DNA from: Allomuricauda ruestringensis DSM 13258
GTDB taxonomy: Bacteria; Bacteroidota; Bacteroidia; Flavobacteriales; Flavobacteriaceae
Direction: 5' to 3'
Assembly (NCBI RefSeq): GCF_000224085.1
Contig: NC_015945.1
Location: forward strand, 3,526,501 to 3,590,500
Length of the DNA stretch: 64,000 nucleotides
Position 1 is the stretch's first letter. Every line of letters begins with the position of its first letter. The translations under genes and the position numbers were made by a program. Shown one piece after another: positions 1 through 64,000 of the stretch. Under the pieces are notes generated by a model. The model did not search any database. It was given only the letters and a program-made list of their open reading frames with translations, and had not been told where the DNA came from.

Positions 1-346
1 GCGCGTTGAATTCCCAATTCTCGTTTCCATACGCGCGCATCCACGCCCCTTCGGCATTTTGGTATTCGTATTCAAAACGAACTGCAATCTTATTGTCGGT
101 AAAGGCCCATAGTTCCTTTCGTAGCTTGTAGTTTTTTTCTTTTTGCCACTTCTCCTTCAAAAAGGCGACCACTTCTTCACGCCCGTTGATAAACTGCGAA
201 CGGTTGCGCCATTCGGTGTCCACGGTGTAGGCCATGCTCACCTTTTCGGGGTCTTGGCTGTTCCAGGCATCTTCGGCCAATTGTACCTTTTCCCGTGCGG
301 TTGCCTTGGTAAAGGGAGGCAACGGGTATTTTTTTTCGATTTCCAT
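1..346 (-). CDS. NTF2-like (DUF1348) protein, 3' end beyond window
   Basis: About 115 codons are visible, reading in from an ATG at 346; the C-terminus lies outside the window. The translation carries the block [14 protein letters not shown], then [18 protein letters not shown] and a terminal GNENWEF, which I recognise as the DUF1348 branch of the nuclear transport factor 2-like fold (family length about 150 residues). These are small cytosolic cone-shaped proteins; no reaction is established, so none is assigned. There is no signal peptide. The gene lies downstream of, and on the same strand as, the carboxymuconolactone decarboxylase-type gene, but a terminator-like hairpin and a repeat separate them, so it is probably its own transcript. 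Confidence 0.8.
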
Positions 347-394
347 ACTTGCGATTTAAAAAAAGAATTTGAATATCCGTAATCAATCATAATG

Positions 395-505
395 CACTGT
401 CACTTCGAGCTTTTCGACTTCGCTCAAGATAAACTTAAGTCGAGAAGTTATTAAACCCAACATCCTAAAAATGAGGTCTCGACTGCGCTCGACCTGACAA
501 CTTTT
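395..505. repeat. REP-like intergenic repeat
   Basis: This stretch contains GTCACTTCGAGCTTTTCGAC and CTCGACTGCGCTCGACCTGACA, short self-complementary words of the kind found again near 2.0-2.3, 25.9 and 39.7-39.9 kb. It is noncoding and can fold into short hairpins. The outer words (GTCA...TGAC) give it the same framing as the other copies. Confidence 0.6.
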
Positions 506-534
506 TGTTTCTATGATTGATTGCGAACAATCAG

Positions 535-572
535 TAAAAAGAAAAAGGCAGGAACATTGAAAGCCCCTGCCC
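535..572 (-). terminator. Rho-independent terminator after the CMD-family gene
   Basis: Read on the minus strand, GGCAGG and CCTGCC (571-566 and 552-547) form a GC stem followed by a run of T (plus-strand A run 542-546, with more A at 536-540). It lies about 50 bases past the stop of the decarboxylase-family gene at 619. Confidence 0.65.
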
Positions 573-618
573 TTGAATTGATTCATTTATTTAACCATTA
601 CGATTTTAGCTTACACAC

Positions 619-1158
619 TTAAACTGTTTCGACTACGGGAAAATCGATATCGGTATTGGCGGTATTGTTGAAATAGTTGGTGAAAACGTTCAAGGCTACG
701 TGTGCCACGATCTCACCCACGGCGCCATCGGAATACCCGGCTGCTTTTACGGTTTCCACATCTTCTGAAGATACGCGTCCGTTTTTATTGATCAAGGTTT
801 TGGCAAATTGAAGTGCTGCCGCGATTTTTGGCTCGGCGTTTACACCTTCTCTTGCAGCTTGCAGGGTATCGGCATCGATCCCTACCAATTTTCCACCGAT
901 AAACGAGTGGGCGGATAAGCAATAGTTACAGGCGTTGGATTCTGCTACGGTCAAAGCCAATAGCTCACCCAATTTTCCGCCCAAAGATCCTTTGCCCAAA
1001 GCTTCGCTAAGGCCCAAATAGCCTTCCAAAACCTCTGGGGAATTTCCCATGGTTTTCATCATGTTGGGTACCATGCCCAATTTACCTTGGATAGCATCAA
1101 ATAGTTCTTTTGATTTTCCGGTGGCCTCCTTTGGATCTAATGCTTGTAAACGTGTCAT
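619..1158 (-). CDS. Carboxymuconolactone decarboxylase / AhpD-like protein
   Basis: A 179-residue alpha-helical protein. The central motif E73...C77-N-Y-C80...H84 matches the CxxC-x3-H redox/proton-relay site of AhpD-like members of the carboxymuconolactone decarboxylase family, typically alkylhydroperoxidase or peroxidase-related proteins in the cytosol. I chose the ATG at 1158 (MTRLQALDPKEA) because it opens directly into the conserved family start; a longer reading from 1254 adds 32 residues that look untranslated. The downstream hairpin at 535-572 probably ends the transcript. The true substrate cannot be told from sequence. Confidence 0.85.
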   Translation of the reverse strand: MTRLQALDPKEATGKSKELFDAIQGKLGMVPNMMKTMGNSPEVLEGYLGLSEALGKGSLGGKLGELLALTVAESNACNYCLSAHSFIGGKLVGIDADTLQAAREGVNAEPKIAAALQFAKTLINKNGRVSSEDVETVKAAGYSDGAVGEIVAHVALNVFTNYFNNTANTDIDFPVVETV

Positions 1159-1351
1159 AATTTTCTTTTTTGAATTCTTAAAAATGATTTCGTCGTTATT
1201 GACACTACAAAGGTGGGGCGATGTGCCTTGCGATAAAATGGACAGATGTCGCAACTCCTTGGATAATTTTCCTTCTTGCGCTATGTTTTCAGAATTTATG
1301 TTGGCTCAAATGGGGTATTCCTCAATTCAAATGAGGCATTCGTCAATTGGT

Positions 1352-1370
1352 TGTGCAAAATTATTGCACA
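1352..1370. promoter_or_regulatory. Palindrome TGTGCAA-n5-TTGCACA in divergent intergenic region
   Basis: A perfect 7-bp inverted repeat with a 5-base spacer, 30 bases before the small gene at 1400 and upstream of the divergent CMD-family gene. It contains TAATTTTG on the minus strand (1363-1356), a full match to the Bacteroidota -7 element TAnnTTTG, and is followed on the plus strand by TAGTTTCG at 1376-1383, a near match. The layout suits an operator over divergent promoters. The regulator is unknown. Confidence 0.4.
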
Positions 1371-1399
1371 TCGTGTAGTTTCGTCATCAAAATAAGACA

Positions 1400-1519
1400 A
1401 TGACTACACTCGAAACTATAAATGCCTTACAGATATTTTGCTTGGTAGCTTTAGGATTTATTATTTACATAGCTGGATGGCTACACGGTGCCCATTGGGG
1501 CAAAAGAAATAAGGTTTAA
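1400..1519 (+). CDS. Small single-span membrane protein, 39 residues
   Basis: ATG at 1400 opens a 39-codon frame ending in TAA. The peptide begins MTTLETINALQ, continues with a hydrophobic stretch (IFCLVALGFIIYIAGWL, about residues 12-28) and ends with a basic tail HGAHWGKRNKV. That is a plausible single transmembrane helix with a cytoplasmic positive C-terminus. Support comes from a start codon 30 bases after the palindrome at 1352-1370 and a near-consensus -7 element just upstream. I do not recognise a family. It could be a chance frame, but the clean hydrophobic/basic pattern argues for a real micro-protein. Confidence 0.45.
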   Translation: MTTLETINALQIFCLVALGFIIYIAGWLHGAHWGKRNKV

Positions 1520-1614
1520 TACAATAGCCGAGCACATATTGGCGTTGAATCCATTCCAAACCAACTTAAACCTACTTAGCCATTTTTTGGAGAGACCCCA
1601 ATATTAAGTGTATT

Positions 1615-1947
1615 TTGGCCTATTTCGGCGACGAGTATTACACTATTAAAATCGACAAGCTACGCACTGGAGAAATACGGTATTTGTGTTGGCACAAGAG
1701 CAATAGCATTTTGGCCGAACCCAACTTGATCCTAAGGAACGGAAAGATAAAACAAGCCCCGAACGGGGAAAGCACGGAATATGTTTTTTTAAGTGAAGAA
1801 CGGATTTTTACCGTGGAACACATTCCCTCTAAATTGGAGGGAGGGGCAAGTTACTTTTTTATCGAGGTCACCGATGAGCATCATAAAAAAAGTACTTGGA
1901 AAATGCAGCCAATGCCCATTCCCAAGTACTTTCGCCACTTAGTTTGA
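1615..1947 (+). CDS. Hypothetical protein, start codon uncertain
   Basis: The frame encodes about 110 residues, starting ...AYFGDEYYTIKIDKL and ending PKYFRHLV, with a beta-rich composition, no signal peptide and no membrane span. There is no ATG between the upstream in-frame stop (TAA at 1567-1569) and the body of the frame; the best starts are TTG at 1615 or a non-standard codon slightly upstream. It may therefore be an intact gene using TTG or the remnant of a longer gene that lost its 5' end. I do not recognise the family. A dense repeat region follows directly. Confidence 0.45.
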   Translation: MAYFGDEYYTIKIDKLRTGEIRYLCWHKSNSILAEPNLILRNGKIKQAPNGESTEYVFLSEERIFTVEHIPSKLEGGASYFFIEVTDEHHKKSTWKMQPMPIPKYFRHLV

Positions 1948-1984
1948 CCCGTAATGTATTTTAATGCTATTATGGTTAAAAGCC

Positions 1985-2330
1985 GCCAATGTCATTCTGA
2001 TGGAGCAGAGCGACTGAAGAATCCCCTTTCTCAAGTCCCATGCATATAGTGGGCAGGTGTGCCCAAACTTTTTGCCGATGAAGAGATTCTTCGTTTCACT
2101 CAGAATGACACAGGTTGTGAGACCCCGGAACCAGTTCAGGGTGACTAGGTTTTTCAACCTCCCGTTGGGCGGTTCAAAAATGACAAGGTTGACTTGAAAG
2201 AACCGTAAACACGGGGACACCTTTGCCCATTGCGTCATTTCGAGCGAGCGAAGCGACGGGAAATCTCCCATGGACTTACAAGTGTCATCCCGTGCTTGAC
2301 ACGGAATCCAGTGCCGTTTGTCACATCGGC
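1985..2330. repeat. Cluster of REP-like repeats in a 550-base gene-free gap
   Basis: The gap between the hypothetical gene and uvrA holds several text-like repeat units in both orientations: GTCATTCTGATGGAGCAGAG near 1990, TTCACTCAGAATGACACAGG near 2095, GTCATTTCGAGCGAGCGAAG near 2235 and GTCATCCCGTGCTTGACACG near 2284. All start or end with GTCAT/ATGAC and contain a short palindrome. This is the signature of dispersed repeats common in intergenic DNA of Bacteroidota. Open frames across it are translations of repeats, not genes. Confidence 0.7.
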
Positions 2331-2476
2331 TCATTTCGGCTTCTTTCAATGACCGCCGCTCAGCGACCGAAACCAAATCGTCATTACAGAAATGACTGTT
2401 TCTAAACTCAAAAATAAACCAATCAATTAACAAAAACGAAAACAAAAGACCACTTCCTTTTTACATCCCAAATCGC

Positions 2477-2484
2477 TACATTTG
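2477..2484 (+). promoter_or_regulatory. -7 promoter element TACATTTG upstream of uvrA
   Basis: A perfect match to TAnnTTTG, the Bacteroidota primary sigma -7 element, 16 bases before the uvrA ATG. It would give a very short leader. A clear -33 TTTG partner is not visible. No SOS-type box was recognised. Confidence 0.45.
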
Positions 2485-2500
2485 AGGTTTGCTATGATTT

Positions 2501-5362
2501 ATGATCAATTACGAAGAACATATTGAGGTTAAGGGCGCAAGGGTCCATAACCTCAAAAATATAGATGTCACCATTCCGCGCGAAAAGCTTGTTGTAATTA
2601 CAGGACTTTCGGGCAGTGGGAAATCCTCTTTAGCCTTCGATACCATTTATGCCGAGGGGCAACGTAGGTACATTGAAACCTTTTCGGCCTACGCCAGACA
2701 GTTTTTGGGTGGATTGGAACGACCCGATGTGGATAAAATTGATGGACTCTCCCCCGTAATCGCCATTGAACAGAAAACCACTTCAAAATCTCCCCGCTCT
2801 ACAGTGGGCACCATTACCGAGGTGTACGACTTCCTACGCTTGCTCTTTGCCCGCGCAGGAGATGCCTACAGTTACAACACGGGCGAAAAAATGGTAAGCT
2901 ACAGCGATGAACAGATCAAAGATTTGATTATTGAAACCTACCTCGGCAAAAAAATAAATGTGTTGGCACCGGTAATCAAATCCAGAAAAGGACATTACCG
3001 CGAACTTTTTGAACAGATTGCAAAGCAAGGCTTTGTAAAAGTCAGGGTTGATGGTGAAATCACCGACATTACCAAAGGGATGAAGGTGGACCGATACAAA
3101 ACCCACGATATTGAGATTGTAATAGACCGCTTGAAGGTTGGCGATAGCGACGATTTTCATAAACGGTTGAGTGAAACCATCAATACCGCTATGTACAGCG
3201 GAGACAATGTGCTCATGGTTTTGGAAGAGGGCGAAACAGTGCCGCGTTACTTCAGTAGAGATTTGATGTGTCCATCATCCGGTATCTCCTACCCCACTCC
3301 AGAACCCAATACGTTTTCCTTTAACTCCCCCAAAGGAATGTGCCCTGAATGCAGTGGATTGGGCCATGTATTCCAAGTGAACGAGGATAAAATAATCCCG
3401 AACAAAAAAGTATCCATCAAGTCAGGAGGCCTTACCCCTTTGGGCGAATACAAAAAATCGTGGGCCTTTAAGCAACTGGAAACCATTGCGCAACGCTACA
3501 ATTTTGACCTTACGGATGCAATAGAAAAGATACCCGAGGAGGCCATAAACGTTATTTTGAACGGTGGCAAGGAAAGTTTTGAGGTGGATTCCAAAAGTTT
3601 GGGGGTAAAAAGGCAGTACAAAATTGATTACGAAGGTATTTCCAATTTTATCAAAACCCAATACGAAGAAGCCAATTCCACTTCGATAAAACGATGGGCC
3701 AAAGATTATATGGACAAAGTGGAATGTCCAAGTTGTAATGGTTCGCGTTTGCGAAAAGAATCCCTCTATTTTAAAATTGATGGTAAGAACATTGCCGAAT
3801 TGGCAGAGATGGATATTGCCGAACTTGCCAATTTCTTTACACATTTGGAAGATACGCTGGAGGGCAACCAAAAAAAGATTGCGGAAGAAATTATAAAGGA
3901 AATCAAGTCCCGTATTGGTTTCTTACTGGATGTTGGGCTGGATTACCTCTCGTTGAACCGAAGCTCCAAATCCTTGTCCGGTGGTGAAGCCCAACGCATT
4001 CGATTGGCCACACAAATAGGTTCGCAATTGGTGGGTGTACTTTACATTTTGGATGAACCTAGTATTGGTCTGCATCAGCGGGACAACGAACGTTTGATTC
4101 AATCCTTGGAGGCACTACGCGATATTGGCAATTCCGTTATTGTGGTGGAACACGACCGGGATATGATCGAAAGTGCCGACCATGTTATCGATATTGGTCC
4201 AAAAGCAGGTAAACACGGCGGGGAAATCATTTCCGAAGGAAGTCCAAAAGAATTGATTGACCACCATACGATAACCGCACAATACATTACGGGCGAGCTT
4301 GAAATTCCTGTGCCCGAAAAACGACGCAAAGGAACCGGTAAAAAAATTGTGCTTTCGGGCTGTACAGGGAATAACCTTAAAAATGTGACGGTTGATTTCC
4401 CTTTGGGTAAACTTATTGGGGTTACCGGAGTTTCAGGAAGTGGCAAATCCACTTTGGTCAACGAAACCCTCTACCCTATTATGAACGCCCATTATTTTAA
4501 TGGGGTAAAAAAACCGATGCCGTATAAAAAAATTACGGGTTTACAGCATATTGACAAGGTTATCGACATCAACCAATCGCCTATTGGACGTACTCCACGC
4601 TCCAATCCAGCGACATATACAGGTGTTTTTAGCGAAATACGTTCCCTATTCTCCAAAACTACCGAAGCTACCATCCGAGGGTACAAACCCGGTCGCTTTA
4701 GTTTTAATGTGGCTGGAGGGCGTTGCGAAACCTGTCAAGGAGGAGGTCTCAAAGTGATTGAAATGAACTTTTTGCCCGATGTTTATGTAGAATGTGAGAC
4801 CTGTAATGGCAAAAGATTCAATCGTGAGACTTTGGAAATAAGATACAAGGGGAAGTCCATTGCAGATGTTTTGGAGATGACCATCAACGAAGCTGTAGAT
4901 TTCTTTGAAAATATTCCAAAAATTCATCGTAAACTTAAGACAATAAAAGATGTAGGCTTGGGTTATATATCATTGGGACAACAGTCCACTACCCTATCCG
5001 GCGGTGAAGCCCAAAGGGTAAAGTTGGCCACGGAGCTTTCCAAAAGAGATACTGGAAACACCTTTTACATCCTCGACGAACCAACCACAGGCCTCCACTT
5101 TGAAGATATTCGGGTACTTATGGAAGTGCTTGAACGTTTGGTGGACAAAGGCAACACCATTTTGGTAATAGAGCACAATATGGACGTAATTAAAATGATG
5201 GACCATATTATAGATATTGGTTACGAAGGTGGAAGAGGTGGCGGTACAGTTGTTGCATCAGGAACCCCGGAAGAGGTGGCTAAGGACAAGAAAAGCTATA
5301 CGGCCAAATTTTTGAGGAAAGAATTAGATAATACAAAGCAAAAAATTAAACGCGCGGTTTAA
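2501..5362 (+). CDS. uvrA: UvrABC excision nuclease subunit A
   Basis: The protein has 953 residues, the usual UvrA length. It is a cytosolic ATPase that finds bulky DNA lesions and loads UvrB in nucleotide excision repair. Two ABC halves are clear: Walker [10 protein letters not shown] near residue 35 and GVSGSGKST near 645, signatures [12 protein letters not shown] and [12 protein letters not shown], and Walker [11 protein letters not shown] and [10 protein letters not shown]. The C-terminal zinc module is complete (CETCQGGG...CETCNGKR). In the N-terminal module the first pair reads CPSS rather than CxxC, while the second (CPEC) is kept. The LOG-family gene follows after 14 bases and is probably co-transcribed. 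Confidence 0.97.
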
Positions 5363-5376
5363 AACACTAGACAATT

Positions 5377-6069
5377 ATGCAGATGCGAAAAGAACAACAT
5401 TCCAAAGGATGGAATGAGATTAAGACAAACGATTCATGGGCCATTTTCAAGATTATGGGTGAGTTTGTCAATGGATTTGAAAAGATGAGCGTAATAGGCC
5501 CATGTGTATCCATTTTTGGGTCCGCAAGGGTTCGGGAAGGCCATCCTTATTACGATTTGGCAGTGAAAATCTCCAAAAAAATTGCCGAGGCCGGTTATGG
5601 GGTCATTACTGGTGGTGGACCGGGAATTATGGAAGCAGGTAACAAAGGAGCCAACCTAGCTGGAGGAACATCGGTAGGTTTGAACATAGAACTTCCGTTT
5701 GAACAGCACGACAATCCTTACATTGACGATGACAAAAGCCTTGATTTTGACTACTTCTTTGTTAGAAAAGTAATGTTTGTAAAATATTCCCAAGGCTTTG
5801 TGGTAATGCCTGGAGGTTTTGGTACGTTGGATGAATTCTTTGAAGCACTCACGCTTATTCAAACACACAAAATACATACATTCCCAATTATACTTGTTGG
5901 CACGGAGTTCTGGAAAGGACTTATGGATTGGATCAAAAATACCCTGGTCGAGGCTGGTAACATTAGCGCAAAAGACCTGGATTTAATCAAATTAGTGGAT
6001 ACTGAGGATGAAGTCGTCGAAATTATAGATGCCTTTTACAAGGGCAGAACCCTTAGTCCAAACTTTTAA
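5377..6069 (+). CDS. LOG-family (TIGR00730) nucleotide-processing protein
   Basis: 230 residues with the Rossmann-like signature of the LOG / lysine-decarboxylase-like family: ITGGGPGIMEAGNKGA near residue 75 and the diagnostic PGGFGTLDEFFE near 150. Characterised members cleave nucleoside 5'-monophosphates to release a free base and ribose 5-phosphate (cytokinin-activating LOG type). The bacterial role is often undefined, and old annotations as lysine decarboxylase are misleading. ATG choices at 5377 and 5383 are both possible. It follows uvrA closely and its 3' end overlaps the possible ATG start of the next gene by 41 bases. Confidence 0.9.
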   Translation: MQMRKEQHSKGWNEIKTNDSWAIFKIMGEFVNGFEKMSVIGPCVSIFGSARVREGHPYYDLAVKISKKIAEAGYGVITGGGPGIMEAGNKGANLAGGTSVGLNIELPFEQHDNPYIDDDKSLDFDYFFVRKVMFVKYSQGFVVMPGGFGTLDEFFEALTLIQTHKIHTFPIILVGTEFWKGLMDWIKNTLVEAGNISAKDLDLIKLVDTEDEVVEIIDAFYKGRTLSPNF

Positions 6070-8914
6070 TTTTGCTGCATTGATCAACCATCGAGTATTA
6101 CTTAGTATTTCGCTGCTTATTATAATGGTGTGTCCCAAACTTTGGGGACAGCACAAAAATGAGATAGTGGCCACCCTCGATGGACCCACCAACCAAATAC
6201 GGATTCGGCAACATTTTACCTATGTCAACCAATCGAACAAAGGATTATCCACCTTGTATTTCAACGATTGGAACCATGCATATTCCAACAAAAACACGGC
6301 ACTGGCCAAGCGGTTTGCAGAAGAATTCAACCGAAGTCTTCATTTGGCAAAAGACAGGGAAAGAGGCAAAACCACCATTAAAACCATTGTAGATGACAAC
6401 TATGCTGGTTTGGATTGGAAAAGAAAGGGAAATACAGATATCATTTCCGTCACCTTGAATGAAATACTTAAGCCCGGAGAATCCATTCAGTTGTTTTTTA
6501 CCTACACCATTAAATTGCCCAGTGCCAAGTTTACGGGTTACGGGCGCACCGATAACCTTGGGTATAACTTACAGGATTGGTACTTGACCCCAGCTGTTTT
6601 TGATGGTGACTGGAAATTGTACAACAACATAAACCTTGATGACCTCTATACGGACATTACGGAGACCCGAATTAATTTTACCTTCCCGGAGCGGTTGTTC
6701 CTGGCATCAAACTACCGAATGTCCAGTATTTCAAATTTTCCGGGAGGACAGCATGTGCAACTTATTGGCGACAAAAGAAAAAACTGTGAAATCATTCTCA
6801 CCATTGATGAAAGGTTCACCAAGCACGTTACGGATTACCTCACCATCACTACGGATATTGAATCGAACAAGTACGAGGAAATATCCCAAGGAATATCCAT
6901 TATAAAAATTGCACAATTTCTTCATGAAAACCTAGGGGGGTACCCTCATGATAATCTTTTAGTGAGTGAATTCGATTATAATAGATCTCCGCTGTACGGA
7001 ATCAGTCAGCTCCCATCTTTTATAAGGCCATACGAAGAGCAGTTTCAATTTGAGATGAAGTTTTTGAAAACGGCCATTCGCAATTATTTAAAGGAGTCTT
7101 TATACCTAGATCCACGAAAGGAACGATGGGTGAACGATGCCATTGGATACTATCTGATGATTAAATATGTGGAAGAGCATTACCCCGACCAAAAGCTGAT
7201 CGGTAAGCTTTCCAAAATCTGGGGATTAAAAAACTTTCATTTGGCACAAATGGATTTTAACGAGCAGTACTCCCTGTTCAGCATGCTCTCTGCACGTAAA
7301 AACATCGACCAAGCACTAACAACTTCCAACGATTCCCTGATCAAGTTCAACCAAAAAATTGCCAATGGGTACAAAGCTGGTCTCGGCATGTCCTATCTGT
7401 CCGCTTATTTGGGTGAAAAGAAAATAGACAGTACGGTTCTGGATTTCTTCAAGAATTATAAACAAAAACAGTTTGTATCGGCCGCTGATTTTAGAAAAAC
7501 CATCGAAAAATATGCGGACAAGGAAGTGGATTGGTTTTTTGAAGAATATGTGGCCACTGACAAAAAGATTGATTTCAAAATCAAGAAAGTAGAAAAAACC
7601 GAGGATTCCATCACCTTTGTACTTAAGAATAAACAGGGAACCAAAGTGCCCATATCGGTTTTTGGACTCGAAAATGATTCCGTGGTATCCCAATATTGGT
7701 TTTCGGACATAGATACCACCGAGAGTTTCACCATTCCCCGAAAGAGTGAAGATCGTTTGGTATTGAACTACGATCAAAAAATCCCCGAGTTCAATCAACG
7801 TGATAACTGGAAGACTTTGAACGGTTGGCTATCGAGCAATAAAAAATTAAAGTTCCAATTCTTTAAAGACACCGAGGACCCCTATTACAATCAGGTGTTT
7901 TATGTCCCCATAGCAAACTTTAACCTATACGATGGTATAACACCTGGATTAAGGCTCTACAACAAAACCTTTCTGGAAAGGCAATTCCAGTACGATATAT
8001 CGCCCACTTATTCCTTTTTGGAGCGCACCCTCGTGGGGAAAGTTGGTTTTAGGTACCGTAAGTATCATAAAAAAACCGGGCTGTACGTTACCAATTATTC
8101 GTTTTCAGCATCAACCTCCCACTTTCAGGAAAATTCAAGATTTACCACAATCACACCTGCAGTTAGTTTTGGCTGGCGTCCCAACGACCTACTCTCCAAC
8201 CGTAGACAAAGCTTGCTGTTTAGGTATAGAAGCGTGTTTAGGACCATAGATGAAAGTCTGGTAGGTGAATTGGATACTGACCCCGACTACGGCGTAATGA
8301 ATGTTAGGTTTACCGATGTGGACAACAATATCCTGAATTATTCATCTTGGTCGGTAGATGCCCAACATTCCAGCGAGTTTACCAAACTTGCCTTTGAACT
8401 GGAATATAGAAAATTGTTTCAGAGCAACAGACAATTGAACTTGCGCTTTTATGCAGGCAAATTTTTACGCAACAAGACAGCGTCGGACTTTTTTAGTTTT
8501 GCCTTGGACAGACCAACGGATTACATGTTCGACCTTGCTTATTTGGGTAGGTCCGAGAGTTCTGGCTTGTACAGTCAGCAAATTATTATTGCCGAGGGCG
8601 GGTTTAAATCAAAACTCGAAAACCCTTTTGCAAACGATTGGATTGCTACGACCAACGCAAGCACCAATATCTGGCGATGGGTAGAAGCCTACGGTGACCT
8701 TGGCTTTATTAAAAATAAAGGTGACGATACCCGTTTTGTTTACGACTCCGGTATCCGCTTGAATTTGGTAACGGACTATTTTGAACTCTACTTTCCCATG
8801 TATTCCAACAGAGGTTGGGAAATTGGCCAAGACGATTACGGACAACGTATTCGTTTTGTGGTTACCATAAGTCCAAGAACCTTGATTGGGTTGTTTACAA
8901 GAAAGTGGTTTTAA
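6029..8914 (+). CDS. M1-peptidase-like protein fused to an outer-membrane beta-barrel
   Basis: About 961 residues from the ATG at 6029, or 944 from a TTG at 6080 that sits just after the stop of the preceding gene and opens directly into a signal peptide (LSISLLIIMVCPKLWGQ). The N-terminal half has the architecture of M1 aminopeptidases, but neither a GxMEN exopeptidase motif nor a HExxH zinc site is present; the region matching the glutamate helix reads RWVNDAIGYYLM. The C-terminal half (after about residue 600) is alternating, aromatic-rich strand sequence ending RKWF, typical of an outer-membrane barrel terminus. I infer a surface protein with a dead peptidase-like periplasmic domain. Substrate or partner is unknown. 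Confidence 0.75.
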   Translation: MPFTRAEPLVQTFNFAALINHRVLLSISLLIIMVCPKLWGQHKNEIVATLDGPTNQIRIRQHFTYVNQSNKGLSTLYFNDWNHAYSNKNTALAKRFAEEFNRSLHLAKDRERGKTTIKTIVDDNYAGLDWKRKGNTDIISVTLNEILKPGESIQLFFTYTIKLPSAKFTGYGRTDNLGYNLQDWYLTPAVFDGDWKLYNNINLDDLYTDITETRINFTFPERLFLASNYRMSSISNFPGGQHVQLIGDKRKNCEIILTIDERFTKHVTDYLTITTDIESNKYEEISQGISIIKIAQFLHENLGGYPHDNLLVSEFDYNRSPLYGISQLPSFIRPYEEQFQFEMKFLKTAIRNYLKESLYLDPRKERWVNDAIGYYLMIKYVEEHYPDQKLIGKLSKIWGLKNFHLAQMDFNEQYSLFSMLSARKNIDQALTTSNDSLIKFNQKIANGYKAGLGMSYLSAYLGEKKIDSTVLDFFKNYKQKQFVSAADFRKTIEKYADKEVDWFFEEYVATDKKIDFKIKKVEKTEDSITFVLKNKQGTKVPISVFGLENDSVVSQYWFSDIDTTESFTIPRKSEDRLVLNYDQKIPEFNQRDNWKTLNGWLSSNKKLKFQFFKDTEDPYYNQVFYVPIANFNLYDGITPGLRLYNKTFLERQFQYDISPTYSFLERTLVGKVGFRYRKYHKKTGLYVTNYSFSASTSHFQENSRFTTITPAVSFGWRPNDLLSNRRQSLLFRYRSVFRTIDESLVGELDTDPDYGVMNVRFTDVDNNILNYSSWSVDAQHSSEFTKLAFELEYRKLFQSNRQLNLRFYAGKFLRNKTASDFFSFALDRPTDYMFDLAYLGRSESSGLYSQQIIIAEGGFKSKLENPFANDWIATTNASTNIWRWVEAYGDLGFIKNKGDDTRFVYDSGIRLNLVTDYFELYFPMYSNRGWEIGQDDYGQRIRFVVTISPRTLIGLFTRKWF

Positions 8915-9021
8915 TTATCAAATTGACAACCAAAAGCTTTTTTTACATTAGTCAAATGATAAATACATAATATACCAAGTGTATTTTTGAATTATTTATA
9001 TTTTATTAACGAAGTTCTGCA

Positions 9022-9052
9022 TTGCAATTTTGAAGGATTTTTAGTAATTTCG
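9022..9052 (+). promoter_or_regulatory. Putative promoter of the fused E1 gene
   Basis: TTG at 9022-9024 and TAATTTCG at 9045-9052 (one mismatch to TAnnTTTG) are separated by 20 bases, the expected -33/-7 spacing, and lie 20 bases before the ATG at 9072. The 157-base gap before it is AT-rich and otherwise empty. Confidence 0.35.
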
Positions 9053-9071
9053 CAGAAATCTTCAACAATTC

Positions 9072-11480
9072 ATGAAACCTAACCCTAGTACAAGTAACGA
9101 TATTTCCTTTGACGATTTCAAATCTCAGATTCTTCAAGATTATGAGACAGCTGTCACCAGCAGGGAATGTAGTGTAATGGGGAGACGGGAAGTACTTTCT
9201 GGAAAAGCCAAGTTTGGTATTTTTGGAGATGGAAAGGAACTTCCACAGTTGGCCATGGCAAGGGCATTTCAAGATGGTGATTTTAGGAGCGGGTATTACC
9301 GTGACCAGACCTTTATGATGGCATTGGGCTATTTAAGTCCAAAGGCCTTTTTTCACGGACTTTATGCCACTACGGACTTGGAGAAAGAGCCCATGAGTGC
9401 CGGAAGGCAAATGGGCGGCCATTTTGTAACCCATAGTTTAAATGAAGATGGTTCTTGGAAAAACCTAACGGAACAAAAAAACAGTAGCGCAGATATTTCC
9501 TGTACAGCAGGCCAAATGCCTCGCTTGCTTGGTTTGGCCCAAGCCTCTAAAATATATCGCAATGTTGACGGCATTGATCAGACCAACTTCTCCAAAAATG
9601 GAGATGAAGTAGCTTGGGGGACCATCGGTAACGCCAGTACCAGCGAAGGACATTTTTTTGAGACAATGAATGCCGCTGGGGTAATGCAAGTGCCCATGGT
9701 CGTCTGTATTTGGGATGATGAATACGGTATTTCCGTGCCATCGGAATATCACACCACCAAAGGTGATATCTCCGAAGCCCTTAGCGGATTGCAACGTGAT
9801 GACGACAAAAAGGGCTTTGAAATATTAAAAGTAAAGGGGTGGGATTACACCGCCCTGATCCATGCTTTTGAAAATGCTTCGGACATTGCCAGGGAAGGTC
9901 ATGTGCCCGTACTTATCCATGTAACAGAGCTTACCCAACCCCAAGGTCACTCTACTTCGGGCTCGCATGAAAGATACAAGTCCTCCGAGCGTTTGGAATG
10001 GGAACGGGAAAATGATTGTAACAAACGTTTTAGAGAGTGGATTCTTGAGAACGGCATAAGTACCGAAGAGTATCTTAAAAAAGTGGAACGTGAAATAAAG
10101 CACAAAGTGCGTGCTGCCAAAAAAGAAGCATGGTCCGAGTTTTTAAAACCACAATTGGCCGCTAAAAAAGAATTGGTACCACTACTGGAAAAGACAGCAA
10201 ACCAAAGTCCAAATCGTGCTTTTATAACCAAATTGAAGAACGACTTAATAGCTATCGAGGAACCCTTGAAAAAGGATTTAGCGTCCAAATCCAGACAAGC
10301 GCTTCGTTATCTTTTGGGGGAATCTACACCAGAGAAAAAACAGCTTCAACAATGGGTGGATGATTTCTTGGCAACCAATGAGCCACAATTTAGCTCACAT
10401 CTATATAACGAACTTGGTAATAAAGCCACCAAAGTGGAACAAGTACTCCCCTCCTATTCCAATGAGAGCGAGGTAGATGGTAGAATCATTTTAAGGGACA
10501 ATTTTGACGCCCTTTTCACTAAGTATCCAGAAGCTTTGGTATTTGGCGAGGATACTGGGAATATTGGAGATGTAAACCAAGGGCTTGAAGGGCTTCAAAA
10601 GAAATATGGAGAATTAAGGGTCGCCGATACGGGAATACGCGAAACTTCCATAATAGGACAGGGAATTGGAATGGCACTACGAGGTTTGCGCCCCATTGCC
10701 GAAATACAATATTTGGATTACATTCTTTACGCTATCCAAACATTGAGCGACGATTTGGCAACGCTAATGTACCGAACCGTCGGAAAACAAAAGGCGCCGC
10801 TTATTGTACGTACCAGAGGACACCGTTTGGAGGGAATATGGCACTCTGGCTCACCCATGGGCGGATTGATCAATTTGTTACGGGGAATGTACATCCTTAC
10901 TCCCAGAAACATGACACAGGCCGCAGGTTTCTACAACACACTTATGAAAAGTGACGAACCTGCCTTGATTATCGAAAGCCTGAACGGGTATCGTTTAAAA
11001 GAAAAGAAACCTTCCAATTTAGGTGAGTTCTGCACGCCGATCGGTAAAGTGGAAACCCTAAAAGAAGGAACGGACATTACATTGCTATCCTACGGTTCCA
11101 CCCTTAGGATTGTGGAAAAAGTAGCCAACGACCTTTTGGAAGTAGGTATAGATGCAGAAGTGATTGATGCCCAATCATTGCTTCCATTTGATTTGGAACA
11201 TGATGTGGTGAAAAGTCTGCAAAAAACCAACAGATTCTTGGTAATCGATGAAGATGTTCCCGGTGGATGCTCTGCCTATTTATTGCAAGAAGTGGTCGAA
11301 AAACAAGGAGGCTACCGTTATTTGGACAGTGCTCCACAAACCTTGTCAGCAAAAGCGCACCGTCCAGCTTACGCATCAGATGGGGATTACTTTTCCAAAC
11401 CCAACGCTGAGGACATTTTTGAGAAGGTTTACCAGATTATGCACGAATCCGACCCGAAATCCTACCCAGCGCTTAGGTAA
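9072..11480 (+). CDS. Fused alpha/beta E1 of a branched-chain 2-oxoacid dehydrogenase-type complex
   Basis: 802 residues joining both E1 subunits in one chain, an arrangement common in Bacteroidota. The alpha half has the thiamine-diphosphate fold with GNASTSEGHFFETMNAAG and CIWDDEYGISVP near residues 195-230. The beta half starts near residue 470 with LVFGEDTGNIGDVNQG, followed by VRTRGHRLEGIWHS and the terminal transketolase-C domain (VIDEDVPGGCSAY). The predicted role is decarboxylation of branched-chain 2-oxoacids and acylation of E2 lipoyl groups in the cytosol, feeding branched fatty acid synthesis or catabolism. No E2 or E3 gene is nearby. Confidence 0.9.
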   Translation: MKPNPSTSNDISFDDFKSQILQDYETAVTSRECSVMGRREVLSGKAKFGIFGDGKELPQLAMARAFQDGDFRSGYYRDQTFMMALGYLSPKAFFHGLYATTDLEKEPMSAGRQMGGHFVTHSLNEDGSWKNLTEQKNSSADISCTAGQMPRLLGLAQASKIYRNVDGIDQTNFSKNGDEVAWGTIGNASTSEGHFFETMNAAGVMQVPMVVCIWDDEYGISVPSEYHTTKGDISEALSGLQRDDDKKGFEILKVKGWDYTALIHAFENASDIAREGHVPVLIHVTELTQPQGHSTSGSHERYKSSERLEWERENDCNKRFREWILENGISTEEYLKKVEREIKHKVRAAKKEAWSEFLKPQLAAKKELVPLLEKTANQSPNRAFITKLKNDLIAIEEPLKKDLASKSRQALRYLLGESTPEKKQLQQWVDDFLATNEPQFSSHLYNELGNKATKVEQVLPSYSNESEVDGRIILRDNFDALFTKYPEALVFGEDTGNIGDVNQGLEGLQKKYGELRVADTGIRETSIIGQGIGMALRGLRPIAEIQYLDYILYAIQTLSDDLATLMYRTVGKQKAPLIVRTRGHRLEGIWHSGSPMGGLINLLRGMYILTPRNMTQAAGFYNTLMKSDEPALIIESLNGYRLKEKKPSNLGEFCTPIGKVETLKEGTDITLLSYGSTLRIVEKVANDLLEVGIDAEVIDAQSLLPFDLEHDVVKSLQKTNRFLVIDEDVPGGCSAYLLQEVVEKQGGYRYLDSAPQTLSAKAHRPAYASDGDYFSKPNAEDIFEKVYQIMHESDPKSYPALR

Positions 11481-11589
11481 TGTTTTTTCTCCGGTGTGGA
11501 TTCTCCCAAAAACACTTTTCGTCAATTATTGTTACGTTTTTTAAAACATAATTTATACATTCACACGGATTAAAAATTTTTCCCCAAGA

Positions 11590-11967
11590 ATGAAAAACAA
11601 TACTTTGATACACCTAGGGCTTGCTTTGCTTAGAATTGTACCATCTGCATTTATGCTAACCCACGGCTACCCTAAACTTATGAATCTGATCAACGGTAAC
11701 ACGGAATTTGTCAACCCTTTTGGTATTGGTCAAGCTCCGTCTCTTTTTTTGGCCGTTGTTGGTGAATTTATTTGTCCACTTTTAATCATTATAGGTTTTA
11801 AAACCAGATGGGCCGCTATACCTACCGCAATAACCATGTTTGTTGCAGGCTTTATGATCCACGGAGCTGATCCATTCGGAAAAAAGGAGATGGCTTTACT
11901 TTACCTAACCATATTTGTGGTCATCATGCTATTGGGTCCAGGTAAATACAGCGTGGACAAAAAGTAA
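11590..11967 (+). CDS. DoxX-family membrane protein
   Basis: 125 residues with four hydrophobic spans. The first helix carries the LALLRIVPSAFMLTHGYPKL motif, with the arginine and HGxxK typical of the DoxX/DoxD-like family; later spans are FLAVVGEFICPLLIIIGF, AITMFVAGFMIHG and ALLYLTIFVVIMLLG. These are small inner-membrane proteins of loosely defined redox or quinone-linked function. Its stop lies only 2 bases from the stop of convergent holA, with no obvious terminator between them. Confidence 0.88.
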   Translation: MKNNTLIHLGLALLRIVPSAFMLTHGYPKLMNLINGNTEFVNPFGIGQAPSLFLAVVGEFICPLLIIIGFKTRWAAIPTAITMFVAGFMIHGADPFGKKEMALLYLTIFVVIMLLGPGKYSVDKK

Positions 11968-11969
11968 TC

Positions 11970-12971
11970 CTAGATTATTTCGGATAGGAGTTCTTTTAAT
12001 AAGTCGGCTTGTGTCATATTGCTGGCCCCTACCCCTTTGCCTTTTAAATCCAATGTCCTTAGACTGGAGATAATACTGCTCACCCTTTTCATAGGGTAGT
12101 TTTTTGCGGCCACTACATACTCGTTCACAAAGTATGGATTTACTCCCAATACTTTGGCCACATTACTTGGAGAATGGTCTTTAAGTCCGTGATACTGTAA
12201 CAACTGCGTAAAGAATGTGTTCAACAGCGTAACCGTAACCACAAATGGGTTGTCCTTTGGATTTTGGGCAAAGTAGTCAATAATTTGGGATACCTTTTTT
12301 ACGTTGCGTTCACCAATTGCCTTTTTCAGCTCAAAATTGTTGAAATCCTTGCTAATGCCGATATGCTCCTCTATCAAATCAGGTGTGATTTCGGTAGTTG
12401 GGGGCACAACCAAGGTCAATTTTTCAAGCTCATTGCTGATTTTGCTCAAGTCCGTTCCCAAAAACTCCACGAGCATCACGCAAGATTTTGGTGATATCTT
12501 ATATTTTTTGCTGGCCAAAGTTCTCCTTATCCAATCTGCAACTTGGTTATCGTAAAGCTTTTTACTTTCAAAAAGTTCCCCACTCTTTTTTATGGTCTTG
12601 TAGAGTTTTTTACGCTTATCCAATTTTTTATACTTGTAACAAAGCACCAAAATAGTGGTTGGTTGAGGGTTATCGGCATACGGAACAAGGTTTTCGATGG
12701 TTCTGGAAAGGTGCTGCGCCTCTTTAACTATAACAACCTGGTGCTGGGCCATCATCGGAAACCGCTTGGCATTGGCAACTATTTCATCAACAGAGGTCTC
12801 TTTGCCATAAAGCACCATTTGGTTAAATCCTTTTTCATCCTCCGTAAGAACATTTTCGGCTATGTACTGGGTAATACGGTCAATATAGTAAGGCTCCTCC
12901 CCCATTAAAAAATAAATAGGTTTTGGGTTTCCCTTATTGATTTCCGATACAATCTCTTTTACTTTGTCCAT
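11970..12971 (-). CDS. holA: DNA polymerase III subunit delta
   Basis: 333 residues. The start VKEIVSEINKGNPKPIYFLMGEEPYYID is followed by an AAA+-like fold without a working Walker A, as usual for delta, the clamp-loader wrench that opens the beta clamp. Further family landmarks are VIVKEAQHL, the EFLGTDLSKISNELEKL helix and the C-terminal collar domain. ATG at 12971. It diverges from the HsdR-N-type gene at 12998 with only 26 bases between start codons, so the promoters must overlap. Confidence 0.93.
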   Translation of the reverse strand: MDKVKEIVSEINKGNPKPIYFLMGEEPYYIDRITQYIAENVLTEDEKGFNQMVLYGKETSVDEIVANAKRFPMMAQHQVVIVKEAQHLSRTIENLVPYADNPQPTTILVLCYKYKKLDKRKKLYKTIKKSGELFESKKLYDNQVADWIRRTLASKKYKISPKSCVMLVEFLGTDLSKISNELEKLTLVVPPTTEITPDLIEEHIGISKDFNNFELKKAIGERNVKKVSQIIDYFAQNPKDNPFVVTVTLLNTFFTQLLQYHGLKDHSPSNVAKVLGVNPYFVNEYVVAAKNYPMKRVSSIISSLRTLDLKGKGVGASNMTQADLLKELLSEII

Positions 12972-12997
12972 TCAATTTATATCACCAGTTTTGTAGC

Positions 12998-13444
12998 ATG
13001 CAAGCTTTGAACTTTCCGCCCTATTCATTTCGTATCAAAAATAGCCAAAATAGACAGTACATTTTTGACGATATCCGTAAAAAATTTGTGGTACTCCAAC
13101 CTGAAGAATGGGTACGACAGCATGTACTTCATTTTTTGGTGTATACGAAGAACTACCCTAAAAGCTTGGTGAATGCCGAAAAGCAACTAACGGTCAACAA
13201 ACTCAAGAAACGCTACGATATTGTTGTTTTTAATTCGGATGGTTCTATTTTTCTACTTGTAGAGTGCAAAGCACCGGAAATTAAAATAACCCAATCCACC
13301 TTCGACCAGATTGCGAGGTACAACTATCAACTAAAAGCTAACTACCTAATGGTGACCAATGGTTTGGAACATTATTATTGTGAAATGGACCACGGGAATG
13401 AAAAATACAGGTTTTTAGAGGAAATTCCTGATTTTAGCCGTTAA
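12998..13444 (+). CDS. HsdR N-terminal-type nuclease-fold protein
   Basis: 148 residues resembling the N-terminal domain of type I restriction subunit R (HSDR_N_2), standing alone. The PD-(D/E)xK core is visible: E36/E37 in the first helix, D74 in KRYDIVVF and E89-C-K91 in LLVECKAP, then a QIARYN helix. No helicase domain, methylase or specificity gene is nearby, so this is not a restriction system; a housekeeping DNA-repair or recombination role next to holA is an inference. It is divergent from holA and 12 bases upstream of the glycosyltransferase, with which it may be co-transcribed. Confidence 0.8.
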   Translation: MQALNFPPYSFRIKNSQNRQYIFDDIRKKFVVLQPEEWVRQHVLHFLVYTKNYPKSLVNAEKQLTVNKLKKRYDIVVFNSDGSIFLLVECKAPEIKITQSTFDQIARYNYQLKANYLMVTNGLEHYYCEMDHGNEKYRFLEEIPDFSR

Positions 13445-13456
13445 TTTGCCTCCGTT

Positions 13457-14458
13457 TTGAAAATTGCCGTCGTCATACTCAATTGGAATGGGGAAGCCTT
13501 ACTCGAAAGGTTTCTGCCTTCGGTTATGGAATGTTCCGGAGGAGCTGATATTTATGTTGTGGACAATGCCAGCACCGATGGTTCGGTCGATTTTTTAAAA
13601 CAACACTACCCCACTATTGGTATTGTTCAGAATACATCCAACGGAGGCTTTGCCAAAGGTTACAATGATGGACTTAAAAACATTGAGGCAGATGTGTTCT
13701 GCTTGTTGAATTCTGATGTTGAGGTAACTCCAAACTGGCTGGAACCCATAAAAGAAGCCTTTAACACCCTTCCTGATGCCTCCATAATCCAACCCAAAGT
13801 ATTGGATCTTAACCAAAAGGACCATTTTGAATATGCCGGTGCAGCTGGAGGGTTTATAGACATGTTCGGTTATCCTTTTTGTAGGGGACGCATATTCCAG
13901 ACCATAGAAAAGGACGAGGGACAATACGACGATGTAAAAGAAGTATTTTGGGCCACAGGTGCCTGTATGTTTATTAAAAGTGATGTATTCCGAAAACTAG
14001 GCGGCTTCGATGAGGACTATTTTGCCCATCAAGAAGAAATTGATCTGTGTTGGCGGGCCAAAAATGCCGGACACAAAGTGTATTACGTTGGCCAAAGCCA
14101 TGTGTATCATTTAGGAGGCAGCACATTGTCCAACATGAATCCCAAGAAAACTTTTCTGAATTTCAGGAACTCGCTCTACTCCATTACAAAAAATCTTCCA
14201 AGAAAAAAAGCACTGCCCATAATTTTTGTCCGTTTACTATTGGATGGCATTGCTGCCGTGCGATTCATTTTTCAATTAAAGTTCGATCACTGTTTTGCCA
14301 TTTTAAAGGCTCATCTCAGTTTTTATGTTAACTTTATAAAAATGTACAGAAAGCGCGAAAAAGCTAATTTTTTATTAAAGTACCACATTACGACATCCAT
14401 AGTATGGTCCTATTTCGTACATCAAGTAAATAATTTTAACATTTTAGTAAAAGATTAA
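13457..14458 (+). CDS. Glycosyltransferase family 2
   Basis: 333 residues starting from TTG at 13457, supported because it opens straight into the canonical N-terminus IAVVILNWNGEALLERFLPS. A GT-A fold is shown by DNASTDGS near residue 38, the acidic metal-binding NSDVEV near 85 and GGFDEDYFAHQEEIDLCWR near 180. The family transfers sugars, often rhamnose-like, from nucleotide donors onto lipid-linked or surface glycans at the inner face of the membrane. The C-terminal 80 residues are basic and hydrophobic, suggesting membrane association. It is not in a polysaccharide cluster. Confidence 0.9.
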   Translation: MKIAVVILNWNGEALLERFLPSVMECSGGADIYVVDNASTDGSVDFLKQHYPTIGIVQNTSNGGFAKGYNDGLKNIEADVFCLLNSDVEVTPNWLEPIKEAFNTLPDASIIQPKVLDLNQKDHFEYAGAAGGFIDMFGYPFCRGRIFQTIEKDEGQYDDVKEVFWATGACMFIKSDVFRKLGGFDEDYFAHQEEIDLCWRAKNAGHKVYYVGQSHVYHLGGSTLSNMNPKKTFLNFRNSLYSITKNLPRKKALPIIFVRLLLDGIAAVRFIFQLKFDHCFAILKAHLSFYVNFIKMYRKREKANFLLKYHITTSIVWSYFVHQVNNFNILVKD

Positions 14459-14491
14459 CGATGCCGAAATATAGATACCTTGCTTTTTATC

Positions 14492-14499
14492 TAATTTTG
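14492..14499 (+). promoter_or_regulatory. -7 element TAATTTTG upstream of the OmpA-type lipoprotein
   Basis: A perfect TAnnTTTG match 55 bases before the ATG at 14555 in a 96-base AT-rich gap. A second near match, GACATTTG, lies at 14512-14519. No unambiguous -33 partner. Confidence 0.35.
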
Positions 14500-14554
14500 G
14501 TATTGTTTTTCGACATTTGATAAATCTAACAATCCTTAAATTATATTCTGAACT

Positions 14555-15427
14555 ATGAAAAAATTTTTTCTAGGAACATTGGCGATGACAGTTCTTCTAT
14601 CTTCTTGCGTATCGCAAAAGAAATATGCCGATCTTGAAGCCAAACACAAAGAAACCCAAGACCTATTGAATTCTGCAACCGTTAAATTGAACGATTGCTT
14701 GGAAGAAAAAGCAACTGCAGATTCCAGGTTGAAAACACTTGAAGACCAAAACGCATTCCTTAAAGCAAATAACCAAGAGCTCATCAACAACATGGGCAAC
14801 TTGACAACGCTTACTACAAAAGGTGCCGAAAACCTTGAGAAATCATTGGAAAGTCTTCGTGAAAAAGACCTTACCATCAGAAAATTACAAGATGCCGTTA
14901 CACGTAGAGACTCTGTAAACCTTGCTTTGGTACAGAGCCTAAAAGGCGTATTGGGCAACTTGGATGACGAAGACATCGAAATCAGTGTTGAAAAAGGTGT
15001 GGTATTCGTATCCATTTCCGACAAATTGTTGTTTAGAAGTGGAAGCTACAACGTAACAAATGCTGCAAAAGAAGTGCTTGGCAAAGTAGCCAAAGTGGTG
15101 AACAACAAGCCTGATTTTGAATTTATGGTAGAAGGACACACCGACAACGTACCATACAGAAGTGGTGTACTATTGGATAACTGGGACCTAAGTGCCAAAA
15201 GAGCAACATCTGTTGTTAGAATCCTACAAAACGACTTTGGTGTAGACCCTGCTAGAATGACAGCTGCTGGACGTAGTTACTACATACCACTTGTTGACAA
15301 CGATACTTCTGCCAATAGAGCCAAGAACAGAAGAACAAGAATTGTTGTACTTCCAAAAATCGATCAGTTCTACAACATGATCGAAGAAGGAATGAAAGAT
15401 CCTGCAATCGGCGGTACAGGCAAATAA
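14555..15427 (+). CDS. OmpA-family peptidoglycan-binding lipoprotein
   Basis: 290 residues. A lipoprotein signal peptide ends at LLSSC with Cys18 as the lipidation site. Residues 20-125 form a heptad-rich coiled coil. The C-terminal OmpA-like domain has VEGHTDNVPYRSG, NWDLSAKRATSVVRIL and NRRTRIVVLP, that is, the Asp and Arg that bind diaminopimelate in peptidoglycan. Expected at the outer membrane, tethering it to the wall. A strong palindromic terminator follows 24 bases after the stop. A degenerate paralogue lies at 27669-28442. Confidence 0.93.
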   Translation: MKKFFLGTLAMTVLLSSCVSQKKYADLEAKHKETQDLLNSATVKLNDCLEEKATADSRLKTLEDQNAFLKANNQELINNMGNLTTLTTKGAENLEKSLESLREKDLTIRKLQDAVTRRDSVNLALVQSLKGVLGNLDDEDIEISVEKGVVFVSISDKLLFRSGSYNVTNAAKEVLGKVAKVVNNKPDFEFMVEGHTDNVPYRSGVLLDNWDLSAKRATSVVRILQNDFGVDPARMTAAGRSYYIPLVDNDTSANRAKNRRTRIVVLPKIDQFYNMIEEGMKDPAIGGTGK

Positions 15428-15451
15428 GAAATAAGCTTTAGCTTACAATAG

Positions 15452-15478
15452 AAAAGCGGCCAATTGGCCGCTTTTTTT
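15452..15478. terminator. Bidirectional terminator between convergent genes
   Basis: A perfect palindrome, AAAAGCGGCCAA then TTGGCCGCTTTT, with T runs on one side and A on the other, lies between the stops of the OmpA lipoprotein (plus) and the Sua5/YciO gene (minus). Its symmetry lets it serve both transcripts. Confidence 0.88.
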
Positions 15479-15480
15479 AT

Positions 15481-16101
15481 TCAGAATATCTCAAGGCTGC
15501 CCTTGCCCTCCCGTATCACTTCGGGTTCTTCACCGGAAAGATCTATTACTGTAGATGCCACATTATCTCCGTAACCACCATCAATGACAATATCTACAAG
15601 GTTCTGCCATTTCTCATAAATAAGTTCAGGATCTGTGGTATATTCCAAAATGTCGTCATCATCCCGAATAGATGTAGAAACAATAGGGTGGCCCAATTCG
15701 GACACCAATGCCCTGGCAATCGCATTATCGGGCACGCGGATACCCACCGTTTTTTTCTTTTTAAAATCTTTCGGAAGGTTGTTGTTCCCTGGAAGTATAA
15801 AAGTATAAGGCCCGGGAAGGGTACGCTTTAATAATTTAAATGTTGGACCATCTATCTGCCGAACATAATCGGACAAATTACTCAAGTCCGCACAAATAAA
15901 GGACCAATTGGCCTTTTCCAACTTTATCCCTTTTATCCTTGCAATGCGCTGTAGGGCCTTTGAGTTGGTTATATCGCAACCAAGACCGTAAACCGTATCC
16001 GTAGGATAGATTACAAGCCCTCCTTTCCTAAGCACGTTCACAACTTTTTCAACTTGCTTGGGATTCGGGTTTTCTTCGTAAAGTCTTATCAACTCTGCCA
16101 T
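15481..16101 (-). CDS. Sua5/YciO/YrdC-family L-threonylcarbamoyladenylate synthase-like protein
   Basis: 206 residues with the YrdC fold: GGLVIYPTDTVYGLGCDI near residue 27, RIARIKGIKLEKANWSFI near 52, and LPGPYTFILPG, VGIRVPDN and PIVSTSIRDDD later. YrdC/Sua5 enzymes make threonylcarbamoyl-AMP for the t6A37 tRNA modification. The lack of a C-terminal Sua5 domain and the spacing of the basic motif resemble the YciO branch, whose activity is less certain, so I leave the symbol blank. ATG at 16101. It shares the terminator at 15452 with the OmpA lipoprotein gene. Confidence 0.85.
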   Translation of the reverse strand: MAELIRLYEENPNPKQVEKVVNVLRKGGLVIYPTDTVYGLGCDITNSKALQRIARIKGIKLEKANWSFICADLSNLSDYVRQIDGPTFKLLKRTLPGPYTFILPGNNNLPKDFKKKKTVGIRVPDNAIARALVSELGHPIVSTSIRDDDDILEYTTDPELIYEKWQNLVDIVIDGGYGDNVASTVIDLSGEEPEVIREGKGSLEIF

Positions 16102-16318
16102 CTTGTTAAGGAATCAACAACAAAGATAATACTTATACAACCAAATCTACGGCGTTCTGCTAGGCATGTTAAATGTTTGATAATACACACAACCTATCAT
16201 CAGATTCGAATCTTTATAAAGGGAAATGGGCCATTCATCAATTCATACAGGCCATTGGTTGATTTTGACCCTTAACATTAAAATTTATACCCCACCTTTA
16301 GATAAAAATTGCATTCTT

Positions 16319-17011
16319 ATGAGATTGAAAACAATAATTACAGCATGTATTACATTTGGACTTTTGATACCGTTCACAAGCTGTAACAATTCCAACAATA
16401 TGGAACTCGAACAGTTTGATGCTAAAAACACTCTTGCCCAATTGGACAACCTATTCATTCAACTTAATGGGTTGGACACTGTTGATTGTCAAAACTTGGA
16501 TGAAATAGTGACCATCAACGAAAAAATGCGGGGAATAATTGAAAACATAAGGTCCACCAAAAAATTTGACGATTTAGCAGCTGCTTATAATGAAGATGAA
16601 CACCAGATTGGCTTCGTGGTTTCAGAAGATCGGCAATTCGGTGTTTTTTCCTGGAAAACCAAAATGGATTGTATGGGGCACAATATCAAAAACATTGCAC
16701 TTTATAAATCCAACAACAAGGTCGTAGCGTCCTCCCTTTATGGAAAACCCATAATCTACCATGAGATAACATCAAAGAATCAAAACAACGGTAAGACCAT
16801 ATACCTCCTCAATGGTGAAAAAGGGCAATTAAATGCAACTACGAAAGCCTACACTATAACCAATGGGAACTTGGCCGAATCGCAAATCCGTTGTCGGCAA
16901 AACCGCGCGATGGGTATGCTACAACTGGATTTGAGGAAGACACCACTTCTTCGGCCCTACATTGATTTGGGGTTTGCCACACCGTTAAACATCATACAAG
17001 GGTTGATTTAG
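16319..17011 (+). CDS. Hypothetical lipoprotein
   Basis: 230 residues from ATG at 16319. A longer frame back to 16226 exists, but this ATG opens directly into a signal peptide, LKTIITACITFGLLIPFTSC, with lipidation on the terminal Cys. The mature part has an N-terminal helical segment (ELEQFDAKNTLAQLDNLF) and then beta-rich sequence with GVFSWKTKMDCMGH. I do not recognise a family. Probably a periplasmic or outer-membrane lipoprotein. Its 3' end overlaps the convergent hydrolase gene by 4 bases. Confidence 0.75.
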   Translation: MRLKTIITACITFGLLIPFTSCNNSNNMELEQFDAKNTLAQLDNLFIQLNGLDTVDCQNLDEIVTINEKMRGIIENIRSTKKFDDLAAAYNEDEHQIGFVVSEDRQFGVFSWKTKMDCMGHNIKNIALYKSNNKVVASSLYGKPIIYHEITSKNQNNGKTIYLLNGEKGQLNATTKAYTITNGNLAESQIRCRQNRAMGMLQLDLRKTPLLRPYIDLGFATPLNIIQGLI

Positions 17012-19218
17012 TTTTTTTTATAAAAACCAATATCATCCAAAACAACAACCCCCAAAGTATCTTTGTCAAAAACTAAATTGATGCTTTTCAGCTTGGACAG
17101 ATTCAGGCTATCGTTCCTCTTGATAAAAGAAGATATGGGAATATAACAGCTTTTCAATCGGATCTCAGAATCCTTGCCTATCATTTTCTCATCTAAAAAA
17201 TCAAACTTGGTAAACTTGGTTTTGATTTTTTTGGGAAGCCTATTCCCTTCGGTCAACTCCACCGAAGCGAAATTGCCTAAACTATCCTTGAGCATAATGC
17301 TAAAATTGAAACCCACATCTGGTAATTCAGGTTTTTCTTTACCCTCCATTTTTAACTCTGAAACATCTCCAATAGCCACGGAAAGAGCCAAAGTATCGAC
17401 AGAACCAAAGTTCTTTAAAGTATCAGGAAGAGCTATACTATAAATTGGGATGGAATCCTTGCCGATGTTCATACCATGGTTCCATCCAAGCACCAAGGCA
17501 TTGTTCTGTTGACTTCCCCCATCTCGGGCCTCCAACTCCATTTCCCTCCAGACTTTAAAATTATCAGCAAATAATTTTATGCCATTCGATGCGCTCGTTA
17601 CATCCAAATCACCTTCAAAGTTCACGAGTATTTCTTTGTAGGTATCGCTATATTGACTCAAATAATCTTCTTTGGGCAGCCAATCGCTTACCAAATCCAC
17701 ATTTTTGAACATGGACATGTAATCTTGGTTTCCCTTCAATATAGCTTCCGCAAAACCGCTTACATATACTTTGGCGACTTGACGTTGTTCTTCACCCGTA
17801 ACCAAAGGCTTAAGATTGAGCAACCACCTCATGGGTGCACCAAAATCCGACCTGCCCCATGTGGAATTAAACTGACCATGATTGGCGTGGTTCATATACA
17901 AACCTGCTTTAAAACCATCAAAATCATCTGAAAATTGTAAACGATAAAAAGGCCGCATCCCCCAAAAACTCGTCTCATCCGAGTCGTATGCACCTTGAAT
18001 TGACAAATAATTGATGTCTTCCAGACTGATTTCACGATTGTAACGGTAATCCGTTGGCGCTATGGTGATAATTCCTTTTATGCCAAAATCAAAATTGAAC
18101 TTTTCATTGCCATTGTCGGGAAACCTATCCAATTTGTTGAAAGCTGCTGCTATGGATACCGCTTCTCCACCTCTGGAATGCCCCACAAGCACAATATTGT
18201 CCATATCTACCTTATCCTTGATATCCGGGTTAGCTCCATCGTTCCATTTTTGCCATTGTTCCAAGTGTTTTAGCAAAAGCCATCCACGGGTGGGCATTTC
18301 TTTCCCCATAAAATCACCGGACCAATGCCCATTGATGAAATTCTCATCAACAGAGACGCCTATAATCCCTCTGCTGGCCAAAAGTTCTCCAAGATAGGCA
18401 TAGCCTCCATCGGAATAGTCGAGCATACTATGGTTGCCGTGCACCATCATTACCATAGGGAAAGGCCCAACTCCTTTGGGCATGTACACCCGAGCATTTA
18501 ATGGGAAGCTATCCACACCAAAGCCCCAATATTTTTCACGCCATTTCTTCTTTTTCCCTTTCCACTCAGGAAGCAATAATGAAGCATCAACTGTTGGTGT
18601 TTTTATCTTAATACCTTCTGCATATTCAGGTCGTTTTTCATCCGTTCCGCTTCCGTAGGTAAAAACTTCTACCTCAAAGTTTCCTTTTTGGGAAGGGTCT
18701 TCAATATCTCTTTCACTCAAAAAGGTAATATTGACTGTTTCTTCTGATGATGATACATCTACATAAGGATCACCATCCAAAGCATTGAATCCATAAAAAC
18801 CTAAAACTCCCAGAGCAACACCTAAAATAACAAGAACGGTCCCTTTTTTAGCATTCTTCTTTCTGACAATTTGCCAAACACCAAAAGTGAGCAAGAGTAA
18901 ACAGACAAAACCAAATAGTGCCAATCCGTAAAATAAAATCGAAGGCCATCCAAAAGCATACATCCGCATAATATAAAGTGCTAAAAAACCACCAAGAACG
19001 GTGGTCACTAGAGTAATCGGGATTTTTTTGGCGAAAGGGGCAATCCAAGTCAGCACTAATTTTAAAACGATGAGCAACAAAATGCCAATTAAGATTCCTG
19101 CGAGCATGGTTATCCAAGCGGGGTATCCAATGGCATAATGATAGCCTGCTACACCGAAAAGTATGACAACAAGAAAAGCAACGGCAAGAAATACAGGTTT
19201 GTGAAAGAGATTTTTCAT
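17008..19218 (-). CDS. Membrane-anchored alpha/beta hydrolase
   Basis: 736 residues. Residues 1-150 hold five or so hydrophobic spans (AVAFLVVILFGVAGYHYAIG, ITMLAGILIGILLLIVLKLV and others). An alpha/beta-hydrolase core follows: PFPMVMMVHGNHSMLDY near residue 255, nucleophile elbow VGHSRGGEAVS near 345 and a late HANHGQFN that probably supplies the catalytic His. The last 200 residues are beta-rich and may form a carbohydrate-binding-like domain. An esterase or lipase acting outside the inner membrane is likely; the substrate is unknown. It stands alone between convergent and unrelated neighbours. Confidence 0.8.
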   Translation of the reverse strand: MKNLFHKPVFLAVAFLVVILFGVAGYHYAIGYPAWITMLAGILIGILLLIVLKLVLTWIAPFAKKIPITLVTTVLGGFLALYIMRMYAFGWPSILFYGLALFGFVCLLLLTFGVWQIVRKKNAKKGTVLVILGVALGVLGFYGFNALDGDPYVDVSSSEETVNITFLSERDIEDPSQKGNFEVEVFTYGSGTDEKRPEYAEGIKIKTPTVDASLLLPEWKGKKKKWREKYWGFGVDSFPLNARVYMPKGVGPFPMVMMVHGNHSMLDYSDGGYAYLGELLASRGIIGVSVDENFINGHWSGDFMGKEMPTRGWLLLKHLEQWQKWNDGANPDIKDKVDMDNIVLVGHSRGGEAVSIAAAFNKLDRFPDNGNEKFNFDFGIKGIITIAPTDYRYNREISLEDINYLSIQGAYDSDETSFWGMRPFYRLQFSDDFDGFKAGLYMNHANHGQFNSTWGRSDFGAPMRWLLNLKPLVTGEEQRQVAKVYVSGFAEAILKGNQDYMSMFKNVDLVSDWLPKEDYLSQYSDTYKEILVNFEGDLDVTSASNGIKLFADNFKVWREMELEARDGGSQQNNALVLGWNHGMNIGKDSIPIYSIALPDTLKNFGSVDTLALSVAIGDVSELKMEGKEKPELPDVGFNFSIMLKDSLGNFASVELTEGNRLPKKIKTKFTKFDFLDEKMIGKDSEIRLKSCYIPISSFIKRNDSLNLSKLKSINLVFDKDTLGVVVLDDIGFYKKN

Positions 19219-19348
19219 AGGGGGAAGGTTGGTTGGTTTATTAAAATAACAACTATGAATTTAAGCATGATTTTTTAAACAATAGACTTTCAGGGGGAGA
19301 CTATATTTAGTAAACTTATTATTTAATAAACAAGTTACTCATTAAGCA

Positions 19349-19921
19349 CTAACAATAAGACACAATATAGTTTTCAAAGAAGGCTTCAACTTGATCAGTA
19401 GTTAAATCAAAATTTTGTCTGCTCTTTATCAAATAAGAACTCGAGGTTTCAATTTCAATATGTTCAAACTTTTCAGGAGAAAAATAGCGTTTAACATAAA
19501 TTCCATATGTATTGTATCGCTTTGTACAGACAACTGTTCCATCTGGGTTTATGTTATCCTTGTTTTCAATGCTTTTTTCGTCCTTGGTAGGAGAGCCAAT
19601 AAAGCCAAATGAAGAATTATTATTCTCATAATACAACTTAATCACTATCGAAGTGATGGTATTGAGAATTAATAAGAAATTTTTTGCCCCGTTTGATTTA
19701 TTCCTTTTTAGGAATCTTTGAGAATTGAGTAACTCATATCGATTTTCAGATAATCGATGGTTTTTTTGGAAAAATTTTATGATGTAAATATCGTTGTTAT
19801 GATGTTCAATTTCTATAATATATGTGATATTAAAAGAACATTTGAAACTATATAAGTCTGTAGGTACGGGTGCTTGATTATCTTTACCAACTGAATTATA
19901 ATCAAAAGTTTTACCTAACAA
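19349..19921 (-). CDS. Unknown AT-rich gene, 190 residues, TTG start
   Basis: 190 residues from TTG at 19921; an in-frame TGA lies 3 codons upstream, so no ATG start is available. The protein is polar, Asn/Lys/Ile-rich and beta-strand-like (YIIEIEHHNNDIYIIKFF, TKRYNTYGIYVKRYF, FEHIEIETSSSYLI), with no signal peptide. No family recognised. It lies 12 bases downstream of a 50-residue frame (19934-20086) on the same strand, so translation may be coupled. Its lower GC content compared with neighbours hints at acquired DNA. Confidence 0.6.
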   Translation of the reverse strand: MLGKTFDYNSVGKDNQAPVPTDLYSFKCSFNITYIIEIEHHNNDIYIIKFFQKNHRLSENRYELLNSQRFLKRNKSNGAKNFLLILNTITSIVIKLYYENNNSSFGFIGSPTKDEKSIENKDNINPDGTVVCTKRYNTYGIYVKRYFSPEKFEHIEIETSSSYLIKSRQNFDLTTDQVEAFFENYIVSYC

Positions 19922-19933
19922 TTGAAATCAATT

Positions 19934-20086
19934 CTAAAGAGGGAGGAAAGTATACGCTTTGCTTCTTTTTGCTTGAACATCGGCAAAAGACAGGACTCGT
20001 GCTTTATGCACAACAGTCTTATTCGTCCCTGGAAGTTGAGTCCTGATCGAATTCGTTTTAGATATTTTACTTTTAACTAAGCCCAT
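19934..20086 (-). CDS. Small basic protein, 50 residues, unknown
   Basis: ATG at 20086 opens a 50-codon frame starting MGLVKSKISKTNSIRTQLPG and ending RSKAYTFLPL, stop TAG at 19934-19936. It is strongly basic and has no membrane span. A perfect -7 element (TATCTTTG, minus strand, 20120-20113) lies 27 bases upstream of the ATG, and the next gene starts 12 bases after the stop. The pair looks like a two-gene unit. An alternative is that this is the separated N-terminus of the downstream gene after a frameshift. Confidence 0.5.
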   Translation of the reverse strand: MGLVKSKISKTNSIRTQLPGTNKTVVHKARVLSFADVQAKRSKAYTFLPL

Positions 20087-20112
20087 GATTGCGTTATTTC
20101 TTTATAACGTTG

Positions 20113-20120
20113 CAAAGATA
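20113..20120 (-). promoter_or_regulatory. -7 element TATCTTTG upstream of the 50-residue gene
   Basis: A perfect minus-strand match to TAnnTTTG with a TTTG (plus CAAA at 20146-20149) upstream at a slightly long spacing of 25 bases. It supports transcription of the 50- and 190-residue genes. The rest of the gap to uvrD (20121-20330) is AT-rich with no gene seen. Confidence 0.4.
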
Positions 20121-20330
20121 AACGTATTGTTTAGTAGCCGCCTCACAAACCCATCAATATTATTTATTCATAAGTATAAGAAAATAAGTATTCATTATCG
20201 TCTTTTTCTAGCGCATAGTACTGTATAAATATCGCAAATAAGCATTTTTGCACACCCAAACAGCCTCTAATTAATTAATTAGAAAATCTCTAAACCAGTG
20301 ATGGTTTTATTATCAGATAGCGAAAATTTA

Positions 20331-22661
20331 TTAGGCACTGTCCAAAACTTCAAGTTTGGCAAAACGCAGCAACAGTTTTTTGATGCCACCTTGGTCAAAA
20401 TGAATTTCAGCCTTTCTATCATTCCCCGCGCCTTCAATATTTAGTATTTTCCCTCTTCCGAATCGGGTGTGGTTCACTCGTGCACCTGTCACCAACCCCG
20501 GGTCTAAATCCATGGGTTTGGTCGGGGCTGAAATTTCAGGTTTGAGCTTCCGTAATTTCCGTAGCTGGTTTTCATTGGGCTTTTGTGTACTTGGAGGTGT
20601 CCCATTTTGGGGTTTTACCTGTCGCAGTTTGCTCTTGTCCACCTCACCAAAAATATTCTTATCGATCGTGGATTTATACCGATAACCATCGTTCACAGGA
20701 GTTAAGTTTTCTACATACTGCTCTTCTATCTCTTCCAAAAACCGACTAGGTTCGGCATCAATTAATTTACCCCATCGGTACCTGTTTTGGGTATAGGTGA
20801 GAAACGCTTGTTTTTCGGCGCGGGTAAGGGCTACGTAGAACAGCCTTCGCTCCTCTTCCAATTCACTTCGGGTGTTCATGCTCATAGCGGAAGGGAACAA
20901 ATCCTCTTCCATTCCAACAATGTACACGTACGGAAACTCCAACCCTTTTGCCAAATGGATGGTCATTAGAGCTACCCTATCATCATCCTCAATGTCTTTA
21001 TCCATATCTGTGGCCAGGGCAACGTCTTCCAAAAACTCCGTCAAACTGCCTGTGGCATCGGCAATTTCTTTTTGGCCTTCGACAAAATCCTTGATACCGT
21101 TCAAAAGCTCTTCGATGTTTTCCATCTTCGCAATACCCTCGGGAGTGCCATCTTTTTTGAACTCCAACAGCAGGCCTGTTTTTTTAGCAACATGTTCCGC
21201 TAAGGTAAAGGCATCCGAGCCCTCGTTCATAATCTGGAAACTTTTGATCATGGTAACGAAATCCGTCAACTTGCGTTTGGTTCCCGAATTGATGTTCAAA
21301 TTGAGTTTATCCAGATGCTCCATTACCTCATAAATGGAACGTCCGTAATGGTTGGCGGCCACTACAAGTTTATCAATCGTGGTCTGTCCTATCCCCCTCG
21401 TCGGAAAATTGACGACACGCTTGAGCGCTTCCTCGTCCTTAGGGTTGATAATAAGTCGTAAATAGGCCAATACATCCTTAATCTCCTTTCTTTGATAAAA
21501 TGACAATCCCCCATAAATACGATAGGGAATATCACGTTTACGCAATGCATCCTCAATGGCACGGGATTGTGAATTGGTCCGATACAACACGGCAAAATCA
21601 CCATTTTGCATCTGATTTTGCATCTTGCTCTCAAAAATGGAGCCTGCCACGTACCGACCCTCTTCGGCATCGGTAACGCTGCGGTGTATTTTTATGAGTC
21701 CGCCATCATCGTTGGAGGTCCAAACATTCTTCTCTAACTGGTTTTTATTGTTTGCGATGATAGAATTTGCTGCGCTGACAATGTTTTTGGTGGAACGGTA
21801 ATTCTGTTCCAAACGGTACATCGCTACATCGTCGTAATCCTTTTGAAAGTTGAGGATATTGTTGATGTTCGCCCCACGGAAGGAATAAATACTCTGGGCA
21901 TCGTCCCCTACCACACAAATATTTTGATAGCGGTCAGATAAAGCTTTTACAATCAAATACTGCGAATGGTTGGTATCTTGGTACTCATCCACCAAAATGT
22001 ATCGGAAACGATCCTGATACTTCATCAAAACCTCTGGAAAACGGGTCAACAATTCATTGGTCCGTAACAAAAGGTCATCAAAATCCATCGCCCCTGCCTT
22101 AAAGCAGCGATCTACATAATTCTGATATATCTCCCCCAATCTCGGGCGCTTGGCCATGGCATCGGCCTCCATCAGTTCAGGGTTCTGAAAATAGGCCTTA
22201 ACGGTAATTAGGCTGTTCTTGTAGGATGAAATCCGGTTTTGTACCTGCTTGTACTTGTAAATATCCTTGTCCAGCCCCATTTCCTTGATGATGGAAGCAA
22301 TCAAACGTTGGGAATCCTGCGTATCGTAAATGGTAAAGTTGCTAGGATAGCCCAGTTTATCACCATCAAAGCGAAGCAATTTTGCGAAAACAGAGTGGAA
22401 TGTACCCATCCAAAGATTCTTTGCTTCGGAATTACCCACAATGGTAGCAATACGTTTCTTCATTTCACGCGCTGCCTTATTGGTAAAGGTCAGGGCCAAA
22501 ATATTAAATGAGTCTACCCCTTGCTCCATCAAGTGGGCTATTCTGTAAGTGAGCACCCGGGTTTTACCAGAGCCTGCACCCGCAATTACCATTAAAGGTC
22601 CATCCTTATGCAGCACGGGGGCGCGCTGCGCATCATTCAATTCATCTATAAAATTACTCAA
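20331..22661 (-). CDS. UvrD/PcrA-type superfamily 1 DNA helicase
   Basis: 776 residues. Ordered SF1A motifs: Q motif LNDAQRAPVLH, Walker A MVIAGAGSGKTRVLTYRI, LTFTNKAAREMKKRI, Walker B ILVDEYQDTNHSQY, VVGDDAQSIYSFRGA, LEQNYRSTKNIV, and late motifs LMTIHLAKGLEFPYVYIVG and FYVALTRAEKQAFL. It unwinds DNA 3' to 5' in repair and clears recombinase. The C-terminus ends in a small Tudor-like domain (GARVNHTRFGRGKILNIEG). The start is TTG at 22661 and overlaps the end of a 15-codon upstream frame (22654-22701). Single-gene transcript. Confidence 0.93.
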   Translation of the reverse strand: MSNFIDELNDAQRAPVLHKDGPLMVIAGAGSGKTRVLTYRIAHLMEQGVDSFNILALTFTNKAAREMKKRIATIVGNSEAKNLWMGTFHSVFAKLLRFDGDKLGYPSNFTIYDTQDSQRLIASIIKEMGLDKDIYKYKQVQNRISSYKNSLITVKAYFQNPELMEADAMAKRPRLGEIYQNYVDRCFKAGAMDFDDLLLRTNELLTRFPEVLMKYQDRFRYILVDEYQDTNHSQYLIVKALSDRYQNICVVGDDAQSIYSFRGANINNILNFQKDYDDVAMYRLEQNYRSTKNIVSAANSIIANNKNQLEKNVWTSNDDGGLIKIHRSVTDAEEGRYVAGSIFESKMQNQMQNGDFAVLYRTNSQSRAIEDALRKRDIPYRIYGGLSFYQRKEIKDVLAYLRLIINPKDEEALKRVVNFPTRGIGQTTIDKLVVAANHYGRSIYEVMEHLDKLNLNINSGTKRKLTDFVTMIKSFQIMNEGSDAFTLAEHVAKKTGLLLEFKKDGTPEGIAKMENIEELLNGIKDFVEGQKEIADATGSLTEFLEDVALATDMDKDIEDDDRVALMTIHLAKGLEFPYVYIVGMEEDLFPSAMSMNTRSELEEERRLFYVALTRAEKQAFLTYTQNRYRWGKLIDAEPSRFLEEIEEQYVENLTPVNDGYRYKSTIDKNIFGEVDKSKLRQVKPQNGTPPSTQKPNENQLRKLRKLKPEISAPTKPMDLDPGLVTGARVNHTRFGRGKILNIEGAGNDRKAEIHFDQGGIKKLLLRFAKLEVLDSA

Positions 22662-22701
22662 GGGCCAGAAGCTTTTTAAACGTAGGCGTGAAATTAGCCA
22701 T
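22654..22701 (-). CDS. Possible 15-residue upstream frame coupled to uvrD-type helicase
   Basis: ATG at 22701 encodes MANFTPTFKKLLALE and stops at a TAA that overlaps the helicase start region: the helicase TTG lies inside codons 14-15. Such overlap can couple translation of a weak TTG start to an upstream ATG. It may equally be chance; no conservation evidence is available. Confidence 0.25.
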   Translation of the reverse strand: MANFTPTFKKLLALE

Positions 22702-22802
22702 TATTGATCTCTTGCTGAAATCAAGCTTTCAATTTTTATAAACACTGTTTTCGGATTTGGTCTTATTTTTAAATATATTTAACATCTTAATTAAAATAGC
22801 TG

Positions 22803-23342
22803 ATGAATTTTCACCACCTCCCCCTATTCCTTTTAATTATTGTTGCATTTTCTGGAATTTCACAAGAAACCAAATCAGGTCCCATTGTAGAAAACTATGG
22901 TGCCGTTTGGGAAATTGAAAATCCTGATTTTAAAACTGAGACCACCCAAGAGTTCAAAGTGGTTTTTGATGTGAAAGATGGACCAGAATCCGATACTGAA
23001 ATCAATAGAAATCTAAATACTGTAGCACGTTTTTTAAACATGCACGCCCAAAGTGGCGTCCCTACCTCTCAATTAAAAGCTGCACTTATTGTACATGGGA
23101 CGGCTGCAAGAAACTTACTGACGGACGAAGCTTTTCGAGACAGATACAAAGTAGACAATCCAAACCGAGAACTTGTAGCGGATTTATTGGAAGCTGGCGT
23201 TGAGGTCATTATATGCGGACAATCTTCAAAAACAAGGAATCTTCCAAAAGAAGATCTAATTCCTGGGATTAAGGTTGCCCTCTCTGCAATGACGGCCAAT
23301 ATCCAATTGCAAAACCAAGGATACCGTCCAATTAATTTATAA
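22803..23342 (+). CDS. Secreted DsrE-family protein
   Basis: 179 residues with a Sec signal (LPLFLLIIVAFSGISQ). The mature domain is DsrE/DsrF-like: FKVVFDVKDG, NLNTVARFLNMHAQSGVP, LKAALIVHGTAA and a single cysteine in VEVIICGQSSK near residue 150. DsrE-fold proteins carry or relay sulfur on that cysteine, but exported Bacteroidota versions have no proven function. The gene precedes the M20 amidohydrolase by 17 bases, so the two form an operon and may act together in the periplasm. Confidence 0.82.
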   Translation: MNFHHLPLFLLIIVAFSGISQETKSGPIVENYGAVWEIENPDFKTETTQEFKVVFDVKDGPESDTEINRNLNTVARFLNMHAQSGVPTSQLKAALIVHGTAARNLLTDEAFRDRYKVDNPNRELVADLLEAGVEVIICGQSSKTRNLPKEDLIPGIKVALSAMTANIQLQNQGYRPINL

Positions 23343-23359
23343 ACTAACTCAACCCGATT

Positions 23360-24646
23360 ATGAAGAAAATTTTAGCGCTTGCCCTTTGTTCCGCAAGTTT
23401 ATCCATGTATGCCCAAGACCATGGGCTGGAAAAAGACATCGCCGCTGTCGAATCCAAAGTAATCGAATGGCGACGCGATATGCACCAACACCCCGAACTG
23501 AGTAACAGAGAGTTCAAAACGGCTGAAAAAATCGCCGCTCATTTAAAATCTTTGGGTATCGAAGTACAAACAGGGGTTGCCCATACGGGTGTAGTCGGAC
23601 TTTTAAAAGGAGACCACCCCGGAAAAGTCGTTGCCCTTAGAGCTGATATTGATGCATTGCCTGTTACCGAAAGAAATGACCTTCCCTTTAAATCTGAAGT
23701 TACATCCGAGTATTTAGGTGAAGAAGTCGGTGTGATGCATGCTTGCGGACACGATACCCACATTGCCATTATGATGGGAACTGCAGAGGTTTTGGCCAAA
23801 AACAAGGATAAAATCCACGGAACCATCAAATTTATATTTCAGCCTGCCGAAGAAGGAGCACCTCCTGGGGAAGAAGGTGGTGCCGCGCTTATGGTAAAGG
23901 AAGGTGTACTTGAAAACCCGAAAGTGGATGCCATTTATGGGCTTCATATTGGTTCCTACCTACCTGTAGGGCACATTGCCTATAAACCAGGCGGAGCCTT
24001 GGCTGCCGCACAGCGATTTGTTGTCAAAATCAAAGGAAAACAATCCCACGGTTCCCAACCTTGGGGAGGAATCGACCCAATTTTTGTAGCCTCCAAAATT
24101 GTAGATGGCTACCAATCCATCATCAGCCGTGAATTGGAATTGACCAAGGAAGCTGCTGTAATCACCGTTGGAAAAATCAGTGGTGGTGTTCGTAACAACA
24201 TTATTCCAGAAAGCGCAGAACTTATTGGAACCATCCGAACATTGGATTACGATATGCAAAAGCAAGTAAATGACCGAATGATAGAAATGGCAGAAACCAT
24301 TGCCAAAGCGTATCGCGCCGAAGCAACTGTGGAAATTGCCAAAGGGGTGCCAATCACCTATAATGATACCGACTTGACCGCAGCATCGCTTCCAAGTCTT
24401 CAAGAAGTGGCCGGTGCCGAAAATGTACATTTGATCAAAGCCATAACTGGAGCTGAGGATTTTTCGTTCTACCAAGAAAAAATTCCAGGTTTCTTTTACA
24501 TTTTGGGCGGTAAAGACCCAAACGCTGGTCCCGATGAGCATTTTCCCCACCACACGCCTGATTTCAAAATTGATGACAGCGGCCTGCAATTGGGCGTAAA
24601 AGCTATGACCGAAATTGCTTTGGATTATTTGGACAGAAGTAAATAG
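23360..24646 (+). CDS. Exported M20-family amidohydrolase
   Basis: 428 residues with a signal peptide ending SMYAQ. Metal-binding and catalytic features of the M20D (hippurate / IAA-amino acid hydrolase type) family: ADIDALPV near residue 95, HACGHDTH near 130, PAEEGAPPGEEGG near 168, GLHIGSYLPVG near 195 and ITGAEDFSFY near 365. It hydrolyses N-acyl amino acids or small peptides with a dinuclear metal centre, here in the periplasm. Second gene of an operon with the DsrE protein. An IS110 element is inserted just 25 bases after its stop. Confidence 0.92.
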   Translation: MKKILALALCSASLSMYAQDHGLEKDIAAVESKVIEWRRDMHQHPELSNREFKTAEKIAAHLKSLGIEVQTGVAHTGVVGLLKGDHPGKVVALRADIDALPVTERNDLPFKSEVTSEYLGEEVGVMHACGHDTHIAIMMGTAEVLAKNKDKIHGTIKFIFQPAEEGAPPGEEGGAALMVKEGVLENPKVDAIYGLHIGSYLPVGHIAYKPGGALAAAQRFVVKIKGKQSHGSQPWGGIDPIFVASKIVDGYQSIISRELELTKEAAVITVGKISGGVRNNIIPESAELIGTIRTLDYDMQKQVNDRMIEMAETIAKAYRAEATVEIAKGVPITYNDTDLTAASLPSLQEVAGAENVHLIKAITGAEDFSFYQEKIPGFFYILGGKDPNAGPDEHFPHHTPDFKIDDSGLQLGVKAMTEIALDYLDRSK

Positions 24647-24675
24647 ATTCTATTTCAAACCCGTCATTTCGATTT

Positions 24676-25662
24676 CTATGACGCAACCAAACGATTTTGA
24701 TAAAAAGCTTGGTTTTTTATTAGTGCAAAAATAAGGTGGATGATTTTGTTCCTTACGGCGTTTAAGACACTCATTTTGTTTTTGCCCTCATTTACCTTTC
24801 TCTTGTAATAAAGGGCCAGGTCATTTTCTAACCTGATAGCGCTCATTGCACCAAGGTGCAATAATTTTTTCAACGATTTATCAGCTAAGTTCGACACCCT
24901 GTTCCGCCCAAATATAGATGTTCCGGAGGTGTTTTGAAAAGGTGCCACACCACAGTAACAAGCTAATTTCCTTGGTTGGGTTATGCTCTTAAATTCATTT
25001 GTCTTCACAAGAATGTTCCAGCACAGGACATCGCCAACACCGGGAATGGATTTTAATTGCCTGCTCAATGTATTTAGCTTGGTGTCCGATTTCAGAAGGG
25101 CCCTGACCTGCTGTTCAATGGCCTTTACTTGAACAGTCAATTCTTTGATCAATCTGTTGTTCTGTTCAATTATGTGCTTGGCCAATTTTTGATTCCCAAG
25201 AACCATTAATTCTTTGTTCTTGGTCTTTAGTTGTTTTCTTTGGTTGATTCTAAAACCTCTCTCGGACAAAAGGATCTGAAGGTCTTCGATAACGTTTCTC
25301 TTTTGGACATAGGTTTTGGTCTCAGTGTAGTTCTTCTTTATAAAATGTGCAATTCTAACAGCATCTACTTTATCGTTTTTGCCCCTGACAAGTCCAAGGC
25401 TCCGCTTTAAGTGCAACGGATTTACCACATAAAAATCACAATCCATATCAGCAAGGACACTCATTAACGACCAAGTATATTTCCCTGTGTTCTCAGCACA
25501 GATATGATAGCTTATGTTCTCTTCCAACAGGGCATTAAAGAACCGGGCTATATCCTTTTCCCTGTTTTTGACAATAAAAGATCTTGACCGCTCACTGAGC
25601 AGGCAAATGTCCAAAGTATCTTTACTCACATCGATACCTATAAAATTCAGTTCTGTTTCCAT
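24676..25662 (-). CDS. IS110-family DEDD transposase
   Basis: 328 residues. The N-terminal RuvC-like DEDD domain starts FIGIDVSKDTLDICLL (D11), with later acidic residues in ICAENTGKY and KNDKVDAVRIAHF. A coiled middle leads to the C-terminal Transposase_20 domain: LKSIPGVGDVLCWNIL (helix-hairpin-helix) and CGVAPFQNTSGTSIFGR, whose serine is the proposed nucleophile. IS110 enzymes are RNA-guided recombinases that use a bridge RNA from the element's own noncoding end. Length is normal and the frame is uninterrupted, so the element may still be active. Confidence 0.95.
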   Translation of the reverse strand: METELNFIGIDVSKDTLDICLLSERSRSFIVKNREKDIARFFNALLEENISYHICAENTGKYTWSLMSVLADMDCDFYVVNPLHLKRSLGLVRGKNDKVDAVRIAHFIKKNYTETKTYVQKRNVIEDLQILLSERGFRINQRKQLKTKNKELMVLGNQKLAKHIIEQNNRLIKELTVQVKAIEQQVRALLKSDTKLNTLSRQLKSIPGVGDVLCWNILVKTNEFKSITQPRKLACYCGVAPFQNTSGTSIFGRNRVSNLADKSLKKLLHLGAMSAIRLENDLALYYKRKVNEGKNKMSVLNAVRNKIIHLIFALIKNQAFYQNRLVAS

Positions 25663-25684
25663 ATCTTTGGTTTAAGTGAAAAAA

Positions 25685-25820
25685 TGATAAGCTCAACTCC
25701 TTAATAATGGGATCTGGGTCCCGAATTTCTAATTTGAGTTTATTATCAAAGCGGAAGAAATCTAAATCGAATTATAAGCTCTAAAACTTGGAGTGAATTG
25801 ATAGTGTATTTCTTCCGTTT
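25685..25820 (-). ncRNA. Candidate IS110 bridge RNA
   Basis: The region between the left end and the transposase ATG folds into two looped stems when read in transposase direction. First stem: CGGAAGAAAT/ATTTCTTCCG (25817-25808 with 25761-25752) enclosing 46 bases with an inner CTC/GAG hairpin, the likely target-binding loop. Second stem: TGATAA/TTATCA plus AACTC/GAGTT (25748-25736 with 25699-25685) enclosing GGGA/TCCC, the likely donor-binding loop. Loop segments match element ends and flank: TTCGATTT against 24668-24675, TAGAAAT against the right end, and 12 of 15 bases against 25843-25857. Position and shape match known IS110 bridge RNAs; expression is inferred. Confidence 0.65.
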
Positions 25821-25910
25821 TTAAATATAATATTTCAAAGCACCAATCTAAAGGAGTGATTTTTCAAGAAAATCGAAGAAAAATTATATCGAGAATTAAA
25901 AGTTGAAATT

Positions 25911-25963
25911 ATGACGCTCGTTCTCGATACTTTTCCAAAGGAAAAACTCGAACTGACGCTATT
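25911..25963. repeat. REP-like repeat unit, copy of 39783-39834
   Basis: TCGTTCTCGATACTTTTCC ... GGAAAAACTCGAACTGACG forms an imperfect hairpin. It is nearly the same as the unit at 39783-39834 (TCGTTCTCGATACTTTTTCC ... AGAAAAAACTCGAACTGAC). It lies 50 bases beyond the IS110 left end, in the same repeat block the element interrupted. Confidence 0.7.
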
Positions 25964-25979
25964 AAAAAATAAAACTTTC

Positions 25980-26022
25980 AGCCCCAATATCCTCCAGCAT
26001 TTGGAATTTGGATATTGGGGCT
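25980..26022. repeat. 13-bp perfect hairpin upstream of the FMN protein gene
   Basis: AGCCCCAATATCC (25980-25992) and GGATATTGGGGCT (26010-26022) are exact inverted repeats around a 17-base loop that itself contains TCCA/TGGA. It ends 34 bases before the ATG at 26057. There is no T run after it, so it is not a normal terminator for either direction. Possible roles are mRNA 5' protection, a regulatory leader or an operator. Confidence 0.75.
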
Positions 26023-26056
26023 TGATATTTGTGGTTACTACTTCAAATTAAAAGAT

Positions 26057-27649
26057 ATGGAAGCATTCCTTGATTTTCTAGCTGATATTCCCTGGTGGTC
26101 TTGGCTTCTGATTTTCCTGCTCTTGGTTGCCATTCGCGACATCTTCTTCCAAAAAGCGCATACCATCAGTCATAACTATCCCATCGTGGGTCACCTTCGG
26201 TATTGGCTGGAAAGTATAGGGCCGGAAATGCGACAATATTTTGTGGCCAACAATCGAGAAGAACTTCCCTTTAATCGTATTGAACGTAGTTGGATCTATG
26301 CTTCTGCAAAAAAGGAGAACAATTACGAAGGGTTTGGAACCGACAGGGATATCTATAAACATCAACACATCTTCATCAAAAATGCCATGATCGGGTTTCA
26401 GGTACCCGAAAACCATCCAAATAAAAGTCATCCCTATTTTTTGCCTTGCGCTAAAGTGATGGGCGCCTATAACAAACGTAAAAAACCGTATCGTCCTGCA
26501 TCCATCATCAACGTTTCTGCCATGAGTTTTGGCTCGTTATCAGCTGCTGCTATTGAATCACTGAACAAAGGTGTTGAAAAATGTGGTGCTTATCACAATA
26601 CAGGCGAAGGCGGACTCTCTCCCTACCACAAACAAGGGGGTGATGTAATTTTTCATTTTGGAACAGGTTATTTTGGCGTAAGGTCTCGTGATGGTGGTTT
26701 TTCTATGGACAAATTAAAAGTCTTGGTAGATGAAAATCCATGCGTCAAAGCAATAGAGATTAAACTCTCCCAAGGTGCAAAACCTGGAAAAGGAGGTGTG
26801 TTGCCAGGTTCTAAAATAACGCCTGAACTTGCTGAAATCCGAGGTGTTGAGGTAGGAAAAGATGTTATCTCCCCTCCCACCCACAAAGCTTTTTCCACGA
26901 TTCCAGAGCTTTTGGAGTTTATTGAATCCATTGCAGAGGAGACCGGTTTGCCCGTAGGCATAAAAGGAGCCATTGGTAAAATTGACCAATGGGAAGAACT
27001 TGCCGATTTAATGAAAAAGACTGGAAAAGGCCCCGATTTTATCACCATTGATGGTGGTGAAGGGGGTACTGGTGCTGCTCCGCCCAGTTTTGCAGACCAC
27101 GTTTCCCTGCCTTGGACCTATGGGTTTTCCAAGGTGTACAGCTTATTTATGGAGCGTGGCCTTACGGAACGAATAGTGTTTATCGGTAGTGGTAAACTGG
27201 GTTTTCCAGGAAAAGCTGCCATGGCCTTTGCCATGGGTGCCGACTGCATCAATGTAGCCCGCGAAGCCATGATGAGCATCGGTTGCATCCAAGCACAGGT
27301 TTGTCACACCAACCGTTGTCCTGCTGGTGTTGCCACCCAAAGCAAGTGGCGTCAAAGTGGTATTAATGTGCCGTTAAAATCCGATAGATTGGCGCAGTAT
27401 TTTAAAACATTTAAAAAGGAGTTTTTGGAAATCACGCATGCCGCGGGTTACGAACACCCTTGTCAATTTAATATGGATGATGTGCAAGTAAATGTAGATG
27501 ATGATTATCTTAGCAGCGATTTAAAGTCCGTTTATGGATACCAAAAAGAAAAGGTGAAATTTGATTCCATGCAAAATCTTTTGGATTGTGAACACTTGGG
27601 CGGAAAAACAGCATTACAAAAAAATTATAATTTAGACCCAGATATTTAA
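26057..27649 (+). CDS. Glutamate synthase-like FMN-binding protein, membrane-anchored
   Basis: 530 residues from ATG at 26057; an earlier in-frame TTG falls inside the hairpin and is unlikely. One transmembrane helix (WWSWLLIFLLLVAIRDIFF) precedes a GltS FMN/iron-sulfur TIM barrel: INVSAMSFGSLSAAAIESLN, GEGGLSPYH, IEIKLSQGAKPGKGGVLPG, ITIDGGEGGTGAAPPSFAD and the 3Fe-4S cysteines in GCIQAQVCHTNRCPAG. There is no glutaminase domain or NADPH subunit nearby, so it is not a full glutamate synthase; the substrate and electron partner are unknown. The degenerate OmpA paralogue follows 19 bases later. Confidence 0.88.
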   Translation: MEAFLDFLADIPWWSWLLIFLLLVAIRDIFFQKAHTISHNYPIVGHLRYWLESIGPEMRQYFVANNREELPFNRIERSWIYASAKKENNYEGFGTDRDIYKHQHIFIKNAMIGFQVPENHPNKSHPYFLPCAKVMGAYNKRKKPYRPASIINVSAMSFGSLSAAAIESLNKGVEKCGAYHNTGEGGLSPYHKQGGDVIFHFGTGYFGVRSRDGGFSMDKLKVLVDENPCVKAIEIKLSQGAKPGKGGVLPGSKITPELAEIRGVEVGKDVISPPTHKAFSTIPELLEFIESIAEETGLPVGIKGAIGKIDQWEELADLMKKTGKGPDFITIDGGEGGTGAAPPSFADHVSLPWTYGFSKVYSLFMERGLTERIVFIGSGKLGFPGKAAMAFAMGADCINVAREAMMSIGCIQAQVCHTNRCPAGVATQSKWRQSGINVPLKSDRLAQYFKTFKKEFLEITHAAGYEHPCQFNMDDVQVNVDDDYLSSDLKSVYGYQKEKVKFDSMQNLLDCEHLGGKTALQKNYNLDPDI

Positions 27650-27668
27650 ATAAACTATTGTACTACTT

Positions 27669-28442
27669 ATGAAAAAAAAATTACCCTTAATCCTGTTTTT
27701 AATGATAGCCACCAGTGCTTTTTCCCAAAGAAAAAGCGAGCTTTTTGCAGAGATTGACACCTTGAAGACCAAAATATCCAAAGTGGAGCAGGAATTAGCA
27801 AAAGCAAAAAGAGAAATATCATCGAGTACTGCCGAAGCGGAAGCTCTCAAGGCTCAAAACGCAAGCTTGCGCGATGCCAACGCCACCCTTTTGAGCAATA
27901 TGAGCAACTTCTCGGAACTATCTAAACAAAATTCGGATAACGTAGATCGTGCCATGGAAGCTTTGGCGAGAAAGGAAAGACAATTGAGCGGTATCAACGA
28001 TATGATTTCTGCCAATGACTCCACTGCCATTGTGTCCCTGACCCAGATAAAAAAGACCTTGGGTGAAAATGCCAAAGTTGGTGTTGAAGCAGGTGTAATT
28101 ATCATCAGCAATAGCATGAACTCACTTTTTGGATCGGATACGGCCACAGAATTGACCGAGGAAGGTAAAACTTGGTTGGCCGGCATAGCCAATGTGATCA
28201 AAACCAACCCTAATTTTAAAGCAGAAGTTGAAGGGCTTAACATTACAGGAGAATATGGCCCTACCTACGATCAAGTGGCGGCTGTCGCCTCAGCATTGGT
28301 GACTACTTTGGAAGTTCCTGCGGAAAGCATTGCAATTTCGGCCAAAGATGGTAATTTTAAGGAAGGCATCAACATTAGACTACAACCAGACTATAAAGCT
28401 TTTTATGCCAAAGCCAAAGAAAGTACCAAGGTGGGCCAATAA
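27669..28442 (+). CDS. Degenerate OmpA-domain periplasmic protein, paralogue of 14555-15427
   Basis: 257 residues with a non-lipoprotein signal (LILFLMIATSAFSQ). The coiled coil (residues 25-115) and the C-terminal fold line up with the OmpA-type lipoprotein at 14555: VGVEAGVIIISNSMNSLFGS against ISVEKGVVFVSISDKLLFRS, and NPNFKAEVEGLNITGEY against KPDFEFMVEGHTDNVPY. The peptidoglycan-binding residues are lost: GHTDN became GLNIT, LSAKRA became VAAVAS, and NRRTRI is absent. It likely keeps the fold but not wall binding. It lacks the lipidation cysteine. Probably co-transcribed with the FMN protein. Confidence 0.75.
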   Translation: MKKKLPLILFLMIATSAFSQRKSELFAEIDTLKTKISKVEQELAKAKREISSSTAEAEALKAQNASLRDANATLLSNMSNFSELSKQNSDNVDRAMEALARKERQLSGINDMISANDSTAIVSLTQIKKTLGENAKVGVEAGVIIISNSMNSLFGSDTATELTEEGKTWLAGIANVIKTNPNFKAEVEGLNITGEYGPTYDQVAAVASALVTTLEVPAESIAISAKDGNFKEGINIRLQPDYKAFYAKAKESTKVGQ

Positions 28443-28519
28443 CACTTCATTTAAAATACTTTTTGAGGTTTTGATGCGTTCTTGGTAGTGTAAAATCAAT
28501 AAAAAAACCAGACTACCTT

Positions 28520-29041
28520 ATGAGTGGAGATCAAATCCTTCAGTTATTTGCTTATTTATTACCTGCCGTTGTTACCGGTGCTGTTGCATTCTATTTCTTT
28601 AGATTGCACACCCGAAACGAAGATGGACGCAGACGATTTTTGCTTCATAAAGATTCCCAAAAGGAAACTTTACCAATTCGATTGCAGGCCTACGAGCGTA
28701 TGGCTCTTTTCCTGGAGCGTATTGCCCTGAACAGCCTTGTGGTAAGGGTTGCACCAAAGGGAAAAAATAAAAGCGACTATGAAAATTTGCTTATTAAACA
28801 GATTGAAACAGAATTCGAACATAATTTATCGCAACAGATCTATATGTCCGATTCGTGCTGGAACATCATCAAAACCGCTAAAAATGCAACGATACAAATC
28901 ATCCGTTCCGCTGGAATGAGTGAAACCGATTCACCGGACAAGCTTCGGGAAGATATCCTCAATCAGACTATGGAAAAGGAGTCTCCTTCCAACGCCGCTT
29001 TGGCCTTTGTAAAAAAGGAAGTTACAGACCTTTGGAAGTAA
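28520..29041 (+). CDS. Conserved membrane-anchored hypothetical protein
   Basis: 173 residues. An N-terminal transmembrane helix (LFAYLLPAVVTGAVAFYFF) is followed by a charged helical cytoplasmic region with LPIRLQAYERMALFLERI and IETEFEHNLSQQIYMSDSCW. I recall this as a conserved Bacteroidota protein of unknown function with the QAYERM-LFLERI block, but no role is known. It lies 77 bases after the degenerate OmpA gene. ATG at 28520. Confidence 0.7.
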   Translation: MSGDQILQLFAYLLPAVVTGAVAFYFFRLHTRNEDGRRRFLLHKDSQKETLPIRLQAYERMALFLERIALNSLVVRVAPKGKNKSDYENLLIKQIETEFEHNLSQQIYMSDSCWNIIKTAKNATIQIIRSAGMSETDSPDKLREDILNQTMEKESPSNAALAFVKKEVTDLWK

Positions 29042-29087
29042 TAACTTACCAATATCAAAGTCGGGAACCGAAAGATAGTGGGCAATA

Positions 29088-29120
29088 GCAGTTGGCAGTT
29101 GGCAGTTGGCAGTTGGCAGT
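29088..29120. repeat. Tandem heptamer GCAGTTG, 4.7 copies
   Basis: Four exact copies of GCAGTTG plus GCAGT, beginning at 29088. Imperfect relatives (GGCAGTAGGCAGTTCGCAGT) occur near 62703. It is intergenic, so copy-number change would not affect a protein. Confidence 0.85.
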
Positions 29121-29136
29121 AAACAAATAACAAAAG

Positions 29137-29169
29137 AACCGAATAACTATTCCTGCCGATCAGGCTCTA
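29137..29169. repeat. Duplicate of the patatin gene 3' end
   Basis: 33 bases match 29434-29466 with a single mismatch (AACCGAATAACTATTCCTGC then CGATCAGGCTCTA). The second copy spans the last codons and stop of the patatin gene. On the minus strand, weaker similarity (AACGAGGAA against AACGAGCAA) continues upstream, suggesting the remnant of a second gene end rather than a chance match. Confidence 0.75.
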
Positions 29170-29443
29170 GTAAAAATAGCTTCCTCGTTCATGTGGATTT
29201 CTCAATCGATGTTTTGCATCTCATATCGGAACGCCCCATTGGCCTAATCGAAATTGAGGTGAGTGTTAATAATCTAGATGCTAACCGCTCCACGCTTTCA
29301 GAATGATAGGTTCCGGACAAATTCAAACTGAAGTATCAAGTTCAAGTTCAAACTTAAAACCAATTCCAGAACACCCAACTTCCGACTTCAGACATCCGAC
29401 TTCCAACCCATCACAGTAACCCTACAACAGAGTAACCGAACAA

Positions 29444-30358
29444 CTATTCCTGCCGATCAGGCTCTATTGGGCTCGTTTGCTCGTTCTTGTTCTTGGCATA
29501 CAAATAACCGCGTTTCCACCATAAGGTCATTCGTTCCTTGTTAAAGATCAATGAATTTGTGGTAAGGACCGTTGGCGTATAGTAAAAATTGATAATCGCT
29601 CCCTTCCTATTGGCCACTAACTTGCCAATTCTGATATTCTGATTCTCGATACGGTCCAACATAAAACCGAAAATGGTGGTAATCAAATCAAATGGATTTT
29701 TAGAGGACATCCGGTTTAAATGGTTCACCTCGGTATGGAGCACCACCACATCTACCTCTGTTGCCCCACGGTTCAATGCTTCTTCAATGGGAACTAAAGT
29801 TCCCAAGCCACCATCGGCATATTCACAGCCATTTTTTTTGACCAAGCTCATAAACGGTGTGTAGTTGGACGAAATCCATATCCAATCGCAAAATTCATCG
29901 TACGTGCAATCGTTTATTGATTTGTACTCTACCTGGTTCAACGAAAGGTTGGACACCGTAACCACCACATCCATTTTACCTTTCTTCAATTCATTGAACT
30001 CTTCAATGGTAATAGATCTACGAATCAATTTTCTGAGATTCTCACTTTCTCCGAAGGTCTTTTTACCCTTAATAAAGTTTTTGATTACATTCCAATGGTT
30101 GATGGCAATTATCTCAACCCCATACTTTTTTTTAATGATGAACGGACAATTACTGAAAATACTGTCTTGATTAACGTTTGAATAGATGTTCTTGATCTTG
30201 TCCAGTTTATTCAACGCCAAATGGGAAATCAATAGGCTCCCTGTGGATGTCCCGACAAATAAATCGTAATCGTGTTTGGCTTCTTGAATTAAAAATTGGG
30301 CAACACCGCCTGCAAAGGCCCCCTTGCTACCTCCTCCCGAAATGACCAATGCCCTCAT
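29444..30358 (-). CDS. Patatin-like phospholipase
   Basis: 304 residues. A Ser-Asp lipase dyad of the patatin family: oxyanion loop SGGGSKGAFAGGV at residue 7, nucleophile elbow FVGTSTGSLLIS near 35 and DGGLGTLVP near 190. It hydrolyses acyl esters of phospholipids or related lipids; no signal peptide is seen, so it is probably cytosolic or peripheral at the inner membrane. The ATG overlaps the stop of the upstream M1 peptidase by 4 bases (ATGA), so the two are translationally coupled. Confidence 0.93.
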   Translation of the reverse strand: MRALVISGGGSKGAFAGGVAQFLIQEAKHDYDLFVGTSTGSLLISHLALNKLDKIKNIYSNVNQDSIFSNCPFIIKKKYGVEIIAINHWNVIKNFIKGKKTFGESENLRKLIRRSITIEEFNELKKGKMDVVVTVSNLSLNQVEYKSINDCTYDEFCDWIWISSNYTPFMSLVKKNGCEYADGGLGTLVPIEEALNRGATEVDVVVLHTEVNHLNRMSSKNPFDLITTIFGFMLDRIENQNIRIGKLVANRKGAIINFYYTPTVLTTNSLIFNKERMTLWWKRGYLYAKNKNEQTSPIEPDRQE

Positions 30359-32445
30359 TCCCCTAAAGTTTTCTCCAAATATTGTTTTTCTTGCTGACTT
30401 AACAAAGGGTAAATACTCTTAATACGAGCCGTATTCCCCTCGGATTGCAAAAAGTCGCTCAATATTTCCCTGGCCGATTTTTTAAAGTGCCATACGTGGT
30501 GACCACAGGACTCCACCAGGTTTTTTAGCACGATATCCGTAAAACCTCCTATACTTTTTAAGTACTGAAAGGCAATCAAACGAGTCTCAAAATGATGTTC
30601 CGAACCAGTGTACCCGCTCAATTCATCAAAATAAAGTGCTTTTAAATCAGGGTTATATTCTGGTGACACCAAGGCCAGCGTCAACCAGAGTAATCGGATA
30701 TTCTTATTGGAAAATCCCATGATTCCGTCCGTTTCATTGAGGTATTTGCTCCTGTTTTGGGGAAAATCGGTCCACAAGCGATATAAAGCGGCCTCCATGG
30801 TAGTATAGCTTTTATCTTTTAAAAGTCCTTCAATGTCCGTTTGAAGCTCATCCGATATTTTATTCTGTGACAGGATAACAGCCTGCCGTACTTTTAAGCC
30901 TTCAGATTTGATAATATCGCCCAAAAAGTCAGGGGAAAGCTTATCGCCGTAATCCAGAACAAGGTTTTCCTTTAGTTGGTTTGATTTTAATCTTTTCCAA
31001 GCTCGCTTTAAAATGGCCTCGGTTTTTTCAGGTTGCTCGGCTATCTTATTTTTCAGCTCAAAATAGGTTTTGATGGATACATTTTTTTCTTCCAAAAAAG
31101 CAACTACTTGATTATAAGGAAAATCAGGGTTCTCCAACCACAACTTCTCAAAATCATCAAGGTCGGTATTGAAAACCACTTCCAGTTCCTCCATCAAATA
31201 AGGAATCGTCACGTTTTTGAAAGCATATTTGTTGAGATAGTTCTGTATACCTTTTTTAAAAGCTTCCTCACCCACTTTATTTTGGAGCATTACCAAGGCC
31301 CAAGCTCCTTTTTCATAAAAAGTAAGGCTGCCTGCGTTTGGATTGCGAATCGCCTCGCCACCATCATCGCCAGAAAAACGTTGTAAGGCATTGGCCGTTT
31401 CCAACAATTGCCAATAGTAATGATCATCACCAAAAATTTCCTTCTCCGCCAAATAAGCATAAAAGGTAGCAAAGCCCTCATGTAACCAATGGTGTTCACT
31501 GCTGGTTTCGGTCACTAAGTTACCAAACCATTGGTGGGCCAACTCGTGCGCATTCACATTCACATAGTTTTTGTCAACAAAGGCAGTTGAATCTATCACA
31601 TACTGGTTGGAAAATATGGTACAAGTGGTGTTTTCCATTCCCGCATACAGAAAATCCTGAACGGGAACCTGTTTGTAGTTCTGCCAAGGATAAGCAACAC
31701 CTATTTCGTTCTCCAAAAAGTCAAAAATGTGTTTGGTGTACCGGTATGTAGGCTCCACTTTTAAAAAATCCGTAGGCTCATAATATAGTTCAATAGGGAC
31801 TCCTGATGATGATTCAACCGTTTTTTTATTGTAATCTCCAATGGCAAAACCCACGAGATAGCTACTCATCGGTTTCTTCATATCAAACTGCCATGAATAT
31901 CCTAATGAATCGGGCAAAGTGTCCTTTTTAACCAACTTCCCGTTGGCGATTACTGTATAATCCTGCCTAAGAAGAATGTCAAGATCAAATTCCACCTTTT
32001 CGGTCATATCATCAAAACTGGGCAGCCAATGACTGGTGTATTTTCCCTGTCCTTGCGTCCAAACCTGCTCATTGTTCTTGACTGTATCATGCCAACCTAA
32101 AAAATATACCGTTTGTTTTGGTTTGGCCACATAATCTAACTTTAGCTTATGGGTATCCCCTTTCGCCATCTTTTTTTTGATGATTATTTTTCGGCCATTG
32201 TAATCGTAGTCTATTTTTGCATCATCCAGAAAAACTGATGAAAAATCTAGGTTTACGGCATCAAGATAAATGGAATCCACAACTTCAATCACATTATATT
32301 GATAGGCCACACTACCCTTTATCCGGTTTTCGAACGGCGTGGGCTCAATCAAAACTTCGGCACGGACAAAGTCAACCTTATCCTGAATTTGGGCGGACAA
32401 CAACTGTGCAAATAAGAAAAAAACAAGAATGGGGCTCAGCTTCAT
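30355..32445 (-). CDS. M1-family aminopeptidase, exported
   Basis: 696 residues with a signal peptide (LSPILVFFLFAQLLSA). Gluzincin zinc site HELAHQWFGNLVTE near residue 296 with the distal Glu in HWLHEGFATFYAYLAEKE, and a GMENTT exopeptidase motif near 267. It removes N-terminal residues from peptides in the periplasm. The C-terminal helical repeat region is shorter than in E. coli PepN. First gene of a two-gene unit with the patatin; divergent from recG, with 46 bases between the start codons. In contrast to the M1-like barrel protein at 6029, all catalytic residues are present. Confidence 0.93.
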   Translation of the reverse strand: MKLSPILVFFLFAQLLSAQIQDKVDFVRAEVLIEPTPFENRIKGSVAYQYNVIEVVDSIYLDAVNLDFSSVFLDDAKIDYDYNGRKIIIKKKMAKGDTHKLKLDYVAKPKQTVYFLGWHDTVKNNEQVWTQGQGKYTSHWLPSFDDMTEKVEFDLDILLRQDYTVIANGKLVKKDTLPDSLGYSWQFDMKKPMSSYLVGFAIGDYNKKTVESSSGVPIELYYEPTDFLKVEPTYRYTKHIFDFLENEIGVAYPWQNYKQVPVQDFLYAGMENTTCTIFSNQYVIDSTAFVDKNYVNVNAHELAHQWFGNLVTETSSEHHWLHEGFATFYAYLAEKEIFGDDHYYWQLLETANALQRFSGDDGGEAIRNPNAGSLTFYEKGAWALVMLQNKVGEEAFKKGIQNYLNKYAFKNVTIPYLMEELEVVFNTDLDDFEKLWLENPDFPYNQVVAFLEEKNVSIKTYFELKNKIAEQPEKTEAILKRAWKRLKSNQLKENLVLDYGDKLSPDFLGDIIKSEGLKVRQAVILSQNKISDELQTDIEGLLKDKSYTTMEAALYRLWTDFPQNRSKYLNETDGIMGFSNKNIRLLWLTLALVSPEYNPDLKALYFDELSGYTGSEHHFETRLIAFQYLKSIGGFTDIVLKNLVESCGHHVWHFKKSAREILSDFLQSEGNTARIKSIYPLLSQQEKQYLEKTLGE

Positions 32446-32491
32446 ACCATCATCTTATCAAAAGTCCTTCCAAATTACATATTTTAGTTCG

Positions 32492-34597
32492 ATGAATCCC
32501 AATTTTCTGCAAACTCCCATAGCATACCTTAAAGGTGTTGGTCCAAATCGGGCCGATGCCCTTAAGGCCGAATTGGGCATTGAGACCTTTAGGGACCTAC
32601 TACACCTTTTTCCCAATCGGTATTTGGACCGGACGAGTTATTACAAAATAAATCAATTGCAACCCAGCGGAGCCGATGTGCAAGTAATGGGGAAAATTGT
32701 CCATCTAAAAACGGTAGAGCAAAAACGGGGGAAACGTTTGGTGGCAACTTTTGTGGATGAAACGGGGCAAATGGACCTCGTTTGGTTCCGTGGGCATAAA
32801 TGGATCAAGGAAAATTTAAAACTGAACGAACCCTACGTGGTTTTTGGAAAGGTGAACCGATACGGAAGTACATTTTCCATGCCCCACCCTGATATGGAAC
32901 CCTTGCAAAAGCATCAGCAAGGATTAAAAATGGCGATGCAACCCATTTATCCCTCCACGGAAAAATTAAGCAATAAGGGAATTACCAATCGGGTCATCAG
33001 CAAAATGATTCAGCAATTATTTTTGGAGTGCAAGGGCAAGTTTCCAGAATCATTGTCACCCTCCATTTTGGAAGAATTAAAGTTGATCTCGAAGAGTTCT
33101 GCTCTTTTCAATATTCATTTTCCAAAAAACCAAGAATTATTGGCCAAGGCACAGTTTCGGTTAAAGTTTGAAGAGTTGTTTTTTGTGCAATTGCGATTGA
33201 TATCCCAAAATTTAAAGCGGAAGCAAAAGATAAAAGGGATGCCTTTTGAAGCGGTTGGTGAAAAGTTTACGGAATTCTTTGAAAACCATCTCCCATTTGA
33301 ACTCACGAATGCCCAAAAACGGGTCATTAAGGAAATCCGTAACGATTTGGGGAGTAATGCCCAAATGAATCGATTGCTGCAAGGTGATGTGGGTTCAGGG
33401 AAAACCATTGTAGCACTGATGTGCATGCTTTTGGCCATTGACAACGGTTTTCAGACGTGTTTGATGGCTCCAACAGAGATTTTGGCCACCCAACATTACA
33501 ACGGACTCAAGGAGCTTCTGGAAAATATGGACGTTAAAATTGCATTATTGACGGGTTCAACAAAAAAGTCCGAACGCACTTTGCTGCACAATCAACTAGA
33601 AAATGGCAATTTGAACATTCTGGTGGGCACACATGCCGTTTTAGAAGATAAAGTACAGTTCAAAAATCTTGGCTTGGCTATTGTGGACGAGCAACATCGG
33701 TTTGGTGTGGCGCAACGATCTAAACTGTGGCATAAAAATCAAACACCTCCACACATATTGGTGATGACGGCCACCCCCATTCCCAGAACCTTGGCCATGA
33801 GCCTTTACGGCGATTTGGACATTTCGGTGATTGATGAGCTGCCCCCTGGAAGAAAACCCATCAAGACGGTGCACCGATACGACAGCAACAGACTGAAGGT
33901 TTTTGGGTTCATCAAAGATGAAATTAAAAAGGGCAGACAGATTTACATCGTTTACCCGCTGATCCAAGAATCCGAAGCACTGGACTACAAGGATTTGATG
34001 GATGGGTACGAAAGCATTGTTCGTGATTTTCCACAGCCCGAATATCAGATTTCCATTGTACACGGTAAAATGAAGCCCGCTGACAAGGATTACGAAATGG
34101 AACGTTTTGTAAAAGGCGAAACCCAAATTATGATTGCCACCACAGTAATCGAGGTAGGCGTAAATGTACCCAACGCATCCGTAATGATCATTGAAAGTGC
34201 CGAACGGTTTGGATTGTCGCAATTACACCAGCTCCGTGGGCGTGTAGGGCGAGGCGCAGAACAAAGTTTTTGTATTTTGATGACAAGTCACAAACTATCC
34301 GAAGATGCCAAAACCCGTTTGCAAACCATGGTCGGCACCAATGATGGCTTTGAAATCGCGGAGGTTGACCTTAAGCTTCGTGGTCCTGGGGATTTGATGG
34401 GCACCCAACAAAGTGGCCTGCTGACTTTAAAGATCGCGGACATTGTGAAGGACAATCAAATCCTGAAAACAGCCCGCTATCACGCCATTCAATTGCTCAA
34501 ACAAGACCCAAGACTCGAAAAATCGGAAAATGCCCCTATTCTGAATGCCTATTCCAAAATGATGGCCAACAAAACCATTTGGAATTATATTAGTTGA
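32492..34597 (+). CDS. recG: ATP-dependent DNA helicase RecG
   Basis: 701 residues from ATG at 32492 (MNPNFLQTPIAYLKGVGPNR). A longer frame to 32429 would run into the divergent M1 gene and is rejected. The N-terminal wedge domain leads to SF2 motifs: Walker A LLQGDVGSGKTIVALM, Walker B IVDEQHRFGVAQR, VMTATPIPRTLAMS, TTVIEVGVNVPNA and QLRGRVGRGAEQSFC. RecG remodels stalled forks and Holliday junctions. Single gene; the leu operon promoter follows about 200 bases downstream. Confidence 0.97.
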   Translation: MNPNFLQTPIAYLKGVGPNRADALKAELGIETFRDLLHLFPNRYLDRTSYYKINQLQPSGADVQVMGKIVHLKTVEQKRGKRLVATFVDETGQMDLVWFRGHKWIKENLKLNEPYVVFGKVNRYGSTFSMPHPDMEPLQKHQQGLKMAMQPIYPSTEKLSNKGITNRVISKMIQQLFLECKGKFPESLSPSILEELKLISKSSALFNIHFPKNQELLAKAQFRLKFEELFFVQLRLISQNLKRKQKIKGMPFEAVGEKFTEFFENHLPFELTNAQKRVIKEIRNDLGSNAQMNRLLQGDVGSGKTIVALMCMLLAIDNGFQTCLMAPTEILATQHYNGLKELLENMDVKIALLTGSTKKSERTLLHNQLENGNLNILVGTHAVLEDKVQFKNLGLAIVDEQHRFGVAQRSKLWHKNQTPPHILVMTATPIPRTLAMSLYGDLDISVIDELPPGRKPIKTVHRYDSNRLKVFGFIKDEIKKGRQIYIVYPLIQESEALDYKDLMDGYESIVRDFPQPEYQISIVHGKMKPADKDYEMERFVKGETQIMIATTVIEVGVNVPNASVMIIESAERFGLSQLHQLRGRVGRGAEQSFCILMTSHKLSEDAKTRLQTMVGTNDGFEIAEVDLKLRGPGDLMGTQQSGLLTLKIADIVKDNQILKTARYHAIQLLKQDPRLEKSENAPILNAYSKMMANKTIWNYIS

Positions 34598-34734
34598 TTC
34601 CGATTAGGTTTGTAATTGGAAGTAGGCGCAATTCTCCATACTTCTTTGTTACAAATTGAAAATCAACCCTTACCATTTGTTAACTTTAAGTACAATCGCT
34701 TGAAATTGCGGTTGAACATCGTAATTTTACCACT

Positions 34735-34749
34735 AACCGATAATCGGTT
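34735..34749. promoter_or_regulatory. Palindromic operator candidate before leuC
   Basis: AACCGAT-A-ATCGGTT is a perfect 7-bp inverted repeat centred at 34742, 22 bases upstream of the -7 element at 34764. It covers the expected -33 position, which suits a repressor or a class-II activator. The rest of the 200-base gap shows only a weak hairpin (CAATCGC/GCGGTTG near 34694-34715) and no leader peptide. Confidence 0.5.
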
Positions 34750-34763
34750 TCACACACAAATTT

Positions 34764-34771
34764 TAACTTTG
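34764..34771 (+). promoter_or_regulatory. -7 element TAACTTTG of the leu operon
   Basis: A perfect TAnnTTTG 26 bases before the leuC ATG, giving a short leader of about 20 bases. No TTTG lies at the -33 position; instead the palindrome 34735-34749 occupies it, which suggests an activator- or repressor-controlled promoter. Confidence 0.5.
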
Positions 34772-34797
34772 TAGGCTTACAAATTATTGAAGACACC

Positions 34798-36210
34798 ATG
34801 AGCAAGACACTATTTGATAAAGTTTGGGATTCCCACGTGGTAAAACATATTGAGAATGGCCCGGATGTACTCTTTATTGACAGGCATTTGGTCCACGAAG
34901 TAACGAGTCCCGTAGCTTTTTTAGGATTAAAGAACAGAGGAATAAAAGTATTGTACCCAGAGCGTACTTTTGCAACGGCAGATCACAATACCCCGACCCG
35001 CAACCAACACTTGCCCGTAAAAGACCCATTGTCTGCCAATCAATTGAGGGCATTGGAAGAAAACGCAAACACCCATGGTATTCCATACTGGGGACTTGGG
35101 CATAAGAAAAATGGAATTGTACACGTAATTGGGCCAGAACACGGGATAACCGTACCTGGGGCCACCATAGTTTGCGGCGATTCCCATACCTCTACGCATG
35201 GTGCATTTGGTGCCATTGCCTTTGGTATCGGAACCAGTGAAGTGGAAATGGTGCTTTCCACCCAATGTATTATGCAGCCCAAACCTAAAAGTATGCGCAT
35301 CAATGTAAACGGGGAATTGAGCGAAGCCGTTACCCCAAAAGATGTAGCCCTTTTCATCATTTCCAAACTGTCTACGTCGGGTGCAACGGGCTATTTTGCT
35401 GAGTATGCTGGAGATGTCTTCAAAAACATGTCAATGGAAGGCCGAATGACCGTTTGTAACCTTAGTATTGAAATGGGGGCCCGTGGCGGTATGATTGCTC
35501 CCGACGAAACCACTTTTGAATACATTAAAGGAAGGGAATACACACCAAAAGGCAAGGATTGGGATGCTGCCATGGAATACTGGAGCACCCTTTATTCAGA
35601 TGATGATGCGGAATTTGACAAAGAAGTGACTTTCGATGCCAGCGAGATTGAACCGATGATTACTTTCGGCACCAATCCAGGGATGGGTATCGGTATCAGC
35701 AAGGATATTCCGTTGGCTGAAAGCATTGACGGTTCTCCGGCTACCTATAAAAAATCATTGGAATACATGGATTACAACGAAGGAGAGCCAATGATAGGCA
35801 AACCTATCGATTTTGTATTCCTTGGAAGTTGTACCAATGGGAGAATTGAAGACTTTAGAGCTTTTGCTTCCATCATAAAAGGAAGAAAAAAGGCAGACAA
35901 TGTAACGGCGTGGTTAGTTCCTGGCTCGCACAAGGTGGAAGACGCCATCAAAGAAGAAGGTATTTTAGATATCCTAACAGAAGCTGGGTTTGAATTGAGA
36001 GAGCCCGGTTGTTCTGCTTGTTTGGCCATGAACGATGATAAAATCCCCGCAGGGAAATATGCGGTGAGTACGTCAAACAGAAACTTTGAAGGACGACAGG
36101 GACCCGGTGCCCGTACTTTATTGGCCAGTCCATTGGTGGCCGCCGCCGCCGCCGTTACTGGAAAAGTAACTGACCCAAGGGAATTAATGCACGAAGAAGC
36201 ATTTGCTTAA
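34798..36210 (+). CDS. leuC: 3-isopropylmalate dehydratase large subunit
   Basis: 470 residues, standard length. Aconitase-fold 4Fe-4S cysteines in [28 protein letters not shown] and [12 protein letters not shown], plus the active-site strand [14 protein letters not shown] near the end. With LeuD it isomerises 2- to 3-isopropylmalate in leucine biosynthesis. First gene of leuC-leuD-leuA-like-leuB. A 101-base spacer with an 11-bp hairpin separates it from leuD. Confidence 0.97.
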
Positions 36211-36232
36211 CAATAAACAATCTACAATAAAA

Positions 36233-36288
36233 CAATTAACAATAGAGCGACAAAAAATTGATTATTGCTCATTGATAATTGTTAATTG
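36233..36288. repeat. Hairpin in the leuC-leuD spacer
   Basis: CAATTAACAAT (36233-36243) and ATTGTTAATTG (36278-36288) are exact inverted repeats with an inner GAGC/GCTC. The following bases (TTGAAAAACTGATAATTGAA) are almost repeated just before leuB at 38477-38495. There is no T run, so it is a processing or stability element rather than a terminator. Confidence 0.65.
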
Positions 36289-36311
36289 AAAAACTGATAA
36301 TTGAAAAAATA

Positions 36312-36908
36312 ATGGCTTACGACAAATTCAACATACTAACAAGTTCAGCGGTACCATTGCCTATCGAAAATGTGGATACCGACCAAATAATCCCTGCACG
36401 ATTCCTTAAAGCAACCGAACGTAAAGGATTTGGCGATAATTTGTTCCGTGATTGGAGATATAATTCAGACGGAACCCCAAAGGAGCAATTCGTTTTGAAC
36501 AACCCCATCTATTCTGGAAAGATTTTGGTAGGAGGCAAAAATTTCGGCTCAGGTTCCTCTAGAGAACACGCGGCTTGGGCGGTATACGATTACGGTTTCC
36601 GTTGTGTGGTATCCAGCTTTTTTGCTGATATTTTTAGAGGCAACTGTTTGAACATCGGTGTACTTCCCGTTCAAGTGACTCCAGAGTTTTTGGACAAGAT
36701 TTACAAGGCGATTGAAGCTGACCCAAAAACCGAGTTGGAAATCAACCTACCAGAACAAAAGATTACCATTTTGGCCACGGGTGAAAGCGAAAGTTTTGAC
36801 ATCAACGATTACAAAAAGGACAATATGCTCAATGGATTTGATGATATCGACTATTTGTTGAATATCCAAGATGATATTGAGAAGTATGCCGAAAACACAC
36901 CTCTGTAA
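36312..36908 (+). CDS. leuD: 3-isopropylmalate dehydratase small subunit
   Basis: 198 residues from ATG at 36312 (MAYDKFNILTSSAVPLPIEN); an upstream in-frame start at 36279 falls within the hairpin spacer and is rejected. Swivel-domain signatures: DTDQIIPARFLK, GGKNFGSGSSREHAAWAV and FFADIFRGNCLNIGVLP. Partner of LeuC. The leuA-like gene starts 30 bases downstream. Confidence 0.96.
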   Translation: MAYDKFNILTSSAVPLPIENVDTDQIIPARFLKATERKGFGDNLFRDWRYNSDGTPKEQFVLNNPIYSGKILVGGKNFGSGSSREHAAWAVYDYGFRCVVSSFFADIFRGNCLNIGVLPVQVTPEFLDKIYKAIEADPKTELEINLPEQKITILATGESESFDINDYKKDNMLNGFDDIDYLLNIQDDIEKYAENTPL

Positions 36909-36938
36909 CCTATTGCTCGGAACACTACGGCATAAAAA

Positions 36939-38456
36939 ATGAAAGCACGCACCATAGAAATTATGGACACCACCCTGCGGGATGGTGAACAAACCTCTGG
37001 GGTTTCCTTTTCCGCATCGGAAAAGCTCACCTTGGCCAAATTATTATTGGAAGAGCTCCAAGTAGACCGTATCGAAGTGGCTTCCGCCCGTGTTTCGGAA
37101 GGAGAACTACAGGCCGTAAAAAATATAACGGATTGGGCCGCCACAGAAGGTTACCTTTCCAACGTGGAAGTGTTGACCTTTGTGGACAATGGAGTATCCC
37201 TCAAATGGATGCAAGAAGCAGGTGCCAAAGTGCAAAACCTGCTCACCAAGGGCTCATTGAATCATTTAACCCACCAACTTAAAAAGACTCCTCAACAGCA
37301 TTTTACAGAAATAGAAAATGTAATTTCTGAAGGGCAAAAACTTGGAATAGAAACCAATGTTTATTTAGAAGACTGGAGTAACGGTATGCGAAATTCCAAG
37401 GATTATGTTTTTCAGTTTTTGGATTTTTTGACAAAGCAACCCATAAAGCGTGTCTTGCTTCCAGATACCCTAGGCGTGCTTACACATACCGAAACAGGAG
37501 CTTTTTTTAAAGAAATTGTTCAAAAGTATCCGAATACCCATTTCGATTTTCACGGACATAACGATTATGATTTGAGTGTCGCCAATGTTATGGAGGCAGT
37601 AAAAGCGGGCTGTCACGGATTGCACCTTACCGTAAATGGCATGGGAGAACGTGCAGGCAATGCACCACTTGCAAGTGCAGTTGCCGTAATCAACGATTTT
37701 TTACCAGAGATTAAGATTGGTGTAAAGGAATCATCACTTTACAAAGTAAGTAAATTGGTATCTGCCTTTACTGGTTTTAGCATTCCTGACAACAAACCTA
37801 TTGTTGGAGATAACGTGTTTACTCAAACTGCTGGCATACATGCAGATGGAGATAGCAAGAAGAATCTTTACTTTAACGATTTACTTCCGGAGCGATTTGG
37901 CAGAAAACGTAAATATGCCTTAGGTAAAACATCAGGAAAAGCGAACATCCAAAAGAATCTTCAAGAGCTTGGTTTAACTTTGAATGATGACGAACTGAAA
38001 AAGGTCACGGAACGTATTATTGAGCTTGGAGACAAAAAAGAGCGCGTCACCAAAGATGATTTGCCATACATCATTTCCGATGTATTGGACAGCAATCTTC
38101 GCCAGCAAAAGGTATTTGTAAAATCTTACGTGCTGACCCATTCCAAAGGACTGAAGCCCTCCACTACCCTTTCCATAGAAATTGAAGGGAAAACTTATGA
38201 AGAAAGTTCACAAGGAGATGGCCAGTTTGATGCTTTCATCAACGCTTTGAAGAAGGTATACAAAAAAGAAGGCAGGGAATTGCCGAAATTGGTGGATTAT
38301 GCCGTTCGTATCCCTCCAGGTAGTAATTCCGATGCCTTGTGCGAAACCATAATCACCTGGCAAACCAAGGAAAAGGATTTTACTACACGAGGTTTGGATT
38401 CGGATCAAACGGTATCCGCCATAAAAGCCACGGAAAAAATGCTAAACCTAGTATAA
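36939..38456 (+). CDS. 2-isopropylmalate / citramalate synthase-family enzyme
   Basis: 505 residues. HMGL-like barrel: IMDTTLRDGEQTSGVSFSA with the catalytic Arg and Asp, DFHGHNDYDLSVANVMEA (metal His) and GLHLTVNGMGERAGNAPLAS, then a C-terminal LeuA dimer/allosteric domain (STTLSIEIEGKTYEESSQGDGQFDA). Its place between leuD and leuB argues for acetyl-CoA condensation with 2-oxoisovalerate in leucine synthesis. The sequence is divergent from classical LeuA, and a citramalate or related synthase activity cannot be excluded, so no symbol is given. The allosteric domain suggests feedback control. Confidence 0.85.
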   Translation: MKARTIEIMDTTLRDGEQTSGVSFSASEKLTLAKLLLEELQVDRIEVASARVSEGELQAVKNITDWAATEGYLSNVEVLTFVDNGVSLKWMQEAGAKVQNLLTKGSLNHLTHQLKKTPQQHFTEIENVISEGQKLGIETNVYLEDWSNGMRNSKDYVFQFLDFLTKQPIKRVLLPDTLGVLTHTETGAFFKEIVQKYPNTHFDFHGHNDYDLSVANVMEAVKAGCHGLHLTVNGMGERAGNAPLASAVAVINDFLPEIKIGVKESSLYKVSKLVSAFTGFSIPDNKPIVGDNVFTQTAGIHADGDSKKNLYFNDLLPERFGRKRKYALGKTSGKANIQKNLQELGLTLNDDELKKVTERIIELGDKKERVTKDDLPYIISDVLDSNLRQQKVFVKSYVLTHSKGLKPSTTLSIEIEGKTYEESSQGDGQFDAFINALKKVYKKEGRELPKLVDYAVRIPPGSNSDALCETIITWQTKEKDFTTRGLDSDQTVSAIKATEKMLNLV

Positions 38457-38499
38457 CCACGCATTAATAATTGTTTATTGAAAACTGATAATTGAAGAA

Positions 38500-39558
38500 A
38501 TGAAATTAAACATAGCGCTCTTGGCCGGAGATGGAATTGGCCCCGAAGTAATTGACCAAGCTGTAAAAGTATCGGATGCCGTTGCTGCAAAGTTCGGACA
38601 TGAAATTAGCTGGACACCTGCCCTTACAGGAGCCGCAGCGATTGATGCCGTAGGCGAACCTTACCCGGACGAAACCCATGAAGCCTGTGTTGCTGCAGAT
38701 GCCGTTCTTTTTGGCGCCATTGGTCACCCACGTTTTGATAATGACCCATCTGCCAAGGTACGGCCCGAGCAAGGCTTGTTGAAAATGCGTCAGAAACTGG
38801 GCTTGTTTGCCAATGTTCGTCCAACCTTCACTTTTCCCTCGTTGATTGATAAATCCCCATTGAAAAGAGAAAGAATTGAAGGTACCGACCTTGTATTCCT
38901 CCGTGAGTTAACGGGAGGAATCTATTTTGGAAAAAGAGGTCGTGAGGACAACGACAATACCGCTTTCGATACCTGCACCTATACACGCGCCGAGGTTGAG
39001 CGTCTGGCCAAAAAAGGCTTTGAAATGGCCATGCAACGCTCCAAAAAGTTATGCTGTGTGGATAAAGCCAATGTTCTGGAAACCTCTCGCCTGTGGAGAG
39101 AGACTGTTCAAAAAATGGCAAAAGACTATCCCGAAGTAGAAGTGTCCTATGAATTTGTGGATGCCGTAGCCATGCGATTGGTGCAATGGCCCAGTGCTTA
39201 TGATGTGTTGATTACAGAAAACCTATTTGGAGACATCTTAACCGATGAAGCTTCCGTGATTTCCGGGTCTATGGGGTTAATGCCCTCCGCTTCTTTGGGT
39301 GAAAAGACTTCTTTGTTTGAGCCTATCCATGGCTCTTACCCACAAGCAGCCGGAAAAGACATAGCTAACCCGTTGGCCACTGTATTGTCTGCTGCCATGA
39401 TGTTCGAAACTGCTTTTGGACTAAAAGATGAAGCCGAAGCGATTCGCGAAGTGGTGAATAAATCATTAGCTGAAGGCGTGGTTACCGAAGACTTGGCCGA
39501 TGGTGGAAAAGCATACAAAACCAGTGAAGTTGGGAACTGGTTGGCTGAAAATATTTAA
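38500..39558 (+). CDS. leuB: 3-isopropylmalate dehydrogenase
   Basis: 352 residues. The opening [20 protein letters not shown] is followed by [28 protein letters not shown], the metal-binding [16 protein letters not shown] and the NAD-site [16 protein letters not shown]. It oxidatively decarboxylates 3-isopropylmalate to 2-oxoisocaproate. Last gene of the leu operon; its upstream spacer copies part of the leuD spacer, and a strong terminator follows 24 bases after the stop. Confidence 0.97.
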
Positions 39559-39582
39559 GCAACCCACATAAAAACCAATAGG

Positions 39583-39606
39583 AAAGCCCCGAAATTCGGG
39601 GCTTTT
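39583..39606 (+). terminator. Terminator of the leu operon
   Basis: AAAGCCCCGAA-A-TTCGGGGCTTTTT: an 11-bp GC-rich stem with a one-base centre plus T run, directly after leuB. Confidence 0.9.
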
Positions 39607-39659
39607 TACATTATTACAACAGCTATAGCATCAAATGCTTCTTTCCTATTTCTAAAATC

Positions 39660-39900
39660 ACGGTGCGTCATTCTGAACTTGTTTCAGAATCTCATCATTT
39701 GAGAACCTGAAACAAGTTCAGGTTGACGTGGACTATATTTTTAAGAGTTCCATAAAAACAAGAATTAGTATTTTATTGACAAAGACCTCGTTCTCGATAC
39801 TTTTTCCTTCAGAAAAAACTCGAACTGACAGCCTTTTCTCCTTGAAGTCAATCTTCATCTGAGATTTCTCGTCGTGCGTTCGCACTCCATCGAAATGACA
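39660..39900. repeat. REP-like repeat block between leuB and gapN
   Basis: The 390-base gap between convergent genes holds three units and no gene. Unit 1 is a strong hairpin: TGAACTTGTTTCAG (39674-39687) with CTGAAACAAGTTCA (39707-39720), framed by GTCATTCTGA and GGTTGACG. Unit 2 (39783-39834) matches 25913-25962. Unit 3 (near 39857-39900) is GAGATTTCTCGTCGTGCGTT ... TCGAAATGACATC, related to the sequence interrupted by the IS110 element. Confidence 0.75.
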
Positions 39901-39951
39901 TCAAACCTATATATTGTTTATTGCCTACTGATCAATGCAAAAGCTTTGCTT

Positions 39952-41544
39952 TTACAAAATATAATCCGTGCTCAAGAAATTGCTCACTTTGGCTTCCATT
40001 AATTGCTCCACGGTCTGGGTGTTCAGATCATTATCCTTAAAAGCCACAAAAGTCCTTATGGAGAATGAGCGCAATGCATCGTGAACGCTCAATGTGGATT
40101 GCGCAGAGTCCTTTCTTCCCGTAAACGGATAAACATCTGGTCCTCTTTGGCAAGAACTGTTCAGGTTAACCCTGCAAACCAAGTTGGCCAAGGAATCAAT
40201 TAGCGGAGACAAGGTGTACACATCTTTCCCGAACAAGCTCACTTGCTGCCCGTAGTTAGACTCCGCCATATCATCCAAAGGCTCTTCAATATCTTGGAAT
40301 GAAAGTACTGGAATAATGGGCCCAAACTGCTCCTCTTGATACACTCGCATATCCTTGGTCACAGGGTACAGCACGGCTGGCCAAATGTAATTATCAAAAT
40401 GTTTTCCTCCTTTTTTGTTGACGATCTTCGCCCCTTTTGTCAAGGCATCATCCAACAATTCTTGTATATAAGCTGGTTTGTCCGGTTCAGGGAGCGGGGT
40501 CAAGTTGACGCCATCATCCCAAGGGTTTCCGAATTTTAGTCCGTCCACTTTCTCAGCAAAGCGTTTCAAGAATTTATCTTTCACTTCATCGTGTACGTAA
40601 ACCACTTTTAAGGCAGTGCAACGCTGTCCGTTAAATGATAATGTCCCGGAAATACATTCATTGATGGTCAAGTCCAATTCGGCATCAGGCAACACAATGG
40701 CTGGATTTTTGGCTTCCAATCCCAAAACTAGACGCAATCTATTGCTTTTTGGGTGTTGATCCTGCAAGGCATTGGCAGAAACACTATTCCCGATCAAAGC
40801 CAGCACATCTACCTTCCCTGTTTTCATTATAGGCGCCGCCACGGCCCTTCCTCGACCAAAAAGTATATTCACCACTCCTTTGGGAAAACTGCTCTGAAAA
40901 GCTTCCAAAAGTGGTGTAATCAATAAAACTCCATGCTTTGCAGGCTTAAAAATGGTAGTATTTCCCATAATGATGGCCGGAATCAATAAAGCAAAGGTCT
41001 CATTCAATGGGTAGTTGTATGGGCCAAGACACAAAACAACACCCAACGGACCTCTTCGGATATGGGCATATACGCTATCATGCTTCTGAAATTTGGCACT
41101 ATCGCGGTCCAATTGCTTGTAATCTTCGATGGTGTCGTAAATATACTCAACGGTACGATCAAACTCCTTGTACGAATCTGGTTTGGATTTACCGATCTCC
41201 CACATCAAAAGTTTCACTACCTCCTCGCGCTTCTCTTCCATTTTTTTCACAAAGGACTCCATACACTCAATACGATCCTTCACTTTCATGGTAGGCCAAA
41301 GTCCTTGCCCCTTATCGTATGCTGCCAAAGCTGCATCCAACGCCTCCATCGCTTCGGGCTCTCCCATATCGGGCACACTGCCCAAGGTTGTCGGGGCATA
41401 TTTTTCTGTAGAGGAAATCGTAGAAACTACAGGACTTGTATCCCCACTCCATTTACGGAGCTCTCCATGTACCAAGTAAGTTTTTTGATGGATTTCTTCA
41501 GTGATTTGATATTGTTCAGGTATTACGGTTTTAGTTGTAGCCAT
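39952..41544 (-). CDS. gapN: NADP-dependent glyceraldehyde-3-phosphate dehydrogenase (GapN type)
   Basis: 530 residues of the aldehyde dehydrogenase superfamily. Catalytic Cys in [15 protein letters not shown], general-base Glu in [17 protein letters not shown], Asn in [16 protein letters not shown], and C-terminal [15 protein letters not shown]. It resembles the non-phosphorylating GapN group, which oxidises glyceraldehyde 3-phosphate to 3-phosphoglycerate and makes NADPH. It carries a longer N-terminus than bacterial GapN. It lies downstream of ilvA on the same strand with 161 bases between, so it may have its own promoter. Confidence 0.85.
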
Positions 41545-41705
41545 TACTAGTTGTTTTAAGCGATTAGTGTTGATTGAAATGGTCGCCCATCCTATACAAA
41601 ACTAACATAAAAACGAATGACAGCTCTTTAAGTTTTTATGTAATTGGTTCCGAAAACGATGGAAAACCCAGTTTATAAAAATGATGCTTAAAAATGTTGG
41701 TGGCA

Positions 41706-42971
41706 TCACACCAAATATTGAAACAAATCGGGTTTGTTGTTGAGATAATCTCCAAAGAAGTTGTTTTCCTTCATTCGTTGAATCAAGGGTTGTAAATCGT
41801 CAGGGGATTTAAGTTCCACGCCAACAATGGCCGGTGCGTTCTCCCTACTTGATTTCTTCGAGTATTCAAAATGTGTGATATCGTCAGTAGGCCCAAGGAT
41901 ATCCACCACAAATTCCTTTAATGCGCCGGGACGCTGGGGAAACCTCACGATAAAATAATGCTTCAACTGGGCATAGAGCAAGGCCCTTTCCTTGATTTCG
42001 GCAGTACGGGTAATGTCGTTATTACTTCCACTGACCACACATACCACATTTTTGCCCTTTATTTCTTCCTTAAAATAGTCCAAGGCAGCAATAGTCAAAG
42101 CGCCTGCGGGTTCCACCACAATCGCATCCCTATTGTATAAATCCAAGATGGTTTGGCAGACCTTCCCTTCGGGAACGGTAATCATTTTAAACAAGTACTC
42201 CCTGCAAATGGGATAAGTTAATCCTCCTACTTTTTGAACAGCAGCTCCATCAATAAACTTATCAATGTTTTCCAACTCCACCAGTTCACCCCGCTCAATG
42301 GATTTCAACATAGACGGAGCGCCTTCGGGCTCCACACCAATGATTTTGGTGTTGGGCGACAGCGCTTGAAACGTACCGCAAAGTCCTGATGCCAATCCTC
42401 CTCCGCCAACAGCAACAAAAACATAGTCGATTGGTTCGCTGGATTGTTGTAAAATCTCCAACCCAACGGTGGCTTGGCCTTCTATGGTTTTTTCATCATC
42501 AAATGGATGCACAAAGGTTTTGCCTTCTTGCTCACAGAACAATTGGGCCGCTTTTTTGGAATCGTCAAAGGTGTCTCCCTCCAAAACTACATCAACCCAA
42601 TCGCCACCAAACATTTTGGTCTGGTCTATTTTCTGCTTTGGAGTCACCACGGGCATGTAAATGGTTCCATTTACCTGTAAATGACTACAAGCAAAGGCAA
42701 CACCTTGGGCATGATTTCCAGCGCTGGCACAAACCACGCCACTATCCAATTGCTTTTGGCTGAGTGAACTTATTTTGTTGTACGCACCACGGATTTTGTA
42801 ACTACGTACTCTATGAAGATCTTCTCTTTTTAGAAGAATATTGGCCCCATGAGTTTTGGAATAGCGGATACTTTGCTGCAACGGTGTTACCTCCGCCACT
42901 TGGGCAATGGTTTTTGCTGCTTGATAAATATCCGCTATTTGCGGAAAATAAGTTTCCACAGTTTCACTCAT
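41706..42971 (-). CDS. ilvA: Threonine dehydratase, biosynthetic type
   Basis: 421 residues. PLP-lysine motif HRVRSYKIRGAYNKIS near residue 58, ASAGNHAQGVAFAC, the glycine-rich VAVGGGGLASGLCGT and SGSNND. One C-terminal ACT-like regulatory domain (YFIVRFPQRPGALKEFV) gives the short single-domain form. It deaminates threonine to 2-oxobutyrate, the entry to isoleucine. It follows ilvC by 18 bases and closes the ilv operon. Confidence 0.94.
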   Translation of the reverse strand: MSETVETYFPQIADIYQAAKTIAQVAEVTPLQQSIRYSKTHGANILLKREDLHRVRSYKIRGAYNKISSLSQKQLDSGVVCASAGNHAQGVAFACSHLQVNGTIYMPVVTPKQKIDQTKMFGGDWVDVVLEGDTFDDSKKAAQLFCEQEGKTFVHPFDDEKTIEGQATVGLEILQQSSEPIDYVFVAVGGGGLASGLCGTFQALSPNTKIIGVEPEGAPSMLKSIERGELVELENIDKFIDGAAVQKVGGLTYPICREYLFKMITVPEGKVCQTILDLYNRDAIVVEPAGALTIAALDYFKEEIKGKNVVCVVSGSNNDITRTAEIKERALLYAQLKHYFIVRFPQRPGALKEFVVDILGPTDDITHFEYSKKSSRENAPAIVGVELKSPDDLQPLIQRMKENNFFGDYLNNKPDLFQYLV

Positions 42972-42989
42972 AGGGCCAATGGTTTTGTA

Positions 42990-44465
42990 TTATCCGATTG
43001 GCTTCATTGCCGTCATGGATGCACGTAATCTGGCACCAACAACTTCTACATCGTGCTCACGGATAGCTTTGTTTACGGCAATCAACCTTACGTTGTCCAC
43101 TCCGGTATCTTTACCTTTACCAAAGTGCTTGCCAATAATATCGGTATCCACTTTCTTCATAAAATCGGTCAAAAGTGGTTTACACGCATGGTCGAACAAG
43201 TAACATCCGTACTCTGCAGTATCTGAAATGACGCGGTTCATCTCAAACAATTTCTTTCTCGCGATGGTATTTGCGATCAATGGAGTCTCATGCAATGATT
43301 CGTAGTAAGCCGAATCCCCAATAATTCCGGACTCGGTCATGGTTTCATAGGCCAATTCCACTCCTGATTTAACAAAAGCGACCATCAATACACCATTATC
43401 GTAGTATTCTTGCTCCGAGATTTCCATATCTCCTGCGGGCGTTTTTTCAAAAGCGGTTTCTCCTGTAGCAGCTCTCCAGTCCAATAGGTTTTTATCCCCA
43501 TTGTCCCAATCCTCCATCATGGTTTTGGAGAAATGTCCGCTCATAATGTCGTCCATGTGTTTTTGGAACAAAGGACGCATGATTACTTTCAACTCTTCGG
43601 CCAAATCAAATGCCTTGATTTTGGCTGGGTTGGACAAACGGTCCATCATATTGGTAATACCTCCCTGCTTTAACCCTTCAGTGATGGTTTCCCATCCGTA
43701 TTGAATCAATTTGGAAGCGTAAGCGGCATCAACACCTTTTTCAATCATTTTATTGAAAGAAAGAATGGAACCTGTCTGCAACAATCCACAAAGAATGGTC
43801 TGCTCTCCCATCAAATCTGACTTTACTTCCGCCACAAATGATGATTCCAGAACGCCTGCTTTATCACCACCTGTTCCCGCAGCATAAGCCTTGGCTTGCT
43901 CCAATCCTTTTCCTTCCGGGTCGTTCTCCGGGTGTACGGCAATCAAAGTAGGCACACCGAAACCTCTTTTGTACTCTTCGCGTACCTCGGAACCTGGGCT
44001 TTTGGGCGCCACCATGATCACGGTAAGGTCCTCTCGCACCTGCATCCCCTCTTCCACAATGTTGAAACCGTGGGAGTAAGACAAGGTTGCCCCTTTTTTC
44101 ATCAAAGGCATTACGGTACTTACCACATTGGTGTGCTGCTTGTCCGGTGTAAGGTTAATGACCAAATCGGCCGTTGGAATCAATTCTTCGTAGGTTCCAA
44201 CAACAAAGTTATTCTCCTTGGCGTTTTTAAAGGATTGTCTCTCCTCTTTTATAGCCGCTGGACGAAGTGCATAAGAGATATCCAATCCAGAGTCACGCAT
44301 GTTCAACCCTTGGTTCAATCCTTGGGCACCACACCCAACTATTACTATTTTCTTTCCTTTTAGTGCGGTAACACCATCAGCAAACTCGCTGGAATCCATA
44401 AATCTACATTTTCCCAATTGGGTCAGTTGTTCGCGAAGTGATAGTGTGTTAAAGTAATTTGCCAT
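42990..44465 (-). CDS. ilvC: Ketol-acid reductoisomerase, class II
   Basis: 491 residues, the long E. coli-like class. NADPH site [20 protein letters not shown] followed by SYALRP, catalytic acidic residues in [16 protein letters not shown] and a duplicated knotted C-terminal domain with [12 protein letters not shown]. It converts acetolactate and acetohydroxybutyrate to the dihydroxy acids. Co-transcribed between ilvN (24 bases upstream) and ilvA. Confidence 0.97.
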
Positions 44466-44489
44466 TTTTAATATTTGATTTTACGCTAT

Positions 44490-45017
44490 TTAGTTTTCTT
44501 GAAATTCCTGTAATATTTCGCTTATCGGCATTGCTGCCTTGGTTACCGTAATTCTCCCAGAACGCACAAACTGCATAATACCATAAGGTAAAAGTGCGTC
44601 GTGCATTTCGTCTATTTCATGTCTACGCCCTGTTTTTGCCAGGGCAAAGAACTCACGGTTAACGGTAACGATCTGTGCATTGCTTTCTTTGATGATGTTT
44701 TGAATCTGACGTTCATCAAACAACAAGTGCGAAGCAATTTTAAACAAAGCCGATTCCTGATAGATGGTTTCATCATCAGTGTGATAGTATGCTTTGATGA
44801 CCTCTATTTGTTTTTCTATCTGACCAACAATCTTGCGCGTCCAGTCTTCGGTGGTAAAAACTACAATCGTGAATTTAGAAACACCTTCTATCTCTGATTT
44901 TGAAACATTTAAACTCTCTATATTAATGTGTCGCTTCAAGAATATCCCAGATATTCTGTTGAGCAGTCCTACATGATTTTCGGAATACACCGATATGGTA
45001 TACCATTGTTTTTCCAT
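44490..45017 (-). CDS. ilvN: Acetolactate synthase small subunit
   Basis: 175 residues with an N-terminal ACT domain (TISVYSENHVGLLNRISGIF) and a second half containing EIDEMHDALLPYGIMQFVRS. It binds valine-type effectors and confers feedback control on the large subunit. 78 bases separate it from ilvB upstream. Could also be named ilvH; the two are not distinguishable here. Confidence 0.92.
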   Translation of the reverse strand: MEKQWYTISVYSENHVGLLNRISGIFLKRHINIESLNVSKSEIEGVSKFTIVVFTTEDWTRKIVGQIEKQIEVIKAYYHTDDETIYQESALFKIASHLLFDERQIQNIIKESNAQIVTVNREFFALAKTGRRHEIDEMHDALLPYGIMQFVRSGRITVTKAAMPISEILQEFQEN

Positions 45018-45095
45018 AGTGTTTTATATGCTTGTACCTTGATAAAGATGAAGGAGAAAACAACCTTGCATTTCATTAAGGTTTCGATCTATATT

Positions 45096-46829
45096 TTATT
45101 TTAATCTGATGTCTGAAACGGAAGCACCTGATGGAATCATTGGGAAAACGTTGTCCTCTTTCTCCACTTTCACTTCCAAAAAGTAGGGGTCGTTGGATGC
45201 CATCATTTCCTGTACTGCCTCTTGAAGGTCTTTACGTTCTGACACTCTTCTTGATTTAATATGATAACCCTCAGCGATTTTTACAAAATCTGGATTTGTC
45301 ATTACGGTGGATGCATATCGCCTATCAAAGAACAGTTCTTGCCATTGGCGCACCATGCCCAAGTGGTCATTGTTCAACACCACAATCTTGACGGGTACAT
45401 TGTGCTGGAAAATAACGCCCAACTCCTGAATGGTCATTTGATAACCGCCATCTCCTATGATTGCCACCACCTCGCGGTCCATAGCGCCCATTTTGGCTCC
45501 AATAGCGGCTGGAAGCCCAAACCCCATGGTTCCCAAACCTCCAGAGGTTATATTACTCTTGGATTGTTTGAACTTAGCATAACGGCAAGCTATCATTTGG
45601 TGTTGACCCACATCCGAAACAATTACTGCTTCATGACCAGAAGCCATATTGATTTGCTCGATTACCTCGCCCATAGTCAATCCTTCCTTGGTAGGATGAA
45701 TATCATTATTGATCAAGGTATCGTATTCGATTTGATACATCTTATCGAACTCGGCCTTCCATTCTTTGTGCTCATTTTTATTTACCAAAGGTAAAATCCC
45801 ACTCAAAGTTTCCTTGGCATTGCCCAAAACAGCAACATCCACTTTTACATTTTTGTTGACTTCCGCAGGATCTATCTCAAAATGAATGACCTTGGCCTGC
45901 TTGGCATAGGTGTCCAAGTTTCCGGTTACACGATCATCAAAACGCATCCCGATAGCGATAAGCACATCGCACTCGTTGGTCAACATGTTTGGACCATAGT
46001 TCCCGTGCATGCCCACCATACCAACGTTCAAAGGATGGTCGGTATCCATCGCGGATAGTCCTAAAATGGTCCAAGCGGCAGGAATTCCCGTTTTTTCAAC
46101 AAAGGCTTTAAGCTCAGCTTCAGCTTCACCCAAAATTACTCCTTGACCAAATACAATAAAAGGTTTTTTAGCATTGTTGATGAGTTCCGCTGCCTTTTCA
46201 AGGCTACTAGGTTCTGGTGTTGGAACGGGCTTATAACTACGAACCGCCGTACATTTTTCATACACAAAATCAAGCTCATCAAACTGTGCGTTTTTCGTAA
46301 TGTCCACCAACACAGGCCCCGGTCTTCCTGATCTAGCAATATAAAATGCCTTCGCCATAATCTCTGGAATCTCTTCCACCTTGGTAATCTGATAATTCCA
46401 TTTGGTCACTGGCGTAGAAATACCTACGATATCCGTTTCTTGGAACGCATCCGACCCCAAAAGACTTCTGGTTACCTGGCCCGTGATACACACCATAGGT
46501 GTAGAATCTATCTGTGCATCTGCAATTCCAGTCACCAAATTGGTCGCACCTGGCCCTGAAGTTGCCATGGCAACCCCTACCCTACCTGTAACCCTGGCGT
46601 AGCCTTGGGCAGCGTGTGTAGCGCCTTGCTCGTGACGCGTCAGAATATGGGTTAATTTATCTTGAAACTTGTATAGTTCATCGTAGACGGGCATAATGGC
46701 ACCTCCGGGGTAACCATAAATCAAATCAACCCCTTCTGCAAGCAAACAATGGATAATGGCTTCTGCACCAGAAATCCTAATTGCTTTTTGCTTTTTACTA
46801 TCTTTTTTTTGTGCTTTTAATGTCTCCAT
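45096..46829 (-). CDS. ilvB: Acetolactate synthase large subunit
   Basis: 577 residues. ThDP enzyme signatures: IYGYPGGAIMPVYDEL, catalytic Glu in LTRHEQGATHAAQGYAR, FAD/regulatory region SGPGATNLVTGIADAQ and the ThDP-Mg site IIGDGGYQMTIQELG with NNDHLGMVRQWQ. It condenses pyruvate with pyruvate or 2-oxobutyrate. Starts 36 bases after ilvD. Regulated with the operon by the attenuator at 48734-48847. Confidence 0.96.
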   Translation of the reverse strand: METLKAQKKDSKKQKAIRISGAEAIIHCLLAEGVDLIYGYPGGAIMPVYDELYKFQDKLTHILTRHEQGATHAAQGYARVTGRVGVAMATSGPGATNLVTGIADAQIDSTPMVCITGQVTRSLLGSDAFQETDIVGISTPVTKWNYQITKVEEIPEIMAKAFYIARSGRPGPVLVDITKNAQFDELDFVYEKCTAVRSYKPVPTPEPSSLEKAAELINNAKKPFIVFGQGVILGEAEAELKAFVEKTGIPAAWTILGLSAMDTDHPLNVGMVGMHGNYGPNMLTNECDVLIAIGMRFDDRVTGNLDTYAKQAKVIHFEIDPAEVNKNVKVDVAVLGNAKETLSGILPLVNKNEHKEWKAEFDKMYQIEYDTLINNDIHPTKEGLTMGEVIEQINMASGHEAVIVSDVGQHQMIACRYAKFKQSKSNITSGGLGTMGFGLPAAIGAKMGAMDREVVAIIGDGGYQMTIQELGVIFQHNVPVKIVVLNNDHLGMVRQWQELFFDRRYASTVMTNPDFVKIAEGYHIKSRRVSERKDLQEAVQEMMASNDPYFLEVKVEKEDNVFPMIPSGASVSDIRLK

Positions 46830-46865
46830 AAGCCTATATTTAGGGAGATACCCCTACAATTATTG

Positions 46866-48542
46866 TTAGAACAAGTCGGTAACACAGCCTTTTGATGCAG
46901 ATGATACCGTTTTGGCATATTTATATAAGCTTCCTGATTTTATTTTGAGTTCAGGTTGCTTCCATTCTTTCATTCTTTCTTCAAACTCTTCGTCCGATAT
47001 ATTGATGTTGATGGTATTATTTACGGCATCAATGGTGATTTCATCTCCATCTTTCACCAAGGCAATCCCGCCACCTACCTGGGCTTCTGGAGAGACGTGA
47101 CCGACCACGAACCCGTGGGAACCACCGGAAAATCTTCCATCGGTTATCAGTGCAACATCTTTTCCGAGTCCAGCACCCATAATGGCAGATGTAGGCTTTA
47201 ACATTTCGGGCATTCCCGGAGCTCCTTTTGGACCTTCGTAACGAATGACCACCACATCGCCTTTTTGCACTTTTCCGGTATGGATTCCATGATTCACCGC
47301 AGTTTCGCTATCAAAAACACGAGCTGTTCCGGTAAATTCAAGTCCTTCTTTACCTGTGATTTTGGCTACGGCACCTTCAGAAGCGAGGTTTCCATATAAT
47401 ATACGAATATGGCCGGTTTCTTTAATGGGTTGTTCCTTCTTTCTGATGATATCCTGACCTTCGGCCAAATCAGGGGCATCCAATAGGTTTTCTGCCAATG
47501 TTTTTCCTGTGACCGTCATACAATCGCCATGAAGCATCCCTTCCTTCAGCATATATTTTAATACCGCTGGAACGCCACCTACTTTATGGAGGTCTTCCAT
47601 CAAGTATTTTCCACTTGGCTTTAAATCGGCCAATAAGGGCGTGGATTCACTGATTCTTGTGATATCCTCCAAGGTAAAATCAACCTCAGCAGCGTGTGCA
47701 ATGGCCATAAAGTGAAGCACGGCATTGGTAGAGCCACCAAGTACGGTGACTAACCTAAATGCGTTTTCCAATGATTTTTTAGTGACAATATCCCTTGGTT
47801 TGATGTCTTCCTTCAACAAATGCAACAAAGCGGCACCTGATGCTTCACAGTCCGCCTGTTTTTTATCGTTTACTGCCGGAATGGATGAGTTGAACGGTAT
47901 GGACATTCCCATGGCCTCAATGGCAGAAGCCATGGTGTTGGCGGTGTACATCCCTCCACAAGCTCCAGCTCCCGGGCATGCTTTATGGATGACTTCCTTG
48001 TATTCCGTTTCATCTATAGCGCCAGCGACTTTTTGTCCGTAAGCCTCAAAAGCTGAGATGATATCCAATTTTTTATTGTTGTGACACCCCGGAGCAATGG
48101 TTCCGCCATATACCAAGATGGATGGGCGGTTGAGTCGCAATTGCGCCATTAGGGCACCAGGCATGTTTTTATCGCATCCAACCACGGTGACCAATCCGTC
48201 GTAGCTCATGGCATGGATTACGGTTTCAATGGAATCGGCTATTATGTCCCTAGATGGCAAGGAGTATCGCATTCCTGGGGTTCCGTTGGATATTCCATCA
48301 CTCACCCCTATAGTGTTAAAGATAAGTCCGACCAAATTGGAGGACTCCACTCCCTTTTTTACATCGAGGGCCAGATCATTCAAGTGCATATTACAGGGGT
48401 TACCCTCGTAGCCTGTACTTGCAATCCCTATTAAAGGTTTTTGTAAATCTTCATCTGTTAATCCAATCGCGTGCAACATTGCTTGTGCAGCTGGCAGCGT
48501 TGGGTCTTGTGTAACTTTTTTACTAAACTTGTTCAATTCCAT
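46866..48542 (-). CDS. ilvD: Dihydroxy-acid dehydratase
   Basis: 558 residues from ATG at 48542 ([20 protein letters not shown]); an in-frame TTG two codons upstream is not needed. Iron-sulfur cysteines in [20 protein letters not shown] and [16 protein letters not shown], and the C-terminal [20 protein letters not shown]. It dehydrates dihydroxy acids to the 2-oxoacids of valine and isoleucine. First gene of ilvDBNCA. It is preceded by a 485-base leader holding the attenuator. Confidence 0.97.
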
Positions 48543-48591
48543 TATCAAATTTCATTCAAATACAGTATTCTTCTGAATTTATACCGCAATT

Positions 48592-48599
48592 CAAAGATA
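48592..48599 (-). promoter_or_regulatory. Possible secondary promoter, -7 TATCTTTG, before ilvD
   Basis: A perfect minus-strand TAnnTTTG lies 50 bases upstream of the ilvD ATG and downstream of the attenuator terminator. No TTG is found at the matching -33 distance. If active it would give attenuator-independent basal expression. Confidence 0.3.
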
Positions 48600-48733
48600 A
48601 ATGTTTAAAAAGCCCTAGATTTTTAACAGTTACTTGCTGTTTAAATCCACTGGAAACATAATAAACATAAATATCTGTATTTCAGTTTTTTATATTGATT
48701 AAAATTCCAATATTCAATTAATTTTATTGCAAT

Positions 48734-48771
48734 AAAAAAGGCCTGTATCGTATGGGATACAGGCCTTTTTT
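48734..48771 (-). terminator. Attenuator terminator of the ilv operon
   Basis: On the minus strand, GGCCTGTATC and GATACAGGCC form a 10-bp stem around a 6-base loop, followed by six T. Flanking A and T runs extend the pairing to 16 bp. It sits between the leader peptide (stop at 48791) and ilvD (start 48542). The 5' arm CTGTATC can instead pair with GATACAG at 48792-48786, so terminator and antiterminator exclude each other. Confidence 0.85.
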
Positions 48772-48790
48772 AGTCAATAGCAAGTCTGTA

Positions 48791-48847
48791 TCATTCCTTT
48801 TCTGGAATAATGATGACTTCGATAATGACTAGATTATTTCTTTTCAT
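48791..48847 (-). CDS. ilv operon leader peptide
   Basis: ATG at 48847 encodes MKRNNLVIIEVIIIPEKE and stops at TGA (48791-48793). Eight of nine residues from 6 to 14 are Leu, Val or Ile, the three products of the pathway. A stem, ATTATTCC (48811-48804) with GGAATGAT (48797-48790, one G-U), overlaps the last Ile codons and stop. Its 3' half shares GAT with the antiterminator segment. Stalling at the control codons would free the antiterminator; normal translation to the stop would let the terminator form. The promoter upstream was not identified with confidence. Confidence 0.8.
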   Translation of the reverse strand: MKRNNLVIIEVIIIPEKE

Positions 48848-49027
48848 ACATCAATGGTACGAAAAAATGGGTTGGATTCTATAATCTCAACAGAAAAATT
48901 TTGGTTTGATTTTATATCAGCTTAAAACTTAGCTTATCCCAAAGACCGTAAATCCTTAGACCAAGTCCGGTTCACTTGCTTAAGATTCACACTAAATATT
49001 TTTTAAAAATTTAGATAATTTCCTACT
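48848..49027. other. Promoter region upstream of the ilv leader
   Basis: 180 AT-rich bases between the ilv leader ATG and the stop of the lipoprotein gene at 49028. The ilv promoter should be here: TACCATTG (minus, 48859-48852) is a one-mismatch -7 match but is too close to the ATG, and TTGAGATTATAGAAT (minus, near 48890-48876) is another candidate. No gene or terminator for the upstream gene was seen. Confidence 0.35.
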
Positions 49028-49981
49028 CTATTCTGGCTTTTCGGAATCCGCCATGAAATCAGTTTTTTTCTTTAATATCCAGTTATAAAATTCTTTCTCA
49101 TCTAAAATGGACCAAGAATGTGGGTGTCTAGTTCCATCAGCTTTGAAACCTTTTCCCAATGCATTGACTAGACGCACATTTTTGTTTATTTCAGATAAAG
49201 CGTGTACCATGCTTTTGATTTGTTGGGAGTTAGTGGAGTTTAATTCTAATCCCATGTTTTCCATATACCAAGACTCATCTGGGTCTACGTAAAAACTTAT
49301 TTTATAATCTCGTAGATACTCTAGTTGATTATTTTCCTTAGCATCAATCAAATAAGGAGAATAATTTTTAAAGTCATTCAATGTTAATTCATGTTTACCT
49401 AGCTCGTATTCTAAATAATCAATAATGAAAACTGCTTCTTCAAAAGTTTGAGGATTATGATTTGCACGTTTAGCAATAAGCTGATTCCTATACAAAACAA
49501 ATAAGTCTACCGGTGAATCTATCACGAATAGATGAGTAGGTATAGGTTCAATGTTATTTTTTTTCGCAAAAATACCATAGTTTAAAGCTATGTTTCCACC
49601 TACAGATAGTCCACCCATAGTAATATTATGAGGAATTGAGTTATTCTCCAAAACCCTGGAAATTAAGCCAGAAAGTTCTTTAAATTTAGATTCATTAAGA
49701 GAGAAACTTTGGTTGAATCCAATAATCAAAATTGCAAAACCAGTTTCATCGCCAAACTCATCCAACTCGGTTTCAATTAAAGTAGATTGATTGGAATTAC
49801 CGAAGGAGGGGAATAGAACGACTAATCCCTTAACGGAATTTTTTGGCATGCACAACAAGTATTCAAACTTAGAATCAGTTTTTATACTATCTGTTTTCAT
49901 ATCTGGTATGCTCTCCATGCATCCAAATAGGGAGAATGTTGCTAAAAGAAAGAGATACATTGAAAAGTCCTTTCTTCTCAC
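49028..49981 (-). CDS. Lipoprotein with alpha/beta-hydrolase fold
   Basis: 317 residues. GTG at 49981 gives a charged n-region (RRKDFS) before MYLFLLATFSLFGC with lipidation at Cys21; an internal ATG at 49960 is the alternative. Hydrolase features: GLVVLFPSFGNSNQS as oxyanion strand, nucleophile elbow TMGGLSVGGNIALN near residue 125 and a late HPHSWSILDE that may supply the His. Substrate unknown. Its base composition is AT-rich compared with the ilv genes. Solitary gene. Confidence 0.75.
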   Translation of the reverse strand: MRRKDFSMYLFLLATFSLFGCMESIPDMKTDSIKTDSKFEYLLCMPKNSVKGLVVLFPSFGNSNQSTLIETELDEFGDETGFAILIIGFNQSFSLNESKFKELSGLISRVLENNSIPHNITMGGLSVGGNIALNYGIFAKKNNIEPIPTHLFVIDSPVDLFVLYRNQLIAKRANHNPQTFEEAVFIIDYLEYELGKHELTLNDFKNYSPYLIDAKENNQLEYLRDYKISFYVDPDESWYMENMGLELNSTNSQQIKSMVHALSEINKNVRLVNALGKGFKADGTRHPHSWSILDEKEFYNWILKKKTDFMADSEKPE

Positions 49982-50171
49982 TTTAACTAGCTTTGTCAGT
50001 GGCTTATTTATGATTAGTGTTTTTTATATATCCCGAGACAAGATAGAAAACACAAAAAAAATCTAGGGCACAATCTGACGGATGCTCTGTTTGAGTTGAT
50101 GAATACCACAAACAAATTGACGGATGCAATAAAGAAAAACTAAAAAGATATAAAACAAGCCCGTAATCGAG

Positions 50172-51011
50172 TTAGAAAAGCTTAAAACTAAGCTCATCCC
50201 CATACTTTTTCTGGGCCAAAATGGAGATGGATTCTTCCGAAAGTTGCAAGATTCGAGGATAGCCTCCTGTGGTCTGTCCGTCCTTCATTAAAATGATCAT
50301 GCGACCTGCCGGGGTAAGCTGAATGGTGCCCGGTAAAGTCCCAGAGGTCAACATGGAATGTGAATGTCCCGCTATCAATTCCGAAAGCTGGTATGCCATT
50401 CGGTTATTCTCCTTGGATATGGTAAATGGTTTGGCAAAAATCTCGGTGAGTTGGGCATCGGATAACAATGAAAACTCTGGGCCTTTGTAGACCTTTAGTT
50501 TATTTATTTCGAAATGTTCCTCAATCTTTACTTCCGATATTTTGGGCTCATAGTCCACGGTTTCCCGGTATGGTATCTCTTGGCCATCTTTTACCCTGGC
50601 CGTTTTGGTAACGGGGAAAAACTGTGAACGGCTATTGAGCAGTTTTTCTGATTGAAGACCGCCTTTTACGGCCAAATACCCCCTGAATCCTTTCTCCAGC
50701 CTGCCATAAGATAAAATATCGCCCTTTTTCACCTTGATCACCGTGTAATTATCAATAGGTTCATTGTTCAGGGTGGCAACAATATGTGCTCCGGACAAAC
50801 TTATATACGTATCGGTATCAAACTGTAGCGTGGGGCCCGTCATGGTAATTTCCAAAACGGCATCATTCTCATCATTCTCCAGTAAAAGATTGGCCTTTTT
50901 TACAGATTCCACATCCATCGCTCCAGAAATTGGAACACCAATATCCCTGTACCCATACCTACCAAGGTCTTGGATAGTTAAATAAAGGCCTGGTTTCAAT
51001 ACTTTAAGCAT
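50172..51011 (-). CDS. pxpC: 5-oxoprolinase subunit C
   Basis: 279 residues from ATG at 51011, overlapping the pxpB stop by 8 bases. AHS2/KipA-type domain: LKPGLYLTIQDLGRYGYRDI, GVPISGAMD, LSGAHIVATLNNEP, GFRGYLAVKGG, TSGTLPGTIQLTPAG and LMKDGQTTGGYPRI. With PxpB and PxpA it hydrolyses 5-oxo-L-proline to glutamate using ATP, removing a spontaneous glutamine breakdown product. Last gene of the pxpABC unit. Confidence 0.93.
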   Translation of the reverse strand: MLKVLKPGLYLTIQDLGRYGYRDIGVPISGAMDVESVKKANLLLENDENDAVLEITMTGPTLQFDTDTYISLSGAHIVATLNNEPIDNYTVIKVKKGDILSYGRLEKGFRGYLAVKGGLQSEKLLNSRSQFFPVTKTARVKDGQEIPYRETVDYEPKISEVKIEEHFEINKLKVYKGPEFSLLSDAQLTEIFAKPFTISKENNRMAYQLSELIAGHSHSMLTSGTLPGTIQLTPAGRMIILMKDGQTTGGYPRILQLSEESISILAQKKYGDELSFKLF

Positions 51012-51738
51012 CCAAAACAACTTTTTCGGGTTCGTAAATGCCTACTTCGCCTTCAATTTTATGAAGTTCATACTCTGCTTTGGATATGCTCTCGAACTGT
51101 ATCTTATCCCCTACTTTTACAAAACACGGTTCCTTTTTACTTGGGTCGAACAAGTTTACGGGACAATTCCCTATAATGTTCCAGCCCCCTGGTGAATCTT
51201 GCGGATAAATACCAGTTTGCTTGCTAGCCAATCCCACTGAACCCTTTTGGACCTTTAATCTAGGTTCTGCTCTACGCGGAATCTCCAAAGATGTTGGAAG
51301 TCCGCCCAAGTACATAAAACCTGGTAAAAAACCGATTCCATACACCACATATTGGTGCGAGGTATGTTGCTTTATAAGTTCTTCTATTGAAAGATTGAGA
51401 GTTTTGGCCGTTTCTTCCATATCCACTCCAAACTCAAGGTCGTAGCACACAGGAAGGGTCCATAAATGCTGCACCCGTTCTGTTTTTGATTTGGCTTGTT
51501 CTTCATGACATTCCAAAATCATGTTTTTGGTCTCCTCAAAATCTATATGGTCTTGGTTATAGACCATGGTCAAAGAATTATAGGCAACGGACATTTCCCA
51601 GCCAGAAATTTTCAGCTCTTTAAAAGCGTCCATAAAATCGAGGATATCTGCCAAAATGGATTCACTTACCTCTCCGGGCCATTCCACTAAAACAGCTCGT
51701 TCTCCGAAGGGCTTGATGCTAATGGGGTAACTTTTCAT
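51004..51738 (-). CDS. pxpB: 5-oxoprolinase subunit B
   Basis: 244 residues from ATG at 51738, overlapping the pxpA stop in ATGA; the upstream extension to 51825 would run inside pxpA and is rejected. AHS1/KipI-type motifs: ISIKPFGERAVLVEWPGE, GIGFLPGFMYLGGLP, PRLKVQKGSVGLASKQTG and YPQDSPGGWNIIGN. Catalytic partner of PxpC. Overlapping start and stop codons on both sides show tight translational coupling. Confidence 0.93.
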   Translation of the reverse strand: MKSYPISIKPFGERAVLVEWPGEVSESILADILDFMDAFKELKISGWEMSVAYNSLTMVYNQDHIDFEETKNMILECHEEQAKSKTERVQHLWTLPVCYDLEFGVDMEETAKTLNLSIEELIKQHTSHQYVVYGIGFLPGFMYLGGLPTSLEIPRRAEPRLKVQKGSVGLASKQTGIYPQDSPGGWNIIGNCPVNLFDPSKKEPCFVKVGDKIQFESISKAEYELHKIEGEVGIYEPEKVVLDA

Positions 51739-52478
51739 TTTTGTATCTGCACCTGGTTCTTGGCTAATTCTTTTGAAAGATACATTAATATTTTTAAGGC
51801 AGAAACCGTATCGCCATGAATACAAAGGGTGTTGGCTTTGATTTCCATGGATTCACCATCAACCGACAAAACTTTACTTTTTTTAATAATGGGTAAAATA
51901 TGTTGCAACACCGCTTCGGGCTCTTCAATTAGTGCATTTTCTTGTTTTCTGGAGACGAGCGACATATTGGAATTGTAGTTTCTGTCCGCAAACGCTTCAA
52001 ACCAAACCTTAAAACCCTTTTCCATTGCCATTTTTGCTATTACCGAACCGAAAGGGACATAAAGGATGGCCTTATCCTTATAATCAATAATGGCCTCCAA
52101 ATACACCTTTGCCAAATTCTTATCGTTTGCTGTTTGATTGTATAATGCGCCATGTGCCTTAATATGGTGCAATGTGATTTGTTTCTGTTCCAACACCTCA
52201 TCAAAGTCTGCCAATTGCTTTCTAATACTTTGTATTAGGTCTTGGTTTGAAATATCCATCACTTCCCTGCCAAAATTGGCTTTGTCCGGATATGATGGGT
52301 GCGAACCCACTTTAAGATGATGTTCTTTGGCCTGTGAAGCAACCTTCAACATGGTTTCTTGATTCCCTGCGTGACCTCCGCAAGCAATGTTGCAGGAACT
52401 TATGTAAGGAAATATATCGGCTTCGTTCCCAACTCCTTCGCCTACATCACAATTAATATCTATTTTCCATTTTTTCAT
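51735..52478 (-). CDS. pxpA: 5-oxoprolinase subunit A (LamB/YcsF family)
   Basis: 247 residues of the LamB/YcsF family: IDINCDVGEG, SCNIACGGHAGNQETM, VGSHPSYPDKANFGRE, HIKAHGALYN, EAFADRNYNSNMSLVSR and CIHGDTVSAL. It opens the pxpA-B-C coupled genes. The NRAMP-like transporter lies 213 bases upstream on the same strand, with a repeat-filled gap between them. Confidence 0.94.
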   Translation of the reverse strand: MKKWKIDINCDVGEGVGNEADIFPYISSCNIACGGHAGNQETMLKVASQAKEHHLKVGSHPSYPDKANFGREVMDISNQDLIQSIRKQLADFDEVLEQKQITLHHIKAHGALYNQTANDKNLAKVYLEAIIDYKDKAILYVPFGSVIAKMAMEKGFKVWFEAFADRNYNSNMSLVSRKQENALIEEPEAVLQHILPIIKKSKVLSVDGESMEIKANTLCIHGDTVSALKILMYLSKELAKNQVQIQK

Positions 52479-52489
52479 TGGGTTATTTT

Positions 52490-52690
52490 GTTAATGCGTT
52501 AAAAGTCTGAAACCTGATGTCCAAAGCGGGTGTTCTGTTTTGGAATTTGATGCTTGCCACTCGGTGTCCGAAGTATCACGTTGAACGCCCTCCCACCTGT
52601 AGATACGAATTTCACGAACCATCACGAATACTTTTGCACTTGAACTTGACACTTGAGTTTTTTGACTGCACACTGCACACTGCTTACTGA
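52490..52690. repeat. Degenerate text-like repeat between transporter and pxpA
   Basis: Noncoding low-complexity sequence including CTTGAACTTGACACTTGAG and GACTGCACACTGCACACTGC. Close relatives appear at 62890-62960 (GACTGCCTACTGCGGACTGC) and in part at 29.3-29.4 kb. It may weaken co-transcription of the transporter and pxpABC. Confidence 0.6.
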
Positions 52691-52691
52691 A

Positions 52692-53888
52692 TTAAAAAAG
52701 CCCTATTACTTTAAATATACTTTTTGCTCCAAGGAATATAGCAAATATCACAATGGTAATTCCCAGTACATTTTGCAGCAGTGAGTTCTTGTTTTCTCCC
52801 ATTACGGATTTCTTGTTCACCACCCACAACAGCAACAATGCCATCACGGGAAGCAATATTCCGTTGGCGACCTGGGCAAATTGAATCACTTCGATTGGTT
52901 TTATATCAAAAGAAAGGAAAACCACACCACATAAAAGCACAATGCCCCACACTATTTTGAATTTTCTGTTCTGCATCCCGCCTTGCCAACCAAAACAACT
53001 ACTTGCCACATAGGCCGCAGCCAAAGGCGCTGTAATGGCAGAGGTAATGCCCGCTGCCAATAGCCCTGTTGCCATAAAGTAAACCGCCATTTTTCCGAAT
53101 AGGGGTTCCAAGGACTTGGCCATGTCCAATGCATGGTTGATATCCGAAATTGGCGCTGCAGAAGCTGTAATAAGAATGGCCATGGATACCAATCCTCCCA
53201 AGCCTATGGAAATGATGGTGTCCCAATTCACAGTCTTTAAATCGTTTATGGAATTCCATTTTTCCTTTACCAACGATGCATGCAAAAAGAGATTGTAAGG
53301 AACCACTGTAGTGCCCACCAAAGCTATAACCGTTAGCAAACCTCCTTCGGGCAATTGTGGCACAAACATTCCTTTTAATATTCCTGCAATTGATGGTTGG
53401 GTGATGATGGCAGAAATCACAAAACTCAATCCCATAATACCGACCAACCCAACAAATATCTTTTCCAAAATCTTATAACTGCTAAACCAGAGCAACAGAA
53501 ATATAACAGTACCGATGATCGCTGGCAAAAAGGGTTTTATTTGTTGTTGTGGCAAAAGCTGTTCAAGTCCAAGAGTGGCACCGCCAATATTACCTGCTTC
53601 GTAAGCTGCATTTCCCACTAAAATAGCTCCCAAAACTATCGCGATTACAACGTTTCGGATCCATGGTGTTTTAAGTTCGGTTCTAACTACATCCACGAGA
53701 CCGTTTTGGGTCACCAAGCCGATTCTACCGGCCATGCCCTGCAATACAATGGTTGCGATAATGGACACCAATAATGCCCAAATTAAAGCGTAGCCAAAGT
53801 GAGCTCCGGCCAAGGTGCACATAGTTATGGTTCCCGGGCCCACAAATGCGGCTGCGACTAGCACACCCGGCCCTATTTTTTTAAACAT
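52692..53888 (-). CDS. NRAMP-related transporter lacking the metal-site residues
   Basis: 398 residues with about eleven hydrophobic spans of the NRAMP fold. The TM1 metal motif DPGN is replaced by GPGT (residues 17-20) and the TM6 MPHN by VPYN (in GTTVVPYNLFLHASL). Loss of the Asp, Asn, Met and His ligands makes Mn/Fe transport doubtful. NRAMP-like genes next to pxpA homologues are known from other bacteria (ycsG beside ycsF in Bacillus subtilis), so uptake of 5-oxoproline or a related molecule is a reasonable inference. Direct repeats and a -7 element lie upstream. Confidence 0.85.
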   Translation of the reverse strand: MFKKIGPGVLVAAAFVGPGTITMCTLAGAHFGYALIWALLVSIIATIVLQGMAGRIGLVTQNGLVDVVRTELKTPWIRNVVIAIVLGAILVGNAAYEAGNIGGATLGLEQLLPQQQIKPFLPAIIGTVIFLLLWFSSYKILEKIFVGLVGIMGLSFVISAIITQPSIAGILKGMFVPQLPEGGLLTVIALVGTTVVPYNLFLHASLVKEKWNSINDLKTVNWDTIISIGLGGLVSMAILITASAAPISDINHALDMAKSLEPLFGKMAVYFMATGLLAAGITSAITAPLAAAYVASSCFGWQGGMQNRKFKIVWGIVLLCGVVFLSFDIKPIEVIQFAQVANGILLPVMALLLLWVVNKKSVMGENKNSLLQNVLGITIVIFAIFLGAKSIFKVIGLF

Positions 53889-53942
53889 CGGTTCTTTGGT
53901 TTAGGAGCGATTAAATTAACAGGATATCTGGACAAAATATGC

Positions 53943-53977
53943 ATTTCATCCAAAAAAGTGTATTTCATCTAAAAGTG
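53943..53977. promoter_or_regulatory. Direct repeats ATTTCATC(C/T)AAAA-AGTG upstream of the transporter
   Basis: Two copies (53943-53960 and 53962-53977) of ATTTCATC-y-AAAA(AA)GTG start 19 bases apart, about two helical turns, in the 5' region of the transporter gene. They resemble tandem regulator half-sites. They lie downstream of the -7 element at 54018-54025 for the minus strand, so a leader-bound repressor is one option. Confidence 0.35.
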
Positions 53978-54017
53978 GGTTGTCGTACATCGATTTTTTA
54001 TACTATTTCAAAAATCT

Positions 54018-54025
54018 CAAAGTTA
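54018..54025 (-). promoter_or_regulatory. -7 element TAACTTTG upstream of the NRAMP-like gene
   Basis: Perfect minus-strand TAnnTTTG 130 bases before the transporter ATG. The -33 partner is not clear. It also lies 45 bases before the divergent zinc-ribbon gene at 54070. Confidence 0.35.
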
Positions 54026-54069
54026 TAATAACACCAAATCATACTTAGACTAAAACTTGACAAAAACTT

Positions 54070-54513
54070 ATGACATGTAAGGATTGCGGCAAAGATGTTA
54101 ACCCCCAACAGTTTAAAGCTTCAAAAGAAGCTTTAGGCGTAGCGCTTTGCGAACGACATACAAAACTGATCAAAAAAGTAATACTCGACAATGACACCCC
54201 AATTGACGCCATACATTTGTTTTACGCCTTAAAAGATGCTGGAGTCCACCCTATGCTGGAGTGGTGGGATGGTAAAAGATCGGTTGATATTGCGATTTCC
54301 CGTGTTAAACTCAACATTGAGATTGACAAGAATTACAATATGATTACCCACGAACAGGCAATAAACGATCTGGAAGATGCCATGCATTCTTTTAAGAATG
54401 GGTTTACCACCATAAGAATTCCACATTTGGCCATTAAATACTACTTGGATGAAACCGTGGAAAACATTTTGGGCATTATTGCAGGCTTAAAGGCTAATAT
54501 TAAGGCGGTTTAA
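54070..54513 (+). CDS. Zinc-ribbon protein with a Vsr/DUF559-like nuclease-fold domain
   Basis: 147 residues. An N-terminal metal finger is formed by C3-K-D-C6 and C27-E-R-H30. Then HPMLEWWDGKRSVDIAI, LNIEIDKNYNMITHEQAIND and GFTTIRIPH follow the pattern of Vsr/DUF559 PD-(D/E)xK proteins, with D73 and E84 as core acidic residues; the usual lysine after the Glu pair is D86. It may be a DNA-binding or weakly catalytic nuclease-fold protein; function unknown. It converges on and overlaps the cupin-like gene by 4 bases. Confidence 0.65.
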   Translation: MTCKDCGKDVNPQQFKASKEALGVALCERHTKLIKKVILDNDTPIDAIHLFYALKDAGVHPMLEWWDGKRSVDIAISRVKLNIEIDKNYNMITHEQAINDLEDAMHSFKNGFTTIRIPHLAIKYYLDETVENILGIIAGLKANIKAV

Positions 54514-54920
54514 TTGCAGAACTGCATACTGTCCTCCCTTTTGGTTTGCTTGTATTCCAAAATATTGATGACTATGGTATGCTCTCCAATATTCTCCAAG
54601 TCGTTGATGTAGTCTTTGCCCCTATTTTCAAAGAAATCGGTATCACCAGAGTTTAATTTGATCATATCTATTTTTCCGTTGCCATAACGGGTGATCACCA
54701 AACCTCCGGTGGTACAGACCCAACCATAATTGGTATTGTGTCTTCTAAAAGAAAGCCGATCCCCAGAAGCCAAGTGCAAATCCCATAGTTTTATGCTCTC
54801 GTCTTCAAAAACCAACCTATTGCTCAACGACTCTTTAATTTCTTGATGTAGTAATTCATCAATCTTTTCCTGCTCCCAAGGGTCAAAGTTCCCTACTGGG
54901 TTCAATTCCACACATTGCAT
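54510..54920 (-). CDS. Cupin-like hypothetical protein
   Basis: 136 residues, cytosolic. Central beta-rich region SIKLWDLHLASGDRLSFRRH, then GWVCTTGGLVITRYGNGK, MIKLNSGDTDFFENRGKDYI and IGEHTIVINILEYK fits a single cupin barrel; the charge-bearing strand EHTIVINILEYK is typical of the C-terminal motif. Metal ligands are incomplete, so enzymatic activity is uncertain. Convergent with the zinc-ribbon gene. Confidence 0.65.
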   Translation of the reverse strand: MQCVELNPVGNFDPWEQEKIDELLHQEIKESLSNRLVFEDESIKLWDLHLASGDRLSFRRHNTNYGWVCTTGGLVITRYGNGKIDMIKLNSGDTDFFENRGKDYINDLENIGEHTIVINILEYKQTKREDSMQFCN

Positions 54921-55101
54921 ATTCTCTGAATTTTCTAAAATCGCGCAAAACTACGAGTTAAAACATTTATAAGCAGACGTTTAATCAACATTTAACTATT
55001 TCCTTGAATATCTTTCCAATTAAGGTTATGCTATTGCGAATATGTTGAAGAACAGCCCTTTAAGCTAAATTTTATCCAATACAATTTTCCTTGGGTTCAA
55101 T

Positions 55102-56637
55102 TTAACCCAACCAACCTTCTCTATCTAAACTTCTGTACTGTATGGCCTCAGAAATGTGATTTTCCACTACATCTTCGGATTGTTCCAAATCGGCTATGGT
55201 TCGGGATACCTTCAAAATTCGGTCATAGGCCCTAGCAGAAAGGTTTAAACGCTGCATGGCATCTTTTAAAAGGTTTTTGGAAGACTCATTCAACTTACAG
55301 AACTTTCTAATATGCTTTGTGCCCATTTGGGCGTTGTAATGTATGCCTTCAACATCTTTAAATCTTTGGGTTTGGATCTCTCGTGCGGCTTCCACCCTTT
55401 TTCTTATTACAACACTACTCTCCCCTTTTCGCTCTTCGGACAATTTGTCAAAAGGAACAGGGGTTACTTCAATATGGATGTCTATTCTATCCAACAACGG
55501 ACCTGATATTTTCCCCAAATAACGTTGCATTTCTGCGGGAGAGGAAGTGACGGGTGCATCAGGATCGTTAAAATATCCTCCGGGACTCGGGTTCATACTT
55601 GCAACCAACATAAAACTACTGGGGTAGGTTACCGTAAACTGTGCACGGGCAATGGTCACTTCCCTATCTTCCATGGGCTGTCGCATCACTTCCAGAACAC
55701 GGCGCTCAAATTCCGGTAGTTCATCCAAAAACAGCACTCCATTGTGCGATAAAGAGATTTCCCCGGGTTGCGGGTAACTACCGCCTCCCACCAACGCAGC
55801 AGAACTAATGGTATGGTGTGGGTTTCTGAACGGCCTTTGACTCATCAACCCCTTATTTTTAACTTTCCCCACAACGCTATGTATTTTGGTGGTTTCCAAA
55901 GCTTCGTGAAGTGTCATCGGGGGCAAAATGGAAGGTAATCGCTTCGCCAACATGGTCTTCCCTGCCCCGGGCGGACCGATCAAAATAATATTGTGTCCAC
56001 CTGCAGCGGCAATTTCCATACATCGCTTTATGCTTTCTTGCCCTTTTACATCAGCAAAATCAAACTCTGGAAGGTGCAAGTGCTCGTAAAACTCCTGCCG
56101 GGTATCCACATGGGTCTGTTCCAAAGGAACATTGGCATCAAAAAAATCAATGACCTCTCTAATATTTTCAACGCCATATACTTTTAGTCCATCTACAACA
56201 GCAGCTTCGTTCGCATTTTCTTTGGGTAAAATAAATCCTTCAAACCCCTCCTCCTTGGCTTTTATGGCAATGGGCAGAGCACCTTTTATGGGCTGTAGAC
56301 TTCCATCCAAAGAAAGTTCTCCCATAATCAAGTACTTATCAATGTTTTCTGAACGGATTTGGTCCGATGCCGCCAAAATACCAATGGCCAAAGTAAGATC
56401 GTAAGCCGATCCTTCTTTTCTTAAATCGGCAGGGGCCATGTTGATGGTGATTTTTTTGCCGGGAATTCGGTAACCATTATTTTGTAGAGCAGCCGCAATC
56501 CGGTAGTTACTTTCCTTTATGGCATTATCGGGCAATCCTACCAAGTGGTAGCCGATGCCTTTATCTATGTTGACTTCCACGACAATGGTAGTTGCCTCAA
56601 TGCCAAATACGGCACTCCCGTAAACTTTTATGAGCAT
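55102..56637 (-). CDS. YifB/ComM-type Mg-chelatase-like AAA+ ATPase
   Basis: 511 residues. N-terminal Lon-protease-like S5/S16 fold (VEVNIDKGIGYHLVGLPDNA), Walker A LIGPPGAGKTMLAKRLPS near residue 222, FRNPHHTISSAALVGGG, Walker B NGVLFLDELPEF and a C-terminal Mg-chelatase extension. In transformable bacteria ComM drives branch migration of incoming DNA during natural transformation. In Bacteroidota a general recombination role is likely. Solitary gene; the penicillin acylase lies upstream on the same strand. Confidence 0.92.
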   Translation of the reverse strand: MLIKVYGSAVFGIEATTIVVEVNIDKGIGYHLVGLPDNAIKESNYRIAAALQNNGYRIPGKKITINMAPADLRKEGSAYDLTLAIGILAASDQIRSENIDKYLIMGELSLDGSLQPIKGALPIAIKAKEEGFEGFILPKENANEAAVVDGLKVYGVENIREVIDFFDANVPLEQTHVDTRQEFYEHLHLPEFDFADVKGQESIKRCMEIAAAGGHNIILIGPPGAGKTMLAKRLPSILPPMTLHEALETTKIHSVVGKVKNKGLMSQRPFRNPHHTISSAALVGGGSYPQPGEISLSHNGVLFLDELPEFERRVLEVMRQPMEDREVTIARAQFTVTYPSSFMLVASMNPSPGGYFNDPDAPVTSSPAEMQRYLGKISGPLLDRIDIHIEVTPVPFDKLSEERKGESSVVIRKRVEAAREIQTQRFKDVEGIHYNAQMGTKHIRKFCKLNESSKNLLKDAMQRLNLSARAYDRILKVSRTIADLEQSEDVVENHISEAIQYRSLDREGWLG

Positions 56638-56744
56638 GATGGAATTTCTAATTGAAAAAAGACTGAAAAATAACCAATCTCTTTACAAAAAGACTTTCCT
56701 TTTGACGAATACCCCAATTTGAATTGATGAATGCCCCTTCTGAA

Positions 56745-59132
56745 TTAACGGAAGATTAAAATAGACTCAGCAGTTTCTTGAATTTCATGCTTGTTCATCA
56801 TCATTTTACGGAACTTCCCGTCGACATACATTTCGGCTTGATCCTCATAATGTTTGCTGAACGGGTTTCCAGATTGTCCCGTTGGCAATATGCTGATACT
56901 GTTCTCCACATCCGAAAAATCAATGACACGTCTTGTGGACGGACCAGAACTTACTTTGTAAAATCCTGTACTGTCATAAGGGAAAGATAGGTTATTGATA
57001 ACCTCACGAGTTCCTGTAACCGGAAACGGCCCCACATTAAAATATTTACGGAGCGAAGCTACTTGCCCAAACGGATGTTGGTGCTCCAGAGTGTGTACTT
57101 TATCCCAAGTCCATTGGCTGGGATCGGGCCCAAAATCCTTAACAAGGGAACTCCAAGCATCGACAAATGATTTCATGATTATATCCTGTCTTGTTTCAGT
57201 AACCTCCTTAGTGTTTATGTTGTCCCACCATTTCCCATTTTCCATTTTGGCTCCCCAAGCAATCTGTCTTTTGAACAAATGGGTTTTTAAAAACTGTTTG
57301 AACATTTCTGGCCCAAGCTCGTCCTCCATGGTATTCTTTATCATAAAATAGAGTGATCTATGGTAAAGTGTTGGACTAGTGCTCGTTAAAGAGTATTTTC
57401 CGTTCCAATTCTTTAAAGAATCTACCATTACCAACTGTTCGTTGGTTAAATGAGTTACATCGAATAGTTTGATCAATTCTGTAATCAATTCCGTGTTTAC
57501 TGGCGAAGTAACATCCAGCATCATTTTTGAAATGGACTCCTTGTCCCAATCGTCTTTTACTTCGAGTAGTTGAACTATTCGCTTGGCACGGTTCTCGGGC
57601 AAATAATAGCCCGGATACAACATTCCTGCAATAGAATCTGGTTGATTGTTCGCAGAATATACATAATTCCATGGTGGGTTTTCGGCCATGGGATTTTCTG
57701 AAAAGTCCAAATAACGTAGCGGCTCCTCTTTCCCTGTGGTTCCATCCAAAATAAACTTGGTAGATAAGCTATCGGGCATTTCGTAAAGTTTTGCCGTAGC
57801 CCACCAGGCCACATTGCCTTCGGCATCGCCATACATTACATTAAGCCCTGGTGCATGGATGTTGGGCAAGGCACTTTTAAACTCCTTTATATTGGTAGCA
57901 TGACTCAAACCATATAAGGCATGTACCACTCTATTTTGTGGCTTGGTATAAATCCAAGACATAGAAATAGGGCGTTTTCCCGAAATTTGGTCGGCAATGT
58001 TATTCAGAACAGGGCCATGATGTGTTTTCTTATAGCTAAAGGCCACATCATCCCCATCCTTTACTTTGATGGTTTTATTGATAAATTCATAATCCTTCCA
58101 ACCCTCTACGGTTTTGTATTTAGTACTGTCGGATGGATGGGTTTCTTCGTAATAAAAATCAATATCATCATTCTCGAACATGGTGAGGCCATAAGCTAGT
58201 TTTCTATCATGTCCTAGCAGCGGAAAAGGAACTCCTGCCAAATGATATCCATATTTTTCATAGGTCGGGGTACTTACATGGGCCTCGTACCAAACAGAAG
58301 GTTGGGCAAAACCTATATGTGGGTCGTTGGCCAAAATTACTTTACCGTTTTTGGTCTTCTGTGGGGCTACCACCCAGCTATTGCTCCCTTCGAACTGCGG
58401 AATGGGAAGTTTATCCAAAGCTGCCGTTACACTTGCGGTAATATTTGTCCCCAAAGTATCTGTTTCGACTCCGTTATAGTTTTTAATCCAAACCGTGGAA
58501 GTATCCGAACTTATGGCCAAGTCATTAATATACTCCTCACCAAGTTTATTGCGCATACTTGTCAATAACGGGTCCGTTTTGTGCGCCATGGCAAAACTAA
58601 ACGCCATATATCCAACGGCATTGTAGACATCTTCAATGGTGAATGGCTCCTTTTCAATCCCTGTCAAATAGAACTCAATAGGTGTTGGTCCATTTTTTAT
58701 AAACTCATTAATACCATCCAAATAAGCTTGGGAAAGCACTATGGCCTCACTCTGCATGTCCAATGCTGCTATTGTTTCTTTGGTATGGTCGGCGATACCC
58801 AAAGACAGGAAAAACTTGTCGGTTTTGATCATGTCCTCACCAAAAACTTCGGAAAGTCGTCCTTTGGCCACCCTTCGCAACAATTCCATTTGCCATAATC
58901 TATCCTGGGCATGTACGTAGCCCAATGCCCTTAGGGCATCTGTTTCGTTGTCTGCATAAATATGGGGGATTCCGTAGGGGTCAAAATAAGTTGTTACCTC
59001 ATTGGAGAGTCCTGGCAAAGATTTTTCTCCACCATAATCTGGTTTAAGGCTGTTAATAAATATAGCTATGCCAATAATTACAAGTAGAAGAAATCCTGCA
59101 AGAACAAGAAGAATCTTTTTGTACTTTTTCAC
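56745..59132 (-). CDS. Penicillin acylase-family Ntn hydrolase
   Basis: 795 residues from GTG at 59132. A signal anchor (ILLVLAGFLLLVIIGIAIFI) precedes the alpha chain with VTTYFDPYGIPHIYADNETD, GYVHAQDRLWQMELLRR and a spacer. The mature beta chain begins at Ser after Gly in FEGSNSWVVAP, followed by GKVILANDPHI. It is made as a precursor that self-cleaves. The family hydrolyses amides such as acyl-homoserine lactones or N-acyl amino acids in the periplasm; the natural substrate is unknown. Single-gene unit. Confidence 0.92.
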   Translation of the reverse strand: MKKYKKILLVLAGFLLLVIIGIAIFINSLKPDYGGEKSLPGLSNEVTTYFDPYGIPHIYADNETDALRALGYVHAQDRLWQMELLRRVAKGRLSEVFGEDMIKTDKFFLSLGIADHTKETIAALDMQSEAIVLSQAYLDGINEFIKNGPTPIEFYLTGIEKEPFTIEDVYNAVGYMAFSFAMAHKTDPLLTSMRNKLGEEYINDLAISSDTSTVWIKNYNGVETDTLGTNITASVTAALDKLPIPQFEGSNSWVVAPQKTKNGKVILANDPHIGFAQPSVWYEAHVSTPTYEKYGYHLAGVPFPLLGHDRKLAYGLTMFENDDIDFYYEETHPSDSTKYKTVEGWKDYEFINKTIKVKDGDDVAFSYKKTHHGPVLNNIADQISGKRPISMSWIYTKPQNRVVHALYGLSHATNIKEFKSALPNIHAPGLNVMYGDAEGNVAWWATAKLYEMPDSLSTKFILDGTTGKEEPLRYLDFSENPMAENPPWNYVYSANNQPDSIAGMLYPGYYLPENRAKRIVQLLEVKDDWDKESISKMMLDVTSPVNTELITELIKLFDVTHLTNEQLVMVDSLKNWNGKYSLTSTSPTLYHRSLYFMIKNTMEDELGPEMFKQFLKTHLFKRQIAWGAKMENGKWWDNINTKEVTETRQDIIMKSFVDAWSSLVKDFGPDPSQWTWDKVHTLEHQHPFGQVASLRKYFNVGPFPVTGTREVINNLSFPYDSTGFYKVSSGPSTRRVIDFSDVENSISILPTGQSGNPFSKHYEDQAEMYVDGKFRKMMMNKHEIQETAESILIFR

Positions 59133-59214
59133 GAAGATGGGTTAAGTCAATTAATCTACCCCAAGGTATAATTAATTTCTCAAATGGCTGAAAAAAAATA
59201 TTGACAAATATCAA

Positions 59215-61194
59215 TTATTTATTCATGGAAAGATGGTGTTTTTCCAAACCAGATTTCAACCATTTCTCATAAGTTTCAATATCCACATACTGTACCGCTT
59301 CGTTCAAAATCTCCAAATTTGGGGAAAGCAGCACATAATACGGCTGCGATGCCGCATTAAAATTGATCGTCTGGAATGTTCCCCATTTTTGACCAATGGT
59401 TTCAATGGCTTTTACCCTTCCTGAATCATATTTAAAGTCGAATTGTTGTGCTTCTGGAAGTTCCTTTCTATCATCTACATAAAGGGAAATCAACACGTAA
59501 TCCTCTTTGATGATGGGGTAAATATCAGGGTCGCTCCACACATTTTCTTCCATCTTTCTGCAATTAACGCAGGCCCAGCCCGTAAAGTCGAGCAAAATGG
59601 GTTTATTTACCTCTTGCGCATAAGCCACGCCTTCCTCAAAATCCTTGAAGCAATCCAATCCTAACGGACAATCGCTTTCTGTTTCCACAACGCTGTAAAA
59701 ACTTGGTGGAGGAAAACCACTCAGCAATTTTAATTGGGTGAAATTGAAAAGACCAAGAATCAAGTAAACGCTAAAAGCAAAGCTTAACAAGCCTACTATT
59801 TTTCTGGCTGGTGACAAATTTTTCCTGGGTCCATCGTGCGGAAATCTAAAGATTCCGAAGAGGTATAATGTCATCAAAACAAAGAGCACTACCCATATCA
59901 CCACAAATATTTCTCGTTTAAAAATGCCCCAGTTTCCTACTAAATCAGCATTTGATAGGAATTTGAAAGCCAAGGCCAGCTCCAAAAAGCCAAGCACTAC
60001 TTTAACGGTGGTCATCCAACCGCCAGATTTTGGCAAGGAATTCAACCAAGCCGGGAACATAGCGAACAAAGCAAATGGCAAGGCCAAAGCCAAACCAAAA
60101 CCAACCATTCCCGATGTTAAGTTTGTAGCCACATTGCCTTCGGCAAGGGTTGTACTACCTAAAAGCCCGCCCAAAATGGGTCCTGTACACGAAAAAGATA
60201 CAATCGCCAAGGTCAATGCCATAAAAAAGACGCCCAGTCCCCCTCCTACTTTGGATGATGCGGAATCCATTTTATTGGCCCATGAGCTGGGCAAGGTTAA
60301 TTCGTAATACCCAAAAAACGAAAAGGCAAAGAATACAAAAATGACAAAGAAGAATACGTTGAGCCAAATATTGGTGGCTATGGTATTCAATATCTGTGAA
60401 TCCACCGAATTAAACAAGTGGAACGGCAAACTCAACAAGAAATAAATTAAAACGATAAAGAATCCGTACAATAAAGCATTGCCTATTCCCTTAGACTTGT
60501 TCTGGGTTTGTTTGGTGAAAAAGGAAACCGTTAATGGAATCATGGGAAACACACAGGGTGTCAACAATGCAATAAGTCCTCCAATGAATCCCAATCCAAA
60601 AATTACCCATAAGTTGGACTTTCCTTCGGAATCGGATACTCCATTTTGATTCAAGAGGTTTTTGTTCTTTAAATCCAATTTGAGGGACTCCCCCAAAGCC
60701 ACACTTCGTTCATCCAAGGATGTTTCTTCGGCAACAAAACCACTCCCATCCAACGAAATCTGAAAAAGTTCGTCTGCAGGAATGCAAACCTCCTTACAAA
60801 TTTGATAAAAGAGGTTTACTGAAATCTGATTGACCTCTGGGTCGAGTAATTTTATTTTCTGGGTGAATATGGCCTCTTTCTTAAAAAATGTCTCTTCTAC
60901 CTCAAAAATATCGCTGTACTCTTTTATGGTCTCACTTTCTTCGGTTTTACCAATAAGTTCATAGTCCTCGCCTACTTCTTCAAAAGAAAATTCGCTGGGT
61001 AAGGAACCTCCTTCGGCGGTGTATTGTGAATACACGTGCCACCCGTCCATAATCTTGCCCTTGAACACCAGCTCGTATTCGGTATCGGACAGTTTATGTA
61101 CTTCGTGGGTCCAAACTGCTGGATTCTCATTCGTTTGGGCGAATGTGGTTAAATTGATGAAGAATAATCCTAAAAAGAGTACTAATAGTCTCAT
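59215..61194 (-). CDS. dsbD: Thiol:disulfide interchange protein DsbD
   Basis: 659 residues: signal peptide (RLLVLFLGLFFINLTTFA), N-terminal DsbD-alpha-like domain with the Cys pair in YQICKEVCIPADE, a CcdA-like eight-helix core (LTPCVFPMIPLTVSFF and SFSCTGPILGGLLGS carry the membrane cysteines), and a C-terminal thioredoxin domain with FTGWACVNCRKMEENVW. It passes electrons from cytosolic thioredoxin to periplasmic disulfides. Its ATG overlaps the tilS stop (ATGA). Confidence 0.95.
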   Translation of the reverse strand: MRLLVLFLGLFFINLTTFAQTNENPAVWTHEVHKLSDTEYELVFKGKIMDGWHVYSQYTAEGGSLPSEFSFEEVGEDYELIGKTEESETIKEYSDIFEVEETFFKKEAIFTQKIKLLDPEVNQISVNLFYQICKEVCIPADELFQISLDGSGFVAEETSLDERSVALGESLKLDLKNKNLLNQNGVSDSEGKSNLWVIFGLGFIGGLIALLTPCVFPMIPLTVSFFTKQTQNKSKGIGNALLYGFFIVLIYFLLSLPFHLFNSVDSQILNTIATNIWLNVFFFVIFVFFAFSFFGYYELTLPSSWANKMDSASSKVGGGLGVFFMALTLAIVSFSCTGPILGGLLGSTTLAEGNVATNLTSGMVGFGLALALPFALFAMFPAWLNSLPKSGGWMTTVKVVLGFLELALAFKFLSNADLVGNWGIFKREIFVVIWVVLFVLMTLYLFGIFRFPHDGPRKNLSPARKIVGLLSFAFSVYLILGLFNFTQLKLLSGFPPPSFYSVVETESDCPLGLDCFKDFEEGVAYAQEVNKPILLDFTGWACVNCRKMEENVWSDPDIYPIIKEDYVLISLYVDDRKELPEAQQFDFKYDSGRVKAIETIGQKWGTFQTINFNAASQPYYVLLSPNLEILNEAVQYVDIETYEKWLKSGLEKHHLSMNK

Positions 61195-62501
61195 GTAAGC
61201 TGCGTAATCTTTATTATTTGTCGGGTTGAATCCTCAACCTTAAATCGTTCGTCGGCCCTTTTGCCTACAACCCAAACAATTTCATTATCCGAGGAACAAA
61301 GTAGCCATTGCTTTTCTTTGGAAATCACATCCAGTTTTTCATCCTTAAAAAACTTGGACAGTTTTTTCTTGCCCTGCATCCCGAAGGGATAAAAATAGTC
61401 GCCTTTTTCCCAATTTCTTAACACTAACGGAAAGTTTAACTTTTCCTTATCCAAAAATACGACATTTCGCCCCTGTTTTTCTAGGGTCTCAACATTTTCC
61501 AGCTTTAGTTTGATGGGCAACTCGGATGGAGTTCCATCTACATGGACAAGGTATGTCCCGTTTACCGTGTTCTTTATTTCAGAGAGAATCAGAAAATCCC
61601 TATCCTTCAACAATCGGTGTGTTTTGGAAACTACTTGTTTTCCACTCATGGCGGACAAAAGGTCTTTTACATCGTTCCATTCTGTAAACCCATAATCTTT
61701 GAACAGTCCATACAGGTAAGCATCCAACGGTTGTAGCTTTTCCAGTGCTGTAATGCTAATTTTAATATCACCATCTCGCTGCTCAAACAACTTGGACTTT
61801 AATTCATTTAAATGATTAGAGGCCAAACTATTGGTTTGCTGCAAATGATTCTGGGTGTTCAGAAAATTTTGTAAAAAAGTGGGATGCAATTCTTTTAAAA
61901 CGGGCACAATTTGATGACGAATCTTGTTCCGAAGGTATTTGGTACTGGCATTGCTGCTGTCCTCTCGCCAAGCAATCTTTTCCGACTTGGCATAGGCCAA
62001 AATTTCTTGTTGGGAAAAGGGCAATAAGGGACGAACCACTTGTTCGTTCACTTCAGGAATACCGGAAAGGCCTTCGATTCCCGTACCGCGCGATAGGTTG
62101 ATCAAAAAGGTCTCCAAACTATCGTTCGCATGGTGAGCCGTTAAAATATAGTCGAAACCTTTGGTTTCCAACAACTCGGAAAACCATTGGTAACGTAGTT
62201 CGCGAGCGGCCATTTGAACGGACAATCGGTGGGTTTGGGCATATTGTTCAGTCTCAAATTGCTTAACAAAAACCTCAATTCCCAATGTAGTTGCCAATTG
62301 TCGCACAAAAACTTCATCTCCATCACTCTCATCGCTGCGTAAAGTAAAATTGCAATGCGCCAAGCCAATATCCAAATCAGCAGCAACACACAAATGTGCC
62401 AACGTAACACTATCTACGCCTCCACTACAGGCCAATAGGAGCTTTTTCCCCTTTAGAAAGGGCATCTCGCTGTTTATGTGCTGTTTGAACTTTGGGAACA
62501 T
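61191..62501 (-). CDS. tilS: tRNA(Ile)-lysidine synthase
   Basis: 436 residues. PP-loop LLLACSGGVDSVTLAHL near residue 21, LAHCNFTLR, ILTAHHANDSLETFLINL and the C-terminal TilS domain RNWEKGDYFYPFGMQGKKKL. It changes cytidine 34 of tRNA-Ile2 to lysidine so that AUA is read as isoleucine; essential. Translationally coupled to dsbD through a 4-base overlap. ATG at 62501. Confidence 0.96.
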   Translation of the reverse strand: MFPKFKQHINSEMPFLKGKKLLLACSGGVDSVTLAHLCVAADLDIGLAHCNFTLRSDESDGDEVFVRQLATTLGIEVFVKQFETEQYAQTHRLSVQMAARELRYQWFSELLETKGFDYILTAHHANDSLETFLINLSRGTGIEGLSGIPEVNEQVVRPLLPFSQQEILAYAKSEKIAWREDSSNASTKYLRNKIRHQIVPVLKELHPTFLQNFLNTQNHLQQTNSLASNHLNELKSKLFEQRDGDIKISITALEKLQPLDAYLYGLFKDYGFTEWNDVKDLLSAMSGKQVVSKTHRLLKDRDFLILSEIKNTVNGTYLVHVDGTPSELPIKLKLENVETLEKQGRNVVFLDKEKLNFPLVLRNWEKGDYFYPFGMQGKKKLSKFFKDEKLDVISKEKQWLLCSSDNEIVWVVGKRADERFKVEDSTRQIIKITQLT

Positions 62502-62519
62502 ATTGCGAATTTACGAATA

Positions 62520-62990
62520 AACCTCAGCCTTGCAGCTGTGTTATTACGTTACTAAGTTATTTTGTTGTTGGATGCTCGGTGTTGGATGTTCGGTGTCAGA
62601 AGTCGGGAGCACGAAGTTAGTTAGCAGTAATCCCTACCTTTGATGTTTGATCTTGACGCTTGGGTTTGATATTTGAACTTGGATTTGAGTCGGGAGTCAG
62701 TTGGCAGTAGGCAGTTCGCAGTAGGCAGTAAGCAGTAACTTAATAACCCAATAACTTAGTCTAGAGATCGGAAGCACGATGCACGAAGTCGGTTTGCAGT
62801 AACCCAATAACTTCTTAACTCTGAACTCCTAACTCTAAACTCCTAACTTCAGAAGTCTTGTCTCTTGTCTCTTTGCTCTCTTCTCTCTGTTCTTGAACTT
62901 GAAACCTGAGTTTGAACTTTTTGACTGCCTACTGCGGACTGCCCACTGCATACTGAAAACTTTCCCATCAACCCAACCCGTGCATCCATC
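62520..62990. repeat. Degenerate text-like repeat region
   Basis: A 580-base gap without a gene. It holds short near-repeats such as GGATGCTCGGTGTTGGATGT, CAGTTGGCAGTAGGCAGTTC, AACTCCTAACTCTAAACTCC, TCTTGTCTCTTGTCTCTTTG and GACTGCCTACTGCGGACTGC. Similar words recur at 29.1-29.4 and 52.5-52.7 kb. This pattern suggests slipped-strand growth of a shared seed sequence. Confidence 0.65.
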
Positions 62991-63081
62991 AATCCAAACG
63001 GGGCATTGGTAAGATCGTGTCCAAAACTCTCCCGCGAACATTGCATCTTGTCCCAATTTATAATCAAAAACTAAATATGTT

Positions 63082-64000
63082 ATGAAACACATTGCAAAGA
63101 AATTAGGTGTTGCACTGATGGCCACCATCATGATCTGGAGCTGCGGCAAGGACGACGGCCCAACACCGCCCAAGAACACCGCCCCTGTGGTCAAGGCCCA
63201 CACCTTTACGGTAGCGGAGACCATTGCGGACACCGAGACCATTGGCACGGTAACCGCCACCGATGCGGAGGGCGACGCCCTTGCCTTTAGCATTAAAACG
63301 AACGACGGCAACCTTTTTGAGATCACCAAGGAAGGCAAACTGAGCCTGGCCACGGGCAAGGCACTGGACGCAGCGAGCAGCGACAAGCACAGCATAACGG
63401 TGAGCGTAACCGACGGAACGGCCAAGGCCGATGCCACAGTGACCATAAAAGTGACCGCTGTTGACCCAGATAATCAGTCCCCCGTGATCGAGGCACAGGA
63501 ATTTACAGTCTCCGAAGCGATTACCGATACCGATGAGATCGGGCAGGTAGCGGCCACCGACCCAGAGGATGACGAGCTTACCTTTGAGATGATCGCGAAC
63601 GACAACGACCTCTTTCTACTGACCACGGCAGGGGTCCTGACCTTGGCCGAGGGCAAGACATTGGACTTTGGGACCGCCACCGAGCACAGCATAACGGTAA
63701 GGGTGAGCGATGGCAACACCACGGCCAATGCCGAGATTACCATAAAAGTGACCGAAGGCACCACCAACTCCGCCCCGGTGATCGAGGCACAGGAGTTCAC
63801 CGCCAAGGAGGACATTACGGATGCCGATGTAATAGGCACGGTAACCGCCACCGATGCCGACGAGGACGAGCTCACTTTTGAGCTAAAGGAGAACGACAAC
63901 GACCTCTTTTTGTTGAACGAAGCAGGGGAACTTACCTTGGCCGAGGGTAAGACTTTGGACTACGAGACCGCTACGGAGCACAGCATTACCGTGAGCGTAA
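63082..64000 (+). CDS. Lipoprotein with tandem cadherin-like repeats, 3' end beyond window
   Basis: 306 codons visible from ATG at 63082. Signal peptide HIAKKLGVALMATIMIWSC puts the lipidation Cys at residue 20, followed by a Gly/Asp/Pro linker. Then come cadherin-like domains with a 98-residue period (DNA period 294 bases; copies start near 63484 and 63778): repeated PVIEAQEFT, VTATDAEGDALAFSI-type calcium-binding Asp motifs, LTLAEGKTLD and EHSITV. The DNA is clearly richer in G and C (GAC, ACC and GCC codons) than neighbours. A surface adhesin or matrix-binding lipoprotein is inferred. The frame is open at the window end. Confidence 0.88.
   Translation, partial: MKHIAKKLGVALMATIMIWSCGKDDGPTPPKNTAPVVKAHTFTVAETIADTETIGTVTATDAEGDALAFSIKTNDGNLFEITKEGKLSLATGKALDAASSDKHSITVSVTDGTAKADATVTIKVTAVDPDNQSPVIEAQEFTVSEAITDTDEIGQVAATDPEDDELTFEMIANDNDLFLLTTAGVLTLAEGKTLDFGTATEHSITVRVSDGNTTANAEITIKVTEGTTNSAPVIEAQEFTAKEDITDADVIGTVTATDADEDELTFELKENDNDLFLLNEAGELTLAEGKTLDYETATEHSITVSV

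Follow-up and report, generated by a model that had tools for sequence, protein, structure and literature searches.

The region upstream of ilvD, on the minus strand of the 64,000-nucleotide stretch of Allomuricauda ruestringensis DNA that was analysed (the window), encodes a short peptide rich in isoleucine, leucine and valine (ILV), followed by three alternative stems that end in an intrinsic terminator. Judged from its sequence, this region is very probably a ribosome-mediated transcription attenuator of the ilvDBNCA operon. A classical attenuator had been proposed at this position in a preliminary description, and conservation of the peptide frame and of the pairings supported that proposal. 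Each gene of the ilvD-ilvB-ilvN-ilvC-ilvA operon scored above a curated NCBIfam cut-off. The operon and its leader comprise the following features.

46866-48542, minus strand: ilvD, dihydroxy-acid dehydratase, first regulated gene, ATG at 48542
45096-46829, minus strand: ilvB, acetolactate synthase large subunit (NCBIfam)
44490-45017, minus strand: ilvN, acetolactate synthase small subunit (NCBIfam)
42990-44465, minus strand: ilvC, ketol-acid reductoisomerase (NCBIfam)
41706-42971, minus strand: ilvA, threonine ammonia-lyase (NCBIfam)
48847-48791, minus strand: leader peptide ORF MKRNNLVIIEVIIIPEKE, 18 codons plus TGA
48811-48804, minus strand: region 1, ATTATTCC, pairs with 48797-48790 and overlaps Ile codons 13-14
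48786-48797, minus strand: region 2, GGAATGAT (stem 1:2, 48797-48790) overlapping GATACAG (stem 2:3, 48792-48786), includes the UGA stop
48762-48756, minus strand: region 3, CTGTATC, forms the antiterminator with region 2 or the terminator with region 4
48771-48734, minus strand: intrinsic terminator (stem 3:4), 10-bp core lengthened to 16 bp by A-U pairs, T6 at 48734

Elsewhere in the window, a leuA-like gene adjoining leuB (36939-38456) gave its best match, below cut-off, to a Leptospira citramalate synthase model.

The leader peptide and the alternative stems

The 18-residue peptide, with Leu, Val or Ile at eight of the nine positions 6-14, and the letters of stems 1:2, 2:3 and 3:4 were all recovered at the positions listed above, as previously described. 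The terminator, described earlier as 10 bp with six T, retained this core and T6 but proved to have a longer stem of 16 bp including A-U pairs, in which 48771-48756 pairs with 48749-48734. It lies between the leader and the structural genes, ending 191 nt from the ilvD start.

When the 491-nt intergenic region was subjected to 5000 dinucleotide shuffles, an ORF (ATG start, 8-32 codons) with 8-9 ILV residues out of nine, as in the window (8/9), occurred in 21 of them; at least seven were reached in 164 and at least six in 859. The terminator scored 25.3, a level that none of 400 shuffles of the same region approached (0/400 at 20 or above). With these frequencies, a chance origin of the ILV-rich ORF and terminator was considered unlikely. 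Across both strands of the whole window, which carried nine terminators scoring above 15, no other ATG-started short ORF preceding a terminator exceeded 3/9 ILV.

The 114-nt leader folded at -42.7 kcal/mol (z = -9.1), and none of 200 shuffles equalled this value. In folding calculations with assumed ribosome footprint sizes, a ribosome covering codons up to Ile14 left a nascent RNA that formed stem 2:3 (-8.0 kcal/mol), and with the ribosome at the stop codon the terminator alone formed. Stem 2:3 is weak in comparison with the terminator (-8.0 versus -23 kcal/mol) and would have to win kinetically.

Distribution and pairing among relatives

At 65 of 110 ilvD loci a short ORF rich in ILV was detected ahead of a terminator, with 79 elements in total. 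These loci were L003-L032, from 59 genomes including that of the window, and L033-L112, the 80 best of 590 relatives in a named collection, whose two top matches were Flagellimonas, probably also the genus of the window; they are not all distinct genomes, as L011 and L033 apparently represent the same contig. With 900 nt of upstream sequence 56 of the 110 loci were positive, and the count of 65 was obtained with 2400 nt and longer loops allowed. A spurious element of L045 at -1535 was removed before the 79 were counted; two doubtful ones, that of L094 and the first of L112, were kept (L112 also among the 14 tandem loci described below). The 45 loci without a detected element included L105 and L111, which were counted as misses with just 106 and 49 nt of upstream sequence, and five of the 29 same-genus loci. 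Within the genus the element was thus found at 24 of 29 loci, or at 26 of 33 when four extra loci (L158-L161: two with an element, one without, one with only 271 nt) were included; the same-genus genomes G013 and G032, which had a match, were left out of this count. The five same-genus loci without a detected attenuator (L021, L022, L028, L029 and L030) kept the downstream promoter box P2 described below and offer natural comparison strains.

Apart from three others, the 79 elements fell into three sequence types.

Type A, the window's type: GATACAG/CTGTATC/GATACAG, 50 elements
Type B: GGAAG/CTTCC, 19 elements
Type C: around ATCCCTT, 7 elements, Aquimarina

More widely in the taxonomic class, a leader with at least 6/9 ILV before a terminator was seen at 18 of 45 loci (20 of 49 once the four extra loci from the genus are added), the sample being 45 of 60 other genomes with a match. 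A loose screen hit 24 of 45 (26 of 49). Some of these matches are probably false, for example long hydrophobic ORFs in L121 and L128.

The hairpin could instead be a mere terminator of the upstream gene (49981-49028), preceded by an ORF that arose by chance. As that explanation would have it, this gene shares its strand with the hairpin and stops about 257 nt short of it. However, the longest ORFs upstream of the element fell into 24 homology clusters over the 65 loci (the largest with 30 members), and at five same-genus loci the upstream ORF ran in the opposite direction; the 1:2 stem and the stop-codon overlap were kept all the same. We consider simple termination of the upstream gene highly improbable.

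The last nine control codons of the 79 elements had an ILV fraction of 0.79 in frame, against 0.41 and 0.01 when read in the two alternative frames, the in-frame value being biased upward because the ORFs had been selected by ILV content. Ile accounted for 45%, Val for 28% (together 73%) and Leu for 5% of the control positions; Ile and Val are likely to be the signals sensed, with Leu a minor part. In type A the last Ile/Leu/Val pair ended 12-13 nt ahead of region 2 in 36 of 50 elements, and the stop codon was a TGA running into region 2 in 45 of 50. In type B this pair ended 11-13 nt ahead of region 2 in 11 of 19 elements.

Pair counts were made on an alignment of 44 type-A elements that excluded the L094 element, the first L112 element and near-identical rows and in which five rows began 4 to 9 nt later. 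Such an alignment of relatives had been proposed earlier as a check. The peptide frame and pairings proved conserved and stems 1:2 and 3:4 covaried; stem 2:3 showed no double change within type A. In stem 1:2, the protector hairpin, 93.8% of cells were paired (slid controls 34-50%) and 42 were double-changed; in its covarying 8-bp core 97.4% were paired. Stem 3:4 was paired in 100% of cells with 33 double-changed cells (slid controls 24-58%). Out of five shuffle measures, 1:2 was unexceptional on two (23/500 and 111/500 shuffles) and 3:4 on one (134/500). For stem 2:3, 99.4% of cells were paired (slid controls 15-47%); its changes were one-sided only, and shuffled partners paired equally often (500/500). 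Covariation within type A therefore neither supports nor opposes 2:3. The rigidity of region 2 may arise because the stop codon and both of its partners, regions 1 and 3, constrain it simultaneously.

Support for stem 2:3 comes from the comparison between types. Calculated duplex energies of region 2 were lower with its own region 3 than with those of other types in type A (-9.7 versus -4.9 kcal/mol, n=50, p ~2e-15), in type B (-8.0 versus -6.3 kcal/mol, n=19, p 1e-4) and in the set from the wider taxonomic class (-9.8 versus -6.8 kcal/mol, n=21, p 1e-3), and the test was marginal for type C (n=7, p=0.08); these p values are optimistic because the sequences are related. An earlier own-versus-other score that was not a duplex energy did not separate type B (10.9 versus 10.2). 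Pairing, between-type comparison and folding together provide structural evidence for an antiterminator that excludes the terminator.

A covariance model of the sequence and terminated structure, built without gene information, gave one strong match in the own genome (91.8 bits); the next (47.5 bits) was this palindrome read on the opposite strand. Among 299 family genomes, which partly overlap the model's training set, matches at E <= 0.001, many of them weak, were present in 119, and 50, the own genome included, reached 50 bits. Of the 29 further loci retrieved through this search, 24 lay before ilvD and five before ilvE-ilvD (29/29 in total), with an ILV-rich ORF in place at 28 and no ORF found at the remaining one, L192; this second set overlaps the first, as at least four loci (L171, L174, L176 and L182) repeat known peptides.

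Alternative stems ahead of a biosynthetic operon would also fit a ligand-binding riboswitch or a T-box in place of a translated leader. No Rfam family reached its gathering score in the leader; the best sub-threshold match was Thr_leader (RF00506; 38.5 bits versus 55, and 32.1 on the opposite strand). The sole exception lay upstream, where a DUF805b RNA match (49020-49054, minus strand, 49.5 bits, cut-off 35.6) overlaps the end of gene 49981-49028. Moreover, Val and Ile at codons 11-14 were retained across an alignment of 25 same-genus leaders (codon 11 Val in 25/25, codon 13 Ile in 23/25), with near-fixed spacing to region 2. A riboswitch or T-box is accordingly a very improbable reading, and translation-dependent attenuation is preferred. 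In a relative, a SAM-II riboswitch match (L097:1941-2023, minus strand, 55.8 bits, cut-off 44) was observed near the ilv locus of Flavivirga rizhaonensis.

Candidate promoter boxes and further leaders

Two candidate promoter boxes flank the attenuator.

48852-48859, minus strand: P1, putative -7 promoter box TACCATTG, 5/6 to TAnnTTTG, 4 nt before the leader AUG
48599-48592, minus strand: P2, putative -7 promoter box TATCTTTG, past the terminator and roughly 50 nt ahead of ilvD

The preliminary description had held that a transcription start only downstream of 48734 would speak against attenuation. A downstream box does exist, in the form of P2, but it is not the only one, as P1 stands directly before the leader; with boxes both before the leader and after the terminator, two starts are expected. 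The P1 transcript is predicted from the sequence to start at 48847 and, since the box ends 4 nt ahead of the AUG, the leader mRNA is predicted to be leaderless. In Flavobacterium johnsoniae, boxes 4 or 5 nt from the start were deemed probable promoters (PMC6847099), and in F. psychrophilum the box occupies -12 to -5, with leaderless mRNAs, described as rare, amounting to 5.5% of mRNAs (PMC9723704). No -33 element was established for P1, whose box itself matches at five of six positions.

Among relatives, a box with at least 5/6 identity to TAnnTTTG was located 3-12 nt before the start codon in 57 of 65 first or only elements, compared with 11, 10 and 10 of 65 when the search window was moved 20, 35 and 50 nt upstream. 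The gap between box and start in type-A first or only elements was 4 nt in 29, 5 nt in six and different in two others. Of the 22 single elements in the second set, 16 had a gap of 4-5 nt; with three repeated peptides removed, the count was 13 of 19. Second elements of tandems carried a -7 box in one of 14 cases, and downstream tandem elements of the second set in one of six.

P2 was an exact TAnnTTTG in all 29 same-genus loci (28 TATCTTTG, one TATATTTG), including the five without an attenuator. Of 56 loci with an element close by, 39 had such an exact box within 140 nt of ilvD, versus 215 of 2200 shuffled segments. Conservation of P2 after the terminator implies that some ilvD transcription should escape control, and P2 may carry much of it. 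The attenuator might then be real and yet of small effect here, with most ilvD mRNA supplied by P2. The exact P2 box at 29/29 loci agrees with this, whereas retention of the attenuator, with covarying stems, at 24 of 29 same-genus loci does not; we regard a small effect as rather unlikely.

The window contains one leader. Two leaders in series were present at 14 of the 65 loci (L036, L042, L044 from Bizionia arctica, L045, L052, L062, L065, L074, L076, L083, L096, L100, L106 and L112), 11 of them with a type B element followed by type A and three with two type C elements. They precede ilvE-ilvD or ilvD in Tenacibaculum, Bizionia, Kordia, Sinomicrobium, Gelidibacter, Aquimarina and other genera; both leaders are Ile/Val rich and should act in series.

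Leaders for other amino acids were found in the own genome.

L199, near G000:C1:3427470: His-rich leader MRNKNTHHHFYTCPQAR and terminator before hisG
L200, near G000:C1:2349713: Trp-rich leader MINRIANNWWWINLRRTS and terminator before the best trpE match, which is below its model's cut-off

An exact box ends 7 nt before the start codon of the hisG leader (TATTTTTG) and 5 nt before that of the trpE leader (TATATTTG). With 4 nt for ilv, 5 nt for trp and 7 nt for his, the his layout is only nearly leaderless. No leader with an amino-acid run was found in this genome before leuC, three aspartate-kinase loci or a second trpE-like locus.

Proposed mechanism and known systems

From sequence, conservation, pairing and position before the ilv genes, we infer a mechanism in which transcript starts, translation, stalling and read-through would be connected as follows. 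RNA polymerase would start at P1, at the A of the leader AUG, and with this predicted start a ribosome would load onto the leaderless 5' end. Charged Ile and Val tRNA would be the sensed signal. When Ile or Val is scarce, the ribosome would stall on GUC AUC AUU AUU (codons 11-14) and open hairpin 1:2, so that the free GAUACAG of region 2 could trap CUGUAUC of region 3, block the terminator and allow the operon to be read. When both are plentiful, the ribosome would cover the UGA inside region 2, regions 3 and 4 would pair and transcription would stop at about 48734. If no ribosome is present, 1:2 would hide region 2 and the terminator would form too. P2 would supply an unattenuated basal level.

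With the AUG as first transcribed codon, a ribosome can trail the polymerase from the first nucleotides. The odds that ribosome-mediated attenuation in flavobacteria operates on leaderless leader mRNAs appear to us even; if true, this would call for tight coupling of transcription and translation in Bacteroidota. As attenuation can work only if a ribosome follows the polymerase closely, the element would offer a direct handle on such coupling, and also on how ribosomes start at a leaderless mRNA where Shine-Dalgarno sequences are unused. Classical attenuation in Bacteroidota is here made concrete, with named stems, codons, predicted transcript ends, a comparative set and his and trp counterparts.

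The leader attenuators of Escherichia coli ilvGMEDA and ilvBN consist of an ILV-rich peptide, stems 1:2, 2:3 and 3:4 and a terminator before the ilv genes. The present element shares the peptide type, the three stems and the terminator before ilv genes, and differs in its predicted leaderless start, in a stop codon inside the antiterminator and in its lineage. Candidate attenuators in Bacteroidetes/Chlorobi are reportedly mentioned in the Vitreschak 2004 abstract. A 2010 paper (PMC2965389) was aware of no demonstrated case beyond Proteobacteria and Actinobacteria other than the Firmicutes one that it described. Compared by description, the Corynebacterium ilvBNC uORF (ilvB-II motif) likewise has a branched-chain-amino-acid-rich uORF, of 15-17 residues, with terminator and antiterminator, and differs in belonging to Actinobacteria and preceding ilvB (PMC10272879); the reference list of that paper includes Morbach 2000, on how a leader peptide is formed in the absence of a ribosome binding site. 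Salmonella mgtCBR has tandem attenuators with two short ORFs in one leader (PMC3641672), as in some of the relatives studied here, whose leaders are both Ile/Val rich.

Within the phylum, the 5' UTR short ORFs of Bacteroides thetaiotaomicron include no ilv example in the accessible text and are unvalidated there (PMC7366714). The preliminary description had doubted how well such attenuation is described in flavobacteria; it is already reported, with "strong clues" of leader-peptide attenuation before amino-acid biosynthesis operons in the related flavobacterium F. psychrophilum (PMC9723704). The mechanism is of the same kind, the operons are unnamed in the main text available, and an ilvD leader may already be in the supplementary tables. 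Searches of the open-licence PMC literature turned up no article that deals with a named ilvD leader from Bacteroidota. This kind of attenuator is known and its use by flavobacteria is in print in general terms; the ilvD element is a further member, of which the predicted leaderless start, the P2 bypass and the tandem leaders are the parts most worth testing.
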